A stretch of 44,860 nucleotides of DNA, taken from assembly GCA_913057985.1 (NCBI GenBank), contig CAJXPL010000020.1, forward strand, positions 1 to 44,860, read 5' to 3'. Below are positions 1 to 44,860 of the stretch, in pieces. The notes under the pieces were generated by a model. The model searched no databases. It was not told the origin of the DNA and saw nothing but the letters and a program-made list of their open reading frames with translations. The position numbers were made by a program, and so were the translations under genes. The stretch is from an uncultured Synechococcus sp. Lineage in GTDB: Bacteria; Cyanobacteriota; Cyanobacteriia; PCC-6307; Cyanobiaceae. How positions within the stretch are numbered: position 1 is the stretch's first letter; each line of letters opens with the position of its first letter.

Positions 1-443
1 CCAAGCCGCACATCCGGGGAGCAATTCTTCACTTCCTCCGCGACAGATCAGGTTTGATCCGACTCCCGAGGGCCGTCGAAGAACGAGCCATGAAGATGGT
101 ACGCAACCCGGAAAGATCTCCTCTCAGCGCAGCCGATGCCATGGCGGTTGACCACTACCGCAGTAAACAGCACTGGGTGGAATTCAATGACGATCTCCTT
201 GATGACCGACCGGAGGGAATCGATCTGGTCGAACGCTCAGAGGCCTGGAGCAGGGTGAACAAACTCTTTCGCACCCTTGAGAAAGACGACCAATGTGCCC
301 TGCAGATGGTGGTCATCGATGGGATGAGTTTGCGGCAAACAGCGCAACGGCTCTACGTTTCGGCGATGACGGTTCAAAGGCGCGTCAAGCGCGGCCTGAA
401 CACCCTTGCGAACAAGCTGAAAGCTGCTCAGCCGGACGCCTGA
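1..443 (+). CDS. RNA polymerase sigma-70 family factor, 3' part (5' end outside window)
   Basis: The reading frame is open from the first bases of the window (first full codon at 3), so this is the C-terminal part of a longer gene. The first visible residues, KPHIRGAILHFLRD, match the junction before region 3 in group 3 (SigF/SigB-like) sigma factors. The last 60 residues form a region 4 helix-turn-helix: a helix around LEKDDQCALQMV, then DGMSLRQTAQRLYVSAMTVQRRVKRG, which would contact the -35 element. A TTG at 54 is a possible internal start, but the conserved coding sequence before it argues against using it. The gene ends at a TGA at 441-443 and overlaps a small convergent ORF by 16 bp. 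It is most likely an alternative sigma factor that directs core RNA polymerase to stress or starvation promoters. The exact subgroup cannot be told without the N-terminal part. Confidence 0.85.
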   Translation, partial: KPHIRGAILHFLRDRSGLIRLPRAVEERAMKMVRNPERSPLSAADAMAVDHYRSKQHWVEFNDDLLDDRPEGIDLVERSEAWSRVNKLFRTLEKDDQCALQMVVIDGMSLRQTAQRLYVSAMTVQRRVKRGLNTLANKLKAAQPDA

Positions 444-631
444 GCGTCGCGATCCATCTGTTCTTGGAGCGTTTGGATGGCGGCATTGAGGGCCGACAAT
501 TGCCGTTCAGCACCATCACGCCAGAACCGCAGCATCGACATCTTCCGTTCCTGATGTTGGCGACGCAGGGTCGTGTGATCGGTGCTGGGGCTGCAGCAGA
601 AAGGAGGAAGCATGTCAGCGTCGACTCTCAT
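428..631 (-). CDS. small conserved-looking protein, function unknown
   Basis: This 67-codon ORF converges on the sigma factor gene and overlaps its last 16 bp. An internal ATG at 613 would give 61 residues beginning MLPPFCCSP and is an equally good start. The product has a cysteine pair near the N-terminus, a basic middle (LRRQHQERK) and a C-terminal amphipathic helix (FWRDGAERQLSALNAAIQTLQEQMDRD) that could form a short coiled coil. Helix-like composition and the absence of a better ORF on the other strand in 444-631 favour a real gene. No clear Shine-Dalgarno sequence precedes either start. I do not recognise the family. Confidence 0.5.
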   Translation of the reverse strand: MRVDADMLPPFCCSPSTDHTTLRRQHQERKMSMLRFWRDGAERQLSALNAAIQTLQEQMDRDAQASG

Positions 632-655
632 TGCATGCTGACCGATTTTTAAGCG

Positions 656-755
656 TGGTGTGACACACCAATTACTTGGCTGTCTCAGAAGGTGGAACTA
701 CGGTGTGAATTGAGAGCATCCACTTCGTGGTGTCGACGTCGTTCCGCACACCACG
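656..755. promoter_or_regulatory. cluster of GGTGTG half-sites upstream of the DUF3370 gene
   Basis: The intergenic stretch between the small minus-strand ORF and the DUF3370 gene holds four exact copies of GGTGTG on either strand: 657-662 (+), 664-669 (-), 702-707 (+) and 747-752 (-), plus a near copy (GGTGTC) at 729-734. The first two form a perfect 15-bp palindrome at 656-670 with a single central base. The last pair forms an 8-bp inverted repeat, 726-733 with 748-755, around a 14-base spacer. The arrangement resembles a multi-site operator or an RNA hairpin in the leader. No regulator is identified. Confidence 0.4.
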
Positions 756-767
756 ACAGCAAGCCGC

Positions 768-2309
768 ATGAGTCTCAGGCGAATCCCGACATTGGTCTTT
801 GCCTGCGTCTCGCTTGCGGGTTTTGAGTGCGTACCTCAGCGCAGCGCTGAGGCCTACGTCGCCCTGATGGCAGGCCAAAAGGCACGACCTCTCAACGGCA
901 CCTTCAACAACGTTCCGGTTCTTCATTCCAATCAACCGGAAATTGTCACCGGGCCCGGAATCCTGGTGAACACGGCTGCAGGAACGGCCATCGCTGCCGA
1001 GTCGAACCAGCCGCTCCGCAACGCTGCCCACACCTTCAACGGTGAGTTCGGCGTTCATATGCACCACAAGTATTACCCCCAAGACCAAGCCAAGTTGGGG
1101 GGGCGTCGATCAAGGGGCTTGATGACCCTTGCTCTGATCGCGACGAATCCCGGGTCAAGCCCGATCACACTGAAGTTCGATCGAGGCTCCGTCAAAAACA
1201 GTTTTGAGGCGCCCTATCACCCGAATCGCTTGATGGGGGTCAAACCCCTCGGGAAGCGTCCTTGGAACACAGGACCTGGCGATGCCACCGCCGTTCAACT
1301 GCTGCGCGGTGAACTGGACCGGAAATTACCCGAACAGGTCGTGATCCCGGCAGGAGGGCAGAGGGTTGTGGTGCGCACGGTGCTCCCTGCCCGTGGCATT
1401 GCCAACGGGCTGCTGAGGGGCCGCAGCAATGGTCCTTTCACGATGGCTGTCGTTGCCACCGAGCAATCAGCACAGGATGCCGATCTGTTCGCAGTGCTGC
1501 AGTCGGGGCGACTGGCACCGGGAAGGATTTATCTCAACCGAATTCGCGAGATCCAGCTGGGTCGTGTTTTCTCCCGGGTGGCCGGCGTTGCCCTGGGCGA
1601 TGCCTACAAGGCTGAGATCAGCCATGACCTCAACCAGGGTCCACTCCACGTGCCCCTGACCAGCACGAAGCGGCATCACTTCGGCACCAGCGATGTTCAG
1701 GTCAATCCGTTGACCACACGGATGGTTGATTCCGCTCTGAACAACGTCGGCACCTATGGGGTTCGCTACGACGTGACCCTCAATGTTGCTGGTGCAGGGC
1801 CCCATCAACTGGTGCTCAGTCATCCAGTTGTGTCTGGCAAGAAGACGTTCACAGCCTTCCGTGGATCGCTGCAGATTCGTCAGGACCGAACACTTCAAGA
1901 GGTTCACGTGGGCATGCGCTCAGGGGAGAGCCTGGCCCTGGCTGATCTCAACCTGGTCCCTGGAACGCGCAAGGCGGTGAAGGTGAGCTTGGTTTACCCG
2001 GCTGATGCCACCCCAGGCCATCTCCTCAGTGTGGTTCCCGTTCAGCAGCTGGCCGTGCTTCATCGCCGCAAGCAACAACAGCGGGACGCCCAGGTCAAGA
2101 TCGCGGACAGTAAATCCCGCATGGTGGGGCCGAAGACCGCTCCTCCTTCTCCTGAAGCCAAGCCTGTTGTTGTGAACCCTGCAGCTTCGAGGTCAGCATC
2201 TGTGAGGCCGGCTCCTGTGATTCCTGCTGTGGTGCCTGTCGCCCGACCCGTTTACGGCGATGTGATTCGATCTCAGCAGCAGTGGTTGCTCCAGCTTCAG
2301 GGTCGATAA
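768..2309 (+). CDS. DUF3370 family secreted protein
   Basis: The 513-residue product matches the cyanobacterial DUF3370 family by its conserved core (LNGTFNNVPVLHSNQPE near residue 43 and HTFNGEFGVHMHHKYYP near residue 88). The first ~29 residues are a signal peptide: basic MSLRR, hydrophobic TLVFACVSLAGF, then a small-residue end at SAEA, so export to periplasm or cell surface is expected. The middle looks beta-rich, and the last ~80 residues are a low-complexity Pro/Ala/Val tail ending in a Q-rich helix, which may anchor or space the domain. The family has no established biochemical role; a surface or envelope function is inference. The next gene starts 24 bp downstream on the same strand, so they may be co-transcribed. 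A cluster of GGTGTG sites lies just upstream. Confidence 0.85.
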   Translation: MSLRRIPTLVFACVSLAGFECVPQRSAEAYVALMAGQKARPLNGTFNNVPVLHSNQPEIVTGPGILVNTAAGTAIAAESNQPLRNAAHTFNGEFGVHMHHKYYPQDQAKLGGRRSRGLMTLALIATNPGSSPITLKFDRGSVKNSFEAPYHPNRLMGVKPLGKRPWNTGPGDATAVQLLRGELDRKLPEQVVIPAGGQRVVVRTVLPARGIANGLLRGRSNGPFTMAVVATEQSAQDADLFAVLQSGRLAPGRIYLNRIREIQLGRVFSRVAGVALGDAYKAEISHDLNQGPLHVPLTSTKRHHFGTSDVQVNPLTTRMVDSALNNVGTYGVRYDVTLNVAGAGPHQLVLSHPVVSGKKTFTAFRGSLQIRQDRTLQEVHVGMRSGESLALADLNLVPGTRKAVKVSLVYPADATPGHLLSVVPVQQLAVLHRRKQQQRDAQVKIADSKSRMVGPKTAPPSPEAKPVVVNPAASRSASVRPAPVIPAVVPVARPVYGDVIRSQQQWLLQLQGR

Positions 2310-2333
2310 CCTGCCCAAAGGTGGATTGAACTT

Positions 2334-3335
2334 TTGAGCGGCGAGGACTCAAAACGTCAACGCATCTCTGTGGAGATGTCAGAGCCCATGGTCGCGTTGA
2401 TTGACCAGCTCAAGGGTGAATACGGAGCCCGTTCCCGGGGCCGGGTGCTCGAAATGCTCCTCCAGGATCTGCTCGACCCTGGGGATGCAGCATCGGATCC
2501 TGAGGTCGATCCTCTCAAGGACGATGCTGAACCAGCTGTCGCCACTGGGCCCGATGAGGTCACCAGTCTCGTTCTGATCTCAACGGGGAACCAACAGCAA
2601 GGGGGTAAAGACGCTCCAACCTCGGCCTCTGGGCTTCCTTCGGGAGGTGGCTCCTCAGGCATCGACCTGCCGGGGTTCGTCAGCAAGCGCACCAGTCAGC
2701 TGAAAGCGACGCTTCGCTCTCCGCAGCAACGCGATTCCCCTCAGAACGACCCCCTTGTCTCAACGGTGGACCTCACCGATCTAAGAGAGGCCAGTGCTGC
2801 CGCAGAAGAACACTGGAGGTCCCTCTACGGCCAACCACCGGGCCCAACAGTGATTGAAGCAGCCATGACCTGGCTGGCCCGAGACGTCTGGTCCAGCACC
2901 GATGCCAGTGATGGGCGTCCATTCACCTGGTCGGCTGCGAATGCAGCCGTTGAGACGCTCTGTGCCAGCTGGGAGTCAAGCGACCCATCGCTTGGTCGGG
3001 TGATGGTCGTGGCTGGCGCTCTTGAGGACCCCTTTGCCACGTCTTCTTTGGCGGAACGGATGCCGACCCTGATCCGCCGCTTTGTGAACCGTTTCCGCCG
3101 CAGCAGACAGGTCACCTCCTTCGAAACCCTTGAGTCGACCATGACGGTGCATGGGGCTCTCAAGCTGTTGGGTTTATCAACCCAGGCAGGAACTTCGGTC
3201 ACTCTCAGCTCCATACGGGAGGCTTACAAGCAACGGGCGCTTGAAGAACATCCTGATGCGGGTGGTTCCACCGATGCAATGCGCCGACTCAATGAGGCCT
3301 ATCGGCTGCTGCGTGAGCTGTACAGAAACCGTTGA
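2334..3335 (+). CDS. J-domain protein with ribbon-helix-helix-like N-terminus
   Basis: The 333-residue product (TTG start) has three visible parts. Residues 8-47 follow the ribbon-helix-helix pattern: a short strand (QRISVEM), a helix (SEPMVALIDQLKGEYG) and a second helix (RSRGRVLEMLLQDLL). Residues ~50-150 are acidic, Gly/Ser/Pro-rich and probably disordered. Residues ~155-260 form a helical region. The C-terminus (~270-333) is a J-domain with the HPD motif intact at 306-308, followed by the NEAYRLL helix typical of DnaJ proteins. An intact HPD suggests it can stimulate a DnaK ATPase. The N-terminus may dimerise or bind DNA. It is not a classic DnaJ: there is no G/F region or zinc fingers, and the J-domain is C-terminal. 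It lies 24 bp after the DUF3370 gene. J-domain identity is secure; RHH assignment is inference from pattern. Confidence 0.8.
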   Translation: MSGEDSKRQRISVEMSEPMVALIDQLKGEYGARSRGRVLEMLLQDLLDPGDAASDPEVDPLKDDAEPAVATGPDEVTSLVLISTGNQQQGGKDAPTSASGLPSGGGSSGIDLPGFVSKRTSQLKATLRSPQQRDSPQNDPLVSTVDLTDLREASAAAEEHWRSLYGQPPGPTVIEAAMTWLARDVWSSTDASDGRPFTWSAANAAVETLCASWESSDPSLGRVMVVAGALEDPFATSSLAERMPTLIRRFVNRFRRSRQVTSFETLESTMTVHGALKLLGLSTQAGTSVTLSSIREAYKQRALEEHPDAGGSTDAMRRLNEAYRLLRELYRNR

Positions 3336-3338
3336 CCG

Positions 3339-3360
3339 CTTGTCTCTGCTGAGACGCAAG
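3339..3360. terminator. weak stem-loop between convergent genes
   Basis: Just after the J-domain gene stop, CTTG-TCTC pairs with GAGA-CGCAAG around a four-base loop, with a two-base bulge. No T-tract follows, so rho-independent termination is doubtful. It lies between this gene and the converging yqhA-like gene, where a terminator would be expected. Confidence 0.25.
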
Positions 3361-3400
3361 ACGAGTCCAAGTGCATGTCTTGGTTGAGACGACTGCGTTG

Positions 3401-3931
3401 TCAATCATGGCCAGCTCCGTGGCTTCGAACAATCAACCAAGCACTGAGGGCCAACATGGCCACGGAGCCACACAGCGCCAATAGATCAGTGGCGTTGTTC
3501 ACCTCGAAGCCGATGGTCTTTTTGAACGCCGCAACAATCAGGCCCACAACAATCACGTTGGACAGATTGTTCTTCAGGCTTTGGAGGCTGTTCACCGAGA
3601 GAATGTTGGTGTGCTGCTCTTCGCCACCCTCCAGGCGTGGATCAAGGTCTGAAATCACCAGCTCGTAGATGCCATAGCCAAAGATCAGCAGGGCGATGCC
3701 GATCACGAAGTAATCAACCCCTCCCACCATCTGGGCGATGGTTTTGGCCGCAACGCTCTTGGCCGTGAAGGGCAGGCGCATGATCACAAGGAAAGCGTTG
3801 AAGACCTCAATCGCTCCAATGACGAAGCAGCCAACGCTTCCGAGCAGGCTCAGCACCACCGGAACGATGCTGATCAGCCGGAATTTCCAGATCAGCCGTT
3901 CAAACCGACGTTCAATCCATCGCGCCGCCAT
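3401..3931 (-). CDS. YqhA family (UPF0114) membrane protein
   Basis: The 176-residue protein has the layout of the YqhA/UPF0114 family: a basic N-terminus (RWIERRFERLIWKFR), then membrane segments around residues 20-45 (LISIVPVVLSLLGSVGCFVIGAIEVF), 70-92 (GGVDYFVIGIALLIFGYGIYELVI), 122-140 (LSNVIVVGLIVAAFKKTI) and 148-168. The DYFVIG...FGYGIYEL stretch is the family signature. It is expected in the plasma or thylakoid membrane; its substrate is not established. It is transcribed leftward, converging on the J-domain gene. Its promoter must lie in the long gap to the right. Length is normal for the family. Confidence 0.85.
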   Translation of the reverse strand: MAARWIERRFERLIWKFRLISIVPVVLSLLGSVGCFVIGAIEVFNAFLVIMRLPFTAKSVAAKTIAQMVGGVDYFVIGIALLIFGYGIYELVISDLDPRLEGGEEQHTNILSVNSLQSLKNNLSNVIVVGLIVAAFKKTIGFEVNNATDLLALCGSVAMLALSAWLIVRSHGAGHD

Positions 3932-4637
3932 GGTCCAATCCGATTATCCGTTCGCAGTCTGCTCAACAGAATCTCAGGTCTTGGATGCGACACGTTTCAG
4001 GACTCAATAAAAGTCTTATCTGCAACGAGCGCTAAATCTCAAGATTCAAAAAATGGTGGTTTTTATTTGCCGCGCGCCCGAGATTGTCGCAGTGCCCTTC
4101 CTTCTACAAAAGCCATTGTCTTGATAGCTTTACCTGTAGTCCACGGCCAGTCCAGAGGTGGCCTGTGACCGGCAAAACCATTTGAAAGCATGGGTTTTCA
4201 GGCTTGCGTACCTGCTGTAGACACAGGTACGCAATAAGAGCCTCACCTTTTTGAGCCTCGCAACCTCGAATCCAGACCAGTTTCCGGCTGTTCATTCGGG
4301 AATCGCTTCACGACTCCAATCACAGGCCTCTCGTTCATCTTGAGGCCAGAGGCGCGAGCCAAGTCGCTCAATCTGGACTTGATATGAGTCTCGATCAATG
4401 TCTCATCCGCGACGAAGTGACATCTCGAGGCTTCGCCGGTCGGCTGCCCAAGAATCTCGACCTATGGACCAGGCAGAGGCCTGACGCTCTCAGTCAGGCG
4501 ACCGAATCAGCAAGAGCAGGCCAGCACAGCTTCAACGGATGGCTGGCAGGAAAACAGAAAACTAATCTCTACCCCATTGATCTCACTCAAGACGCATTTC
4601 AGGTCCAGAAAGCGGTCTCAATCAAGACAAATTGACA
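3932..4637. other. long gene-poor intergenic region
   Basis: About 700 bp between the yqhA-like gene start and the apcD terminator hold no convincing gene. Two short ORFs exist (4104-4295 minus, 63 codons; 4384-4635 plus, 83 codons), but their products lack recognisable domains and neither has a clear ribosome-binding site. The stretch contains an A+T-richer patch near 4010-4070 (probably promoter DNA for the leftward gene) and a perfect inverted repeat at 4204-4234. In such a compact genome, a gap of this size may hold a small RNA. Confidence 0.5.
4204..4234. repeat. perfect 11-bp inverted repeat, possible small-RNA hairpin
   Basis: TTGCGTACCTG at 4204-4214 is the exact reverse complement of CAGGTACGCAA at 4224-4234, with a nine-base loop between. 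The flanks AGGCT (4200-4204) and AGCCT (4238-4242) could extend the stem after a bulge. The pairing is far stronger than expected by chance. A short T-run (CCTTTTTG) follows at 4246-4251, so on the plus strand it could also end a transcript. Function is unknown. Confidence 0.5.
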
Positions 4638-4670
4638 ATAAAAACCGGGCTCGAGGGCCCGGCTCTTTTG
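4638..4670 (-). terminator. rho-independent terminator of apcD
   Basis: Downstream of apcD on the minus strand, a GC-only six-base-pair stem (CCGGGC at 4645-4650 with GCCCGG at 4657-4662, six-base loop) is followed on the minus strand by a T-tract (complement of 4638-4644, TTTTTAT). This is a textbook intrinsic terminator. On the plus strand the hairpin is followed by CTCTTTT, so it could also act weakly in that direction. Confidence 0.85.
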
Positions 4671-4688
4671 AAAACGTTCAACGTTGAA

Positions 4689-5183
4689 TCAGGTGGACGT
4701 CTGCATGCCCTGAATCAAGAAGTCGAAATAAGGAGACGTGAGCTTGACCTGCTGTTCCGACAACAACGACAGGGACGCTTCCTTCATGCACTTCATGGCT
4801 TCAACCATTCCGGGCATCGGAACACCGAGGCTGTTGTACATCTCGCGAGCACCCACCAGACCGATCTCCTGGATCATTTCGGTGCTGCCGGCCAGAACTC
4901 CGTAGGTGATCAAACGGAGGTACCAGCTGTAGTCGCGAAGGCACTGGGCCCGCTGGCGCTGACCGTAGGCATTGCCGCCAGGGGCGACGTACTCAGGTTT
5001 GCGACCAAAGAGTTGCTTGGCGGATTCGTCGACGATCTTCTTTTCGTTCTCGGTCAGAACCTTGACCACAGAAACGCGCATGGCGCCTTGGTCGAGGAAA
5101 TCCACCATGGTGCGGAGTTCTCCGCTGGTGGGATACCGCAGATCGTCATCGGCCTGGAGGATGAGATCCCGGACAACGCTCAT
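4689..5183 (-). CDS. apcD: allophycocyanin alpha-B subunit ApcD
   Basis: The 164-residue phycobiliprotein matches ApcD rather than ApcA: it begins MSVVRDLILQADDDLRYPTSGEL, carries the APGGNAYGQRQ block at 67-76, and has the bilin-attachment cysteine at C81 in QCLRDYSWYLRLITYG. ApcD is a terminal emitter in the phycobilisome core; it replaces one alpha allophycocyanin subunit and passes energy, mainly towards photosystem I, via a phycocyanobilin on that cysteine. It is slightly longer than the usual 161 residues, with a short QTST-like tail. It stands alone, away from apcABC, as is common for apcD, and has its own strong terminator. It is divergent from the methyltransferase gene, so promoters for both must lie in 5184-5283. 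A TAAACT hexamer on the minus strand at 5205-5210 is a possible -10 element. Confidence 0.95.
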   Translation of the reverse strand: MSVVRDLILQADDDLRYPTSGELRTMVDFLDQGAMRVSVVKVLTENEKKIVDESAKQLFGRKPEYVAPGGNAYGQRQRAQCLRDYSWYLRLITYGVLAGSTEMIQEIGLVGAREMYNSLGVPMPGMVEAMKCMKEASLSLLSEQQVKLTSPYFDFLIQGMQTST

Positions 5184-5283
5184 GGAACTGGGCAGGCTTC
5201 GTGGAGTTTAGTGGTCTCGACCCGTTCACCTGACCCATCACCGCCCTGGTGTTACGCCATTGCAATGGCAGGGAATCGAGAGC

Positions 5284-6681
5284 ATGACCAAAGTCGACAG
5301 CCCGAACAGCAGTGAACCGCGGCCCGGGCTCACAATCGAGCTCGAGGCTGTTGACCTAGATCGCGACGGCAAGGGTCTGGCCCGTTGGAACAACTGGGTG
5401 ATCGTCGTTCCTGATCTCTTGCCGGGGGAGCGCGCCACGGTCCAGCTGCAGCAACGCCAGAAGGCGCGCTGGTTGAGCCGTCGGGTGGATCAGATCACGT
5501 TCTCCGCAGATCGGCGCCGACCTCCCTGCATCCTTGCCGATGACTGCGGTGGTTGCACCCTCCAACGCCTGGATGACCCCGCCCAAACCCGTTGGAAAGC
5601 CCAGCAGATTCAACAGACCATGCAGCGCATCGGGGGAATTGACGTTGCCCCTGAGCCCACGCTTGTTGATGCGGAACGCTGCTTCGGTTACCGCAACAGG
5701 GCCTTGATCCCGCTGAAGCGAGACCAGAACGGACGCTTGAAGGCCGGCTACTTCCGACCGAAGACCCACAAGATCGTCAACCTGAATCACTGCCCGGTGC
5801 TCGATCCACGCCTGGACGCGTTGGTGGAACCTCTCAAGCAGGACCTGGATGCAGGGGGGTGGCCGGCCGACCATGACCTGCTTCAAGCCCAGGGGCTGCG
5901 CCACCTCGGGCTTCGTCTGGCCAGTGCCACCGGAGACGTGTTGATCACGCTGATCAGCAGCCATGCTCAGCTTCGAGGCCTTGAGGCCCTCGCACAGAGC
6001 TGGGTGGAGCGTTGGCCCGCGGTGAAAGGGGTCTGCCTCAACCTTCAACCCAAGGCCAACAACCTTGTGCTCGGTCGCACCACCCATTGCCTCGCCGGTG
6101 TTCCCACCATTGAGGAACAGTTCTGCGGAATCAAGCTCGCCCTCAGCAGCACCACCTTTGTTCAGGTGAATACGCCGCAGGCGGAACGGATCGTTCAGCG
6201 CCTAACAGACTGGCTTTTGACTCAGTGCGCCGGCGCACGGGTGGTCGACGCCTATTGCGGCGTCGGAACCATTGCCCTGCCCCTGGCCAAGGCCGGTTTT
6301 GATGTTCAAGGTCTGGAACTCAACCTCGACTCGGTGGAGCAGGCCCGGCTGAATGCCATGCACAACGGCCTTTCCTCCCGCTGTGCCTTTGATGCCGGCG
6401 ATGTTGCCGACCTTCTCGCTGCTCAGCTGGACGACTGTCAGGCGCTGGTGTTGGATCCCCCGCGCAGGGGGCTCGATCGACGCGTGGTGGACAGCATCCT
6501 TGAGCGGCCACCTGCCGTGCTGGCTTACCTCAGCTGTGACCCTGCCACGCAAGCTCGGGATCTCAAAGCACTGCTCGCCCCATCAGGCCCCTACGAGCTG
6601 GAGATGCTCCAGCCCGTGGACTTCTTCCCCCAGACAACACACCTCGAATCGTTGGCGCTGCTGAAACGGGTCAGCTCCTGA
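5284..6681 (+). CDS. rlmD: 23S rRNA (uracil-5-)-methyltransferase, RlmD/RumA type
   Basis: The product has the RumA/TrmA layout: an N-terminal TRAM domain (ELEAVDLDRDGKGLARWNNWVIVV...LLPGE), an iron-sulfur cluster motif (PPCILADDCGGCTLQ, with a fourth cysteine in NHCPVLDP), and a C-terminal AdoMet-dependent methyltransferase domain with VVDAYCGVGTIALPLA, the DPPRRGLD motif and the catalytic cysteine in AYLSCDPATQARDL. It methylates a uridine at C5 in 23S rRNA; the exact position (U1939 or U747) cannot be told here. I prefer the ATG at 5284 over an in-frame TTG at 5260 because the TRAM domain begins after it and a GAGAG stretch precedes it. Its 3' end overlaps the converging pheT by 11 bp. Confidence 0.92.
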   Translation: MTKVDSPNSSEPRPGLTIELEAVDLDRDGKGLARWNNWVIVVPDLLPGERATVQLQQRQKARWLSRRVDQITFSADRRRPPCILADDCGGCTLQRLDDPAQTRWKAQQIQQTMQRIGGIDVAPEPTLVDAERCFGYRNRALIPLKRDQNGRLKAGYFRPKTHKIVNLNHCPVLDPRLDALVEPLKQDLDAGGWPADHDLLQAQGLRHLGLRLASATGDVLITLISSHAQLRGLEALAQSWVERWPAVKGVCLNLQPKANNLVLGRTTHCLAGVPTIEEQFCGIKLALSSTTFVQVNTPQAERIVQRLTDWLLTQCAGARVVDAYCGVGTIALPLAKAGFDVQGLELNLDSVEQARLNAMHNGLSSRCAFDAGDVADLLAAQLDDCQALVLDPPRRGLDRRVVDSILERPPAVLAYLSCDPATQARDLKALLAPSGPYELEMLQPVDFFPQTTHLESLALLKRVSS

Positions 6682-9094
6682 GCTCAGCCTGAAACTGCTT
6701 GCTCAAAGCGGCACGCACCTTGTCGTGAACAGGCTGAATTTTGTCGTCGGTGAGGGTTTCGTTCTTGCCGCGGTAGCGCAGACGGAAGGCCTGGCTCACT
6801 TTGTTGTCGCCCAGCTGTTCGCCCTCAAAGCGATCCACAAGTTCCACCTGCTCCAGAAGGGGTTTGCCCGCCTTGCGGATGGCTTGGATCAGATCAGCAG
6901 CTGCACTGGATCGGTCGACGATGACGGCAAGATCCCGCTCGCTGAACGGCACGGTTGGGTAGGGCTTGAAGGCCGGCGTCCAACGGTTGCTGCGGGTTGC
7001 AGCATCCACCAGTCGTGTCAGATCCAGTTCAAACAGGTATGTGGCTTCTGGGAGATCCAGCTCCTCAGCCATGGCTGGGTGAAGCTGACCGAAACAACCC
7101 AAGGGGCGTCCCTCCAACACCAGGGTGGCGGCACGACCCGGATGCAGTCGTGCGTCGTCGGTGAGGCGACGGTCAGACAGCTCCAGCTGCAAGGCCTCCA
7201 TCACCCGGGTGAGAACGCCACGGGCCTGGAAATAGTCGGGCGCCTGCGGCTTGCCGCTGGTGGCCCAGGTGGAGAGGCGTCGATCTCCGCAGATCACGCC
7301 ACCAAGAATGGCGGTCTGGCTGACGGCTTCCGGTGAACCGCTGTAGGTGTTGCCGATCTCGAAAACAGAGCAACCGCGCTGTGATGCCTTCAGATTGCGA
7401 ACACAGATCTGCAGGTGCTCTTCCCAGAGGTTCGTGCGCAGATGGCTTGTGTCGGCCAACAACGGATTGCTGATGGCGATGCGCTGTTCCTGCTCCGAAG
7501 CCGGGACGAGAGACAGAGTGGTGACCTCCTGCAACCCTGTGGAACAGAACAGCTGCCGCAGGCGCCGTTCCGCCTGCTGGCGCGGGGTGAGGACACCGGG
7601 CTCCAGCGGATCCGGCAGGTGAGTCTCAAACCGATCGAAGCCCACAAGACGAGCCACCTCCTCGATCAGATCAACTTCACGCTGAAGGTCTTGCCGTCTT
7701 GAGGGCGGTGCAATCACCTGCCATCCCTGCTCATGGGCTGAGAGCTGGCAACCGAGGGCTGTCAGGCAGTTTTCGATGCTGGTGTCATCGAGATCCTCCG
7801 GGCCATCGGCAGCATCAAGGGGGCCAAGCAGTTGATGGAGGGCACTGCGCCTCAACAGCACCGGTTCCGCTTCTGCAGGACCGTTACCGCCCACCCAACG
7901 GCCGCTCTCAGAGCAGGAAAACTCCTGACTCAACAAGGCCGAGGCACGGGCCGAACAGGGCAGGGTCATTTCCACAGGCAACCCTTTTTCGAAACGGCTG
8001 CTGGCATCCGTGCGCAGCCCCAGGGCCCGGGCCGACTGACGAACCCGCGGCGGAGCAAACAGAGCGGATTCAAGCCAGATGTTCCGGGTACCGGCAGTCA
8101 CCCCACTCTCGAGACTCCCCATCACACCAGCAACGGCGACAGGCCGGTCATGGCAGGTGACGACCTGCACACGGCTGTCGAGGTTTCGCTTCTGATCATC
8201 CAGACCCACGAAGATTTCCCCATCGCGAGCGGAACGGACGGCAAAACTCTTGGCGTCTACCGGTTGCCCGGTCAGTCGTTCCAGCGCATCGGCATCAAAG
8301 GCGTGGAGGGGCTGCCCCTGCTCCAGCATCACCAGATTGGTGACGTCAACCACCGCATTGACGCTGTTCACGCCACCACGCTCAAGGCGCTGCCGCAACC
8401 AGGTGGGTGAGGGCTTGGAGCCGTCCACACCCTCGATCCTGGTGATCGAGTAGAAGCAGCCATCCAGTTCTGCGTTCAGCGCAGTGGTGCTGGGATCCAG
8501 ATCCAGCTCTGGCAGGCTCAAACTGCCACTGGTCAGGGCTGCCACCTCGCGTGCAATACCCACCATCGAGAGGCCGTCGGGGCGATTGGCGGTGATGGCC
8601 AGCTCCAGAACGGTGTCGTCGAGACCCAGCAGGGGCGCCACGGGCGTCCCGTTGCCCGGCAGCGACTCCCCAAGCTCATCCAGGATGGCGATGCCGTCGG
8701 ACTGCTCCGTCAGGCCCAGCTCCGTCAGGGAGCAGATCATTCCGTTGCTGGCCACACCCCGCAATTCACCGGCTTTGATCGTCAAGCCAACGGCGGGGAG
8801 GGTGGCACCGACCATGGCCACCGGAACATGGATCCCGGCACGCACATTGCTGGCACCACATACGATCTGGATGGGGTCCTGAGCTCCCACATCCACCGTG
8901 CAGACGCTGAGCTTGTCGGCATTGGGGTGTTTCTCCCGTTCCAGCACATGGCCAACCACCACGCCCTGGGCCCGGGCGCTGAGGTCATCAACGTCGTCCA
9001 CCTCAAAGCCCGCCATCGAGAGGCGCTCGGAGAGATCGTCCACGGACTCATTCACCTGGACCAGCTGCTTCAGCCAGGAGATGGATACCCGCAT
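6671..9094 (-). CDS. pheT: phenylalanyl-tRNA synthetase beta subunit
   Basis: The 807-residue protein is full length for bacterial PheT. It begins MRVSISWLKQLVQVNESVDDL, then has the EMAP/OB tRNA-binding domain (VVVGHVLEREKHPNADKLSVC near residue 45), the B3/B4 editing region (ITANRPDGLSMVGIAREVAAL near 165; HAFDADAL near 265), the B5 domain (DLQREVDLIEEVARLVGFDRF near 460), the catalytic-like core and the C-terminal FDX anticodon-binding domain (PTVPFSERDLAVIVDRSS...FRLRYRGKNETLTDDKI). With PheS, which is not in this window, it forms the heterotetramer that charges tRNA-Phe. It is divergent from rpmG, with a 127-bp gap, and converges on rlmD. The pheS/pheT split is usual in cyanobacteria. 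Confidence 0.97.
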   Translation of the reverse strand: MRVSISWLKQLVQVNESVDDLSERLSMAGFEVDDVDDLSARAQGVVVGHVLEREKHPNADKLSVCTVDVGAQDPIQIVCGASNVRAGIHVPVAMVGATLPAVGLTIKAGELRGVASNGMICSLTELGLTEQSDGIAILDELGESLPGNGTPVAPLLGLDDTVLELAITANRPDGLSMVGIAREVAALTSGSLSLPELDLDPSTTALNAELDGCFYSITRIEGVDGSKPSPTWLRQRLERGGVNSVNAVVDVTNLVMLEQGQPLHAFDADALERLTGQPVDAKSFAVRSARDGEIFVGLDDQKRNLDSRVQVVTCHDRPVAVAGVMGSLESGVTAGTRNIWLESALFAPPRVRQSARALGLRTDASSRFEKGLPVEMTLPCSARASALLSQEFSCSESGRWVGGNGPAEAEPVLLRRSALHQLLGPLDAADGPEDLDDTSIENCLTALGCQLSAHEQGWQVIAPPSRRQDLQREVDLIEEVARLVGFDRFETHLPDPLEPGVLTPRQQAERRLRQLFCSTGLQEVTTLSLVPASEQEQRIAISNPLLADTSHLRTNLWEEHLQICVRNLKASQRGCSVFEIGNTYSGSPEAVSQTAILGGVICGDRRLSTWATSGKPQAPDYFQARGVLTRVMEALQLELSDRRLTDDARLHPGRAATLVLEGRPLGCFGQLHPAMAEELDLPEATYLFELDLTRLVDAATRSNRWTPAFKPYPTVPFSERDLAVIVDRSSAAADLIQAIRKAGKPLLEQVELVDRFEGEQLGDNKVSQAFRLRYRGKNETLTDDKIQPVHDKVRAALSKQFQAELRS

Positions 9095-9221
9095 CGGATC
9101 TAAGCCAGACAGCGCGCGATCTTAGGAAGTCCCCTCTGGGGGAGCTGCTCTGAACCTGTCGGGTCAGGGGGTAAGCTTGATGTTTGTCAATTCGCTTCGC
9201 ACCTGCGGCGCAACGTCCTTT

Positions 9222-9416
9222 ATGGCCAAGAACAAGGGCGTCCGGATCGTGATCACTCTCGAGTGCACCGAATGCCGGTCCAATCCCGCCAAGCGTTCAC
9301 CCGGCGTGTCTCGCTACACGACGGAAAAGAACCGCCGGAACGCAACCGAACGGCTGGAGATCAAAAAGTTCTGTCCCCACTGCAACAAGTCCACGCTCCA
9401 TAAGGAGATCAAGTGA
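9222..9416 (+). CDS. rpmG: 50S ribosomal protein L33
   Basis: The 64-residue protein [22 protein letters not shown]... is a classic L33. It is the zinc-binding (C+) form, with two CxxC pairs: C15/C18 in LECTEC and another pair in FCPHC. L33 sits near the E site of the large subunit. The open frame extends upstream to 9177, but the ATG at 9222 gives the family's usual start. rpsR follows 38 bp later and an RNase II gene 10 bp after that, so the three probably form an operon. The promoter lies in the divergent gap with pheT (9095-9221). Confidence 0.96.
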
Positions 9417-9454
9417 CCTTGCAGGTCCGTCTTTCCTCCATCCGTTCCTGAGTC

Positions 9455-9676
9455 ATGTCCAGCTCCTTCTTCAAGAAGCGTCTTTCTCCGATCAAGCCCG
9501 GTGATCCCATCGATTACAAGGATGTGGATCTTCTCAAGAAGTTCATCACCGAACGCGGCAAGATTCTTCCCCGTCGCCTCACCGGCCTCACCGCCAAGCA
9601 GCAGCGCGATCTCACCAACGCCGTCAAGCGTGCCCGCATCGTTGCCCTTCTGCCGTTTGTGAACCCCGAAGGTTGA
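9455..9676 (+). CDS. rpsR: 30S ribosomal protein S18
   Basis: The 73-residue product shows the S18 core: [51 protein letters not shown]18 pairs with S6 on the 30S platform. It is the normal length for cyanobacteria. The rpmG-rpsR order is the common cyanobacterial and plastid arrangement, and the close RNase II gene suggests shared transcription. Confidence 0.97.
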
Positions 9677-9686
9677 TCCTCGGGCG

Positions 9687-11717
9687 TTGAACAATTCAAT
9701 CCAACCCGGAGACACCGTCGCGGTTGTTCTCAAGGGTTCTCCTCTCTTCGGCCGTCTTCTGTCCATCAAGGGCAGCAAGGCGGTTCTTTCTTTTGGTGGT
9801 CAACGTCGTGACCAGGGCCTGCCCCTGCGCGATCTGATTGCCATCGATCCCGAGCATCTGTTCGATGGCAGTGAACTACCTGCCCCTGAGCAGGTGCAGG
9901 ACAGCGCTCCATCAGCGCGGGCCGTTGTGGAGGCCTGGCAGCTGTTGGAAACGGATCAACCGGGGGGATTGGCTCGGCTGAGCCTCTGCGAGCTGGGCGA
10001 GTTGGTATTGACCCCGCTCAACCTCGCTGGTCTGGCAGCGCTGTGGGCCTGGCTGAATGGAAACCAACAGTTGTTCCGCTGGCGTCGTGACCGTTTGATC
10101 CAGCCACTCTCCCGCGAAGAGAGGGCCAGCCTGCGGCGCCAACGCCGAGCTGAGCGGCAGGCGCATCAGCATGAACAACGACAGCTCGCGTTGCTTCGGG
10201 CTGAGCGAGCCCTCAGCGACGATGAACGCCTGGAGCTGGACCCGGTTTGGGACGAGCGCTTCAGCCACTGGATTCAGTTGCTGAAAGACAATCCCGCTGC
10301 GGTGGGTTCCGACCTGGATCTCCAGCAGTGGTCGGCAGCGTTGTCGATTGGATCAGATGCCGCCGATCTTCGGCAGTGGTTGATCGTGCGTGGGTTGCTC
10401 GATCCCAATGAGCCCATTGGCCTGAGGGGCAGCGTCTGGTCCCGCTGTTTTCCCTCTGATCTGGTGGAGGAAGCGAATCGTCTTGTTGCTCTTTCGAATG
10501 AAGAGCGACCTGGGGATGAGCAACGCATCGACCTCACTCACCTGGCCACCTACAGCCTGGACGATGCGGGCACTCGAGAAATTGATGACGCGCTCTCGCT
10601 GGAGCGTCGTGATGGCGTCGATTGGATCTGGATCCACATCGCTGATCCCAGCCGTCTGATCGACATTGACTCCCCCCTTGATCAGGAAGCCAGACGTCGA
10701 GCCACCAGTTTGTATCTGGCGGAGGGTGTAATGCCCATGCTGCCTCTGGAGCTGGCGGCCGGTCCCCTCAGTCTTCGGGCTGGACAGCGCTGTGCAGCCC
10801 TCAGTGTGGCCGTTCGCCTCGATGAGGATGGTGCTGTGGCGGAGCAACGGGTTGCGCGCAGCTGGATCCGACCCCGCTATGGCCTCACCTACACCGATGG
10901 TGATGAGCTGATCGAGTTGGCACCCCCAGGGGATGAAGCCCTCTCGGATCTCTCAGGACTCCTGATGTTGCGCATGCGCTGGCGCCGTTCCAAAGGAGCC
11001 GTGATGTTTGACCGGCCTGAAGGACGCTTCCGCCGCAGCGATGGAGCCTTGGCGCTGCAGGTGATTGACCTTTCACCCTCCCGCCTGATGGTGAGTGAAG
11101 CGATGCTGCTGATGGGAGCTGTTGTGGCCGGCTTTGGTCAAGAGCACAGCCTGCCGTTGCCCTTCCGCAGTCAGCCTGCGGCGGAGCTGCCCTCCAGCGA
11201 TGAACTCGATCGAATCCCCGAGGGACCAGCCCGTGATGCGGCGATCAAGCGCTGCTTGAGCCGAGGCGTGCAGGGCACGCGAGCCATGCCCCATTTCAGC
11301 CTCGGGCTTGAGGCCTATGTGCAGGCAACCTCACCGATCCGACGCTACGCCGATCTCGTCGCCCACCGGCAGATCATTGCCCAGCTCTCGGCGCTTGCAC
11401 CGATGGATGAAGAGCGTCTGCGGGAAGTGATCGATGACCTCGATGATCCATTGCGCCAATCCATTCAGATCAGCCGTGAGGATCAGCGCCACTGGCAGCA
11501 GGTGTGGTTCGCCGAGCATCAGAACACCGTTTGGTCGGCCGTGTTCCTGCGCTGGCTGCGCCCGCAGGATCGCTTGGCCCTGGTTCATGTGAGCGAGCTG
11601 GCTATGGATCTGGTCGGTTGTGTGTCTGCAGCAGACCCTGCTCCTGGTGATGCTCTTGAACTCAGGGTGGGGCGTGCTGACCCGGTACGCGGTGAGCTGC
11701 AGCTTCAGTTGGCTTGA
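9687..11717 (+). CDS. RNase II/R family 3'-5' exoribonuclease
   Basis: The 676-residue protein starts at a TTG ten bases after rpsR. It has an N-terminal OB-like domain (PGDTVAVVLKGSPLFGRLLSIKG), a long helical region, then an RNB catalytic domain: YSLDDAGTREIDDALSL near residue 290 aligns with the catalytic acidic cluster of RNase II, with three of four aspartates kept and the second position a glutamate. IHIADPSRLI, LAEGVMPMLP and TSPIRRYADLVAHRQI (near 550) are further RNB signatures. The C-terminus resembles a short S1/OB fold. It should degrade single-stranded RNA processively from the 3' end. Unlike the RNB-like protein at 32746-35082, its active centre looks largely intact. It overlaps the converging oxidoreductase by 13 bp. 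Confidence 0.9.
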   Translation: MNNSIQPGDTVAVVLKGSPLFGRLLSIKGSKAVLSFGGQRRDQGLPLRDLIAIDPEHLFDGSELPAPEQVQDSAPSARAVVEAWQLLETDQPGGLARLSLCELGELVLTPLNLAGLAALWAWLNGNQQLFRWRRDRLIQPLSREERASLRRQRRAERQAHQHEQRQLALLRAERALSDDERLELDPVWDERFSHWIQLLKDNPAAVGSDLDLQQWSAALSIGSDAADLRQWLIVRGLLDPNEPIGLRGSVWSRCFPSDLVEEANRLVALSNEERPGDEQRIDLTHLATYSLDDAGTREIDDALSLERRDGVDWIWIHIADPSRLIDIDSPLDQEARRRATSLYLAEGVMPMLPLELAAGPLSLRAGQRCAALSVAVRLDEDGAVAEQRVARSWIRPRYGLTYTDGDELIELAPPGDEALSDLSGLLMLRMRWRRSKGAVMFDRPEGRFRRSDGALALQVIDLSPSRLMVSEAMLLMGAVVAGFGQEHSLPLPFRSQPAAELPSSDELDRIPEGPARDAAIKRCLSRGVQGTRAMPHFSLGLEAYVQATSPIRRYADLVAHRQIIAQLSALAPMDEERLREVIDDLDDPLRQSIQISREDQRHWQQVWFAEHQNTVWSAVFLRWLRPQDRLALVHVSELAMDLVGCVSAADPAPGDALELRVGRADPVRGELQLQLA

Positions 11718-13492
11718 TCCAGGACCCCGGTGATCCGCACCCAGGGTCCCCAGGGATTCTCAATGCCGCGGAGGTTCAGGGTTCGGCCCGAATGATCCTC
11801 GTCGGATAGCCAGCGATGGATTGCCGGTTCCAGGGTGATCAGAGGCCAGATCCTTTCAGCGGTTTCCAATTGGTAGCCCTCATGGAGGTTGCCGGTAAGC
11901 ACGCCACTGAGACCAACCTCATGGGGCTGACTGGGCGCCTGGTTCACGCCAGGGGGAAGCAGCATGCTGACCCGTGGCCCTGAAAGGCGACCCATGGCGT
12001 CCAGGTGCTCAGCCTGAGCCAAGCCCTGCTCCTGTGCCTTGACCCAGTGCGGATGCCAGAGCGGCCAGTCCCAGATCGGGAGGACTGCTGCAGGGGCCTG
12101 CGGCTCATGGATCAGGGCTGACTGGATGGCCTCAACCTGCAGATCAGCAAGGTCACAGCCCTGGCGAACGGCCATGGCCGCCGCCAGACCCGCCACCTGG
12201 CCCAGATTGAGGATCAAAGGCTGCAGGCGCGTGGCCCCATTGGCCATGTGGCTGACGCTGAAGCCTTTCTCGGCCATCACAAGGTTGGAGATTGAGTCTG
12301 TGATCAGGGCATCGAAGGGGATGCAGAAGGGCGTACCGCTCCAACGTCCTCCCCAACGAACACTTTTCGGGGCGAGGGGCCAGTCGTCGCCGGGGTAGTG
12401 ATGGTCATTGGCATAGGTGCCCACAGCGATGCTGGTGCAGCGTCCCTGGGCATCAATGGGGAGCGGTCCCCGCATGGCTTGTGTGGAGATCGGCAAGAGG
12501 TCGCGTTCCGTGACCGTTGTGCGACCCATCAGTCGCCGACTTTCTCGCCAGTACGGCATCAACGCCAGGCTGGGATCGGCTCCCGGGAAGGCGTTGCCGG
12601 CAGAGATCCAACCACCGCTGCATTCCTCCAGGGCCGCCAGGAAATCCTTGCTGTGCCGTTGCATCTCCTGGGCCAGCCCCGCCCGAACCTCGCCATCAGC
12701 ACTGAGGGCTCGATCGAGGCCGTTGTGCCAGTCGTTGCCCTCCAGGGGCCAATTCAGCATGACCAGGCCGCTGGGCAGACGGCCATAGGTGATGGTTTTC
12801 TCGAGGCCGAAGCTGGCGGTGCTCCGATCGAACGGAATCCGCAGGATCGCTGCGGCATGGCGCGGAGCGAGTTCCCCATGCAATTGGCCCATCACCACCC
12901 AGGTGGGTGACTGAATCGGTTGCTCTTGAAAGAATGCGTCGCTCTCAAGCCGGGACTGCTCGGGGGCGCTGGGTTCATCCCAGATCTCCTTCGCTTCCCA
13001 CCCCCAGCGGAAGGGGGCGGACGACAGGGCAAGCAGATCACCCAGATCGCTGCCATCCACAAACACGTCGGCGGAAAAGCTTTCGACGCCATTGGCGCTG
13101 TGGATCTCCACAGACTGGAGGCGACCCTGCTTGCCGTGAACCTGTTCCAGCCTGCAGTGGGGACGCCAGTCCAGCCTGGGCTCAGCCGCCACCCAGCGTT
13201 GCAGGATCCGTTCGGCTGTTTGCGGCCTGTATCCGAAACAACTCACCCAGTTGTGGTCGAGCCCGCTCGGCTCCTCCAACTCCAACTGCCGCAGAAAGGC
13301 GCCCCAGATCCCGGTTTGCCAACAGGTGAGTTCATGGCCATCCGGGGCACAGACTCCTGCTGAACTCACCATGCCCCCCAGCCAGGGGCCAGGGGTGAGC
13401 AGTGTCGTTTCTGCTCCTGATCTTGCGCTCTGCAGCGCAGCAGCAACGCCGCCGCAGCCACCACCCCAGACCACCACGTCGCGGTGCGTCAT
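11705..13492 (-). CDS. FAD-dependent oxidoreductase (PF12831-type)
   Basis: The 595-residue protein begins with a Rossmann FAD-binding motif (VVVWGGGCGGVAAALQSARSG, residues 6-26), followed by GPWLGGMVSSAGVC, the pattern of the FAD_oxidored family found in secreted or cytosolic oxidoreductases. A second dinucleotide-contact region appears as VFVDGSDLGDLLALS near 165. A C-terminal block with GATRLQPLILNLGQVAGLAAAMAVRQG near 430 is typical of the family's FAD-contacting helix. No signal peptide is seen, so it is probably cytosolic. The substrate is unknown. It lies between two plus-strand operons, converging on the RNase II gene and divergent from metG across an 86-bp gap. Confidence 0.85.
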   Translation of the reverse strand: MTHRDVVVWGGGCGGVAAALQSARSGAETTLLTPGPWLGGMVSSAGVCAPDGHELTCWQTGIWGAFLRQLELEEPSGLDHNWVSCFGYRPQTAERILQRWVAAEPRLDWRPHCRLEQVHGKQGRLQSVEIHSANGVESFSADVFVDGSDLGDLLALSSAPFRWGWEAKEIWDEPSAPEQSRLESDAFFQEQPIQSPTWVVMGQLHGELAPRHAAAILRIPFDRSTASFGLEKTITYGRLPSGLVMLNWPLEGNDWHNGLDRALSADGEVRAGLAQEMQRHSKDFLAALEECSGGWISAGNAFPGADPSLALMPYWRESRRLMGRTTVTERDLLPISTQAMRGPLPIDAQGRCTSIAVGTYANDHHYPGDDWPLAPKSVRWGGRWSGTPFCIPFDALITDSISNLVMAEKGFSVSHMANGATRLQPLILNLGQVAGLAAAMAVRQGCDLADLQVEAIQSALIHEPQAPAAVLPIWDWPLWHPHWVKAQEQGLAQAEHLDAMGRLSGPRVSMLLPPGVNQAPSQPHEVGLSGVLTGNLHEGYQLETAERIWPLITLEPAIHRWLSDEDHSGRTLNLRGIENPWGPWVRITGVLDQAN

Positions 13493-13578
13493 GAGGAGGG
13501 CTGTTTCGCGTGGAGCGAGATGGGCATGCTCGTTAGAGTCTGTCGTCGCTGCGGTGCAGCGGAGTTCGAACTTTTCTG

Positions 13579-15123
13579 ATGCCTTACACCCTTACGACTC
13601 CGCTCTATTACGTCAACGATCGTCCCCATCTGGGCAGCACTTACACGACCCTGGCCTGTGATGCCTTGGCTCGCTTTGAGCGGCTGCAGCTGGAGAAGGT
13701 GACCTTCGTGACCGGTGTTGATGAGCACGGCCAGAAGATTCAGCGCACGGCAGAACGTCAGCAGCTGAGCCCCCAGGACCACTGCGACAAGGTCAGCAGC
13801 CGGTACCGCGATCTTTGGAAGCAGTGGGGGATTTCTGACGATCGCTTTGTGCGCACCACCAACCCGCGCCACCTGGAATTGGTGGAACAGTTCTACGAAC
13901 GGGTCAAGGCATCCGGCGACATCGTTATCGGCAAGCAGACCGGCTGGTATTGCGTCGATTGCGAGGAATACAAGGATGATCCGGCCGAAGCGGAGTCGCC
14001 CTCCTGTTCGATCCACCGCAAGCCTCTCGAGTGGCGCGATGAGGAGAACCTGTTCTTTCGGCTCTCCCGCTATCAATCCGCCATTGAGGAGTTGGTGGCG
14101 CGCGATGACTTCATCGCCCCTGCCAGCCGACGACAGGAAGTGCGCAACTTCGTCGCTCAAGGTCTGCGCGACTTCTCCATTTCGCGGGTGAATGTGTCCT
14201 GGGGACTTCCGGTCCCCGACCATCCAGGCCACACCTTCTACGTCTGGTTTGATGCCCTGCTGGGTTATCTCACAGCGCTGCTTGATGATGGAGAAGCGGT
14301 ATCGCTCGATCGGCTCGCCTCCTGCGGTTGGCCCGCCTCCGTGCACGTGATCGGCAAGGACATCCTTCGCTTCCATGCTGTGTTCTGGCCTGCCATGTGC
14401 ATGTCTGCAGGACTGCCGGTGCCGCAAAAGGTGTTCGGCCATGGCTTCCTCACCCGTGAGGGCCAGAAGATGGGCAAATCCCTCGGCAATGTGCTGGACC
14501 CCGAACTGTTGCTGGAGCGATGCGGCAGTGATGCCGTTCGTTGGTACCTCCTGCGCGACATCCAATTCGGAGACGACGGCGATTTCCAACAGCAACGCTT
14601 TGTTGATCTGGTCAACAACGATCTGGCCAACACCATCGGCAACCTGCTGAATCGCACCTCGTCGATGGCGCGCAAATGGTTCAATGACGGCGTTCCTCCG
14701 GCAGGAGCAGCCTCAAGTGCTGACCATCCCCTGGCCCTCAAGGCTGCGGAAACCGTCAGCACGGTGATGGAGGCGATGCCGCAGCTCGCGTTCAAGACCG
14801 CGTCCGAGTCGATCCTTCAGTTGGCCATTGCCGCGAACGGTCATCTCAATGACACGGCTCCCTGGAGTCGCATGAAGGAGCCCGGTCAAGAGCAGAGCGT
14901 GGCCGAGGATTTGTTTGCTGTGCTGGAAACCACCCGCATCGTTGGACTCCTGCTTGCCCCGCTCTTGCCCGACCTCAGCGAGCGGATCCTGTCTCAACTT
15001 GGGGAAAGCCTGGATCAAGACAACTGGTCGAAACAGCTGAATTGGGGCAGGCTGTGCAGCGGTTCCGTGCTGCCGAAGCCAACACCGGTGATGCAGCGGT
15101 TGGAACTGGATGAACCGCTCTGA
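13579..15123 (+). CDS. metG: methionyl-tRNA synthetase
   Basis: The 514-residue class I synthetase begins MPYTLTTPLYYVNDRPHLGSTYT, with the HIGH-type motif as HLGS at 17-20. The KMSKS-type loop reads KMGKS, a tolerated variant. It charges tRNA-Met with methionine. The connective peptide holds YCVDCEEY near residue 127 and a second cysteine-poor strand, so this is the short form. The anticodon-binding helical domain occupies the last ~150 residues, and no C-terminal dimerisation domain is present. lptC starts 14 bp before the metG stop, which suggests co-transcription. Fmt, which formylates the product Met-tRNA, lies separately at 40611. Confidence 0.96.
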   Translation: MPYTLTTPLYYVNDRPHLGSTYTTLACDALARFERLQLEKVTFVTGVDEHGQKIQRTAERQQLSPQDHCDKVSSRYRDLWKQWGISDDRFVRTTNPRHLELVEQFYERVKASGDIVIGKQTGWYCVDCEEYKDDPAEAESPSCSIHRKPLEWRDEENLFFRLSRYQSAIEELVARDDFIAPASRRQEVRNFVAQGLRDFSISRVNVSWGLPVPDHPGHTFYVWFDALLGYLTALLDDGEAVSLDRLASCGWPASVHVIGKDILRFHAVFWPAMCMSAGLPVPQKVFGHGFLTREGQKMGKSLGNVLDPELLLERCGSDAVRWYLLRDIQFGDDGDFQQQRFVDLVNNDLANTIGNLLNRTSSMARKWFNDGVPPAGAASSADHPLALKAAETVSTVMEAMPQLAFKTASESILQLAIAANGHLNDTAPWSRMKEPGQEQSVAEDLFAVLETTRIVGLLLAPLLPDLSERILSQLGESLDQDNWSKQLNWGRLCSGSVLPKPTPVMQRLELDEPL

Positions 15124-16276
15124 ACAAAGCATGCTGGGTCGCTGGTCACGTTGTGGTCTGGCAGCAGCCCTTGTGGCGAGTGCATGGCTCACCGGTTGCA
15201 CAACGCGGCGACCGATTGCGCTTGAACCCACGCCGTCCTTTGTCTTCCGGTCGCTGGATTTGAGCCAGCGGGCCGACGATGGCAACCGTGGCTGGGATCT
15301 CACCAGCCCCGAGGCGCGTTACGACCTGAGCAGTCGAACCATCCGTGCACGACGACCCGAGGGCGTTCTCTATCGGAATAATCAACCGCATTACAGGATC
15401 ACCGCCGATCTCGCCACGGTGTTGCGGGATGGTGAGCTCGTCGTTCTTGAAGGATCGGTCCAGCTGCGGCAGTTGAACCAACGGGGGCTGACGATTGAGG
15501 GAGACAATCTGATTTGGACGCCATCGCAGTCGCGAATGGTGATCAATCAACGGCCCAAGGCCAACGATGGCAAGGCGCAAATCCGCTCACGCGAGCTGGT
15601 GTTCCAGCAGGACACCGAGGTGCTGCAGTTCAAGGGCCCAACCCAGCTGAACCGTGTTGATGGCACCAATGCTGCTTCCACAGTGGTGCGGGGTGGACGT
15701 GGAACCTGGAATCTGAAGAGTGGTTTGTTTCAGGCGCCTGGTCCGGTGCAGGCCATCCGCAGCGATGGCCGCACGCTCAGTGCTTCAGGACTGGATGGCA
15801 ACACCCGTCAGGGTTACCTCGACCTACAACAACCGGTCACGCTGGTGCTGGAAAGCGACCGCGGTCGGATCACTGCCGGCCGGACGCGTTGGCTGTTTTC
15901 GGCGGAGCAACTTCAATCCGATCAACCCATTCAGGCTGAGTTGAAAAACAGCAAGGTGCAGGGCAGGGGGTTCAAGCTTGATCAGCGCACTGGCACCGTG
16001 ATCATTTCCAATTCGTGTCGCGTTGAGCAGACGTTGGAAACATTGACGGCCCAACGCTGCGCTTGGAACTGGCGGAGTGAACGGGTTGTCGCTGATGGCG
16101 ATGTGGTCCTTCGCCGGACCAAACCGGAGCAGATCACGCGGGCTTCGCGCATGGAGGCCAATATTTCGGATGATGGTGCGATCCGCTTCGGCCAAGCCGG
16201 AGCGAGGGTCGAATCGACGATCAAGCTGAGTCCGGCGGCACAGGAGAAGCCTCGCCGGCCGCAAGTGTCGTTCTGA
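15110..16276 (+). CDS. lptC: LPS export lipoprotein LptC, long form
   Basis: The 388-residue product starts with a lipoprotein signal peptide: basic RWSRCG, hydrophobic LAAALVASAW and the lipobox LTGC, so it should be membrane-tethered on the periplasmic side. Repeated beta-strand segments (ARYDLSSRTIRARRPEGVLYRN, LEGSVQLRQLNQRGLTIEGDNLIW, AQRCAWNWRSERVVADGDVVLRR) match LptC/OstA-type beta-jellyroll repeats. LptC forms part of the periplasmic bridge that carries lipopolysaccharide to the outer membrane. It is about twice the length of E. coli LptC, as in other cyanobacteria. ATG 15110 overlaps metG by 14 bp; ATG 15131 gives a more typical short signal peptide. The 3' end overlaps the converging CCB gene by 56 bp. 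Confidence 0.85.
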   Translation: MNRSEQSMLGRWSRCGLAAALVASAWLTGCTTRRPIALEPTPSFVFRSLDLSQRADDGNRGWDLTSPEARYDLSSRTIRARRPEGVLYRNNQPHYRITADLATVLRDGELVVLEGSVQLRQLNQRGLTIEGDNLIWTPSQSRMVINQRPKANDGKAQIRSRELVFQQDTEVLQFKGPTQLNRVDGTNAASTVVRGGRGTWNLKSGLFQAPGPVQAIRSDGRTLSASGLDGNTRQGYLDLQQPVTLVLESDRGRITAGRTRWLFSAEQLQSDQPIQAELKNSKVQGRGFKLDQRTGTVIISNSCRVEQTLETLTAQRCAWNWRSERVVADGDVVLRRTKPEQITRASRMEANISDDGAIRFGQAGARVESTIKLSPAAQEKPRRPQVSF

Positions 16277-16871
16277 GCCGTTGGGTCCAGCCCTCAATCC
16301 ATTGCTCATCGGAGCGGGTGAAACAACGGGGCGACCACCCCCCCACGATCACGGCCCCTTCCTTCCCCATCGGGCAAACAACGATGGCGGGAAGTGACGG
16401 CAGCATCGCGTCGAATTCCGCTCGGCCCGGAAAGAGCGTTGTGTTGACCAAGGAAATGGTTTGCTCACGCTCCATGGCCCGTTGGGTGATCGCTCCTGGC
16501 TCGAAAGCCTCCTGACTGATCAGGCCCCGACGCAGCACGACCTGATGGCGCCAGAACACGAGCACGGATGCAGCTGGCGTTGCCGTCAACAGCATGTGGC
16601 TGCCCCAGGCCAGCTCCTGTTGTTGGTTTTCGCTGAACTGATCCGCCATCAAAAGTCCCTGTTCCCCCTGCAACGGAACTTTCTCTGCTGTCTTGGGGTT
16701 CGCCCGTGTCCACAGCACAGCCACCAGCATCAGGCCCACCGCTGCCATCCCCGCCAGAACTTCGGCCCGTTGAAAGTCCGGTGTCACGGTCTGCGCTACC
16801 CCTGCATTGGTCACGGTCAGACCCAGCACCAGAAGCGCACAGATCAGAACAGCTCGGGCGGGACCTGGCAT
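16221..16871 (-). CDS. cofactor assembly of complex C subunit B (CCB, DUF2930)
   Basis: The 216-residue protein has two N-terminal membrane segments (AVLICALLVLGLTVTNAGVA and AEVLAGMAAVGLMLVAVLW), then a soluble domain with ELAWGSHMLLTATPAASVLVFW and VGGWSPRCFTRSDEQWIEGW. This pattern is that of the cyanobacterial and plastid CCB2/CCB4-like family, which helps attach heme c(i) to cytochrome b6 of the b6f complex. It would act in the thylakoid membrane. The frame opens with TTG-TTG-ATG; I chose the ATG at 16871. It overlaps the 3' end of lptC by 56 bp on the opposite strand and is divergent from the TerB-like gene. The family assignment is from memory of sequences, not a search. Confidence 0.8.
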   Translation of the reverse strand: MPGPARAVLICALLVLGLTVTNAGVAQTVTPDFQRAEVLAGMAAVGLMLVAVLWTRANPKTAEKVPLQGEQGLLMADQFSENQQQELAWGSHMLLTATPAASVLVFWRHQVVLRRGLISQEAFEPGAITQRAMEREQTISLVNTTLFPGRAEFDAMLPSLPAIVVCPMGKEGAVIVGGWSPRCFTRSDEQWIEGWTQRLRTTLAAGEASPVPPDSA

Positions 16872-16933
16872 CAACAAAGGGTGCTGTCAGAACGCAATCA
16901 TCCTGCTCAAATACGTACATGTGCGTCTCTGCC

Positions 16934-17341
16934 ATGACGACTCCCGAGGCTTTTGCTGCTGTTGCCCTTGCCGCTGTTGCCTGTGATGGAAGGCTGGGGC
17001 GGGATGAGGCCCATGCCCTGCGCCGTCAGCTGGAGAACCGATCGCTGTACAGCGACATCTCTGAAGCGTCCATGGGTGAATTGTTTGACCGCCTGCTGTT
17101 GTTGTTGCGGGAGCAGGGCGTTCAGGGCTTGATCACGTCCGCCTTGCCTCAGCTCAATCGAATTCAGCAGCAGTCCGCCCTGGCTGTGGCAGCGCATCTG
17201 GTGCATGCCGACCGCAAGATCACAGCGGAGGAAACCGATCTCCTCGACCAGCTCACCCGTCAGATGACTCTGCCCGACAACGAAGCCCGCATGGTTGTTG
17301 AGGCAATTGCAGCTTTGAACCGCGACATACTGGACAGCTAG
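16934..17341 (+). CDS. TerB-like (tellurite resistance family) domain protein
   Basis: The 135-residue all-helical protein fits the TerB-like fold: AAVACDGRLGRDEAHALRRQLENR near the N-terminus and VAAHLVHADRKITAEETDLLDQLTRQM in the C-terminal half each carry an acidic D/E pattern (ACDGRLGRDE; HADRKITAEE) that in TerB proteins can bind metal. The ATG at 16934 gives MTTPEAFAAV; an alternative ATG at 16919 adds five residues; neither has a clear Shine-Dalgarno. It heads a tight plus-strand run with psb32 (18-bp gap), pcxA, cobU, trmL and an M23 peptidase. The function is unknown. Linkage with psb32 and pcxA hints at a membrane or photosynthesis stress role, which is inference. Confidence 0.8.
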   Translation: MTTPEAFAAVALAAVACDGRLGRDEAHALRRQLENRSLYSDISEASMGELFDRLLLLLREQGVQGLITSALPQLNRIQQQSALAVAAHLVHADRKITAEETDLLDQLTRQMTLPDNEARMVVEAIAALNRDILDS

Positions 17342-17359
17342 CGGCAGACTGAGGCAGTC

Positions 17360-18046
17360 ATGACGCTTGAAGGGATGCCCCGTTCCGCCCGACGCCTGTT
17401 GGCCAGCCTGCTCAGTTTCGGGGTCTGTCTTCTCCTCTGGGCCCCAGCCAGTCTGGCGATCTCACCTGCTGCCCTGGGTGAAAGCCTGCCGGATGCGTTG
17501 GTGATCGACGATGCCGACGTGTTCAGCCGCGCCAGCCGTGGTGAATTGGAAGCGAAATTACGCAGCTTTGAAGATCAACGGGTCGATGCCCGCCTGATCA
17601 CGCTGCGGCGTTTGGATTACGGCATCACCTTGAACAGCTTCGGTGAGGAACTCCTCGAGACGTGGAGCTCACCCAGCGGCAATCCCTTGCTGCTGATGTT
17701 GATCGAAGCCTCGAACAAGCGTTCCGCTGTGGTGGCCAATCAGGAGCTTGAGGCACAGCTTCCTCCCAGCCTGCTGAAGAGCACCGCCCGTACAACGATG
17801 ACTGTGCCCCTGAGGGAGGGCGATCGTTATCGCCAGGCATCCGTTGATGGACTCACCCGACTTTCAACCGTTCTCTCGGGTGGCGAGGATCCCGGCCCTC
17901 CGAAGGAGATCGAACGGGTCACCCTGCCCACCAACATTCCCACCAAGGCGGAAACGGCTGAAAGCGATGCCACCAAGTGGGTGATCATCCTGTTGGTGCT
18001 TGGAACCATCATTCCGATGGCCACCTGGTGGGTGTTCTCGCGCTGA
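17360..18046 (+). CDS. psb32: TPM-domain PSII repair protein Psb32
   Basis: The 228-residue protein has a signal peptide (RRLLASLLSFGVCLLLWAPASLA), a TPM/TLP18.3 domain beginning VIDDADVFSRASRGELEAKLRSFEDQRVDARLITLRRLDYG, and a single C-terminal membrane anchor (WVIILLVLGTIIPMATWWVF). This is the layout of cyanobacterial Psb32 and plant TLP18.3, lumenal proteins that help protect and repair photosystem II. ATG 17360 is used; ATG 17375 also starts before the signal peptide. pcxA follows after 13 bp, linking two stress-related membrane functions. Confidence 0.85.
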   Translation: MTLEGMPRSARRLLASLLSFGVCLLLWAPASLAISPAALGESLPDALVIDDADVFSRASRGELEAKLRSFEDQRVDARLITLRRLDYGITLNSFGEELLETWSSPSGNPLLLMLIEASNKRSAVVANQELEAQLPPSLLKSTARTTMTVPLREGDRYRQASVDGLTRLSTVLSGGEDPGPPKEIERVTLPTNIPTKAETAESDATKWVIILLVLGTIIPMATWWVFSR

Positions 18047-18059
18047 TGACCCGACTGCG

Positions 18060-19208
18060 ATGAGCCGCCGTAACTGGATCAACCTGTTCAGCAACAGCCA
18101 AGCGATCGAGCTCTCCAGTGATCTTGAGCGTGGCTACGAGGCGGCTCTGCTCATCCAAAGCCTGGAGTTGGAGTACTACGGCGACCGGCAGATTCGTCCG
18201 GAGCTGAAGCTCTCCGTGCCGCGCTCTGTTCAGGCCACGATTCTTCGCCGCTTTAAAACCGCGCTGGCCATCTGCCGCAATTCAGCAGCAACTCTCTCGA
18301 AACAACGGGGTCAACTGGATTCCCAGGAGTTGCGTCAACTTCAACTGATTGAATCCGTCGTGAGCCGCTATGGATCCCGGCGATCAGGCAGTGCACCGTC
18401 GATCAGCCGCTCACCGGATGCCCTCCCTCGTTCGCTTCTGGGTGTCTTCGACAGCATTCGCCTTCAGTTGGATCCCTCGACGGAAGACAGCGTCGTGGCG
18501 GGGTATCGACGCCGGCGGGACAGCACGCTGATTTCACTGAGGGTTCTGCTTCTGCTCGTTCTGGTTCCCCTTCTTGTTCAGCAGATTGCTGGCACCTATC
18601 TGATCTCGCCTGCGGTGAATCAGTTTTCCCCCGAACTCCCTTTCCTGAGCTACCCCAAGCCTCAGCTGGAAGAGAAGGCGGCTGAAAAACTTCGGCTTTA
18701 CAAGCAAGAACTGGAATTCGATGCCTTCCTCAAGGGCGCGCAGCCCCTTGATGATGGTGCGCTGCGCGACAAGCTCACCGAAAAGGCGACTGAGCTCAAG
18801 CACGATGCCGATGAGGAAAGTCTCAAGGCGATCAAGAATGTGTTTGCGGATCTGGCGGGCCTGATCGCTTTCGCCGTGGTGTGTTTTCTGAGCCGCGATG
18901 AACTGCGTGTTCTGCGTGGATTTGTTGATGAGGCGGTTTACGGGCTGAGTGATTCCGCCAAGGCCTTCGCCATCATCCTGTTCACCGACATTTTCGTGGG
19001 TTATCACAGCCCGGAAGGTTGGTCGGTCTTGCTGGAAGGGATAGCCGAGCATTTCGGCCTTCCCTCCAGCCAAAGTTTCGTCAACCTCTTCATCGCGACA
19101 TTCCCGGTGGTGTTGGCGACGATCTTCAAGTATTGGATTTTCAGATACCTCAACCGTGTGTCTCCGTCTTCCGTCGCGACGCTGAAGGGAATGAATGGCA
19201 GTGGTTGA
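18060..19208 (+). CDS. pcxA: proton extrusion protein PcxA (CemA homologue)
   Basis: The 382-residue protein matches cyanobacterial PcxA/CemA. It has a soluble N-terminus starting MSRRNWINLFSNSQAIELSSDLERGYEAALLIQSLELEYYGDR, then membrane segments around SLRVLLLLVLVPLLVQQIAGTYLI, LAGLIAFAVVCFLS, AFAIILFTDIFVGYHS and FVNLFIATFPVVLATIFKYWIF. The HSPEGW motif and the FKYWIFRYLNR end are characteristic. PcxA supports light-dependent proton export at the plasma membrane, and so affects internal pH and inorganic carbon uptake. The frame extends upstream into psb32, but the ATG at 18060 gives the family start. cobU overlaps its last 14 bp. Confidence 0.92.
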   Translation: MSRRNWINLFSNSQAIELSSDLERGYEAALLIQSLELEYYGDRQIRPELKLSVPRSVQATILRRFKTALAICRNSAATLSKQRGQLDSQELRQLQLIESVVSRYGSRRSGSAPSISRSPDALPRSLLGVFDSIRLQLDPSTEDSVVAGYRRRRDSTLISLRVLLLLVLVPLLVQQIAGTYLISPAVNQFSPELPFLSYPKPQLEEKAAEKLRLYKQELEFDAFLKGAQPLDDGALRDKLTEKATELKHDADEESLKAIKNVFADLAGLIAFAVVCFLSRDELRVLRGFVDEAVYGLSDSAKAFAIILFTDIFVGYHSPEGWSVLLEGIAEHFGLPSSQSFVNLFIATFPVVLATIFKYWIFRYLNRVSPSSVATLKGMNGSG

Positions 19209-19779
19209 CCTCTCTTCCTCAGTGGAGCCCCCCGTTGCCGGCCAGACCAGCCGGCTGATCCTGGTGAGTGGGCCAACCCGCAGTGGCAAGAGCCGCTGGG
19301 CTGAGCACCTGTTGAAACACCACCCTGTTGTCACCTACATCGCCACGGCGGCCGCCAGGCCGGATGACCGTGATTGGCAAAAGCGTTTGGAGGCCCACCG
19401 GCAGCGGCGGCCCGACCATTGGAGCGTTTCTGAATGTGGGGCAGAGCTGGTGAGCGTGATCAATGGCCTGGCTCCCGGGCAATCTGTTCTGATTGATGCC
19501 CTCGGTGGCTTTGTTGCCCACCACCTGGACCTCACTGCCCAGGAGTGGGATCAGCTCTGTGAGCAGCTGATTGCCTCGATCAGGGCATCGCACTGCACGT
19601 TTGTTCTGGTGATCGAAGAGACAGGCTGGGGCGTCGTTCCCCCAACACGAATCGGAGGCTTGTTCCGTGATCGTCTCGGAACCCTCGCGCAGGCACTTGA
19701 CCCCTTTGCTGACGCTGCCTGGCTCGTTCTCCAGGGTCGTGCACTTGATCTTCATGCCCTTGGCCAGGTGGTGCCATGA
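19195..19779 (+). CDS. cobU: adenosylcobinamide kinase / guanylyltransferase CobU/CobP
   Basis: The 194-residue protein has the P-loop GPTRSGKS at residues 26-33, ATAAARPDDRDWQKRLEAHRQRRPDHWSV (the region of the guanylated histidine), and VIEETGWGVVPPTRIGGLFRDRLGTLAQ, the CobU family's C-terminal signature. It phosphorylates adenosylcobinamide and transfers GMP to it during nucleotide-loop assembly of cobalamin or pseudocobalamin, in the cytosol. It overlaps pcxA by 14 bp and trmL by 4 bp (ATGA), so translation is probably coupled. Other cobalamin genes are not in the window. Confidence 0.93.
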   Translation: MAVVDLSSSVEPPVAGQTSRLILVSGPTRSGKSRWAEHLLKHHPVVTYIATAAARPDDRDWQKRLEAHRQRRPDHWSVSECGAELVSVINGLAPGQSVLIDALGGFVAHHLDLTAQEWDQLCEQLIASIRASHCTFVLVIEETGWGVVPPTRIGGLFRDRLGTLAQALDPFADAAWLVLQGRALDLHALGQVVP

Positions 19780-20267
19780 CTGAGATCGCCCCCCTGCGGA
19801 TTGCCCTGTTCGAACCTCAGATCCCTCCGAACACCGGCAACATCGCCCGCACCTCGGCGGCCTTCAGGGTGCCGTTGACCCTGATTGAACCCCTCGGCTT
19901 CAAGGTGGACGATCGGAGCGTTCGTCGTGCCGGACTTGATTACTGGCCCCACGTTCAGCTTTCCATCGCTTCGAACTTTGCCGAGTTCCAAGCTGAGCTT
20001 CGTCCTGAGCAGAGGTTGATCGGCTGCAGTCGTCGTGGTGGTTCATCGCTCTCCTCGTTCACGTTTCAACGTGGAGATGTTCTGCTGTTTGGCCGGGAAG
20101 ACACGGGGCTACCGGAACCGGTTCGCGAAGCCTGCGACAGCATCCTCACGATCCCCATGCCTGGAGCTGCTGATGACGCAGGCCAGGGAGGTGTTCGCAG
20201 CCTCAATCTTTCCGTGGCCTGCGCCCTGGTGACCTACGTGGCTGGACAGCAGTTGCGGTTGTGGTGA
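19776..20267 (+). CDS. trmL: tRNA (cytidine/uridine-34-2'-O)-methyltransferase TrmL
   Basis: The 163-residue SPOUT methyltransferase shows the TrmL signatures: LFEPQIPPNTGNIARTSAAF near the N-terminus, LLFGREDTGLPE near 110 and VRSLNLSVACALVTY near 145, which form the knotted AdoMet site. It methylates the ribose at position 34 of certain tRNA-Leu anticodons. It is normal in length and linked to cobU by an ATGA overlap. Confidence 0.94.
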   Translation: MTEIAPLRIALFEPQIPPNTGNIARTSAAFRVPLTLIEPLGFKVDDRSVRRAGLDYWPHVQLSIASNFAEFQAELRPEQRLIGCSRRGGSSLSSFTFQRGDVLLFGREDTGLPEPVREACDSILTIPMPGAADDAGQGGVRSLNLSVACALVTYVAGQQLRLW

Positions 20268-20339
20268 TCCCACCACTGCTCCAAACCCCCTTGCGCGGGG
20301 ATGTTCGGCTCGTTACCTTCAACGCGTCTCAGTGGTTTC

Positions 20340-21389
20340 ATGCGCGCAACGCTTGCTCTGGCAGCTGCTGTAACCCCTGTTCTGTCCCTGGGTCTGTGGA
20401 GTTCTCTGCCCGGGATTGCCGATAACGCCACTTTTGATCTTGCCGAGCTGCCCCCTCTGCCAGCTCTCTCCCCGAACAATCCCGTTGCTGTTGTCAGCAA
20501 AGTCGAATCCAGCACTCAGATCTGGTTCAAAGTTGTTCGTGCCACGTCCCTGCGGCGTTTCGCTGAGCTGTTGAAGCTCGATCGTGAGGAGCTGGCCTCG
20601 TTGAACAACCTGCCAAGCTCCCACGTTTTTGAAAAAGAGAGTTGGCTTTCCCTGCCGGTCTCCGCACGGGGTGTTGCCGTGACGTTGTCGTCACTCAACC
20701 GCTCCAGTGAACGTCAGACGCTTCCGGTTTCTGCCCAACCAACGATTCATACCCTCGCGAAAATCCAGAAAGGCGATTCGCTGGCTTCGTTCCTTCAGCG
20801 CCACGGTGTTACTCAAGAACAGCTCAAGGCCTGGAATCCTGGCCTTGAACTGAGTGCTTTGACAGTTGGCCGGGAACTGCAGGTCGCCCAGGCTGGCTCG
20901 AGGCAGTCCCTTCTTGCTGTTCGTCCGCTGCGGAGTGGAGGTGCTGCTTGGCCTGCTCAAACTCGCCTGCCATTAGCCGATCAGCCCAACAGGCTCAAAC
21001 CACCAATCGTGGGTTACCAATGGCCGACCAAGGGTGTTTTCACATCCGGTTATGGATGGCGCTGGGGACGCATGCACAAAGGCATTGATATCGCCAACAA
21101 CACTGGAACGCCCATTGTTGCCGCTCGCGATGGGATCGTCACTTACTCCGGCTGGAGCGGTGCCTACGGCTATCTGGTCGAAGTCGCCCACAGCGACGGT
21201 GAATCGACGCGGTACGCCCATAACAGCCGCCTTCTGGTCAAAAAAGGGCAGATGGTGCCCCGGGGTGCTCGCATTTCACTGATGGGAAGCACCGGACGAA
21301 GCACCGGACCTCACCTTCACTTTGAAATCCGTCGGGCCGGTGGCGCTGCTCTCAATCCCCTGGTCAAACTACCGGCACGCAAGGCCTGA
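20340..21389 (+). CDS. LysM and M23 (LytM) peptidoglycan peptidase
   Basis: From ATG 20340 the product (349 residues) has a signal peptide (RATLALAAAVTPVLSLGLW), two LysM-like motifs (FKVVRATSLRRFAELLKLDREELASLNNL and HTLAKIQKGDSLASFLQRHGVTQEQLKAWNP), and a C-terminal M23 domain. The zinc ligands are visible: H and D in RMHKGIDIA and the second H in GPHLHFEIR; the third motif YAHNSRL is also present. It should act in the periplasm, as a hydrolase or as an activator of amidases at the septum. The frame opens at 20301, but the signal peptide begins at 20340. It ends the TerB-psb32-pcxA-cobU-trmL run, with a 72-bp gap before it. Confidence 0.92.
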   Translation: MRATLALAAAVTPVLSLGLWSSLPGIADNATFDLAELPPLPALSPNNPVAVVSKVESSTQIWFKVVRATSLRRFAELLKLDREELASLNNLPSSHVFEKESWLSLPVSARGVAVTLSSLNRSSERQTLPVSAQPTIHTLAKIQKGDSLASFLQRHGVTQEQLKAWNPGLELSALTVGRELQVAQAGSRQSLLAVRPLRSGGAAWPAQTRLPLADQPNRLKPPIVGYQWPTKGVFTSGYGWRWGRMHKGIDIANNTGTPIVAARDGIVTYSGWSGAYGYLVEVAHSDGESTRYAHNSRLLVKKGQMVPRGARISLMGSTGRSTGPHLHFEIRRAGGAALNPLVKLPARKA

Positions 21390-21401
21390 ATCAGACATGC
21401 C

Positions 21402-21420
21402 CGAACTCAACGAGAGTTCG
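21402..21420 (+). terminator. stem-loop after the M23 peptidase gene
   Basis: CGAACTC (21402-21408) pairs perfectly with GAGTTCG (21414-21420) around a five-base loop, 12 bp after the stop codon. No T-run follows, so it may act as an RNA-end stabiliser rather than a classic intrinsic terminator. Confidence 0.35.
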
Positions 21421-21451
21421 AACGAGCTGATCAACAGCATGAATCAATGAA

Positions 21452-21525
21452 TGTCAGAGGGGAGACTTGAACTCCCGACCTCAGGGTTATGAATCCTGTG
21501 CTCTAACCAGCTGAGCTACTCTGAC
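21452..21525 (-). tRNA. tRNA-Met (CAT), elongator type
   Basis: The 74-base minus-strand sequence folds as a full cloverleaf: acceptor GTCAGAG/CTCTGAC, D-stem GCTC/GAGC, T-stem GGGAG/CTCCC with loop TTCAAGT, and discriminator A. The anticodon loop TTCATAA gives CAT (plus-strand bases 21489-21491). The first acceptor pair is a proper G-C, so it is not the initiator tRNA, which usually carries a mismatch there. A tRNA-Ile read by lysidine at C34 cannot be fully excluded. The last anticodon-stem pair (31-39) is an A-C mismatch. CCA is not encoded. Confidence 0.93.
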
Positions 21526-21572
21526 GCAGGCCCTTCAGGCCAGTACCCATCATACATCTCAGGGGTTCAGCC

Positions 21573-21884
21573 TCAGCGCATGTCGATGGCATTAAGGCGA
21601 TCGCGGAAGGATTTCGGTTGATCGTCCTTGGTGAGTGGGGGTGCCGTCTCGACAACCGGTGTTGGAGCTGGAGCTGGGGCCGGCTCGATGCTCCGCGTTG
21701 CCGTTGAACGTCGGGTTGCGCCGCGATTCCCGACCAGAGTCTTCAGCTGGCCAGTGCGCTGGTCTCGATCCAGGGGTTTCTTGCGCAGATCTCCCTTCAG
21801 CTGGTTCAGCAGACGGAAATGTCCGGTGGAACTGAACTTGCGCAGGAGCGCAGGATCCCAGCTCGTGAGTTGGTCAGTCATCAC
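21573..21884 (-). CDS. small conserved cyanobacterial protein, function unknown
   Basis: The 103-residue product (or 102 from the second Met) begins MTDQLTSWDPALLRKFSSTGHFRLLNQLKGDLRKKPL, a compact basic helical domain, followed by a linker rich in Ala/Pro/Thr and a C-terminal KSFRDRLNAIDMR. The N-terminal SSTGHFRLLNQL pattern looks conserved, and I have seen such proteins in marine picocyanobacteria, but no function is known to me. There is no signal peptide or membrane segment. It is transcribed toward tRNA-Met and is divergent from the peroxiredoxin gene; the 118-bp gap between them must hold both promoters. Confidence 0.75.
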   Translation of the reverse strand: MMTDQLTSWDPALLRKFSSTGHFRLLNQLKGDLRKKPLDRDQRTGQLKTLVGNRGATRRSTATRSIEPAPAPAPTPVVETAPPLTKDDQPKSFRDRLNAIDMR

Positions 21885-21941
21885 CTGAGTTTATGGCGAC
21901 GGATGGCTAGGGTCGTGATAGGTTCAAACCTGATACTGGAA

Positions 21942-21952
21942 GTCGAATCGAC
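21942..21952. promoter_or_regulatory. 11-bp palindrome in the peroxiredoxin upstream region
   Basis: GTCGA-A-TCGAC is a perfect palindrome with one central base, about 50 bp before the peroxiredoxin ATG and inside the divergent promoter region. It could be an operator for a dimeric regulator, but it is short and may be chance. Confidence 0.25.
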
Positions 21953-22002
21953 TACGTGTTAAGTCGTTCGCGGCCTTCAGCTCACTCATTCACCTCCCGA
22001 AC

Positions 22003-22605
22003 ATGACCGACACCGGTTGCTTGCGTGTGGGCCAGCAGGCCCCTGATTTCACAGCCACCGCTGTGGTGGACCAGGAGTTCAAGGAAGTCACCCTGTCCCA
22101 GTACCGGGGCAAGTACGTGGTGCTGTTCTTCTATCCACTGGATTTCACCTTCGTTTGTCCTACTGAGATCACGGCCTTCAGCGACCGCTACGCCGATTTC
22201 TCCAGCAAGAACACCGAGGTTCTCGGCGTTTCCGTGGACAGCCAGTTCAGCCACCTGGCCTGGATCCAGACCCCTCGCAATCAGGGTGGCCTGGGCGATA
22301 TCAACTATCCCCTCGTTGCCGACCTGAAGAAGGAGATCTCCACGGCCTACAACGTTCTCGACGAGGCTGAGGGTGTTGCCCTGCGTGGTCTGTTCATCAT
22401 CGACCCCGACGGTGTGATCATGCACGCCACCATCAACAACCTGCCTGTGGGACGGAATGTTGATGAAACCCTGCGCGTTCTGCAGGCCTTCCAGTACGTG
22501 CAGTCCAACCCCGACGAGGTTTGCCCTGCCAACTGGACTCCTGGCGAAAAGACCATGAAGCCTGACCCCAAGGGTTCCAAGGAGTACTTCTCCGCCATCG
22601 GCTGA
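22003..22605 (+). CDS. 2-Cys peroxiredoxin
   Basis: The 200-residue protein is a typical 2-Cys Prx (AhpC/TSA). The peroxidatic cysteine is C52 in FTFVCPTEI, the resolving cysteine C174 in EVCPANW. The GGLG motif (95-98) and a C-terminal YF (195-196), which together mark overoxidation-sensitive eukaryote-like Prx, are present. It reduces H2O2 and organic peroxides using thioredoxin in the cytosol, and probably protects photosynthesis. It is a monocistronic gene with a strong terminator and a divergent neighbour. Confidence 0.96.
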
Positions 22606-22638
22606 TCGTTCGATCATCCCGATCCGTCACTTCGTTTT

Positions 22639-22669
22639 GCCCTGCCCGTCAAACGGGTGGGGCTTTTTT
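22639..22669 (+). terminator. rho-independent terminator of the peroxiredoxin gene
   Basis: GCCC-TG-CCCGT pairs with ACGGG-TG-GGGC around a three-base loop (22639-22663), with an internal TG/TG bulge, then a run of six T (22664-22669). The hairpin covers the final codons and stop of the converging UPF0182 gene, so the same DNA serves as a terminator on one strand and coding sequence on the other. Confidence 0.9.
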
Positions 22670-25393
22670 CATGAGTTGATCCAAAGCAAGATTGAGGTCG
22701 CGGTCCATGGCAACCAATCGGCCGTCACTCACAACAATCCTGGCCAGAGAAGGCAGCCCCACCTTCTTGGTGCGCAGATACACCGGTTCCACATAGAGAA
22801 GTCCGGAGCCCACGGGAAGCACAAGCAGGTTCCCCTGCAGAAGTTCCAGATCCTCCTGATCCCATAGACCAAACTGCTCGCTCACATCTGGATCCTGATG
22901 AATCAGAGCCTGAACCTGTTCAGGACCGGGAATGTATTTGTCTTTGGGAAAGTCGATCAGTTTCAGTTCACCGTAGTGATCGCCATCGTTCCGAGCCACC
23001 AACCACGCCGTGAGATTTGGCCTTGATAAGGGGGTCAGGGGTTGGAGCAGCAGAAATTCAGAGTTGTCGTTGCTTTGAAGCTGAGCCGTGATGTGATACG
23101 GAGCAACATCAACTTTGCGGCCGCCGTAGATCTCGCTTGGCACCTGCCAAACATCATCACTGTTGTAGAAAATTCTGGGATTCGAAACGTGGTACCGCTT
23201 CAATTGGTTGACCTGGGCATTGAAGAAGTCCTCAGGAACTCTGCGGTGATCAAGAAAAGCCTTTGGCATTGCCTCCATCGGCTCCATCAAGCCTGGAAAA
23301 GCGTGAGCCCAGGCCATCACAATTGGATCCTCAGGCTCCGAGATGAAAAACCGAATGCTGCCGTTATAAGCATCAACGATGGCCTTCACTGAGTTTCTTA
23401 AATACCGATCCGGATCATCTGCTGAGACCGCTGCGCTGTAGGGAAGAGTTGAACTGTGGGTATAACCCTCGACAACCCAATACTGATGTTGCCTGCGTTG
23501 TTCTGAAGTTGCCGTGGTGGTGTTGGAGCTGTCTTGCTCAGGGTTTGGAATGGAGATCAGGTAGGGCTCACCACGAAAATCAATGAATGGAGCGATGGCC
23601 TCAACCCGACTGCGCACATCACGCCGGATCAAAAGTTTGGAATCAGCATTGATCGTTGTGGTGATCAGCAATCGAGGGTCACGCAGATAAACAGCTGCTG
23701 CGAATCGCTGAAGCCAGGATCCAATCGGTACTCCGCCAGCACCCTGATAGTGCGTCATCACATTGATGTCGCCTTCGGGGTAGTCGAATTCTTCAATCTG
23801 CGTTGGAGCGATGGCATAGGGCGAAGGAAGCATCCCGTAATAGATCGCCGCATCACCAACGGGGATGGCCTCCTGCACCTCCGAACGTTCAATCCCCAGT
23901 TCTGGATTTCCCTCAATGACTGTTTCTGGGCCAAGACCTTTAATGAAATACGAGGGAAGGCCATCACTGCTTCTGTCATTCACCGGACTGACGGTGAATC
24001 CATAGCCATGGGTGAAGATGAAGTGACGGTTCTGCCAGGTTTTGGATTGACGCGGTAACGCGGATTGATCCAATTCGCGGGCCGAGAGGATCACTTGCTG
24101 CGACGAATCGCTGTTTTCATTCAGCGGGTAGCGATCAACAGCAGCATTGGAAAAGCGGTAGTACACCCTCAGTTGCTGCAGTTGCCGGTTGGCTTCCAGC
24201 AGAGGGCTGCTGTCCCAGAGACGCACATTTTCGAGCGTGCTAACACCTTGCTCGCGATCAGCGGTGCTGAACCTTGTCGGGTCGACGACCTGACTCTTGA
24301 TCTGATCCAACTGGAAGCCCCATTGCGTGGCCTCAATGGCATTGTTCAGATAGCGCTCTTGCAGTGCAAATTCCCTTGGCCGCACCACCAGCCAGCGCGT
24401 TAACGGAGTTGCCACCGTTTCCAACACCACAAGAGACACCAAGACCAGTGCAAGGCCCTGACGGAGGCGTCGCCGGCACGGGACAAGAAGTGCAAATGCG
24501 ATCAGCACCAGCAGCAGTGTGGCGAAGCCGCGCAACGGAAGGGTCATGTGGTCCTGGAGCCAGCCCGCCCCTGCCACAAGGCCGTGTTGGGTCCACAGCA
24601 GCTGATGCCTCGATAACCACACCTGCCCCGCCACTCCGACCAGCAGAAGCGCCGAAAGCAACCTGAACAGTTGGATCTGTCGCGCAGAGAAGGCTGGACT
24701 GGCCCAGTCAGAAATCGATTTTGAGCTCGCCAGCACCCGCCAGAGCTCAAAGGCGAGGGTGAACGCGGCAGCCAAGAGCAGCATGTCCAGGGCCAGATGC
24801 AATCCTGCAAAACGCCCCAAGCCGAAGCTCAGATCCGCTCCCAGCAAGGGGTCTCTCGTGGATTCATCGGGAATCCATAGCGCCAGCGACCAGATGCCCC
24901 ACGCCCGGCTGACGACAGCCACCAGCGAACCCGCCATGATCCGTGCCAGCCAAAGCCTCAACCGCGGCCAGGCCATCGCAAGCCCTATCGCCCCTGCCTG
25001 AACGAGTCCTGCAGCTGAGCTGATGCGGTGCTGGAGCCCCGCAACTGGCTGCCATTCCCCAAGCTGAAACGGATCGTGGATGGCCAACGCCAACAGATCC
25101 AGCGTGACAAAGGCACTGATCAGCACAGCACCACCACTGATCAACAGCGTGAATCCAAAGGACCATCCGGTCAGGCTCATCGCCTTGGATGAACTCGAGC
25201 TGTGTTGCCTGAATTGCCTTGACCAGGCCTGGGCTGCCAACAGCGGCAGCATCGCCACACCCGCGAAGAGAAGCTGCAGAAGCCAGCGCTGGAGGAGAAC
25301 GTCGCTCCAGGCAAACTGATCGAACCAGAACCACTCGATCTGCATCCGGGCTGCAACAACAACCAGCGGCAGCAGAAGGAGGAGGCGTCTCAT
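22649..25393 (-). CDS. UPF0182 family large membrane protein
   Basis: The 914-residue protein matches UPF0182: about seven membrane segments in the first ~330 residues (from [29 protein letters not shown], then LLQRWLLQLLFAGVAMLPLLAA, FTLLISGGAVLISAFVTLDLL and later ones), then a large extracytoplasmic domain with ERYLNNAIEATQWGFQLDQI, NRHFIFTHGYGFTVSPVN, YPEGDINVMTHYQGAGGVPIGSWLQRF and a YVEPVYL near the end. The function of the family is not established. ftsH lies directly upstream and the two overlap by ATGA (25390-25393), so they are co-translated. The 3' end contains the terminator of the converging peroxiredoxin gene. Confidence 0.93.
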   Translation of the reverse strand: MRRLLLLLPLVVVAARMQIEWFWFDQFAWSDVLLQRWLLQLLFAGVAMLPLLAAQAWSRQFRQHSSSSSKAMSLTGWSFGFTLLISGGAVLISAFVTLDLLALAIHDPFQLGEWQPVAGLQHRISSAAGLVQAGAIGLAMAWPRLRLWLARIMAGSLVAVVSRAWGIWSLALWIPDESTRDPLLGADLSFGLGRFAGLHLALDMLLLAAAFTLAFELWRVLASSKSISDWASPAFSARQIQLFRLLSALLLVGVAGQVWLSRHQLLWTQHGLVAGAGWLQDHMTLPLRGFATLLLVLIAFALLVPCRRRLRQGLALVLVSLVVLETVATPLTRWLVVRPREFALQERYLNNAIEATQWGFQLDQIKSQVVDPTRFSTADREQGVSTLENVRLWDSSPLLEANRQLQQLRVYYRFSNAAVDRYPLNENSDSSQQVILSARELDQSALPRQSKTWQNRHFIFTHGYGFTVSPVNDRSSDGLPSYFIKGLGPETVIEGNPELGIERSEVQEAIPVGDAAIYYGMLPSPYAIAPTQIEEFDYPEGDINVMTHYQGAGGVPIGSWLQRFAAAVYLRDPRLLITTTINADSKLLIRRDVRSRVEAIAPFIDFRGEPYLISIPNPEQDSSNTTTATSEQRRQHQYWVVEGYTHSSTLPYSAAVSADDPDRYLRNSVKAIVDAYNGSIRFFISEPEDPIVMAWAHAFPGLMEPMEAMPKAFLDHRRVPEDFFNAQVNQLKRYHVSNPRIFYNSDDVWQVPSEIYGGRKVDVAPYHITAQLQSNDNSEFLLLQPLTPLSRPNLTAWLVARNDGDHYGELKLIDFPKDKYIPGPEQVQALIHQDPDVSEQFGLWDQEDLELLQGNLLVLPVGSGLLYVEPVYLRTKKVGLPSLARIVVSDGRLVAMDRDLNLALDQLMKKAPPV

Positions 25394-27249
25394 GGGAGGC
25401 CAGCGATGTCTCTGAATCGATCACCGTTGATCGTTTCCTCGGCAATCAAAACGTCCACCAGTTGATCCATCAACTCACGGCGGGGCTCCAGCAGTGCGAT
25501 GGCCTGCGCCAGAGCACTCTTGGCGAGCTGGCGGATTTGAGCGTCAATGGCCTGGCCAGTGGATTCGGCGTATCCCGGCCGTTGGTTGAACCAATCGCGC
25601 CCCAGAAAAACCTCCGTACCCGGACCCTCGAGGGCCATCGGTCCGAGGCTGGAAAAGCCAAAGCGCGTCACCATCTCCCGTGCGAGTTGCGCCACCATCT
25701 GGAGATCTCCACTGGCTCCCTGGGTGATCTCGAGCGACCCGAAAACCACTTGCTCAGCTGCTCGTCCCCCCAGGGCCACCACCAGATCAGCGAGGCAGGA
25801 GGAGCGGGTGATCAACCCGGAATCAAGCACCTCCTCGTCAGGCATGAAGCGGGTGTAACCACCGGCCCCTCCCCGGGGAAGAATCGTGACCTTGTCCACC
25901 GAGTTGGCCGCTGGAAGAAGACTGGCCACCAGGGCATGACCCACCTCGTGGTAGGCGATGAGCCGTTTTTTTGCGCTGTCCTGCAAGGGACGGTTGCTCA
26001 GCCCCATGGTGATCCGCTCCAAGGCCCCCTCCAGCTGGAACTGACCGATACGGAGCATGTTCTGGCGGGCCGTGAGGATGGCCGCTTCGTTGAGAAGATT
26101 GGCGAGGTCAGCCCCGGAAAAACCCGGCGTGCGGCTCGCCCAATCCGATAGCGAGACCGCGTCGTCGAGGGGGCGAGTTCTCGCATGAACGGCGAGAATG
26201 GCCTCGCGACCTCGGCGATCGGGAAGGCCCACATCAATGCGCCGGTCGAAGCGTCCTGGACGCAACAGTGCGGCGTCGAGCACGTCGGCACGGTTTGTGG
26301 CCGCCAGCAGAATCACACCGGAGTTCTCCTCAAAGCCGTCCATCTCCGTCAGGAGTTGGTTGAGGGTCTGCTCCCGTTCATCGTTGCCGCCACCGATACC
26401 AGCACCCCGCTGGCGACCCACAGCGTCGATTTCGTCAATGAAAACGATGCAGGGGGACTTTTCCTTGGCTTGGCGGAACAGATCGCGAACCCTGCTCGCA
26501 CCAACACCAACGAACAGCTCAACAAACTCAGAGGCCGCGATGGAGAAGAACGGCACGCCCGCCTCGCCTGCAATCGCCTTGGCAAGAAGCGTTTTCCCGG
26601 TTCCAGGGGGGCCAACCAGCAACACTCCCCGCGGAATCTTGGCGCCCAGGCGGATGAAGGCCTCGGGCTGCTTGAGAAAGGTGACCACCTCCTCAAGTTC
26701 CAGCCGCGCATCGTTGATGCCGGCAACATCCTCAAAACGAAGCTGAAGGTCTTCCTGGGGTTTCAACCGAGGTTGACTACGCCCAAACCCAAGAGCTCTG
26801 TTCGCCATTTGAGCTGAACGCTTCAACAGAAACGACAAGCCGACCACCACCAGCAGAACCAACATCAGGGTTCCCGCCAGTTCGCGTCCTGCTTGTTCGC
26901 GGCGGATGTCAACAACCGTCAGGGGCGTGCCGGAGCTTTCAGCGGCCCGAAGAATTTGGTTGTCGTTGGCGAAAACAGGAACCGTGACCCGTCGGCCATC
27001 GTTGTATTGGACTCTTACCTCCCGACGACCGGGCACAAGATCCAACTGTTTGATCTCTTTCGCATCGATATCTCTCAGCAGGGTGGAGTAACTCACCGTG
27101 TCCTGCTTCGTCCAAAAACCCTGAATCGAAGAAGGTTGAGCCTTCTGAGGGGCCGCGGAACCACTGGAATCGCCCGAACCTGGTGCCACGTCTTCATTGC
27201 GCTGCACGGAGCCTAGCGATTTGACGCAAGGGGGTTCCAAACGAGACAA
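25390..27249 (-). CDS. ftsH: FtsH-family AAA+ membrane protease with one membrane span
   Basis: The product has every FtsH catalytic element: Walker A GPPGTGKT (213-220), pore loop FVGVG (246-250), Walker [10 protein letters not shown] (267-275), the second region of homology [19 protein letters not shown], the zinc motif HEVGH and the later acidic ligand in [16 protein letters not shown]. The N-terminus is odd: residues 1-123 show no hydrophobic helix, only a membrane span at about 124-143 ([19 protein letters not shown]). Most FtsH proteins have two. The frame opens with TTG 27249; GTG 27207 is likely the real start, and neither restores a first span. It degrades membrane and soluble proteins, perhaps in photosystem repair. 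The UPF0182 gene follows with an ATGA overlap. Confidence 0.93.
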
Positions 27250-27276
27250 TCTCGGTTTGGAAATTCACCAGGCGCA

Positions 27277-27453
27277 ATGGCCGTCCCGAAGAAGAAAACA
27301 TCCAAGGCCAAGCGCAACCAGCGCAGCGCCACCTGGAAGGCCAAGGCAGCCTTTGCCGCCCAGCGCGCCATGTCCATCGGCAAGTCTGTGCTGAGTGGCC
27401 GCGCCCAGGGTTTTGTTTATCCGGTGAGTGAGTCCGAAGACGGCGAATCCTGA
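27277..27453 (+). CDS. rpmF: 50S ribosomal protein L32
   Basis: The 58-residue product begins [20 protein letters not shown] and continues [29 protein letters not shown], a clear cyanobacterial L32, which lacks the zinc cysteines found in some bacteria. It is divergent from ftsH, with a promoter expected in the small gap between them. Its last 37 bp overlap the 3' end of the converging glycerate kinase gene on the opposite strand. Confidence 0.95.
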
Positions 27454-28394
27454 GTCGAACTCGGGAGGTGGATCCGCCGCAGAGTTCGATCCGGATCCAC
27501 CTCCACAACAACATCCGCTCGCATGGTGTGAAAACTGCTCGATGGCAGCGAGCAGAGAATCATGCGGATAAAACGATCCAAGTCGGCATTCGACAGCGAC
27601 GCACCGCGTTCCGCTTCAAGAGTGGCTTCCTGTTGGCGCTTCCATCGCCAAGGCGCGTTGAAGTCGGTTGCTCGCAGTTGCCAGAGTTGATCGAAACACC
27701 TCCAGGTGGGTTCGTAGTGGGCGAGCACGGGTTGCAGCTTCAGGCGCCACTCCAACTCCTGCGCCGTTAGGGGGCTCTCGAGATGGGGCTCATCCGCAGT
27801 TGCGTCGTCATTTGGGCTGCAGCCCACAAACCAACCCTCAAAAATCAGCAAGTCGGCATCGCAACGGCGCCAACCGCTTCGATCTCCTCGGCCATGGCGT
27901 TTGGCTTTGTCGAAGCAAGGCATCAGAACCTTCTCACCCTGTCGCCATGTCTGAAGACACTCCTGCAGGAGCTCCAAGTCATGGCTGCCAGGAAGCGCAC
28001 GAGGCACACCCCAGGGGTTGCCCTGCATCGCCGCATCAAGCCGTCCGGCCTCGAAATAAAAGTCATCGAGAGAAACCACCTGGATCGAGAGGTGAAGTGC
28101 CCGTGCGGCAGCTTCAATCCACTGCCCCAGGGTGGTTTTCCCGCAACCTGGCAAAGCACTGAATCCGAGCAGTCGGCGTTGACCCTGCCATTGCTGGCCC
28201 AGGTTCAGAAGCGGCAGACCAACAGACCAGAGCCAATCCGGTGTCGCCTGAGGATGCCAGTGATCGATGGCGACCCGATGCCACCCAGAGTTGCGCTGCA
28301 GTGCAGACCAACTCGGAAGGTCGCCCAACTCGAGGTGCTGCAGCAACCGCTGCTGATCCTTGCTGGGGATGAGGCGTTGGCCTTCAGGATCCAA
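27417..28394 (-). CDS. D-glycerate 3-kinase (plant-type GLYK)
   Basis: The protein (325 residues from TTG 28394) has a P-loop [14 protein letters not shown] near residue 80, VVSLDDFYF as Walker B-like strand and catalytic aspartates, and a distal block ([18 protein letters not shown]) typical of the plant/cyanobacterial GLYK branch of the P-loop kinases. It would phosphorylate glycerate to 3-phosphoglycerate in the last step of the photorespiratory C2 cycle. I chose TTG 28394 because GGAGG precedes it by nine bases and it overlaps the upstream DUF565 gene by only 11 bp; the open frame extends to 28472. It is third in a tight minus-strand operon (HAD hydrolase, DUF565, this gene). Its 3' end overlaps rpmF antisense by 37 bp. 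Confidence 0.85.
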
Positions 28395-28695
28395 CTTTGA
28401 ACGCCTCCAGAACAACGGCGTAAACGAATCCAAGCCGGAGGTTGTCCAGCCAGGGAAGACGACGGCGCCCAAGAACCATCAATTCACAGGCGATGAGGGC
28501 ATAGAACGCTGTGTACGTCCTGAGTTCAACAGCATCCAGGATGTAGACAGGAAGGTTGCTGCCAATGAAAAATCCGAGCAGCAGCAGCAGCAACGAAGCG
28601 CTGCGGCGCCACCAGGGGCCAGACCAGGACCGCCGGATCCCAGCGCCCCACGCGTTCTGAAGCCCCGCCAGACGTGTGCGCTGGATTGAGCTCAT
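28384..28695 (-). CDS. DUF565 / Ycf20 family membrane protein
   Basis: The 103-residue protein (ATG 28695) has a basic N-terminus (QRTRLAGLQNAWGAGIRRSW), two membrane segments (SASLLLLLLGFFIGSNL, and YTAFYALIACELMVLG) and the end [22 protein letters not shown], which together match the DUF565/Ycf20 family of plants and cyanobacteria. In plants a Ycf20 homologue affects non-photochemical quenching; the cyanobacterial role is not settled. Start choice is supported by an ATGA overlap with the upstream HAD gene. The kinase start lies within its 3' end. Confidence 0.85.
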   Translation of the reverse strand: MSSIQRTRLAGLQNAWGAGIRRSWSGPWWRRSASLLLLLLGFFIGSNLPVYILDAVELRTYTAFYALIACELMVLGRRRLPWLDNLRLGFVYAVVLEAFKVGS

Positions 28696-29471
28696 CGATC
28701 CGGCACCGACAGAAGGAACTCCAGATACTTCAGCGTTACTGCCCCCTCCTGGCAAGAGGCACCGGAAAGCACGGTTGCTGGCTGTCCAGGGTCCCCCAGG
28801 TGATTCAACACCGCAGCAGCCTCGCCTCCGGACTCACGCAGAGCATCGGCATCCCAGGGGGAAGGGGTCAGCAGACAACGCAGACCTGCGGCTCTTGCCG
28901 CCGAAAGACCTGCCGCAGAATCTTCGATGGCGAGGCTGGCAGCACTGTTGGCCCCACTGCGTTCGAGAGCGAGTCGGTAGCCGTCCGGTGCTGGCTTTCC
29001 CGAAGCAACGTCATCCGATGTCACCACCCCATCGAAGCTGGGAATTTGCTTCTGGATCTGTTCCAGCAGAGCCATCACCGACGCTGAACCGCTGGAGGTG
29101 ACGATCCACTGCTGCACGCCGGCCCTGTTCAACTCATGCAAAAGCCTCTTCACTCCGGGACGGAGATGCACATGCCCTTGGCGGACCCGTTCCAGGTAAT
29201 GGACGCGTTTGCGATCACGCACCTGCTCCAGTTGGTTCTGGCTGAGATGCACCCCACATGTTTCAGCGTGGAGGTTCACCCTGCGCAGCCCGCCAGGAAT
29301 CGCCAGCAGCCTGTTGTAGAGCGATTCATCCCAAACAAAGGGGAGATCCAGTTCCTTGAAGGCCATGTTGAAGGCCGGTCGATGACCATCCATTTCCGTG
29401 TCGGCCAAGGTGCCATCCACATCCCAGAAGACCGCTGAAAGCCTGTTCACCTTGAGGAGCAGCAACGGCAC
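28692..29471 (-). CDS. HAD-superfamily hydrolase, CbbY-like
   Basis: The product (259 residues from GTG 29471; GTG 29450 is possible) has the HAD motifs: I, FWDVDGTLADTE near residue 15; II, IVTSSGS near 120; III, the lysine in ASGKPAPDGY near 158; and IV, AIEDSAAGLSAARAAG near 180. The cap domain between I and II places it in the CbbY/beta-phosphoglucomutase-like group. CbbY removes xylulose-1,5-bisphosphate, an inhibitor made by Rubisco; here that is inference, since the substrate cannot be read from sequence. It heads the operon with DUF565 and the glycerate kinase, which gives the operon a photorespiration/Rubisco flavour, and is divergent from recJ. Confidence 0.88.
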   Translation of the reverse strand: MPLLLLKVNRLSAVFWDVDGTLADTEMDGHRPAFNMAFKELDLPFVWDESLYNRLLAIPGGLRRVNLHAETCGVHLSQNQLEQVRDRKRVHYLERVRQGHVHLRPGVKRLLHELNRAGVQQWIVTSSGSASVMALLEQIQKQIPSFDGVVTSDDVASGKPAPDGYRLALERSGANSAASLAIEDSAAGLSAARAAGLRCLLTPSPWDADALRESGGEAAAVLNHLGDPGQPATVLSGASCQEGAVTLKYLEFLLSVPDR

Positions 29472-29503
29472 AATGCTGGGACATCACCGCCTGTTGCGTT
29501 TCC

Positions 29504-31402
29504 TTGCCGGCTGTTCCGCTGCATTGGTCCTGGTCCCTTCCAGCCGTGGTGGAACCATCGCCATTGCAAGGGCTTGATTTGCCGCTGCCGCTGCGCTGTG
29601 TGCTGCGGCGCAGGGGATTCAGCTCCACATCCGAGGCCGAGAGCTTTCTCTCCCCTGGTGATCTACCGCCCACACGTGATCATTTCCCCGATCTCGAGCA
29701 GGCCTGTACGCGCTTGGTAACGGCCTGCCGATCCCGTGAACGCGTCGCCATCTGTGGTGATTACGACGCCGATGGGATGACCAGCACAGCCTTGCTGTTG
29801 CGGGCGTTGGCCCCGTTGGGTGCTGAGCCGGAACCCGCCATCCCCTCGCGGATGGAGGAGGGATATGGCCTCAATCCCGCCATGGTGCAGCGGCTCTACG
29901 ACGATGGCGTGCGATTGCTGGTCACCGTTGATAACGGTGTTGCCGCGAGGGAAGCCCTCGAACTGGCCGCAAGTTTGTCGATGCAGGTGATCGTGACCGA
30001 TCACCACACGATCCCGGCGCAACGGCCGCCGATGACTGCGCTCATTCATCCGGCCACCACCCCGGAGGGCTCGCCTTACCGCGGACTCGCCGGTGTGGGG
30101 CTGGCCTATGTGCTGGCCCATGCCGTTGCCGATGTTCTGAACAAACAAGAAGCCATCCGCGTGGCCCGGGATCTGTTTTGCATCGGCACGGTGGCCGATA
30201 TGGCTCCTCTGGTGGGGGCCAACCGCAGTTGGTTGCTGGAGGGGCTGAACCATTTGCATCGCTCCGAGTGCAAGGGCGTGCAAGCGCTTCAGCGCCTGGC
30301 GGGTCTCGGGGAACGTCCGCTGACGGCAGAAGACATCGGGTTTCAGCTTGCACCGCGCATCAATGCAGTGGGGCGCCTTGGGGAACCGAGGCTTGTGGTG
30401 GATCTGCTCACGGCTGAAGATCCCGATTCAGCCATGGCCCTCGCACGCCGTTGTGATGATTACAACCGCCAGCGACGGGATCTCTGCGACGCGATTGAAG
30501 CGGAGGCCGTGGCGCTGGTGGAAGCGGAGTCCAGTGACGCTCTCCCCTCATTCCTGCTGTTGGCGCAAAGCCACTGGCACCACGGGGTGATTGGCATTGT
30601 TGCTGCGCGGCTGATGGAGCGCTATCACCGCCCCACCGCTCTTTTGGCCGGTGATGGAGATGGAAGTCTGCGGGCTTCGGTACGGGGACCCATCGGTTTC
30701 GCGGTGGATCGTGCCCTCTCCAAGTGCAGTGATCTACTCACCCGCTTTGGAGGCCACCCCGCTGCCGGGGGATTCACCGTTAAAGCGGAGTTCGTGCATG
30801 CTCTGCATGAGCGCCTCTGCGCCGAAGCCGATGGCTGGTTGATGACCCAGGCCCAGGGGCGTCCCGTGCAACCTGACGCTCTGCTGCAGTTGAAGGACGT
30901 GAACTGGGATCTGTGGCGCCACCTGCAATCCCTGGCCCCCTTCGGCATCGGTCATCCCAAACCGCTGTTCTGGTCACGGGGGGTGAGCGTTGAGGATCGG
31001 CTCGACCTCAAAGGAGGACACCTGGCCCTGACGCTGCGCCAGGGTGAAAATGAGCGTCGCGCCATCGCCTGGCGATGGGATCCAGCGGCGCCTGTTCCCG
31101 CATGCTGTGACGTGGCTTACAGCATTTCGATCAACCGTTGGCAGGGTGAACAGCGTCTGCAGCTTGAGCTCAAGGCCATCCGTGCCCATACGGAGTTGGT
31201 GTTGATCGACCGCGGCACACGGCAGTACATCGCCCAGTTGACGGAAACTTCAGGTCTGAAGCTCACCAATGGCGAGGGTGAGACGCTTCAGGCGAGCATT
31301 CAACAAGAACAATCCCTCACCAGCGACAACGATCTGGCAAGGGATCAGCGGGTGATTCAGTTGATCGAGGAAGCCTGCCTAGGATTGGGGCTACGTCCTT
31401 GA
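29504..31402 (+). CDS. recJ: single-stranded-DNA-specific exonuclease RecJ
   Basis: The 632-residue protein (TTG start) carries the RecJ DHH-family motifs: motif I GDYDADGMTSTALLLRAL near residue 85, the LLVTVDNGVAA strand and the DHH itself at 166-168 (VTDHHTIP). The DHHA1 nucleic-acid domain shows FGGHPAAGGFTV near 415, and an OB domain follows. RecJ degrades 5' ends of single-stranded DNA in recombinational and mismatch repair. The start is assigned from the frame, as no ATG fits. It is divergent from the HAD gene across a 32-bp gap, so promoters overlap. It converges on psb30. Confidence 0.94.
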   Translation: MPAVPLHWSWSLPAVVEPSPLQGLDLPLPLRCVLRRRGFSSTSEAESFLSPGDLPPTRDHFPDLEQACTRLVTACRSRERVAICGDYDADGMTSTALLLRALAPLGAEPEPAIPSRMEEGYGLNPAMVQRLYDDGVRLLVTVDNGVAAREALELAASLSMQVIVTDHHTIPAQRPPMTALIHPATTPEGSPYRGLAGVGLAYVLAHAVADVLNKQEAIRVARDLFCIGTVADMAPLVGANRSWLLEGLNHLHRSECKGVQALQRLAGLGERPLTAEDIGFQLAPRINAVGRLGEPRLVVDLLTAEDPDSAMALARRCDDYNRQRRDLCDAIEAEAVALVEAESSDALPSFLLLAQSHWHHGVIGIVAARLMERYHRPTALLAGDGDGSLRASVRGPIGFAVDRALSKCSDLLTRFGGHPAAGGFTVKAEFVHALHERLCAEADGWLMTQAQGRPVQPDALLQLKDVNWDLWRHLQSLAPFGIGHPKPLFWSRGVSVEDRLDLKGGHLALTLRQGENERRAIAWRWDPAAPVPACCDVAYSISINRWQGEQRLQLELKAIRAHTELVLIDRGTRQYIAQLTETSGLKLTNGEGETLQASIQQEQSLTSDNDLARDQRVIQLIEEACLGLGLRP

Positions 31403-31412
31403 AACAAGGCGA

Positions 31413-31520
31413 TCAGAGTGCGCCGCGGCGGTAGAAGAGGATGAAGATGACAGCGGGACCGGCAATGGTGATCATCGCCAGGGCGGCAAAGTTGGCGATC
31501 AGGTGAATGTCAAAGCCCAT
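31413..31520 (-). CDS. psb30: photosystem II reaction centre protein Psb30 (Ycf12)
   Basis: The 35-residue ORF reads [20 protein letters not shown] followed by [15 protein letters not shown]: a single membrane span with the C-terminal GPxxIF...RRGxL signature of Psb30/Ycf12. Psb30 is a small thylakoid subunit of photosystem II beside cytochrome b559. It sits 10 bp past the recJ stop, converging, and is divergent from the YkgJ-like gene. Confidence is high because the motif matches the known family closely, although the gene is very short. Confidence 0.88.
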
Positions 31521-31628
31521 GGCGATGCAGCGCTGTCCAAAATCGTTACGCCTCCCAGGCTACGGGGCTCTGTCCCAAGTGCGACGGATTGGTTCTGATC
31601 TCTGTGATGGCTTGTCACAGCTTCAATC

Positions 31629-32003
31629 ATGAGCCGAGAGACGCCGCAATGGTCCTGCATCAAACACTGTGGAGCCTGTTGCCGACTCACTCCGGAGGAA
31701 CGGGCTGATGCCCTGGCGGCCTTGAACGAAGAGCAACAACGCACCTATCTGGCCATGGTTGGCCCTGACGGCTGGTGCATCCACTACGACACGGGCAGTC
31801 AGCGCTGCACGATTTATGAGGAGCGACCTGATTTCTGTCGTGTCAGTGGTCTGGGCCGTCTTTTTGACGTTCCCGATGATCAGTTCGATGCCTTCGCCAT
31901 CACCTGTTGCCAACAACAGATCCGCAGCACCTATGGCGGCCGCAGTGGCGTGATGCGTAGGTTCAAGCGCGCTCAGACCGCGGGAGGTTCTGTTGACGAG
32001 TGA
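31629..32003 (+). CDS. YkgJ-family cysteine-cluster protein
   Basis: The 124-residue protein begins with CIKHCGACCRL and carries further cysteines at 50, 60, 70 and a CC pair at 93-94. With C10, C14, C17 and C18 this is the CxxxCxxCC...C...C...C layout of the YkgJ/UPF0153 family, likely binding zinc or an Fe-S cluster. No enzymatic role is established. It is divergent from psb30 and overlaps the next gene by 11 bp, so it likely shares an operon with the UPF0016 pair; a link to metal handling is inference. Confidence 0.85.
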   Translation: MSRETPQWSCIKHCGACCRLTPEERADALAALNEEQQRTYLAMVGPDGWCIHYDTGSQRCTIYEERPDFCRVSGLGRLFDVPDDQFDAFAITCCQQQIRSTYGGRSGVMRRFKRAQTAGGSVDE

Positions 32004-32325
32004 GCAAACAAGCCCTGAGTCGCGCAGCTTTGCTGCCGTGCTGTTCAGCACCTTCACCACAGTGTTTGTGGCTGAACTGGGCGACAAAACCCAGTTGGCA
32101 ACGCTGTTGCTCTCGGCCCAGTCCGGCTCTCCTGTTCTGGTGTTCATCGGTGCCGCGCTGGCGTTGATTTCATCCAGCCTTGTGGGCGTTCTCGTCGGTC
32201 AATGGTTGGCCAAAACCCTTCCGCCTGAGCGTCTTGAACTGATGGCTGGGGTGCTGATGGTGGCGCTCGGCATCTGGCTCGGTCTTCAGGCCGCCAGCTC
32301 CCTTTGGCTCAATGCAGCGAGCTGA
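31993..32325 (+). CDS. UPF0016 (TMEM165/GDT1) half-transporter, first of a pair
   Basis: The 110-residue protein starts at a TTG with a strong GGGAGG five bases upstream. It has one copy of the UPF0016 motif (ELGDKT at 28-33) and three membrane segments. The eukaryotic TMEM165/GDT1 and cyanobacterial Mnx have two such motifs in one chain, so this is half-size and should pair with the next gene product. These proteins move Mn2+ (and Ca2+) across membranes. From memory, similar paired half-size proteins in cyanobacteria act as a plasma-membrane manganese exporter. It overlaps the YkgJ-like gene by 11 bp. Confidence 0.9.
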   Translation: MTSEQTSPESRSFAAVLFSTFTTVFVAELGDKTQLATLLLSAQSGSPVLVFIGAALALISSSLVGVLVGQWLAKTLPPERLELMAGVLMVALGIWLGLQAASSLWLNAAS

Positions 32326-32327
32326 CG

Positions 32328-32645
32328 ATGGATTTTCCCCTTCTGATCTCCACGTTCTTGACCGTGTTCCTGGCCGAACTCGGTGACAAGACCCAACTCG
32401 CCACCGTTGCCATCAGTGGCACGTCCAATCGCCCCCTGGCCGTGTTTCTCGGCTCATCATCGGCGTTGGTTCTGGCCAGTTTGCTGGGGGCCTTCGCCGG
32501 TGGTTCCGTTGCCACCGTGATTCCCAGCGATCTGCTTCAACTGCTGGCTTCCGTTGGTTTCCTCGTGATCGGTGGCCGCTTGCTGGTTCCTCTCGTCCGT
32601 GATGGTGAAGCCAACTCGGACGGGGATCAAACTTCTGAGTCCTAA
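32328..32645 (+). CDS. UPF0016 half-transporter, second of a pair
   Basis: The 105-residue protein (ATG 32328, two bases after the preceding stop) carries the second ELGDKT motif (17-22: AELGDKTQLATV) and three membrane segments. Its sequence differs clearly from its neighbour's, so the two are likely a heterodimer rather than a recent duplicate. Together they would rebuild the two-motif exporter. A polar tail (DGEANSDGDQTSES) ends the chain. A 100-bp gap separates it from the RNB-like gene. Confidence 0.9.
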   Translation: MDFPLLISTFLTVFLAELGDKTQLATVAISGTSNRPLAVFLGSSSALVLASLLGAFAGGSVATVIPSDLLQLLASVGFLVIGGRLLVPLVRDGEANSDGDQTSES

Positions 32646-32745
32646 AGTGATCTTTGAAGGGCTGACTCTGCACGGCCTGCTGAAGAGCGTCGACCACCCC
32701 TTCCCTCTCTCCCGGCCCTGATGGTCGGTTTCTGCGCACGCCACG

Positions 32746-35082
32746 ATGAAATTTACGGTTGCCGATCTGCTGGATCAGCTCTCAACGGAGCACTCCTCTG
32801 AGCCCGACCAACTGGCCAAGATCCTCAAGCTCAGCAACAAGACAGATAAAGCGGCGCTTGAGCTTGCCGTTTCATCACTGATGAAAATCGGTGTGATCGA
32901 AAAGACCAGTGAGGGTGGTCTCACACGGCCCCAGGAGAGTGATCTGATTGATGCTCGCCTGCGTTGCAGCAGCAAAGGCTTCTGCTTCGCCATTCGCGAT
33001 GACGGCGGCGAGGACATCTACATCCGTGACCATCAGCTGAACCACGCCTGGAATGGCGATCGTGTGCTGGTGCGGGTGACGCGGGAGGGCGGACGCCGCC
33101 GCTCTCCTGAAGGAGGTGTGCAATGCATCCTGGAACGGGCCACGCAATCTCTCCTGGCTCAGGTGGAGCAGCAGAGCGACCAGCTGCTCGCCACCCCCTT
33201 GGACGACAGAGTGCTTGCCGGCATTGAGCTGCCAGCAGAGGATTCCAAGCATCTGCCCGGTGATGAGGTCTCCAGCGTTGTCGAGGTGCGCATCGATCGC
33301 TACCCCGTGGCTCAGCATCCTGCGGCCGGCCATGTCGTGCGATCTCTCCCGCTCAATGGCGGACCAGCAGCCGACCGGGACCTGCTGCTGACCAAGGCTG
33401 GTCTTCAGGACCGTCCAGTGGCACCCAGAAGCTCAGGCAAAACCCCTGCGTCCAAGGGCCGGGTCGATCTCACCGCACAACCGTCGCTGCTGCTCAAAGG
33501 ATGGAGTCAGGACGATGCACCGGGGTTGCCTGCCGTGCACGTTGAAGCGAGGGACGGCGGTTGTCGCCTCTGGGTCCACGCGCCCAGCGTGGGCGAGCGG
33601 ATCGGTCTGGGCAACAGCCTCGATGCCTGCCTGCGGGACCGCGGTGAAGCCCTTTGCCTCGGTGAAGTCTGGCAACCTCTTCTAACTCCGGCCCTCCACA
33701 AGGCCACCAGCTTCTCGGCCGGATCCGAGGCTGATGCCATCAGCGTTCGGCTCGACGTCTCTGCCAACGGTGTGGTGAGCGACTGGGAGTTCATGCTCAG
33801 CTCGGTGCGCCCCGTCGCCGAGGTGAGCGCCGATCAGTTGATCGCCCTGGCGGAACGCAAACCCAAGGCGCGCAGCGTCCCGACCGCTCTCAAGCCGATC
33901 AAAGACCAGCTCGGTCAGTTGGAGACCCTCCGCTTCTGCAGCACGCTGTTGTTGGAGCAGGAGCGTGCCAACGGGGTTGTGCAACTCGATCTCTGCCCTC
34001 CGCAGCTGGAATCCCTTGGTGACCTGTGCAGCGCAGATCCCTCCGGGTTACGGCATCGCTGGGTTGATGCGTTCAACCCGGTCGACCCCCATGCGTTCCT
34101 TCAGCCTCTGTTGAGGGCCGCCGACCGTGCATGGACAGCACAACGTCTCGAGCTCCAATTGCCGGGCATCACCATCGAGGCGGATGAACCCGATGGCAGC
34201 GTGCTCACCGATGTGGCGAAAACAGCCATTGCCCTGGATCTTCCCCTTGAACTGGATGACGACGGCTGTCCATCAGCTTCGGAACTGATTCAGGTGTTCA
34301 AAGACAGCACGCAACGCCGGGTGCTGGAACAACAGCTCAGTCACGCCCTCCCACCTCTCAACCTTGTGGCATCCACAGAGGTCCCCCCTGCGGCAGCGGA
34401 TTCCGATGGGGACGAGGTTGCTGCGTCAAGCCAGAACACCTCACTGACCCCATGGACGTGTGCCACCCAGCACTACGCCCACCTGGTGAACCAACAGGTG
34501 ATCGTTGCGCTGCTGACCGATGCCAAGGATCGTCCAACCGTGCGTCACAAGACGCGTCTGAAGCTTGGCCTCAAGGGTGCCGGTGCTGATCTCACATGGC
34601 CCCTGTTCACCGCATCCCAGGACGAGAAGTTGAACGGCTTGGTGAATGAGCGCACCGTTCAGCGGCTCAACACGCGCCGGCGTCAGGTGTTGGAACTGGA
34701 AAAGGATCTGCTGTCGATGATCCAGGCCCGTTCAGCCCAACCCTTGATCGGCGAACAGGTGGAAGGGCGCATCAGTGGTGTGCAGAGCTATGGCTTTTTC
34801 GTGGAAGTTGGTGAAAGTCGCGTTGAAGGGCTGGTGCATGTGAGCTCCCTCAACGATGACTGGTACGAATACAGATCACGCCAGAATCGTTTGGTCGGGC
34901 GCAAGAACCGTCAGACCTATCAACTCGGCGACGCCGTACAGGTGCGCGTGATCAATGTGGATGTTCTGCGCAACCAGATCGACCTTGAGGTCATCAGCCA
35001 GGGTTCCAATGGCTCCACGGAACCTGAATCCTCAGCTCCTGAATCCTCGGAGCCGCTGCCCGTTGCCCTCAGCGAGCGCTGA
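32746..35082 (+). CDS. RNase R-like (RNB/S1) protein with degenerate catalytic centre, Zam-like
   Basis: The 778-residue protein has the RNase R layout: a winged-helix N-terminus (residues 1-60), a cold-shock/OB domain (LIDARLRCSSKGFCFAIRDDGG...DRVLVRV, ~65-110), a central RNB-like region and a canonical C-terminal S1 domain (~666-755, GFFVEVGESRVEGLVHVSSL). The RNB signatures are damaged. Where active enzymes have D-x5-D-x-D-D, this protein reads DDAPGLPAVHVE (near 256), and the conserved SPIRRYADL block reads ATQHYAHLV (near 573). It probably binds RNA without cutting it. It resembles the cyanobacterial Zam protein in its start (MKFTVADLL). ubiX begins right at its stop. The functional RNB enzyme at 9687 is separate. 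Confidence 0.85.
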   Translation: MKFTVADLLDQLSTEHSSEPDQLAKILKLSNKTDKAALELAVSSLMKIGVIEKTSEGGLTRPQESDLIDARLRCSSKGFCFAIRDDGGEDIYIRDHQLNHAWNGDRVLVRVTREGGRRRSPEGGVQCILERATQSLLAQVEQQSDQLLATPLDDRVLAGIELPAEDSKHLPGDEVSSVVEVRIDRYPVAQHPAAGHVVRSLPLNGGPAADRDLLLTKAGLQDRPVAPRSSGKTPASKGRVDLTAQPSLLLKGWSQDDAPGLPAVHVEARDGGCRLWVHAPSVGERIGLGNSLDACLRDRGEALCLGEVWQPLLTPALHKATSFSAGSEADAISVRLDVSANGVVSDWEFMLSSVRPVAEVSADQLIALAERKPKARSVPTALKPIKDQLGQLETLRFCSTLLLEQERANGVVQLDLCPPQLESLGDLCSADPSGLRHRWVDAFNPVDPHAFLQPLLRAADRAWTAQRLELQLPGITIEADEPDGSVLTDVAKTAIALDLPLELDDDGCPSASELIQVFKDSTQRRVLEQQLSHALPPLNLVASTEVPPAAADSDGDEVAASSQNTSLTPWTCATQHYAHLVNQQVIVALLTDAKDRPTVRHKTRLKLGLKGAGADLTWPLFTASQDEKLNGLVNERTVQRLNTRRRQVLELEKDLLSMIQARSAQPLIGEQVEGRISGVQSYGFFVEVGESRVEGLVHVSSLNDDWYEYRSRQNRLVGRKNRQTYQLGDAVQVRVINVDVLRNQIDLEVISQGSNGSTEPESSAPESSEPLPVALSER

Positions 35083-35085
35083 GTG

Positions 35086-35694
35086 ATGCATCCCTACGTT
35101 CTGGCAGTCACCGGTGCTTCCGCTCAACCCCTGGCCGAGCGTGCCCTACAGCTGCTGCTGCAGCGCGGGCGCTCGGTGCATCTCGTGCTCAGCCATGGTG
35201 CCCATGAGGTGTTTCGTGCGGAACAGGGCCTGACGATCCCTGTTGATCCGCTGAAACAACGTGCGTTCTGGCGAGAGAGGCTGTCGGTAGAGAGTGGCGA
35301 GCTCACCTGTCATCGCTGGAATGATCAGGCCGCCTGCATTGCCAGTGGCAGCTACAGAACCCGGGCGATGGTCATCGTTCCCTGCAGCATGGGAACCGTC
35401 GGGCGGATCCATGCCGGTATCGCCGCAGATCTGATCGAACGTTGTGCAGATGTGCATCTCAAGGAGCGTCGGCCCCTGGTGATTGCTCCCCGGGAGATGC
35501 CTTTCAACCTGATTCACCTCCGCAACCTCACCGGCCTCGCTGAAGCTGGAGCCACCATTGCCGCTCCCATTCCAGCCTGGTATACCCGGCCCGATTCCTT
35601 GGAGGAGATGGTGGACTTTCTGGTGGTGCGCCTGTTCGACGGCCTGGAGGAGGACCTTGCACCCCTGAAGCGCTGGCAGGGCCCCCTGGAATGA
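35086..35694 (+). CDS. ubiX: flavin prenyltransferase UbiX
   Basis: The product of 202 residues begins MHPYVLAVTGASAQPLAERAL, the FMN-binding start of UbiX/Pad1. It includes IVPCSMGTVGRIHAGIAADLIERCADVHLKERRPLVIAPREMPFN, the conserved core that binds dimethylallyl phosphate and FMN, and the PIPAWYTRPDSLEEMVDF C-terminal motif. It makes prenylated FMN, the cofactor of UbiD-type decarboxylases, used in plastoquinone synthesis among others. GTG 35083 also fits the start. It immediately follows the RNB-like gene stop and overlaps the next gene by ATGA (35691-35694), so it is probably co-transcribed with both. Confidence 0.94.
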   Translation: MHPYVLAVTGASAQPLAERALQLLLQRGRSVHLVLSHGAHEVFRAEQGLTIPVDPLKQRAFWRERLSVESGELTCHRWNDQAACIASGSYRTRAMVIVPCSMGTVGRIHAGIAADLIERCADVHLKERRPLVIAPREMPFNLIHLRNLTGLAEAGATIAAPIPAWYTRPDSLEEMVDFLVVRLFDGLEEDLAPLKRWQGPLE

Positions 35695-36176
35695 GCATGT
35701 TTCAGCGGCTGCTGCTGATTCCCTGCCTGGCGCCACTGATGGCGTTGCTGGTTCTTTCGGCCACGAATGTCGGAGACAAGACCCGGATCCGTCTGCTGGT
35801 TTGGACAACACCTCCGCTCCCCGTTGGGGCGTGGACAGCACTGGCTGGCGTTGGTGGTGCGGCCGGAGCCGCTGTCGCAGCGGTTTTGGTCTCCCCAGTG
35901 GAGCGTCCTCTGAGTCGCCAGAGGCGTTCCCCTGTTCAACCGGAGTTTGAGGAGAGGGGTTACACCGCCTACGAACCGACACCCAGATCCAGCACAAACC
36001 CAGGCCCAGAACGAGATGTGAGAGAACCAGCTCCAACCGTGTCTGTGGCCTACCGCGTGATTCAACGCCCTTCGTCAGTCCCCCCGCCGTCAGACGCTTC
36101 ATCAGGCGCTTCAGCCGTGGGCTCTCCTTCTCAGGATCTCAGTGATTGGGGAGATGATCCGGAGGCGAACTGGTAA
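35691..36176 (+). CDS. small membrane protein with proline-rich tail, function unknown
   Basis: The 161-residue product has two membrane segments near the N-terminus (LLLIPCLAPLMALLVLSATN and VGAWTALAGVGGAAGAAVAAVLVS) joined by a short loop (VGDKTRIRLLVWTTPPL), and a long basic and Pro/Ser-rich tail of about 95 residues ending QDLSDWGDDPEANW. The tail is probably cytosolic and disordered. The ATGA overlap with ubiX supports co-expression. I recognise it only as a conserved cyanobacterial protein and assign no function. Confidence 0.8.
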   Translation: MSMFQRLLLIPCLAPLMALLVLSATNVGDKTRIRLLVWTTPPLPVGAWTALAGVGGAAGAAVAAVLVSPVERPLSRQRRSPVQPEFEERGYTAYEPTPRSSTNPGPERDVREPAPTVSVAYRVIQRPSSVPPPSDASSGASAVGSPSQDLSDWGDDPEANW

Positions 36177-36221
36177 GCAGCGCACCAAGCTGCCTACAGT
36201 TGCGCCAGCAATGCTGGATCG

Positions 36222-36659
36222 GTGAGCGAAACCCCAGTCGAGAAGCAGTCTTCAGGTCAAGAGGCCCCTGCCAAAGCGGCGCCGAAAGCGAAGCCGCCCA
36301 AGCCGGAGGACAAGCCCTTCCCTGAATTCATCGACACACTGTTTTTGCCGGCCGTCGCCAAACAGTTGGCCGAACATGACATCACCGCTGATCGGCTCGA
36401 GCGCGTGGATGGGCAGCGTCCCGTTGTCGGTGGTGAATGTCCAATGGTGGTTGGTGAGCTTCCAGGGGGGCGCCGCTTCTGGGTCTGCTTCTCCAAGGCC
36501 GACATCAACAGTGCCAAAGTGATTGCCCTGGCTGATGCCGGCAGCGAGCCAACGCTGCTGGAGAGCTTTCTGATCGATGAGAAGCGGATGTCTTTGGCCC
36601 TTCTCGTTTCCCGTCTCTTGCAACGGCTCAACGGCCAAAAGTGGCTGGGAGGTAACTAA
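36222..36659 (+). CDS. DUF2996 family protein
   Basis: The 145-residue protein (GTG start) has a 40-residue disordered Lys/Pro/Ala-rich N-terminus (KAAPKAKPPKPEDKPF), then the DUF2996 core: FPEFIDTLFLPAVAKQLAEHDITADRLERV, GGRRFWVCFSKADINSAKVIALADAGSEPTLLESFLIDEKRMSLALLVSRLLQRLNGQKWL. The family is confined to oxygenic phototrophs and has no settled biochemical role that I can state. A TACAGT hexamer at 36195-36200 could be a -10 element, giving a leader of about 20 bases. acsF follows. Confidence 0.85.
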   Translation: MSETPVEKQSSGQEAPAKAAPKAKPPKPEDKPFPEFIDTLFLPAVAKQLAEHDITADRLERVDGQRPVVGGECPMVVGELPGGRRFWVCFSKADINSAKVIALADAGSEPTLLESFLIDEKRMSLALLVSRLLQRLNGQKWLGGN

Positions 36660-36725
36660 CCGCCCGCATTGGCCTCGGGGGTTGGGCTGACACGCCTACA
36701 TTGGCAGGATCGTGAACCGCAACTG

Positions 36726-37796
36726 ATGGTCCCTCCCACCGCCGTGGCCGAAGGCAGCGCTGTAGCCATCAAGGATCCTGTCAAGGACACAATCCTGACC
36801 CCTCGCTTCTACACCACCGATTTCGAAGCGATGGCGGCAATGGACCTTCAGCCCAATGAGGCTGAACTTGAAGCCATCTGTGAAGAGTTCAGGAAGGATT
36901 ACAACCGCCACCACTTCGTTCGTAACGAGGAGTTTGAGGGTGCTGCGGACAAGCTGGATCCTGAAACCCGCAAGGTGTTCATCGAATTCCTTGAGCAGAG
37001 CTGCACATCGGAATTTTCAGGATTCCTGCTCTACAAGGAACTGAGCCGCCGCATTAAGGCGAAGAACCCTCTTCTGGCCGAGTGCTTTGCTCACATGGCT
37101 CGGGATGAAGCTCGCCACGCCGGCTTCCTCAACAAGTCGATGAGTGATTTCGGCATGCAGCTGGATCTCGGCTTCCTGACCGCGAACAAGGACTACACGT
37201 TCTTCAAGCCGAAATTCATCTTCTACGCCACCTACCTGTCTGAAAAGATCGGCTACTGGCGTTACATCGCCATTTACCGCCACCTCGAAAAGAACCCCGA
37301 CAGCAAGATCTTCCCGATCTTCAACTTCTTTGAGAACTGGTGTCAGGACGAAAACCGACATGGTGATTTCTTTGATGCCCTGATGAAGGCCCAACCGGAC
37401 ACGGTTCGTGGCCCCATCGCCAAACTCTGGTGCCGCTTCTTCCTGCTGGCGGTGTTTGCCACCATGTACGTGCGCGACGTGGCCAGGAAGGAGTTCTACG
37501 AGGCTCTCGGATTGGATGCTCGCACCTACGACAAGATGGTGATCGAGAAGACCAACGAAACGTCTGCGCGCGTTTTCCCCGTTGTTCTTGATGTGAACAA
37601 CGACAAGTTCTGGACACGCCTCGAACGGCTGGTGGCCAACAACGCCGCATTGGAAAAGGCTGATGCCAGCGATGCCATCGCTCCTCTGAAAGTGCTTCGC
37701 AAGCTGCCCTTCTGGATCGGAAACGGTGCCGAGATGGCCAAGCTGTTCCTGATGCCAGCGATCGACAGCGATCGTTTCCAGCCAGCTGTGCGCTGA
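36726..37796 (+). CDS. acsF: Mg-protoporphyrin IX monomethyl ester oxidative cyclase AcsF
   Basis: The 356-residue di-iron protein carries both ExxH motifs: E128/H131 in ARDEARHAG and E209/H212 in [11 protein letters not shown], plus an earlier acidic ligand region ([12 protein letters not shown], 53-64). It performs the oxygen-dependent closure of the isocyclic (fifth) ring in chlorophyll synthesis, on the thylakoid membrane. The frame opens at 36669, but ATG 36726 gives the family's usual start ([10 protein letters not shown]). A TACATT hexamer at 36697-36702 may be a -10 element. tldD follows after 32 bp. Confidence 0.96.
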
Positions 37797-37828
37797 GGGG
37801 ACTCCCCCGGCCCAATCGAGGAGATTTC

Positions 37829-39238
37829 TTGACCAACGCCTTTTCGAATCAGTGGCAAGGACTCTTGGAGTCGTTGCTGCACCGTGGCAGCTCCGCAGGA
37901 GCCGACCTGGTGGAGGTGTTTCTTGAGCGCACCGACCACATCGGTTTGCTTGCCGAACAGGATCGGATCACCAGTGTGAATCCGTCGTTCGCCCGTGGAG
38001 CTGGCCTCAGGGTGTTCCGTGATGGCCGTGATGGCTTCGTCAGCACCAACGATCTCAGCGAAGCCGGCCTCCAGCGCGCCCTCGATCAGGCCCTCGCCAT
38101 GCTCGGTCTCGAGGCGCAACAGCTCACGTCCCCTTCAGCTTTTGAAGGGTTGAAGCAGCTGACCGACCACGGCTTGAACAAAGCCGACTGGCTGGAACGC
38201 TGCCCCTCCCTGGATCAGGCCAGCCAGTGCCTGCTCAAAGGCACAGACCATCTCAATCGTCTTGGTCAGCACCTGCAGGTGCGCCGTGGCAGTTACGCCC
38301 GCGACTGGCAAGAAGTGCTGGTGGCTGCATCCGATGGCACTTTTGCCCGCGACATCCGCCTGCATCAGTCGACCGGTCTCTCCGTTCTTGCCTCCGACGG
38401 CGATCACCGATCCAGCATTGGCCGCCGCTATGGCAGTTCCGATCGTCCAGACGATCTTCAGGACTGGGATTCCGAAGCCAGTGCAGCTGAAGTGTGCAAC
38501 AGCGCTGGAACGATGTTGCGTGCCGACTACGTGGATGCCGGACAGATGCCGGCTGTTCTCGCCAACCGGTTCGGTGGCGTGATTTTCCACGAGGCCTGCG
38601 GCCACTTGCTCGAAACAACACAGATTGAACGGGGCACCACGCCCTTCGCAGACCGGGTTGGTGAACTGATCGCTCACCCTGCAGTCACCGCCATCGATGA
38701 AGGGCTGAGTGGTGGATCCTTCGGTTCCATCTCGATGGATGACGAGGGAATGGAACCTGAGCGCACCGTGCTGATCAAAGACGGGGTGCTCCAACGCTTC
38801 ATCAGTGACCGAGCCGGTGAACTGCGCACGGGCCACAAACGCACCGGAAGCGGCCGGCGTCAGAGCCATGCCTTTGCAGCTGCGAGCCGGATGCGAAACA
38901 CCTTCATCGACGCCGGTCCGCATACCCCTGAGCAGTTGATTGAATCCGTCGATCAAGGCCTGTACTGCAAGGCCATGGGTGGAGGAAGCGTCGGCCCGAC
39001 AGGTCAGTTCAATTTCTCCGTTGAAGAGGGGTATCTGATTGAGAACGGCAAACTCACCAAACCGGTGAAAGGGGCGACGTTGATCGGTGATGCCAAGGAG
39101 GTGATGCCACGCATTTCCATGTGCGCCAACGATCTGGAACTGGCTGCCGGGTTCTGCGGATCCGTGAGTGGAAGTGTGTTCGTCACCGTGGGCCAACCCC
39201 ACATCAAAGTTGATTCGATCACGGTGGGGGGCCGTTGA
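37829..39238 (+). CDS. tldD: TldD-type metalloprotease
   Basis: The 469-residue protein (TTG start with GAGGAG five bases before) carries the TldD zinc motif HEACGH near residue 254, within RFGGVIFHEACGHLLETTQIERGTTPF, and the conserved KAMGGGSVGPTGQFNFSVEEGYLIENGKL block near 385. With TldE it forms a heterodimeric barrel protease that trims unfolded peptides; known roles include maturing modified peptides such as microcin B17. The tldE start overlaps its stop by ATGA. There is no modified-peptide gene cluster nearby, so the role here is general. Confidence 0.95.
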   Translation: MTNAFSNQWQGLLESLLHRGSSAGADLVEVFLERTDHIGLLAEQDRITSVNPSFARGAGLRVFRDGRDGFVSTNDLSEAGLQRALDQALAMLGLEAQQLTSPSAFEGLKQLTDHGLNKADWLERCPSLDQASQCLLKGTDHLNRLGQHLQVRRGSYARDWQEVLVAASDGTFARDIRLHQSTGLSVLASDGDHRSSIGRRYGSSDRPDDLQDWDSEASAAEVCNSAGTMLRADYVDAGQMPAVLANRFGGVIFHEACGHLLETTQIERGTTPFADRVGELIAHPAVTAIDEGLSGGSFGSISMDDEGMEPERTVLIKDGVLQRFISDRAGELRTGHKRTGSGRRQSHAFAAASRMRNTFIDAGPHTPEQLIESVDQGLYCKAMGGGSVGPTGQFNFSVEEGYLIENGKLTKPVKGATLIGDAKEVMPRISMCANDLELAAGFCGSVSGSVFVTVGQPHIKVDSITVGGR

Positions 39239-40608
39239 TGATGAGCAGCAACAACAGCCTGAACGCCACGGATCTCAGGGATCGCCTTCAGACCCTCGCC
39301 TCGCGTGAAGGCATTCGTCGTTGGGATCTTGGTGCCGCCTGCAGTGACGATTGCTCCGTTCAGGTGGATCGTGGTGAAGCCAAACAACTCAAGGCTTCGC
39401 AGCGGAGCTCCATCACCGTCCGGGTTTGGAACAGCGATGGCCTGGTAGGCATCACCAGCACCACCGACCTCTCCGATAGCGGCTTGGAACAAGCCCTGGT
39501 GGGAGCCCATACGGCCAGCCGTTTTGGCAATCCCGAGGACATCCCTGAGTTCTCCCCCCTGGCCACAGCTCCACTCCCCGAGCTCGATCGCCCGCTTCAA
39601 CCACGCCAAGGAATCCTCCCCCTGCTGGACACCCTTCGGGATGCGGAAGCCGATCTGTTGGGTCGTCACCCCGCGATCCAGACCGTCCCCTACAACGGAC
39701 TGGCGGAATCCCTGTCCCAGAGCCTCTATCTCAACAGTGAGGGAGCACTGCGCCAGATGGAGCGCACCCAAGCCAGCCTGTATCTCTACGCGAGGGCGGA
39801 AGAAACAGGTCGTAAGCCCCGCAGTGGAGGAGCTGTTCGTTTGGGTCTTGGCAGCAGCGAACTGGATGTTCAAGGCTGCATCAGCGAGGCTGTTGATCGC
39901 ACCGTCAGCCATCTGGATTATCGACCGATCGAAACCGGGAGCTACCGGGTTTGCTTCACCCCCGAGGCCTTTCTCTCACTGCTTGGTGCCTTCAGCAGCA
40001 TGTTCAATGCGCGTTCGGTGCTCGATGGGGTGAGCCTGAGCCAGCGGGATTCGATTGGATCCGATGTGGCGGTTCCCTTCTTCAACCTCCACGATGACGG
40101 CCTCCACCCCGGACACATCAGTGCGGCAGCCTTTGATGGCGAGGGAACACCAACCCGACGTCTCTCCTTGATTGAGGGCGGAACCCTGCGGAATTTCCTT
40201 CACTCGGAAGCCACGGCCCGAGCCTTCGGTGTTCAACCCACCGGCCACGCCGGCCTCGGTGCCAAGGTTTCGGTTGGTCCAGACTGGTTCGTGGTTGGTT
40301 CCAACCCGCAGGTGAGCAGCGGTAACAGCCTCAACCACCGCACCGAGTCAGGCCCCTTCGTGCTGATTGAGGATCTGTCAGCGCTTCACGCCGGTGTGAA
40401 AGCCACCCAGGGATCCTTCTCCTTGCCCTTCGATGGATGGTTGGTGAACAACGGCGAACGGGTCTCCGTTGAAGCAGCAACGGTTGCCGGTGACATCCGC
40501 TCTGTTCTCAACGGCATTGCTCATCTGGAAGCTGATTCTGAAATCACCCACCGAGGCGTTTCCCCTCATGTTTGGGTGGATGGACTCTCCATCACCGGCG
40601 AAGCCTGA
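39238..40608 (+). CDS. tldE: TldE/PmbA subunit
   Basis: The 456-residue protein is the TldD partner (PmbA): it has the same overall fold pattern (RGEAKQLKASQRSSITVRVWNSDGLVGITSTTDLSDSG; AFDGEGTPTRRLSLIEGGTLRNFLHS; FSLPFDGWLVNNGERVSVEAATVAGDI) but lacks the HExxxH motif, as expected for the non-catalytic subunit. The ATG at 39238 overlaps the tldD stop (ATGA); 39241 is another ATG. fmt follows after two bases. Confidence 0.94.
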   Translation: MMSSNNSLNATDLRDRLQTLASREGIRRWDLGAACSDDCSVQVDRGEAKQLKASQRSSITVRVWNSDGLVGITSTTDLSDSGLEQALVGAHTASRFGNPEDIPEFSPLATAPLPELDRPLQPRQGILPLLDTLRDAEADLLGRHPAIQTVPYNGLAESLSQSLYLNSEGALRQMERTQASLYLYARAEETGRKPRSGGAVRLGLGSSELDVQGCISEAVDRTVSHLDYRPIETGSYRVCFTPEAFLSLLGAFSSMFNARSVLDGVSLSQRDSIGSDVAVPFFNLHDDGLHPGHISAAAFDGEGTPTRRLSLIEGGTLRNFLHSEATARAFGVQPTGHAGLGAKVSVGPDWFVVGSNPQVSSGNSLNHRTESGPFVLIEDLSALHAGVKATQGSFSLPFDGWLVNNGERVSVEAATVAGDIRSVLNGIAHLEADSEITHRGVSPHVWVDGLSITGEA

Positions 40609-40610
40609 CG

Positions 40611-41627
40611 TTGAAGATTCTGTTCTGGGGGACACCGGTCTATGCGGTGCCAACCCTTAATGCACTGCATGATGCGGGCCACACCATCGTTGGGGTCGTC
40701 ACGCAGCCGGATCGTCGGCGGGGTCGAGGCAAACAGCTGGTTGCATCACCGGTAAAGGCGAGGGCGGAAGAACTCGGTCTTCCTGTGTTCACCCCTGAAC
40801 GGATCCGACGGGATGACGATTGCAAAGCCAAGCTCGCTGCACTCGGTGCTGATGCTTCTGTGGTCGTGGCCTTCGGACAGATCCTTCCCAAGGATGTGTT
40901 GGAGCAGCCTCCCCTGGGCTGCTGGAACGGCCACGGATCACTACTACCGCGTTGGCGCGGTGCTGGTCCCATCCAGTGGTCCCTGCTCGAAGGGGATCAG
41001 GAAACGGGTGTGGGGATCATGGCCATGGAAGAAGGGCTCGATTCTGGTCCGGTTCTGCTCGAGCAACGCACCCCGATCCAGCTGCTGGAACCTTCTATCG
41101 CCTTGGCCGAACGGCTCAGTGCTCTCACTGCAGAGCTGATGGTTCAGGCGATGCCACTGATTGAAGCGGCGGGACCGGGTCCAGAAGACGAGAGATTGGC
41201 AAGGCTCAACGTGCGGGTTCAGGCCGAGGGGTCGACCTATGCCCGCATGCTGGAGAAGCAGGATTTCCAATTGGATTGGTCTGCCCCTGCTCTCAGCATT
41301 CATCGCAAGGTGATGGGGCTTCATCCCGGAGCGTTCACTCAGTGGCAGGGCAAACGCCTGAAGGTGTTGCGCACGGAGCCGTTGATCGAGCGCCTGCAGA
41401 ATCAACTCAGTCCTGAGGGACGCAACCTCGTGGGCCAATGGCCCACCGGAGAGCATCCTCCGGGGACGATCCTGGCGGTGATCGAGGATCTGGGCTTGGT
41501 GGTGAGCAGTTCAGGCTGTCCTCTTCTGATCCGGGAGGCACAGCTGGAAGGCAAGGCGCGCAGCACAGCACCCGTTCTGTTGCAGCAACTCAAGGCCACT
41601 GTGGGAGATCGCTTCGGCGACGGTTGA
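40611..41627 (+). CDS. fmt: methionyl-tRNA formyltransferase
   Basis: The 338-residue protein (TTG 40611, two bases after the tldE stop) begins MKILFWGTPVYAVPTL. The catalytic residues N106, H108 and D144 are all present in NGHGSLLPRWRGAGPI and EEGLDSG; the usual NVHAS is replaced by NGHGS. The C-terminal tRNA-binding domain is present (WSAPALSIHRKVMGLHPGAFT). It formylates Met-tRNA(fMet) for initiation. The stop is one base from the stop of the converging DUF120-like gene. Confidence 0.95.
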   Translation: MKILFWGTPVYAVPTLNALHDAGHTIVGVVTQPDRRRGRGKQLVASPVKARAEELGLPVFTPERIRRDDDCKAKLAALGADASVVVAFGQILPKDVLEQPPLGCWNGHGSLLPRWRGAGPIQWSLLEGDQETGVGIMAMEEGLDSGPVLLEQRTPIQLLEPSIALAERLSALTAELMVQAMPLIEAAGPGPEDERLARLNVRVQAEGSTYARMLEKQDFQLDWSAPALSIHRKVMGLHPGAFTQWQGKRLKVLRTEPLIERLQNQLSPEGRNLVGQWPTGEHPPGTILAVIEDLGLVVSSSGCPLLIREAQLEGKARSTAPVLLQQLKATVGDRFGDG

Positions 41628-41628
41628 T

Positions 41629-42279
41629 TCAGGATTCCGTATACAACGAACGCGCTTGAGCCCAGACGCGATCAAGATCCTGTTCAGAGAGTTGTAGAGC
41701 TTCCGGGAACATCGCCGCGAGCCATTGTTGCCGTTTTGCCAGCGTGTCGACCTCAAAAAATGTTTGCTGGGACGCGAGCACCCTGAATTTGAGAAATTCA
41801 AGCAAGCGTGCGCGCAAACGAGTCGTGTCCACAAGTTTGATCCGTCTGCGTTGATCGCGGAGAGAAATGGTGCAGCCTGGTTCCACCCCACTTAATTGCG
41901 GTGCAAGCAACTCCAATGTTGTTGGGGGCTGCCAATGCCGTTCCTTGGTCTCGGGGTGGGGGTAGTAAACCCAGCCGTTCACAACATCAGCTTCGCTCGC
42001 TTTGATCTCCACACGCCAGAACGAGAATGTTTCAGGGGGGTGGAGTTCGGTCCAATGCAGCTTCTCAAACAGGTGATCTGGATTCGCGAGAGACACCTCG
42101 AGCGGTGCAAAATTAATATTCAGCGTGCCGAAATAGCAGCCCGACAAGTCAAGCCCTAAGGCCTTGAACACAGGGGATTGCATTCGAATCGTGCCATCCG
42201 GATACGGTGAATCGTTGCTTGTTCCGGAGGCGACGCCATGGCCAGCACAGAGTCGCCCGGTGAGCCAGTCCGTTTTCAT
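41629..42279 (-). CDS. protein resembling archaeal CTP-dependent riboflavin kinase (DUF120-like)
   Basis: The 216-residue product begins MKTDWLTGRLCAGHGVASG. The order of motifs resembles the DUF120/RibK fold: TGRLCAGHGVASG (like EGEVVSGLG), an F-K-x-LG helix region, GTLN at about 51-54 (in archaeal RibK this Thr and Asn bind the metal), VNGWVYYPHPETKERHWQPPTTLELLAPQL (like IDGAIVVPKKTYH...IEIIAP), and VEPGCTISL (like LKDGDVIKI). A helical C-terminal ~65 residues is extra. Most bacteria use ATP-dependent RibF, so a DUF120-type protein here would be unusual. The substrate could be riboflavin or something else. It is third in a minus-strand operon after terC and DUF6464. The likeness is by eye only. 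Confidence 0.6.
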   Translation of the reverse strand: MKTDWLTGRLCAGHGVASGTSNDSPYPDGTIRMQSPVFKALGLDLSGCYFGTLNINFAPLEVSLANPDHLFEKLHWTELHPPETFSFWRVEIKASEADVVNGWVYYPHPETKERHWQPPTTLELLAPQLSGVEPGCTISLRDQRRRIKLVDTTRLRARLLEFLKFRVLASQQTFFEVDTLAKRQQWLAAMFPEALQLSEQDLDRVWAQARSLYTES

Positions 42280-42282
42280 CAA

Positions 42283-42621
42283 TCAGCGAAGTTCACGGTG
42301 GCTGCAGTTCTCACAGGGGCCTTCCGGCCACACAGCACAGCGGAGCAAAGGACTACGGGCATTGAAACGGCAATTGGGATCACCGATCACCCAGCCATGT
42401 CTCCAGGGTGTTGCATCGGCGGGACGCGTCTGGGGTTTCACCAACAGGGCCACTGAGGCCATCACATAGCGACCGTTGCGAAGGGCGTAACGGTGACGAC
42501 GTTGCATCACGAGGAAGGATTGCTGTTCCACAACAAGCCATCGCCCTGGTTGTGGCGGATCCTCAAGATCAACGCGATGGAGCAAACGGTCTCCACTGAT
42601 ATGGCGAAGTTCAACAAGCAT
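42283..42621 (-). CDS. DUF6464 family protein with four-cysteine cluster
   Basis: The 112-residue protein (ATG 42621) has an N-terminal beta-rich half (MLVELRHISGDRLLHRVDLEDPPQPGRWLVVEQQSFLVMQRRHRY) and a C-terminal cluster: C84, C95, C103 and C106 in DPNCRFNARSPLLRCAVWPEGPCENC, fitting a zinc or Fe-S site. This pattern matches the cyanobacterial family named DUF6464, whose function is unknown. The frame extends to 42741 inside terC, but this ATG overlaps terC by only 11 bp. The next gene starts three bases after its stop. Confidence 0.8.
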   Translation of the reverse strand: MLVELRHISGDRLLHRVDLEDPPQPGRWLVVEQQSFLVMQRRHRYALRNGRYVMASVALLVKPQTRPADATPWRHGWVIGDPNCRFNARSPLLRCAVWPEGPCENCSHRELR

Positions 42622-43348
42622 GGCCTTCGTCCTGATCGAGTTCCTTGCTGCGGATCGACATTCCCCAGGCAAACAGCAACAGCACCACCACCAAGGTGAG
42701 CCAATCGGGTTGATTGAGGCTGGGCACGACAACATGAACAATCAAGCGCAGCGCCACGAAAGCAACGGCGAGAAACCCAGCCGTTTCAAGCCGTGGATAC
42801 AGATCAAGCCAGCGGATGAACAGGGCGGATGTAAAACGCAGTGCCACGATGCCGATGAAGGCACCTGTGCTGATCAACACAATCTGATCACTGATGGCCA
42901 CGGCTGCGGCGACGCTATCGATGGAGAAGGCCAGATCTGTGAAAGCCAGCAGTAAAACCGTGTTCAGAAACGGGCGAGACAGACCGTTGGATTCATGTCC
43001 TTCGCTGGACTCGGCATCATCGCCTGATCGGTTGTTGAAGTGATCAACCACCAGCCAAACCAGATAGGCCGCAGCGAGGAGTTGCACCCAGGCGTTTTGC
43101 AACACCCACTGGGCCACAACGATCAAGGCGATCCGCAAGACCAGTGCAATGCCAATGCCCAGGTTGAGGGCAAGGCCTTCCCGCTCCGGTTGGCGGCTGC
43201 TGCGGGCGATGGCCGCGAGGGCCACGGCATTGTCAGCCGAAAGGATCAGCTCCAGCAGTACCAGAACAGGCAGCAGGGCCAAAACCTCACCCCATTGATC
43301 GGCACCTTCGAAGAAATCCGACAGTGAGGGAAGCGAAGTGATGTCCAT
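42611..43348 (-). CDS. TerC family membrane protein
   Basis: The 245-residue protein has about seven membrane segments and the TerC signatures LILSADNAVALAAIA near residue 35 and LLAFTDLAFSIDSVAAAVAISD near 130, with conserved Asp residues in the membrane. TerC proteins are linked to Mn2+ export at the membrane and, in plants, to thylakoid biogenesis. It heads the minus-strand operon with DUF6464 and the DUF120-like gene and is divergent from the next gene across a 38-bp gap. With the UPF0016 pair, it is the second possible manganese exporter in the window. Confidence 0.93.
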   Translation of the reverse strand: MDITSLPSLSDFFEGADQWGEVLALLPVLVLLELILSADNAVALAAIARSSRQPEREGLALNLGIGIALVLRIALIVVAQWVLQNAWVQLLAAAYLVWLVVDHFNNRSGDDAESSEGHESNGLSRPFLNTVLLLAFTDLAFSIDSVAAAVAISDQIVLISTGAFIGIVALRFTSALFIRWLDLYPRLETAGFLAVAFVALRLIVHVVVPSLNQPDWLTLVVVLLLFAWGMSIRSKELDQDEGHAC

Positions 43349-43386
43349 CGCGGCAGCCTAGAAAGTGCAAGCGCTGTTCCATTGCG

Positions 43387-44142
43387 ATGCAGATCCGGGC
43401 CGAGCTGTGTCACGTCGACACCCTGAGATGCATCGTGCGGGTCGAGGCCTGGCTCGACGGTTCTCTGCAGGGCAGCGCCCTCGGTGAAGCCGCCACTGCT
43501 GAAGAGGCTGAGGAGAGAGCGTTGCGACGCCTGAGCTCCAGGCTGGGGTCCACTGAGGCGCCACAACAGCCCCTGAATTCAGCTCGCCCTGAAGCCCCCC
43601 GGGTGGATGAGCCAAATCCGAAGCAGGTGCCCGTGGAGCGGCCGAGAAAAATTGAGCAGACCCAGCCCTCGTCTGCTCCACCCACCCCTGCCAGCCATCA
43701 GGTCCCAGCTACCCCTGCTGACAACGCCCCCTCTGAAACACCAACGGATCCTGACGACTGGAGTGATGAGCTGACCGCCATCGATATGGAAATCAGACGC
43801 ATTGGTTGGTCTCGAGAGCAGGAGCAGGAGTATTTGACCCGGGCCTTTGGGCTCGGCAGCCGCCACAAGCTCACGCGCTATGCCGATCTGGTGGCCTATC
43901 TGCGTCAGTTGAAGTTGATCCAAGCCAACGACGACGCGTCCACCGCACCAGCACCCATCCGTCGTGGTGAGCTGCTTCAACAAGGAGATGCAATGTTGAA
44001 GCAGCTGGGCTGGAGCTCCGATCAAGCAAGGACCTTTCTCCAACAACAACTTGGGGCGACCAGTCGTCAACAACTCAGTGATGAACAGCTTCTGCAGTTC
44101 AACATGCTGCTGGAGGAGCAGACGCTCAGCCAGGCCAAATAA
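43387..44142 (+). CDS. conserved cyanobacterial protein with duplicated C-terminal helical module
   Basis: The 251-residue protein has three parts. Residues 1-53 form a beta-beta-beta-alpha-like domain (AELCHVDTLRCIVRVEAWLDGSLQGSALGEAATAEEAEERALRRLSSRL). Residues ~54-120 are a Pro/Ser/Thr-rich linker. The C-terminus holds two related ~50-residue modules: one at about 124-173 with RRIGWSREQEQEYLTRAFGLGSRHKLT, one at about 193-246 with KQLGWSSDQARTFLQQQLGATSRQQLS. Both follow GWS-x2-Q/A...F/YL...LG..SR.x.L. This suggests an internal duplication. The N-terminal domain vaguely recalls a double-stranded-nucleic-acid-binding fold; I do not claim this. It is divergent from terC. Confidence 0.8.
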   Translation: MQIRAELCHVDTLRCIVRVEAWLDGSLQGSALGEAATAEEAEERALRRLSSRLGSTEAPQQPLNSARPEAPRVDEPNPKQVPVERPRKIEQTQPSSAPPTPASHQVPATPADNAPSETPTDPDDWSDELTAIDMEIRRIGWSREQEQEYLTRAFGLGSRHKLTRYADLVAYLRQLKLIQANDDASTAPAPIRRGELLQQGDAMLKQLGWSSDQARTFLQQQLGATSRQQLSDEQLLQFNMLLEEQTLSQAK

Positions 44143-44356
44143 GTACGAACACTCAGGAATGGTCGGAGCTAGTGGCCTACAGCGGGTTTGCGGCAGGGAC
44201 TGATACGGCGTCCATGCCGATTGCAGCAGGGTGAATCGTCTACACACTCTGCGCAGCCCGGTCGTTCCCTCCGCTTCTTTCCTGAAGGGGGGAATGGCCC
44301 CTATGGGGCAGTAATGAGATCAGAGCTCTGTCGTGAAGGGTTGTTCAGCTGATAAC
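44143..44356. other. intergenic stretch with a short hairpin
   Basis: No convincing gene lies here. The only visible structure is GCCCC-TAT-GGGGC at 44297-44309, a five-base-pair GC hairpin in a G-rich patch, with no T-run after it. A 27-codon ORF (44231-44314, GTG start) is too short and lacks recognisable content. Confidence 0.4.
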
Positions 44357-44656
44357 TCAACTGCGGAAGTTGAACTCCAGCTTCGTTTTGGGCTTTTGGT
44401 ACTTGATCACATTCATCACCTGAAGACCAGTATTTTCAGACTTCCTCTCCTCGGCAAGCGCTTTGAGGATCATGGAGCCCGAGGCCTGCCAGTCTTGATC
44501 TACTTCGATAAATTGCTTGGCTCGTGAGTAGTACTCCGCAGCTTTAGCCAAATAATCAGATTTCTGGCTTGATGTCTTTGAAGATATTGCCGTTGTGATG
44601 GATTTCAATTTGTCTGAGTTAATTGTACAGCATGCTTTCCATTGCACATCAACCAT
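44357..44656 (-). CDS. doubtful small protein in lower-GC DNA
   Basis: The frame runs from 44704, with the first plausible ATG at 44656 giving 99 residues. The product is Lys/Ser-rich and largely helical (TISSK-type start, then QKSDYLAKAAEYYSRAKQFIEVDQDW) and ends NVIKYQKPKTKLEFNFRS. The DNA is clearly lower in GC than the rest of the window. The amino-acid sequence looks protein-like (helix with sensible hydrophobic spacing), but there is no clear ribosome-binding site and I recognise no family. It may be a recently acquired gene or the remnant of one. Confidence 0.45.
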   Translation of the reverse strand: MVDVQWKACCTINSDKLKSITTAISSKTSSQKSDYLAKAAEYYSRAKQFIEVDQDWQASGSMILKALAEERKSENTGLQVMNVIKYQKPKTKLEFNFRS

Positions 44657-44704
44657 TTGAGACCTGCAATCCCGTAAACGCGCTTTAGACCATGGAGATT
44701 GCAC

Positions 44705-44860
44705 ACACCGTGAGGAATCGATTGACCAGCTGAGGCGGATGCTCCTAGCTGTTCAGTCTCAGCAGGTTGGTCAGCTGACAAGAAGGTGTGAGGCCGCTAC
44801 GGGTTGAGGTGCGACCCACCAACCCAGACCTCACGCCCCATGCATAGCCATCCCAATGCC
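44705..44860. other. window end, no confident gene
   Basis: On the plus strand, a frame with no good start codon runs to a TGA near 44806 and contains REESIDQLRRMLLAVQSQQ, which looks more like protein than random sequence. It could be a decayed gene end. Nothing else is supported before the window ends. Confidence 0.3.

Follow-up and report, generated by a model that had tools for sequence, protein, structure and literature searches.

The window analysed here, i.e. the whole stretch of 44,860 nucleotides, carries an open reading frame of 778 residues that starts with ATG and begins MKFTVADLLDQL, which is also the consensus start of 51 rows. This frame matches the Pfam families OB_RNB, RNB and S1 at 67.4, 106 and 53 bits, and the NCBIfam model of RNase R scores it at 187 bits, the cut-off being 598. 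It has the hallmark of Zam, two cysteines of the cold-shock domain CSD1 placed six residues apart (C74 and C80), each of which is a cysteine in 85/85 picocyanobacterial and 57/58 other Zams. We regard it, with a probability of about 0.9, as the picocyanobacterial orthologue of Zam, devoid of the canonical nuclease centre and under purifying selection. Since the rows compared included no named Zam record of PCC 6803 or PCC 7002, the name rests on these features and on PMC9145284. The coordinates of the gene, of its parts and of two other genes of the window are given in Table 1.

Table 1. Positions of zam, its domains and key residues, and of ubiX and rnb, in the window.
Feature	Positions	Strand	Evidence
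zam CDS, RNase R-like pseudonuclease	32746..35082	+	ORF of 778 aa, Pfam, tree
Helix-turn-helix region, residues 1-66, variable	32746..32943	+	three model helices; mean entropy 1.65 bits
CSD1, residues 67-131, most constrained part	32944..33138	+	OB_RNB 67.4 bits; dN/dS 0.016
C74, redox pair residue 1 (C73 of PCC 7002)	32965..32967	+	conservation; role from PMC9145284
C80, redox pair residue 2 (C79 of PCC 7002)	32983..32985	+	conservation; role from PMC9145284
C127, third CSD1 cysteine, only in picocyanobacterial rows	33124..33126	+	alignment
CSD2 region, residues 132-238	33139..33459	+	model; dN/dS 0.073
RNB region, residues 239-591, catalytically degenerate	33460..34518	+	Pfam RNB 106 bits
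Former acidic loop, residues 251-263, KGWSQDDAPGLPA replacing D-x5-D-x-D-D	33496..33534	+	alignments
C304, replacing catalytic-cavity Tyr253	33655..33657	+	alignment
Former SPIRRY loop, residues 569-577 (PWTCATQHY); Q575 replaces Arg500	34450..34476	+	alignments
S1 domain, residues 661-752	34726..35001	+	Pfam S1 53 bits; dN/dS 0.031
ubiX-type flavin prenyltransferase gene, conserved next gene	35083..35694	+	NCBIfam; downstream in 72/72 loci
rnb, other RNB protein (comparison): D292, E298, D300, D301, R552	9687..11717	+	Pfam 227.5 bits, alignment, motif scan

The rows that we call picocyanobacterial number 85: the window, five from genomes of the window's family, and 79 from named relatives, these last drawn from the best 80 of 153 qualifying stretches. 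Most of these relatives are titled Synechococcus, Prochlorococcus or Cyanobium, and a few Aphanothece, Vulcanococcus, Microcystis elabens or just 'cyanobacterium'; two of the rows are fragments (L083, L084). The 58 other Zams represent one protein per genome of the same class in a draw from the phylum.

In PMC9145284 the Zam proteins (named for resistance to acetazolamide; sll1910 of Synechocystis, A1543 of PCC 7002) make up a clade of cyanobacterial RNB-family members whose active site is extremely degenerate, and the authors suggest that all of them lack nuclease activity but could bind RNA. They also report that the CSD1 cysteines of PCC 7002, C73 and C79, are redox-active and required in vivo, and that deletion of zam leads to less phycocyanin synthesis and an altered PSI:PSII ratio, phenotypes that come from PCC 6803 and PCC 7002. 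The window Zam has the same domain order, degenerate RNB centre and CSD1 cysteine pair. Zam is a pan-cyanobacterial RNB pseudonuclease with the architecture of RNase R, and its catalytic loss has been in print since 2022 (PMC9145284). What we add is the graded nature of this loss, a set of lineage-specific cysteines and a sharper conflict over Alr1240 of Anabaena. Neither the gradation nor the cysteines of the pocket turned up in the literature searched, a scope outside which lie most subscription papers and preprints.

Active RNase R and RNase II have in common four Mg-binding Asp or Glu and a catalytic Arg, a set that the window Zam does not have. The residues that it aligns to the four aspartates of RNase II, to Tyr253, to Y313 (presumably also a position with a role in the centre) and to Arg500 are K, P, L, P, C, A and Q. 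PMC3293843 sets out what the four aspartates, Tyr253 and Arg500 do in RNase II, and there the single change D209N abolishes activity. In the gapped family alignment Asp is found at none of the four acid columns in the 85 picocyanobacterial rows, and the D209 position, where 78/85 have Leu, is never acidic. When the loop is instead placed without gaps, K251, D257, P259 and G260 fall on the four acid positions of the window protein; the D207 position is then acidic in 63/85 rows (Asp, as at 257, in 31/85), and the D209 position is Pro in 83/85, Val in 2/85 and again acidic in none. The R500 position is Leu in 70 rows and Arg in 0/84, one further row having no letters there. Hence the two losses that the initial annotation had read from the DNA, that of the aspartate cluster of the RNB region and that of the SPIRRYADL arginines (ATQHYAHLV here), are both borne out: D209 and D210 are gone in 85/85 rows, and R500 is never Arg in the 84 that can be read. 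The same annotation had asked whether the acidic cluster lies elsewhere in the chain. Neither the strict pattern D-x5-D-x-D-D, nor the relaxed [DE]x4-6[DE]x[DE][DE], nor SPxRR occurs anywhere in the window Zam, which rules out an acidic cluster at another site for both acidic patterns. In the controls the strict motif was recovered at D201 in E. coli RNase II and at D272 in RNase R, and the window Rnb gave a relaxed cluster at D292 and SPIRR at 549; the relaxed pattern also matches by chance in both E. coli proteins.

Zam is predicted to retain the fold of RNase R (CSD1, CSD2, RNB and S1) in spite of having lost its chemistry. An AlphaFold2 model of Zam, built from a 51-row alignment, has a pLDDT of 85.2 and a pTM of 0.84; most blocks of 10 residues in RNB reach at least 90, and the segment 547-563, which leads up to the former Arg loop, stays below 50. 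Against solved structures the model gives Z 35.4 with B. subtilis RNase R (8cdu_C; 605 residues aligned, rmsd 4.5), 32.9 with E. coli RNase R (5xgu_B) and 28.5 with yeast Ssd1 (7am1_B). Zam thus shares with the RNase R proteins of E. coli, B. subtilis and Mycoplasma genitalium the HTH-CSD1-CSD2-RNB-S1 order and the fold (Z 32.9 to 35.4), but unlike them it has neither the Mg-binding acids nor the catalytic Arg. Ssd1, a pseudonuclease of the RNase II/Dis3L2 family, belongs to the same superfamily by fold match only. It too has lost catalysis and conserved its cold-shock domains, the centre being intact in other members of its family (PMC8097288). Yet it descends from fungal Dis3L2, and the available text of PMC8097288 mentions no redox pair.

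Selection on zam is strong and unevenly spread. Relative to 10 congeners dN/dS is 0.095 overall, with 0.016 in CSD1, 0.073 in the CSD2 region, 0.111 and 0.148 in RNB (residues 239-400 and 401-600, respectively) and 0.031 in S1, values that pool pairs all sharing the window and are hence non-independent. PMC9145284 describes a conservation pattern that matches this profile. Mean column entropy follows it as well, from 0.35 bits in CSD1, where 20 of 65 columns are invariant in the 85 rows, through 0.73 in S1 to 1.65 both in RNB and in the N-terminal winged-helix region. The view that the winged helix, cold-shock and S1 domains are all well kept must accordingly be narrowed to CSD1 and S1, the winged helix being as variable as RNB. 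In the five genomes for which both genes were compared, Rnb has a dN/dS of 0.083 in RNB, 0.165 before it and 0.115 after it, and Zam 0.125 in RNB, 0.012 in CSD1 and 0.030 in S1. The constraint is therefore reversed between the paralogues: Rnb is tightest in RNB, whereas Zam is tightest in CSD1 and S1. Among family genomes of at least 90% completeness, 264/271 have a strong Zam match (E of 3.8e-79 or lower), including genomes of 1.4-1.7 Mb, and the other seven (90-96% complete) have only matches of 1.3e-4 to 9.3e-4. Together with the overall dN/dS, this upholds the earlier opinion that zam is not a decayed gene.

The genome has exactly two RNB matches, Zam and Rnb, and the second enzyme that had been pointed out at 9687 does have a near-intact centre, with Glu at the D207 position as in 10/26 other non-Zam RNB proteins. 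Cyanobacterial Rnb (Synechocystis sll1290) and Zam are members of the same family living in the same genome. Unlike Zam, Rnb has an intact centre, forms a separate clade and has RNB as its most constrained part, and the Synechocystis enzyme is an active exonuclease (PMC3293843). In a quick tree one branch (SH-aLRT 100) parts 82 Zam rows from the enzymes of E. coli and from the remaining RNB rows; this tree puts the window Zam with marine Synechococcus, and gives the picocyanobacterial rows a long stem of 1.74 changes per column. It included the window with 23 of its 84 picocyanobacterial relatives and 9 of the 26 non-Zam RNB rows, and long branches meet in it; the family's Rnb is represented by a relative, L171, the window's own Rnb having no row. 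Every one of the 64 listed genomes of the window's class in the phylum draw matches Zam, and each also has two or more RNB matches or a split one. The Zam query matched other classes once, in the S1 part only, with 81 genomes giving no match; for the last 61 unmatched genomes of the Zam search and the last 55 of the RNB search, the assignment to other classes was inferred from listing order. Since Zam and Rnb form separate clades and all 64 listed genomes show this pattern, the pair is old. A recent duplication of the two genes is thus spoken against by the tree, in which L171 stands for the family's Rnb, and so is the suggestion that the second RNB gene had freed Zam to diverge. The initial annotation was therefore right that a gene still under maintenance has lost its catalytic centre, its RNA-binding role is a candidate one, and its account of what allowed the loss is not supported as worded.

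Some further observations concern the RNB family at large. An RNB match is found in 71/146 genomes of the phylum draw, 64 of the window's class and seven from elsewhere in the phylum. No match is found in the 75 left over, and most sister-class genomes seem to lack RNase II/R. Three Prochlorococcus-like genomes of 1.7-1.9 Mb (G137, G114, G107) encode an Rnb (L168, L169, L170) in frames of only 398-433 residues, most other Rnb rows having about 670-710, and these short proteins still carry D-E-D-D and SPxRRY. Eight loci of other cyanobacteria (L146-L153) encode a further RNB protein of 471-777 residues with the four Asp and the Arg intact, which has no phmmer match to the window Zam at E 1e-5. 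The number of RNase II-family members in Synechocystis is given as one in the abstract of PMC3293843 and as two (sll1290, sll1910) in PMC10989914.

Read from the alignments, the catalytic decay of Zam is graded among cyanobacteria and complete at D209, D210 and R500 in picocyanobacteria. None of the 58 other Zams has all four Asp together, but four of them (L009, L019, L115, L140) keep D209-D210 with R500, and L009 and L140 keep D201 in addition. D209 as such is kept in 8/58, Glu-Asn stands at 209-210 in 33/58, and R500 is kept in 29/58. Compared with E. coli RNase R, the four most complete rows have 3-5 extra residues between the first and the paired acid positions. In both trees these rows adjoin the root of Zam, the root being weak. 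The second of these trees, from which the picocyanobacteria, L145, 11 near-duplicates and the active-site columns were removed, leaves 42 others on one side (SH-aLRT 94); the great length of its E. coli branch leaves the root, and with it the direction of change, unsure. Picocyanobacterial rows, where D209, D210 and R500 are all gone, differ in this from Zam as depicted in PMC9145284. The gradation amounts to a direct test set, made of Zams with D209-D210-R500, Zams with E209-N210-R500 and Zams with nothing left.

In picocyanobacteria the emptied pocket seems to have been rebuilt around newly conserved Trp and Cys. W253 is found in 84/85 and P259 in 83/85 of their rows. At the Tyr253 position, C304 is Cys in 80/85 picocyanobacterial rows and in 0/58 others, of which 36 keep the Tyr. 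W570 is present in 82/85 rows vs 1/58 others, and it is followed by a Cys at 571 or 572 in 79/85 (the window has T571 and C572); other Zams have Cys at 571 in four rows and at 572 in one. Outside the pocket, the C127 position of CSD1 is Cys in 85/85, and in the others Leu (50/58) or Val (8/58), never Cys. The available text of PMC9145284 leaves C127, C304, Cys571/572, W253 and W570, all conserved in picocyanobacterial rows, out of its discussion. A second redox or metal site in this pocket is possible. One might go further and speculate that in marine and freshwater picocyanobacteria C304 and Cys571 or Cys572 behind the Trp form a new thiol site in the pocket, next to the gain of C127 in CSD1, and that this site acts as another redox switch or binds a metal or ligand, reporting redox state to the RNA-binding domains, and that some other cyanobacteria still have a working or half-working Zam nuclease; we find this larger picture rather doubtful. 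C304 is missing from five sequences and Cys571/572 from six, including the fragment L084, which lacks that part, and the two sets share only L008, a row whose genome, of 1.7 Mb, falls with Prochlorococcus, and which has neither. This overlap of a single row speaks against C304 and Cys571/572 being a coupled site.

What might a protein without a centre do? We propose that Zam would be a non-cutting partner of RNA and/or RNase E, held to them by CSD1 and S1. A reversible disulfide in CSD1 would follow the photosynthetic redox state and switch this holding on and off, and CSD1 so switched would tune mRNA turnover. We would give such a redox-gated mechanism roughly even odds. Its RNase E version is proposed in PMC9145284, and binding to RNase E has been reported for the Anabaena protein, not for picocyanobacteria (PMC10989914). 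Zam is a candidate link from the photosynthetic redox state to gene expression in cyanobacteria.

The Anabaena protein also raises the possibility that Zam still cuts, through a non-canonical centre made of Glu-Asn in place of Asp-Asp, of other acids or of another part of the chain. According to the review PMC10989914, Alr1240 of Anabaena PCC 7120 is an RNase II-like exonuclease that degrades unstructured RNA, binds RNase E and enhances its cleavage, and PMC9145284 identifies this same protein as Zam. The literature is thus in sharper contradiction than it appears, the protein reported as an active exonuclease being the one that PMC9145284 assigns to the clade called inactive. Gene order bears on the identification. 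The genes alr1240, alr1241 and alr1242 form one transcription unit (PMC10287535), the product of the last having 221 residues (PMC2823733), and in two large f7 genomes (perhaps Nostocaceae) zam is followed by ubiX and then by a frame of 232-233 residues, which is consistent with Alr1240 being Zam and does not prove it. All 18 f7 rows have Glu-Asn at 209-210 and keep R500. As Alr1240 is both reported active and called Zam, it may be that just part of the lineages have an inactive protein. Should the activity be Alr1240's own, cutting is still within reach of a half-changed centre and the Zam family is not uniformly dead; if it is not, a contaminant carried it. A surviving nuclease would also find material in the four other Zams with D209-D210 and R500, the 33 with E209-N210 and the 29 with R500. 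But for the window and its relatives, D209N is enough to kill RNase II (PMC3293843), the D209 position is never acidic and the R500 position never Arg in their 85 rows, and purified PCC 7002 Zam, though aggregating, showed neither nuclease nor RNA-binding activity (data not shown in PMC9145284). We therefore think a divergent nuclease unlikely.

Zam could alternatively be a ribosome-associated factor that docks on the 30S subunit like RNase R without cutting. The top-ranked solved fold, in a tie with further RNase R entries, is in fact that of RNase R bound to a 30S intermediate. RNase R contacts the 30S mainly via its N-terminal domains (PMC10901742), and in Zam the tightest constraint falls on CSD1. 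Yet the 30S anchor according to PMC10901742 is the helix-turn-helix, whose removal from RNase R lowers the recovery of truncated 16S rRNA, and in picocyanobacterial Zam this region ranks with the most variable ones, which makes such docking improbable. Finally, a gene decaying without function might be read from the long picocyanobacterial stem, the catalytic loss and the in-range stop codons of a few relatives (G107, G399, L087), but it is almost certainly wrong given purifying selection, strong matches in 264/271 genomes and a downstream neighbour constant in 72/72 loci.

Against these alternatives we keep the redox-gated partner of RNA and/or RNase E as our proposal, and the surroundings of the gene may be viewed with it in mind. 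All picocyanobacterial loci with room to tell have ubiX downstream of zam (72/72) and gdt1 upstream (73/73), the names GDT1, UbiX and DUF2996 coming from profile matches. Three further neighbours we take to be acsF (magnesium-protoporphyrin cyclase), recJ and tldD, and acsF lies within 4 kb of zam in 54/62 picocyanobacterial loci. A chlorophyll gene nearby fits the photosynthesis context, proximity not being function. Elsewhere zam-ubiX is found in 9/29 genomes (11/31 rows, two genomes appearing twice), some of the flanks being only about 1.4 kb. Rfam at gathering thresholds finds one tRNA in the whole window and nothing near zam. After ubiX, at 35691-36176, comes a frame of 161 residues that has no Pfam match above cut-off and no phmmer match at E 1e-6 to the frame of 232-233 residues that occupies the same place in the two f7 genomes. 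Upstream of zam, at 31993-32645, lie two adjacent GDT1-type transporter genes of a single domain each.
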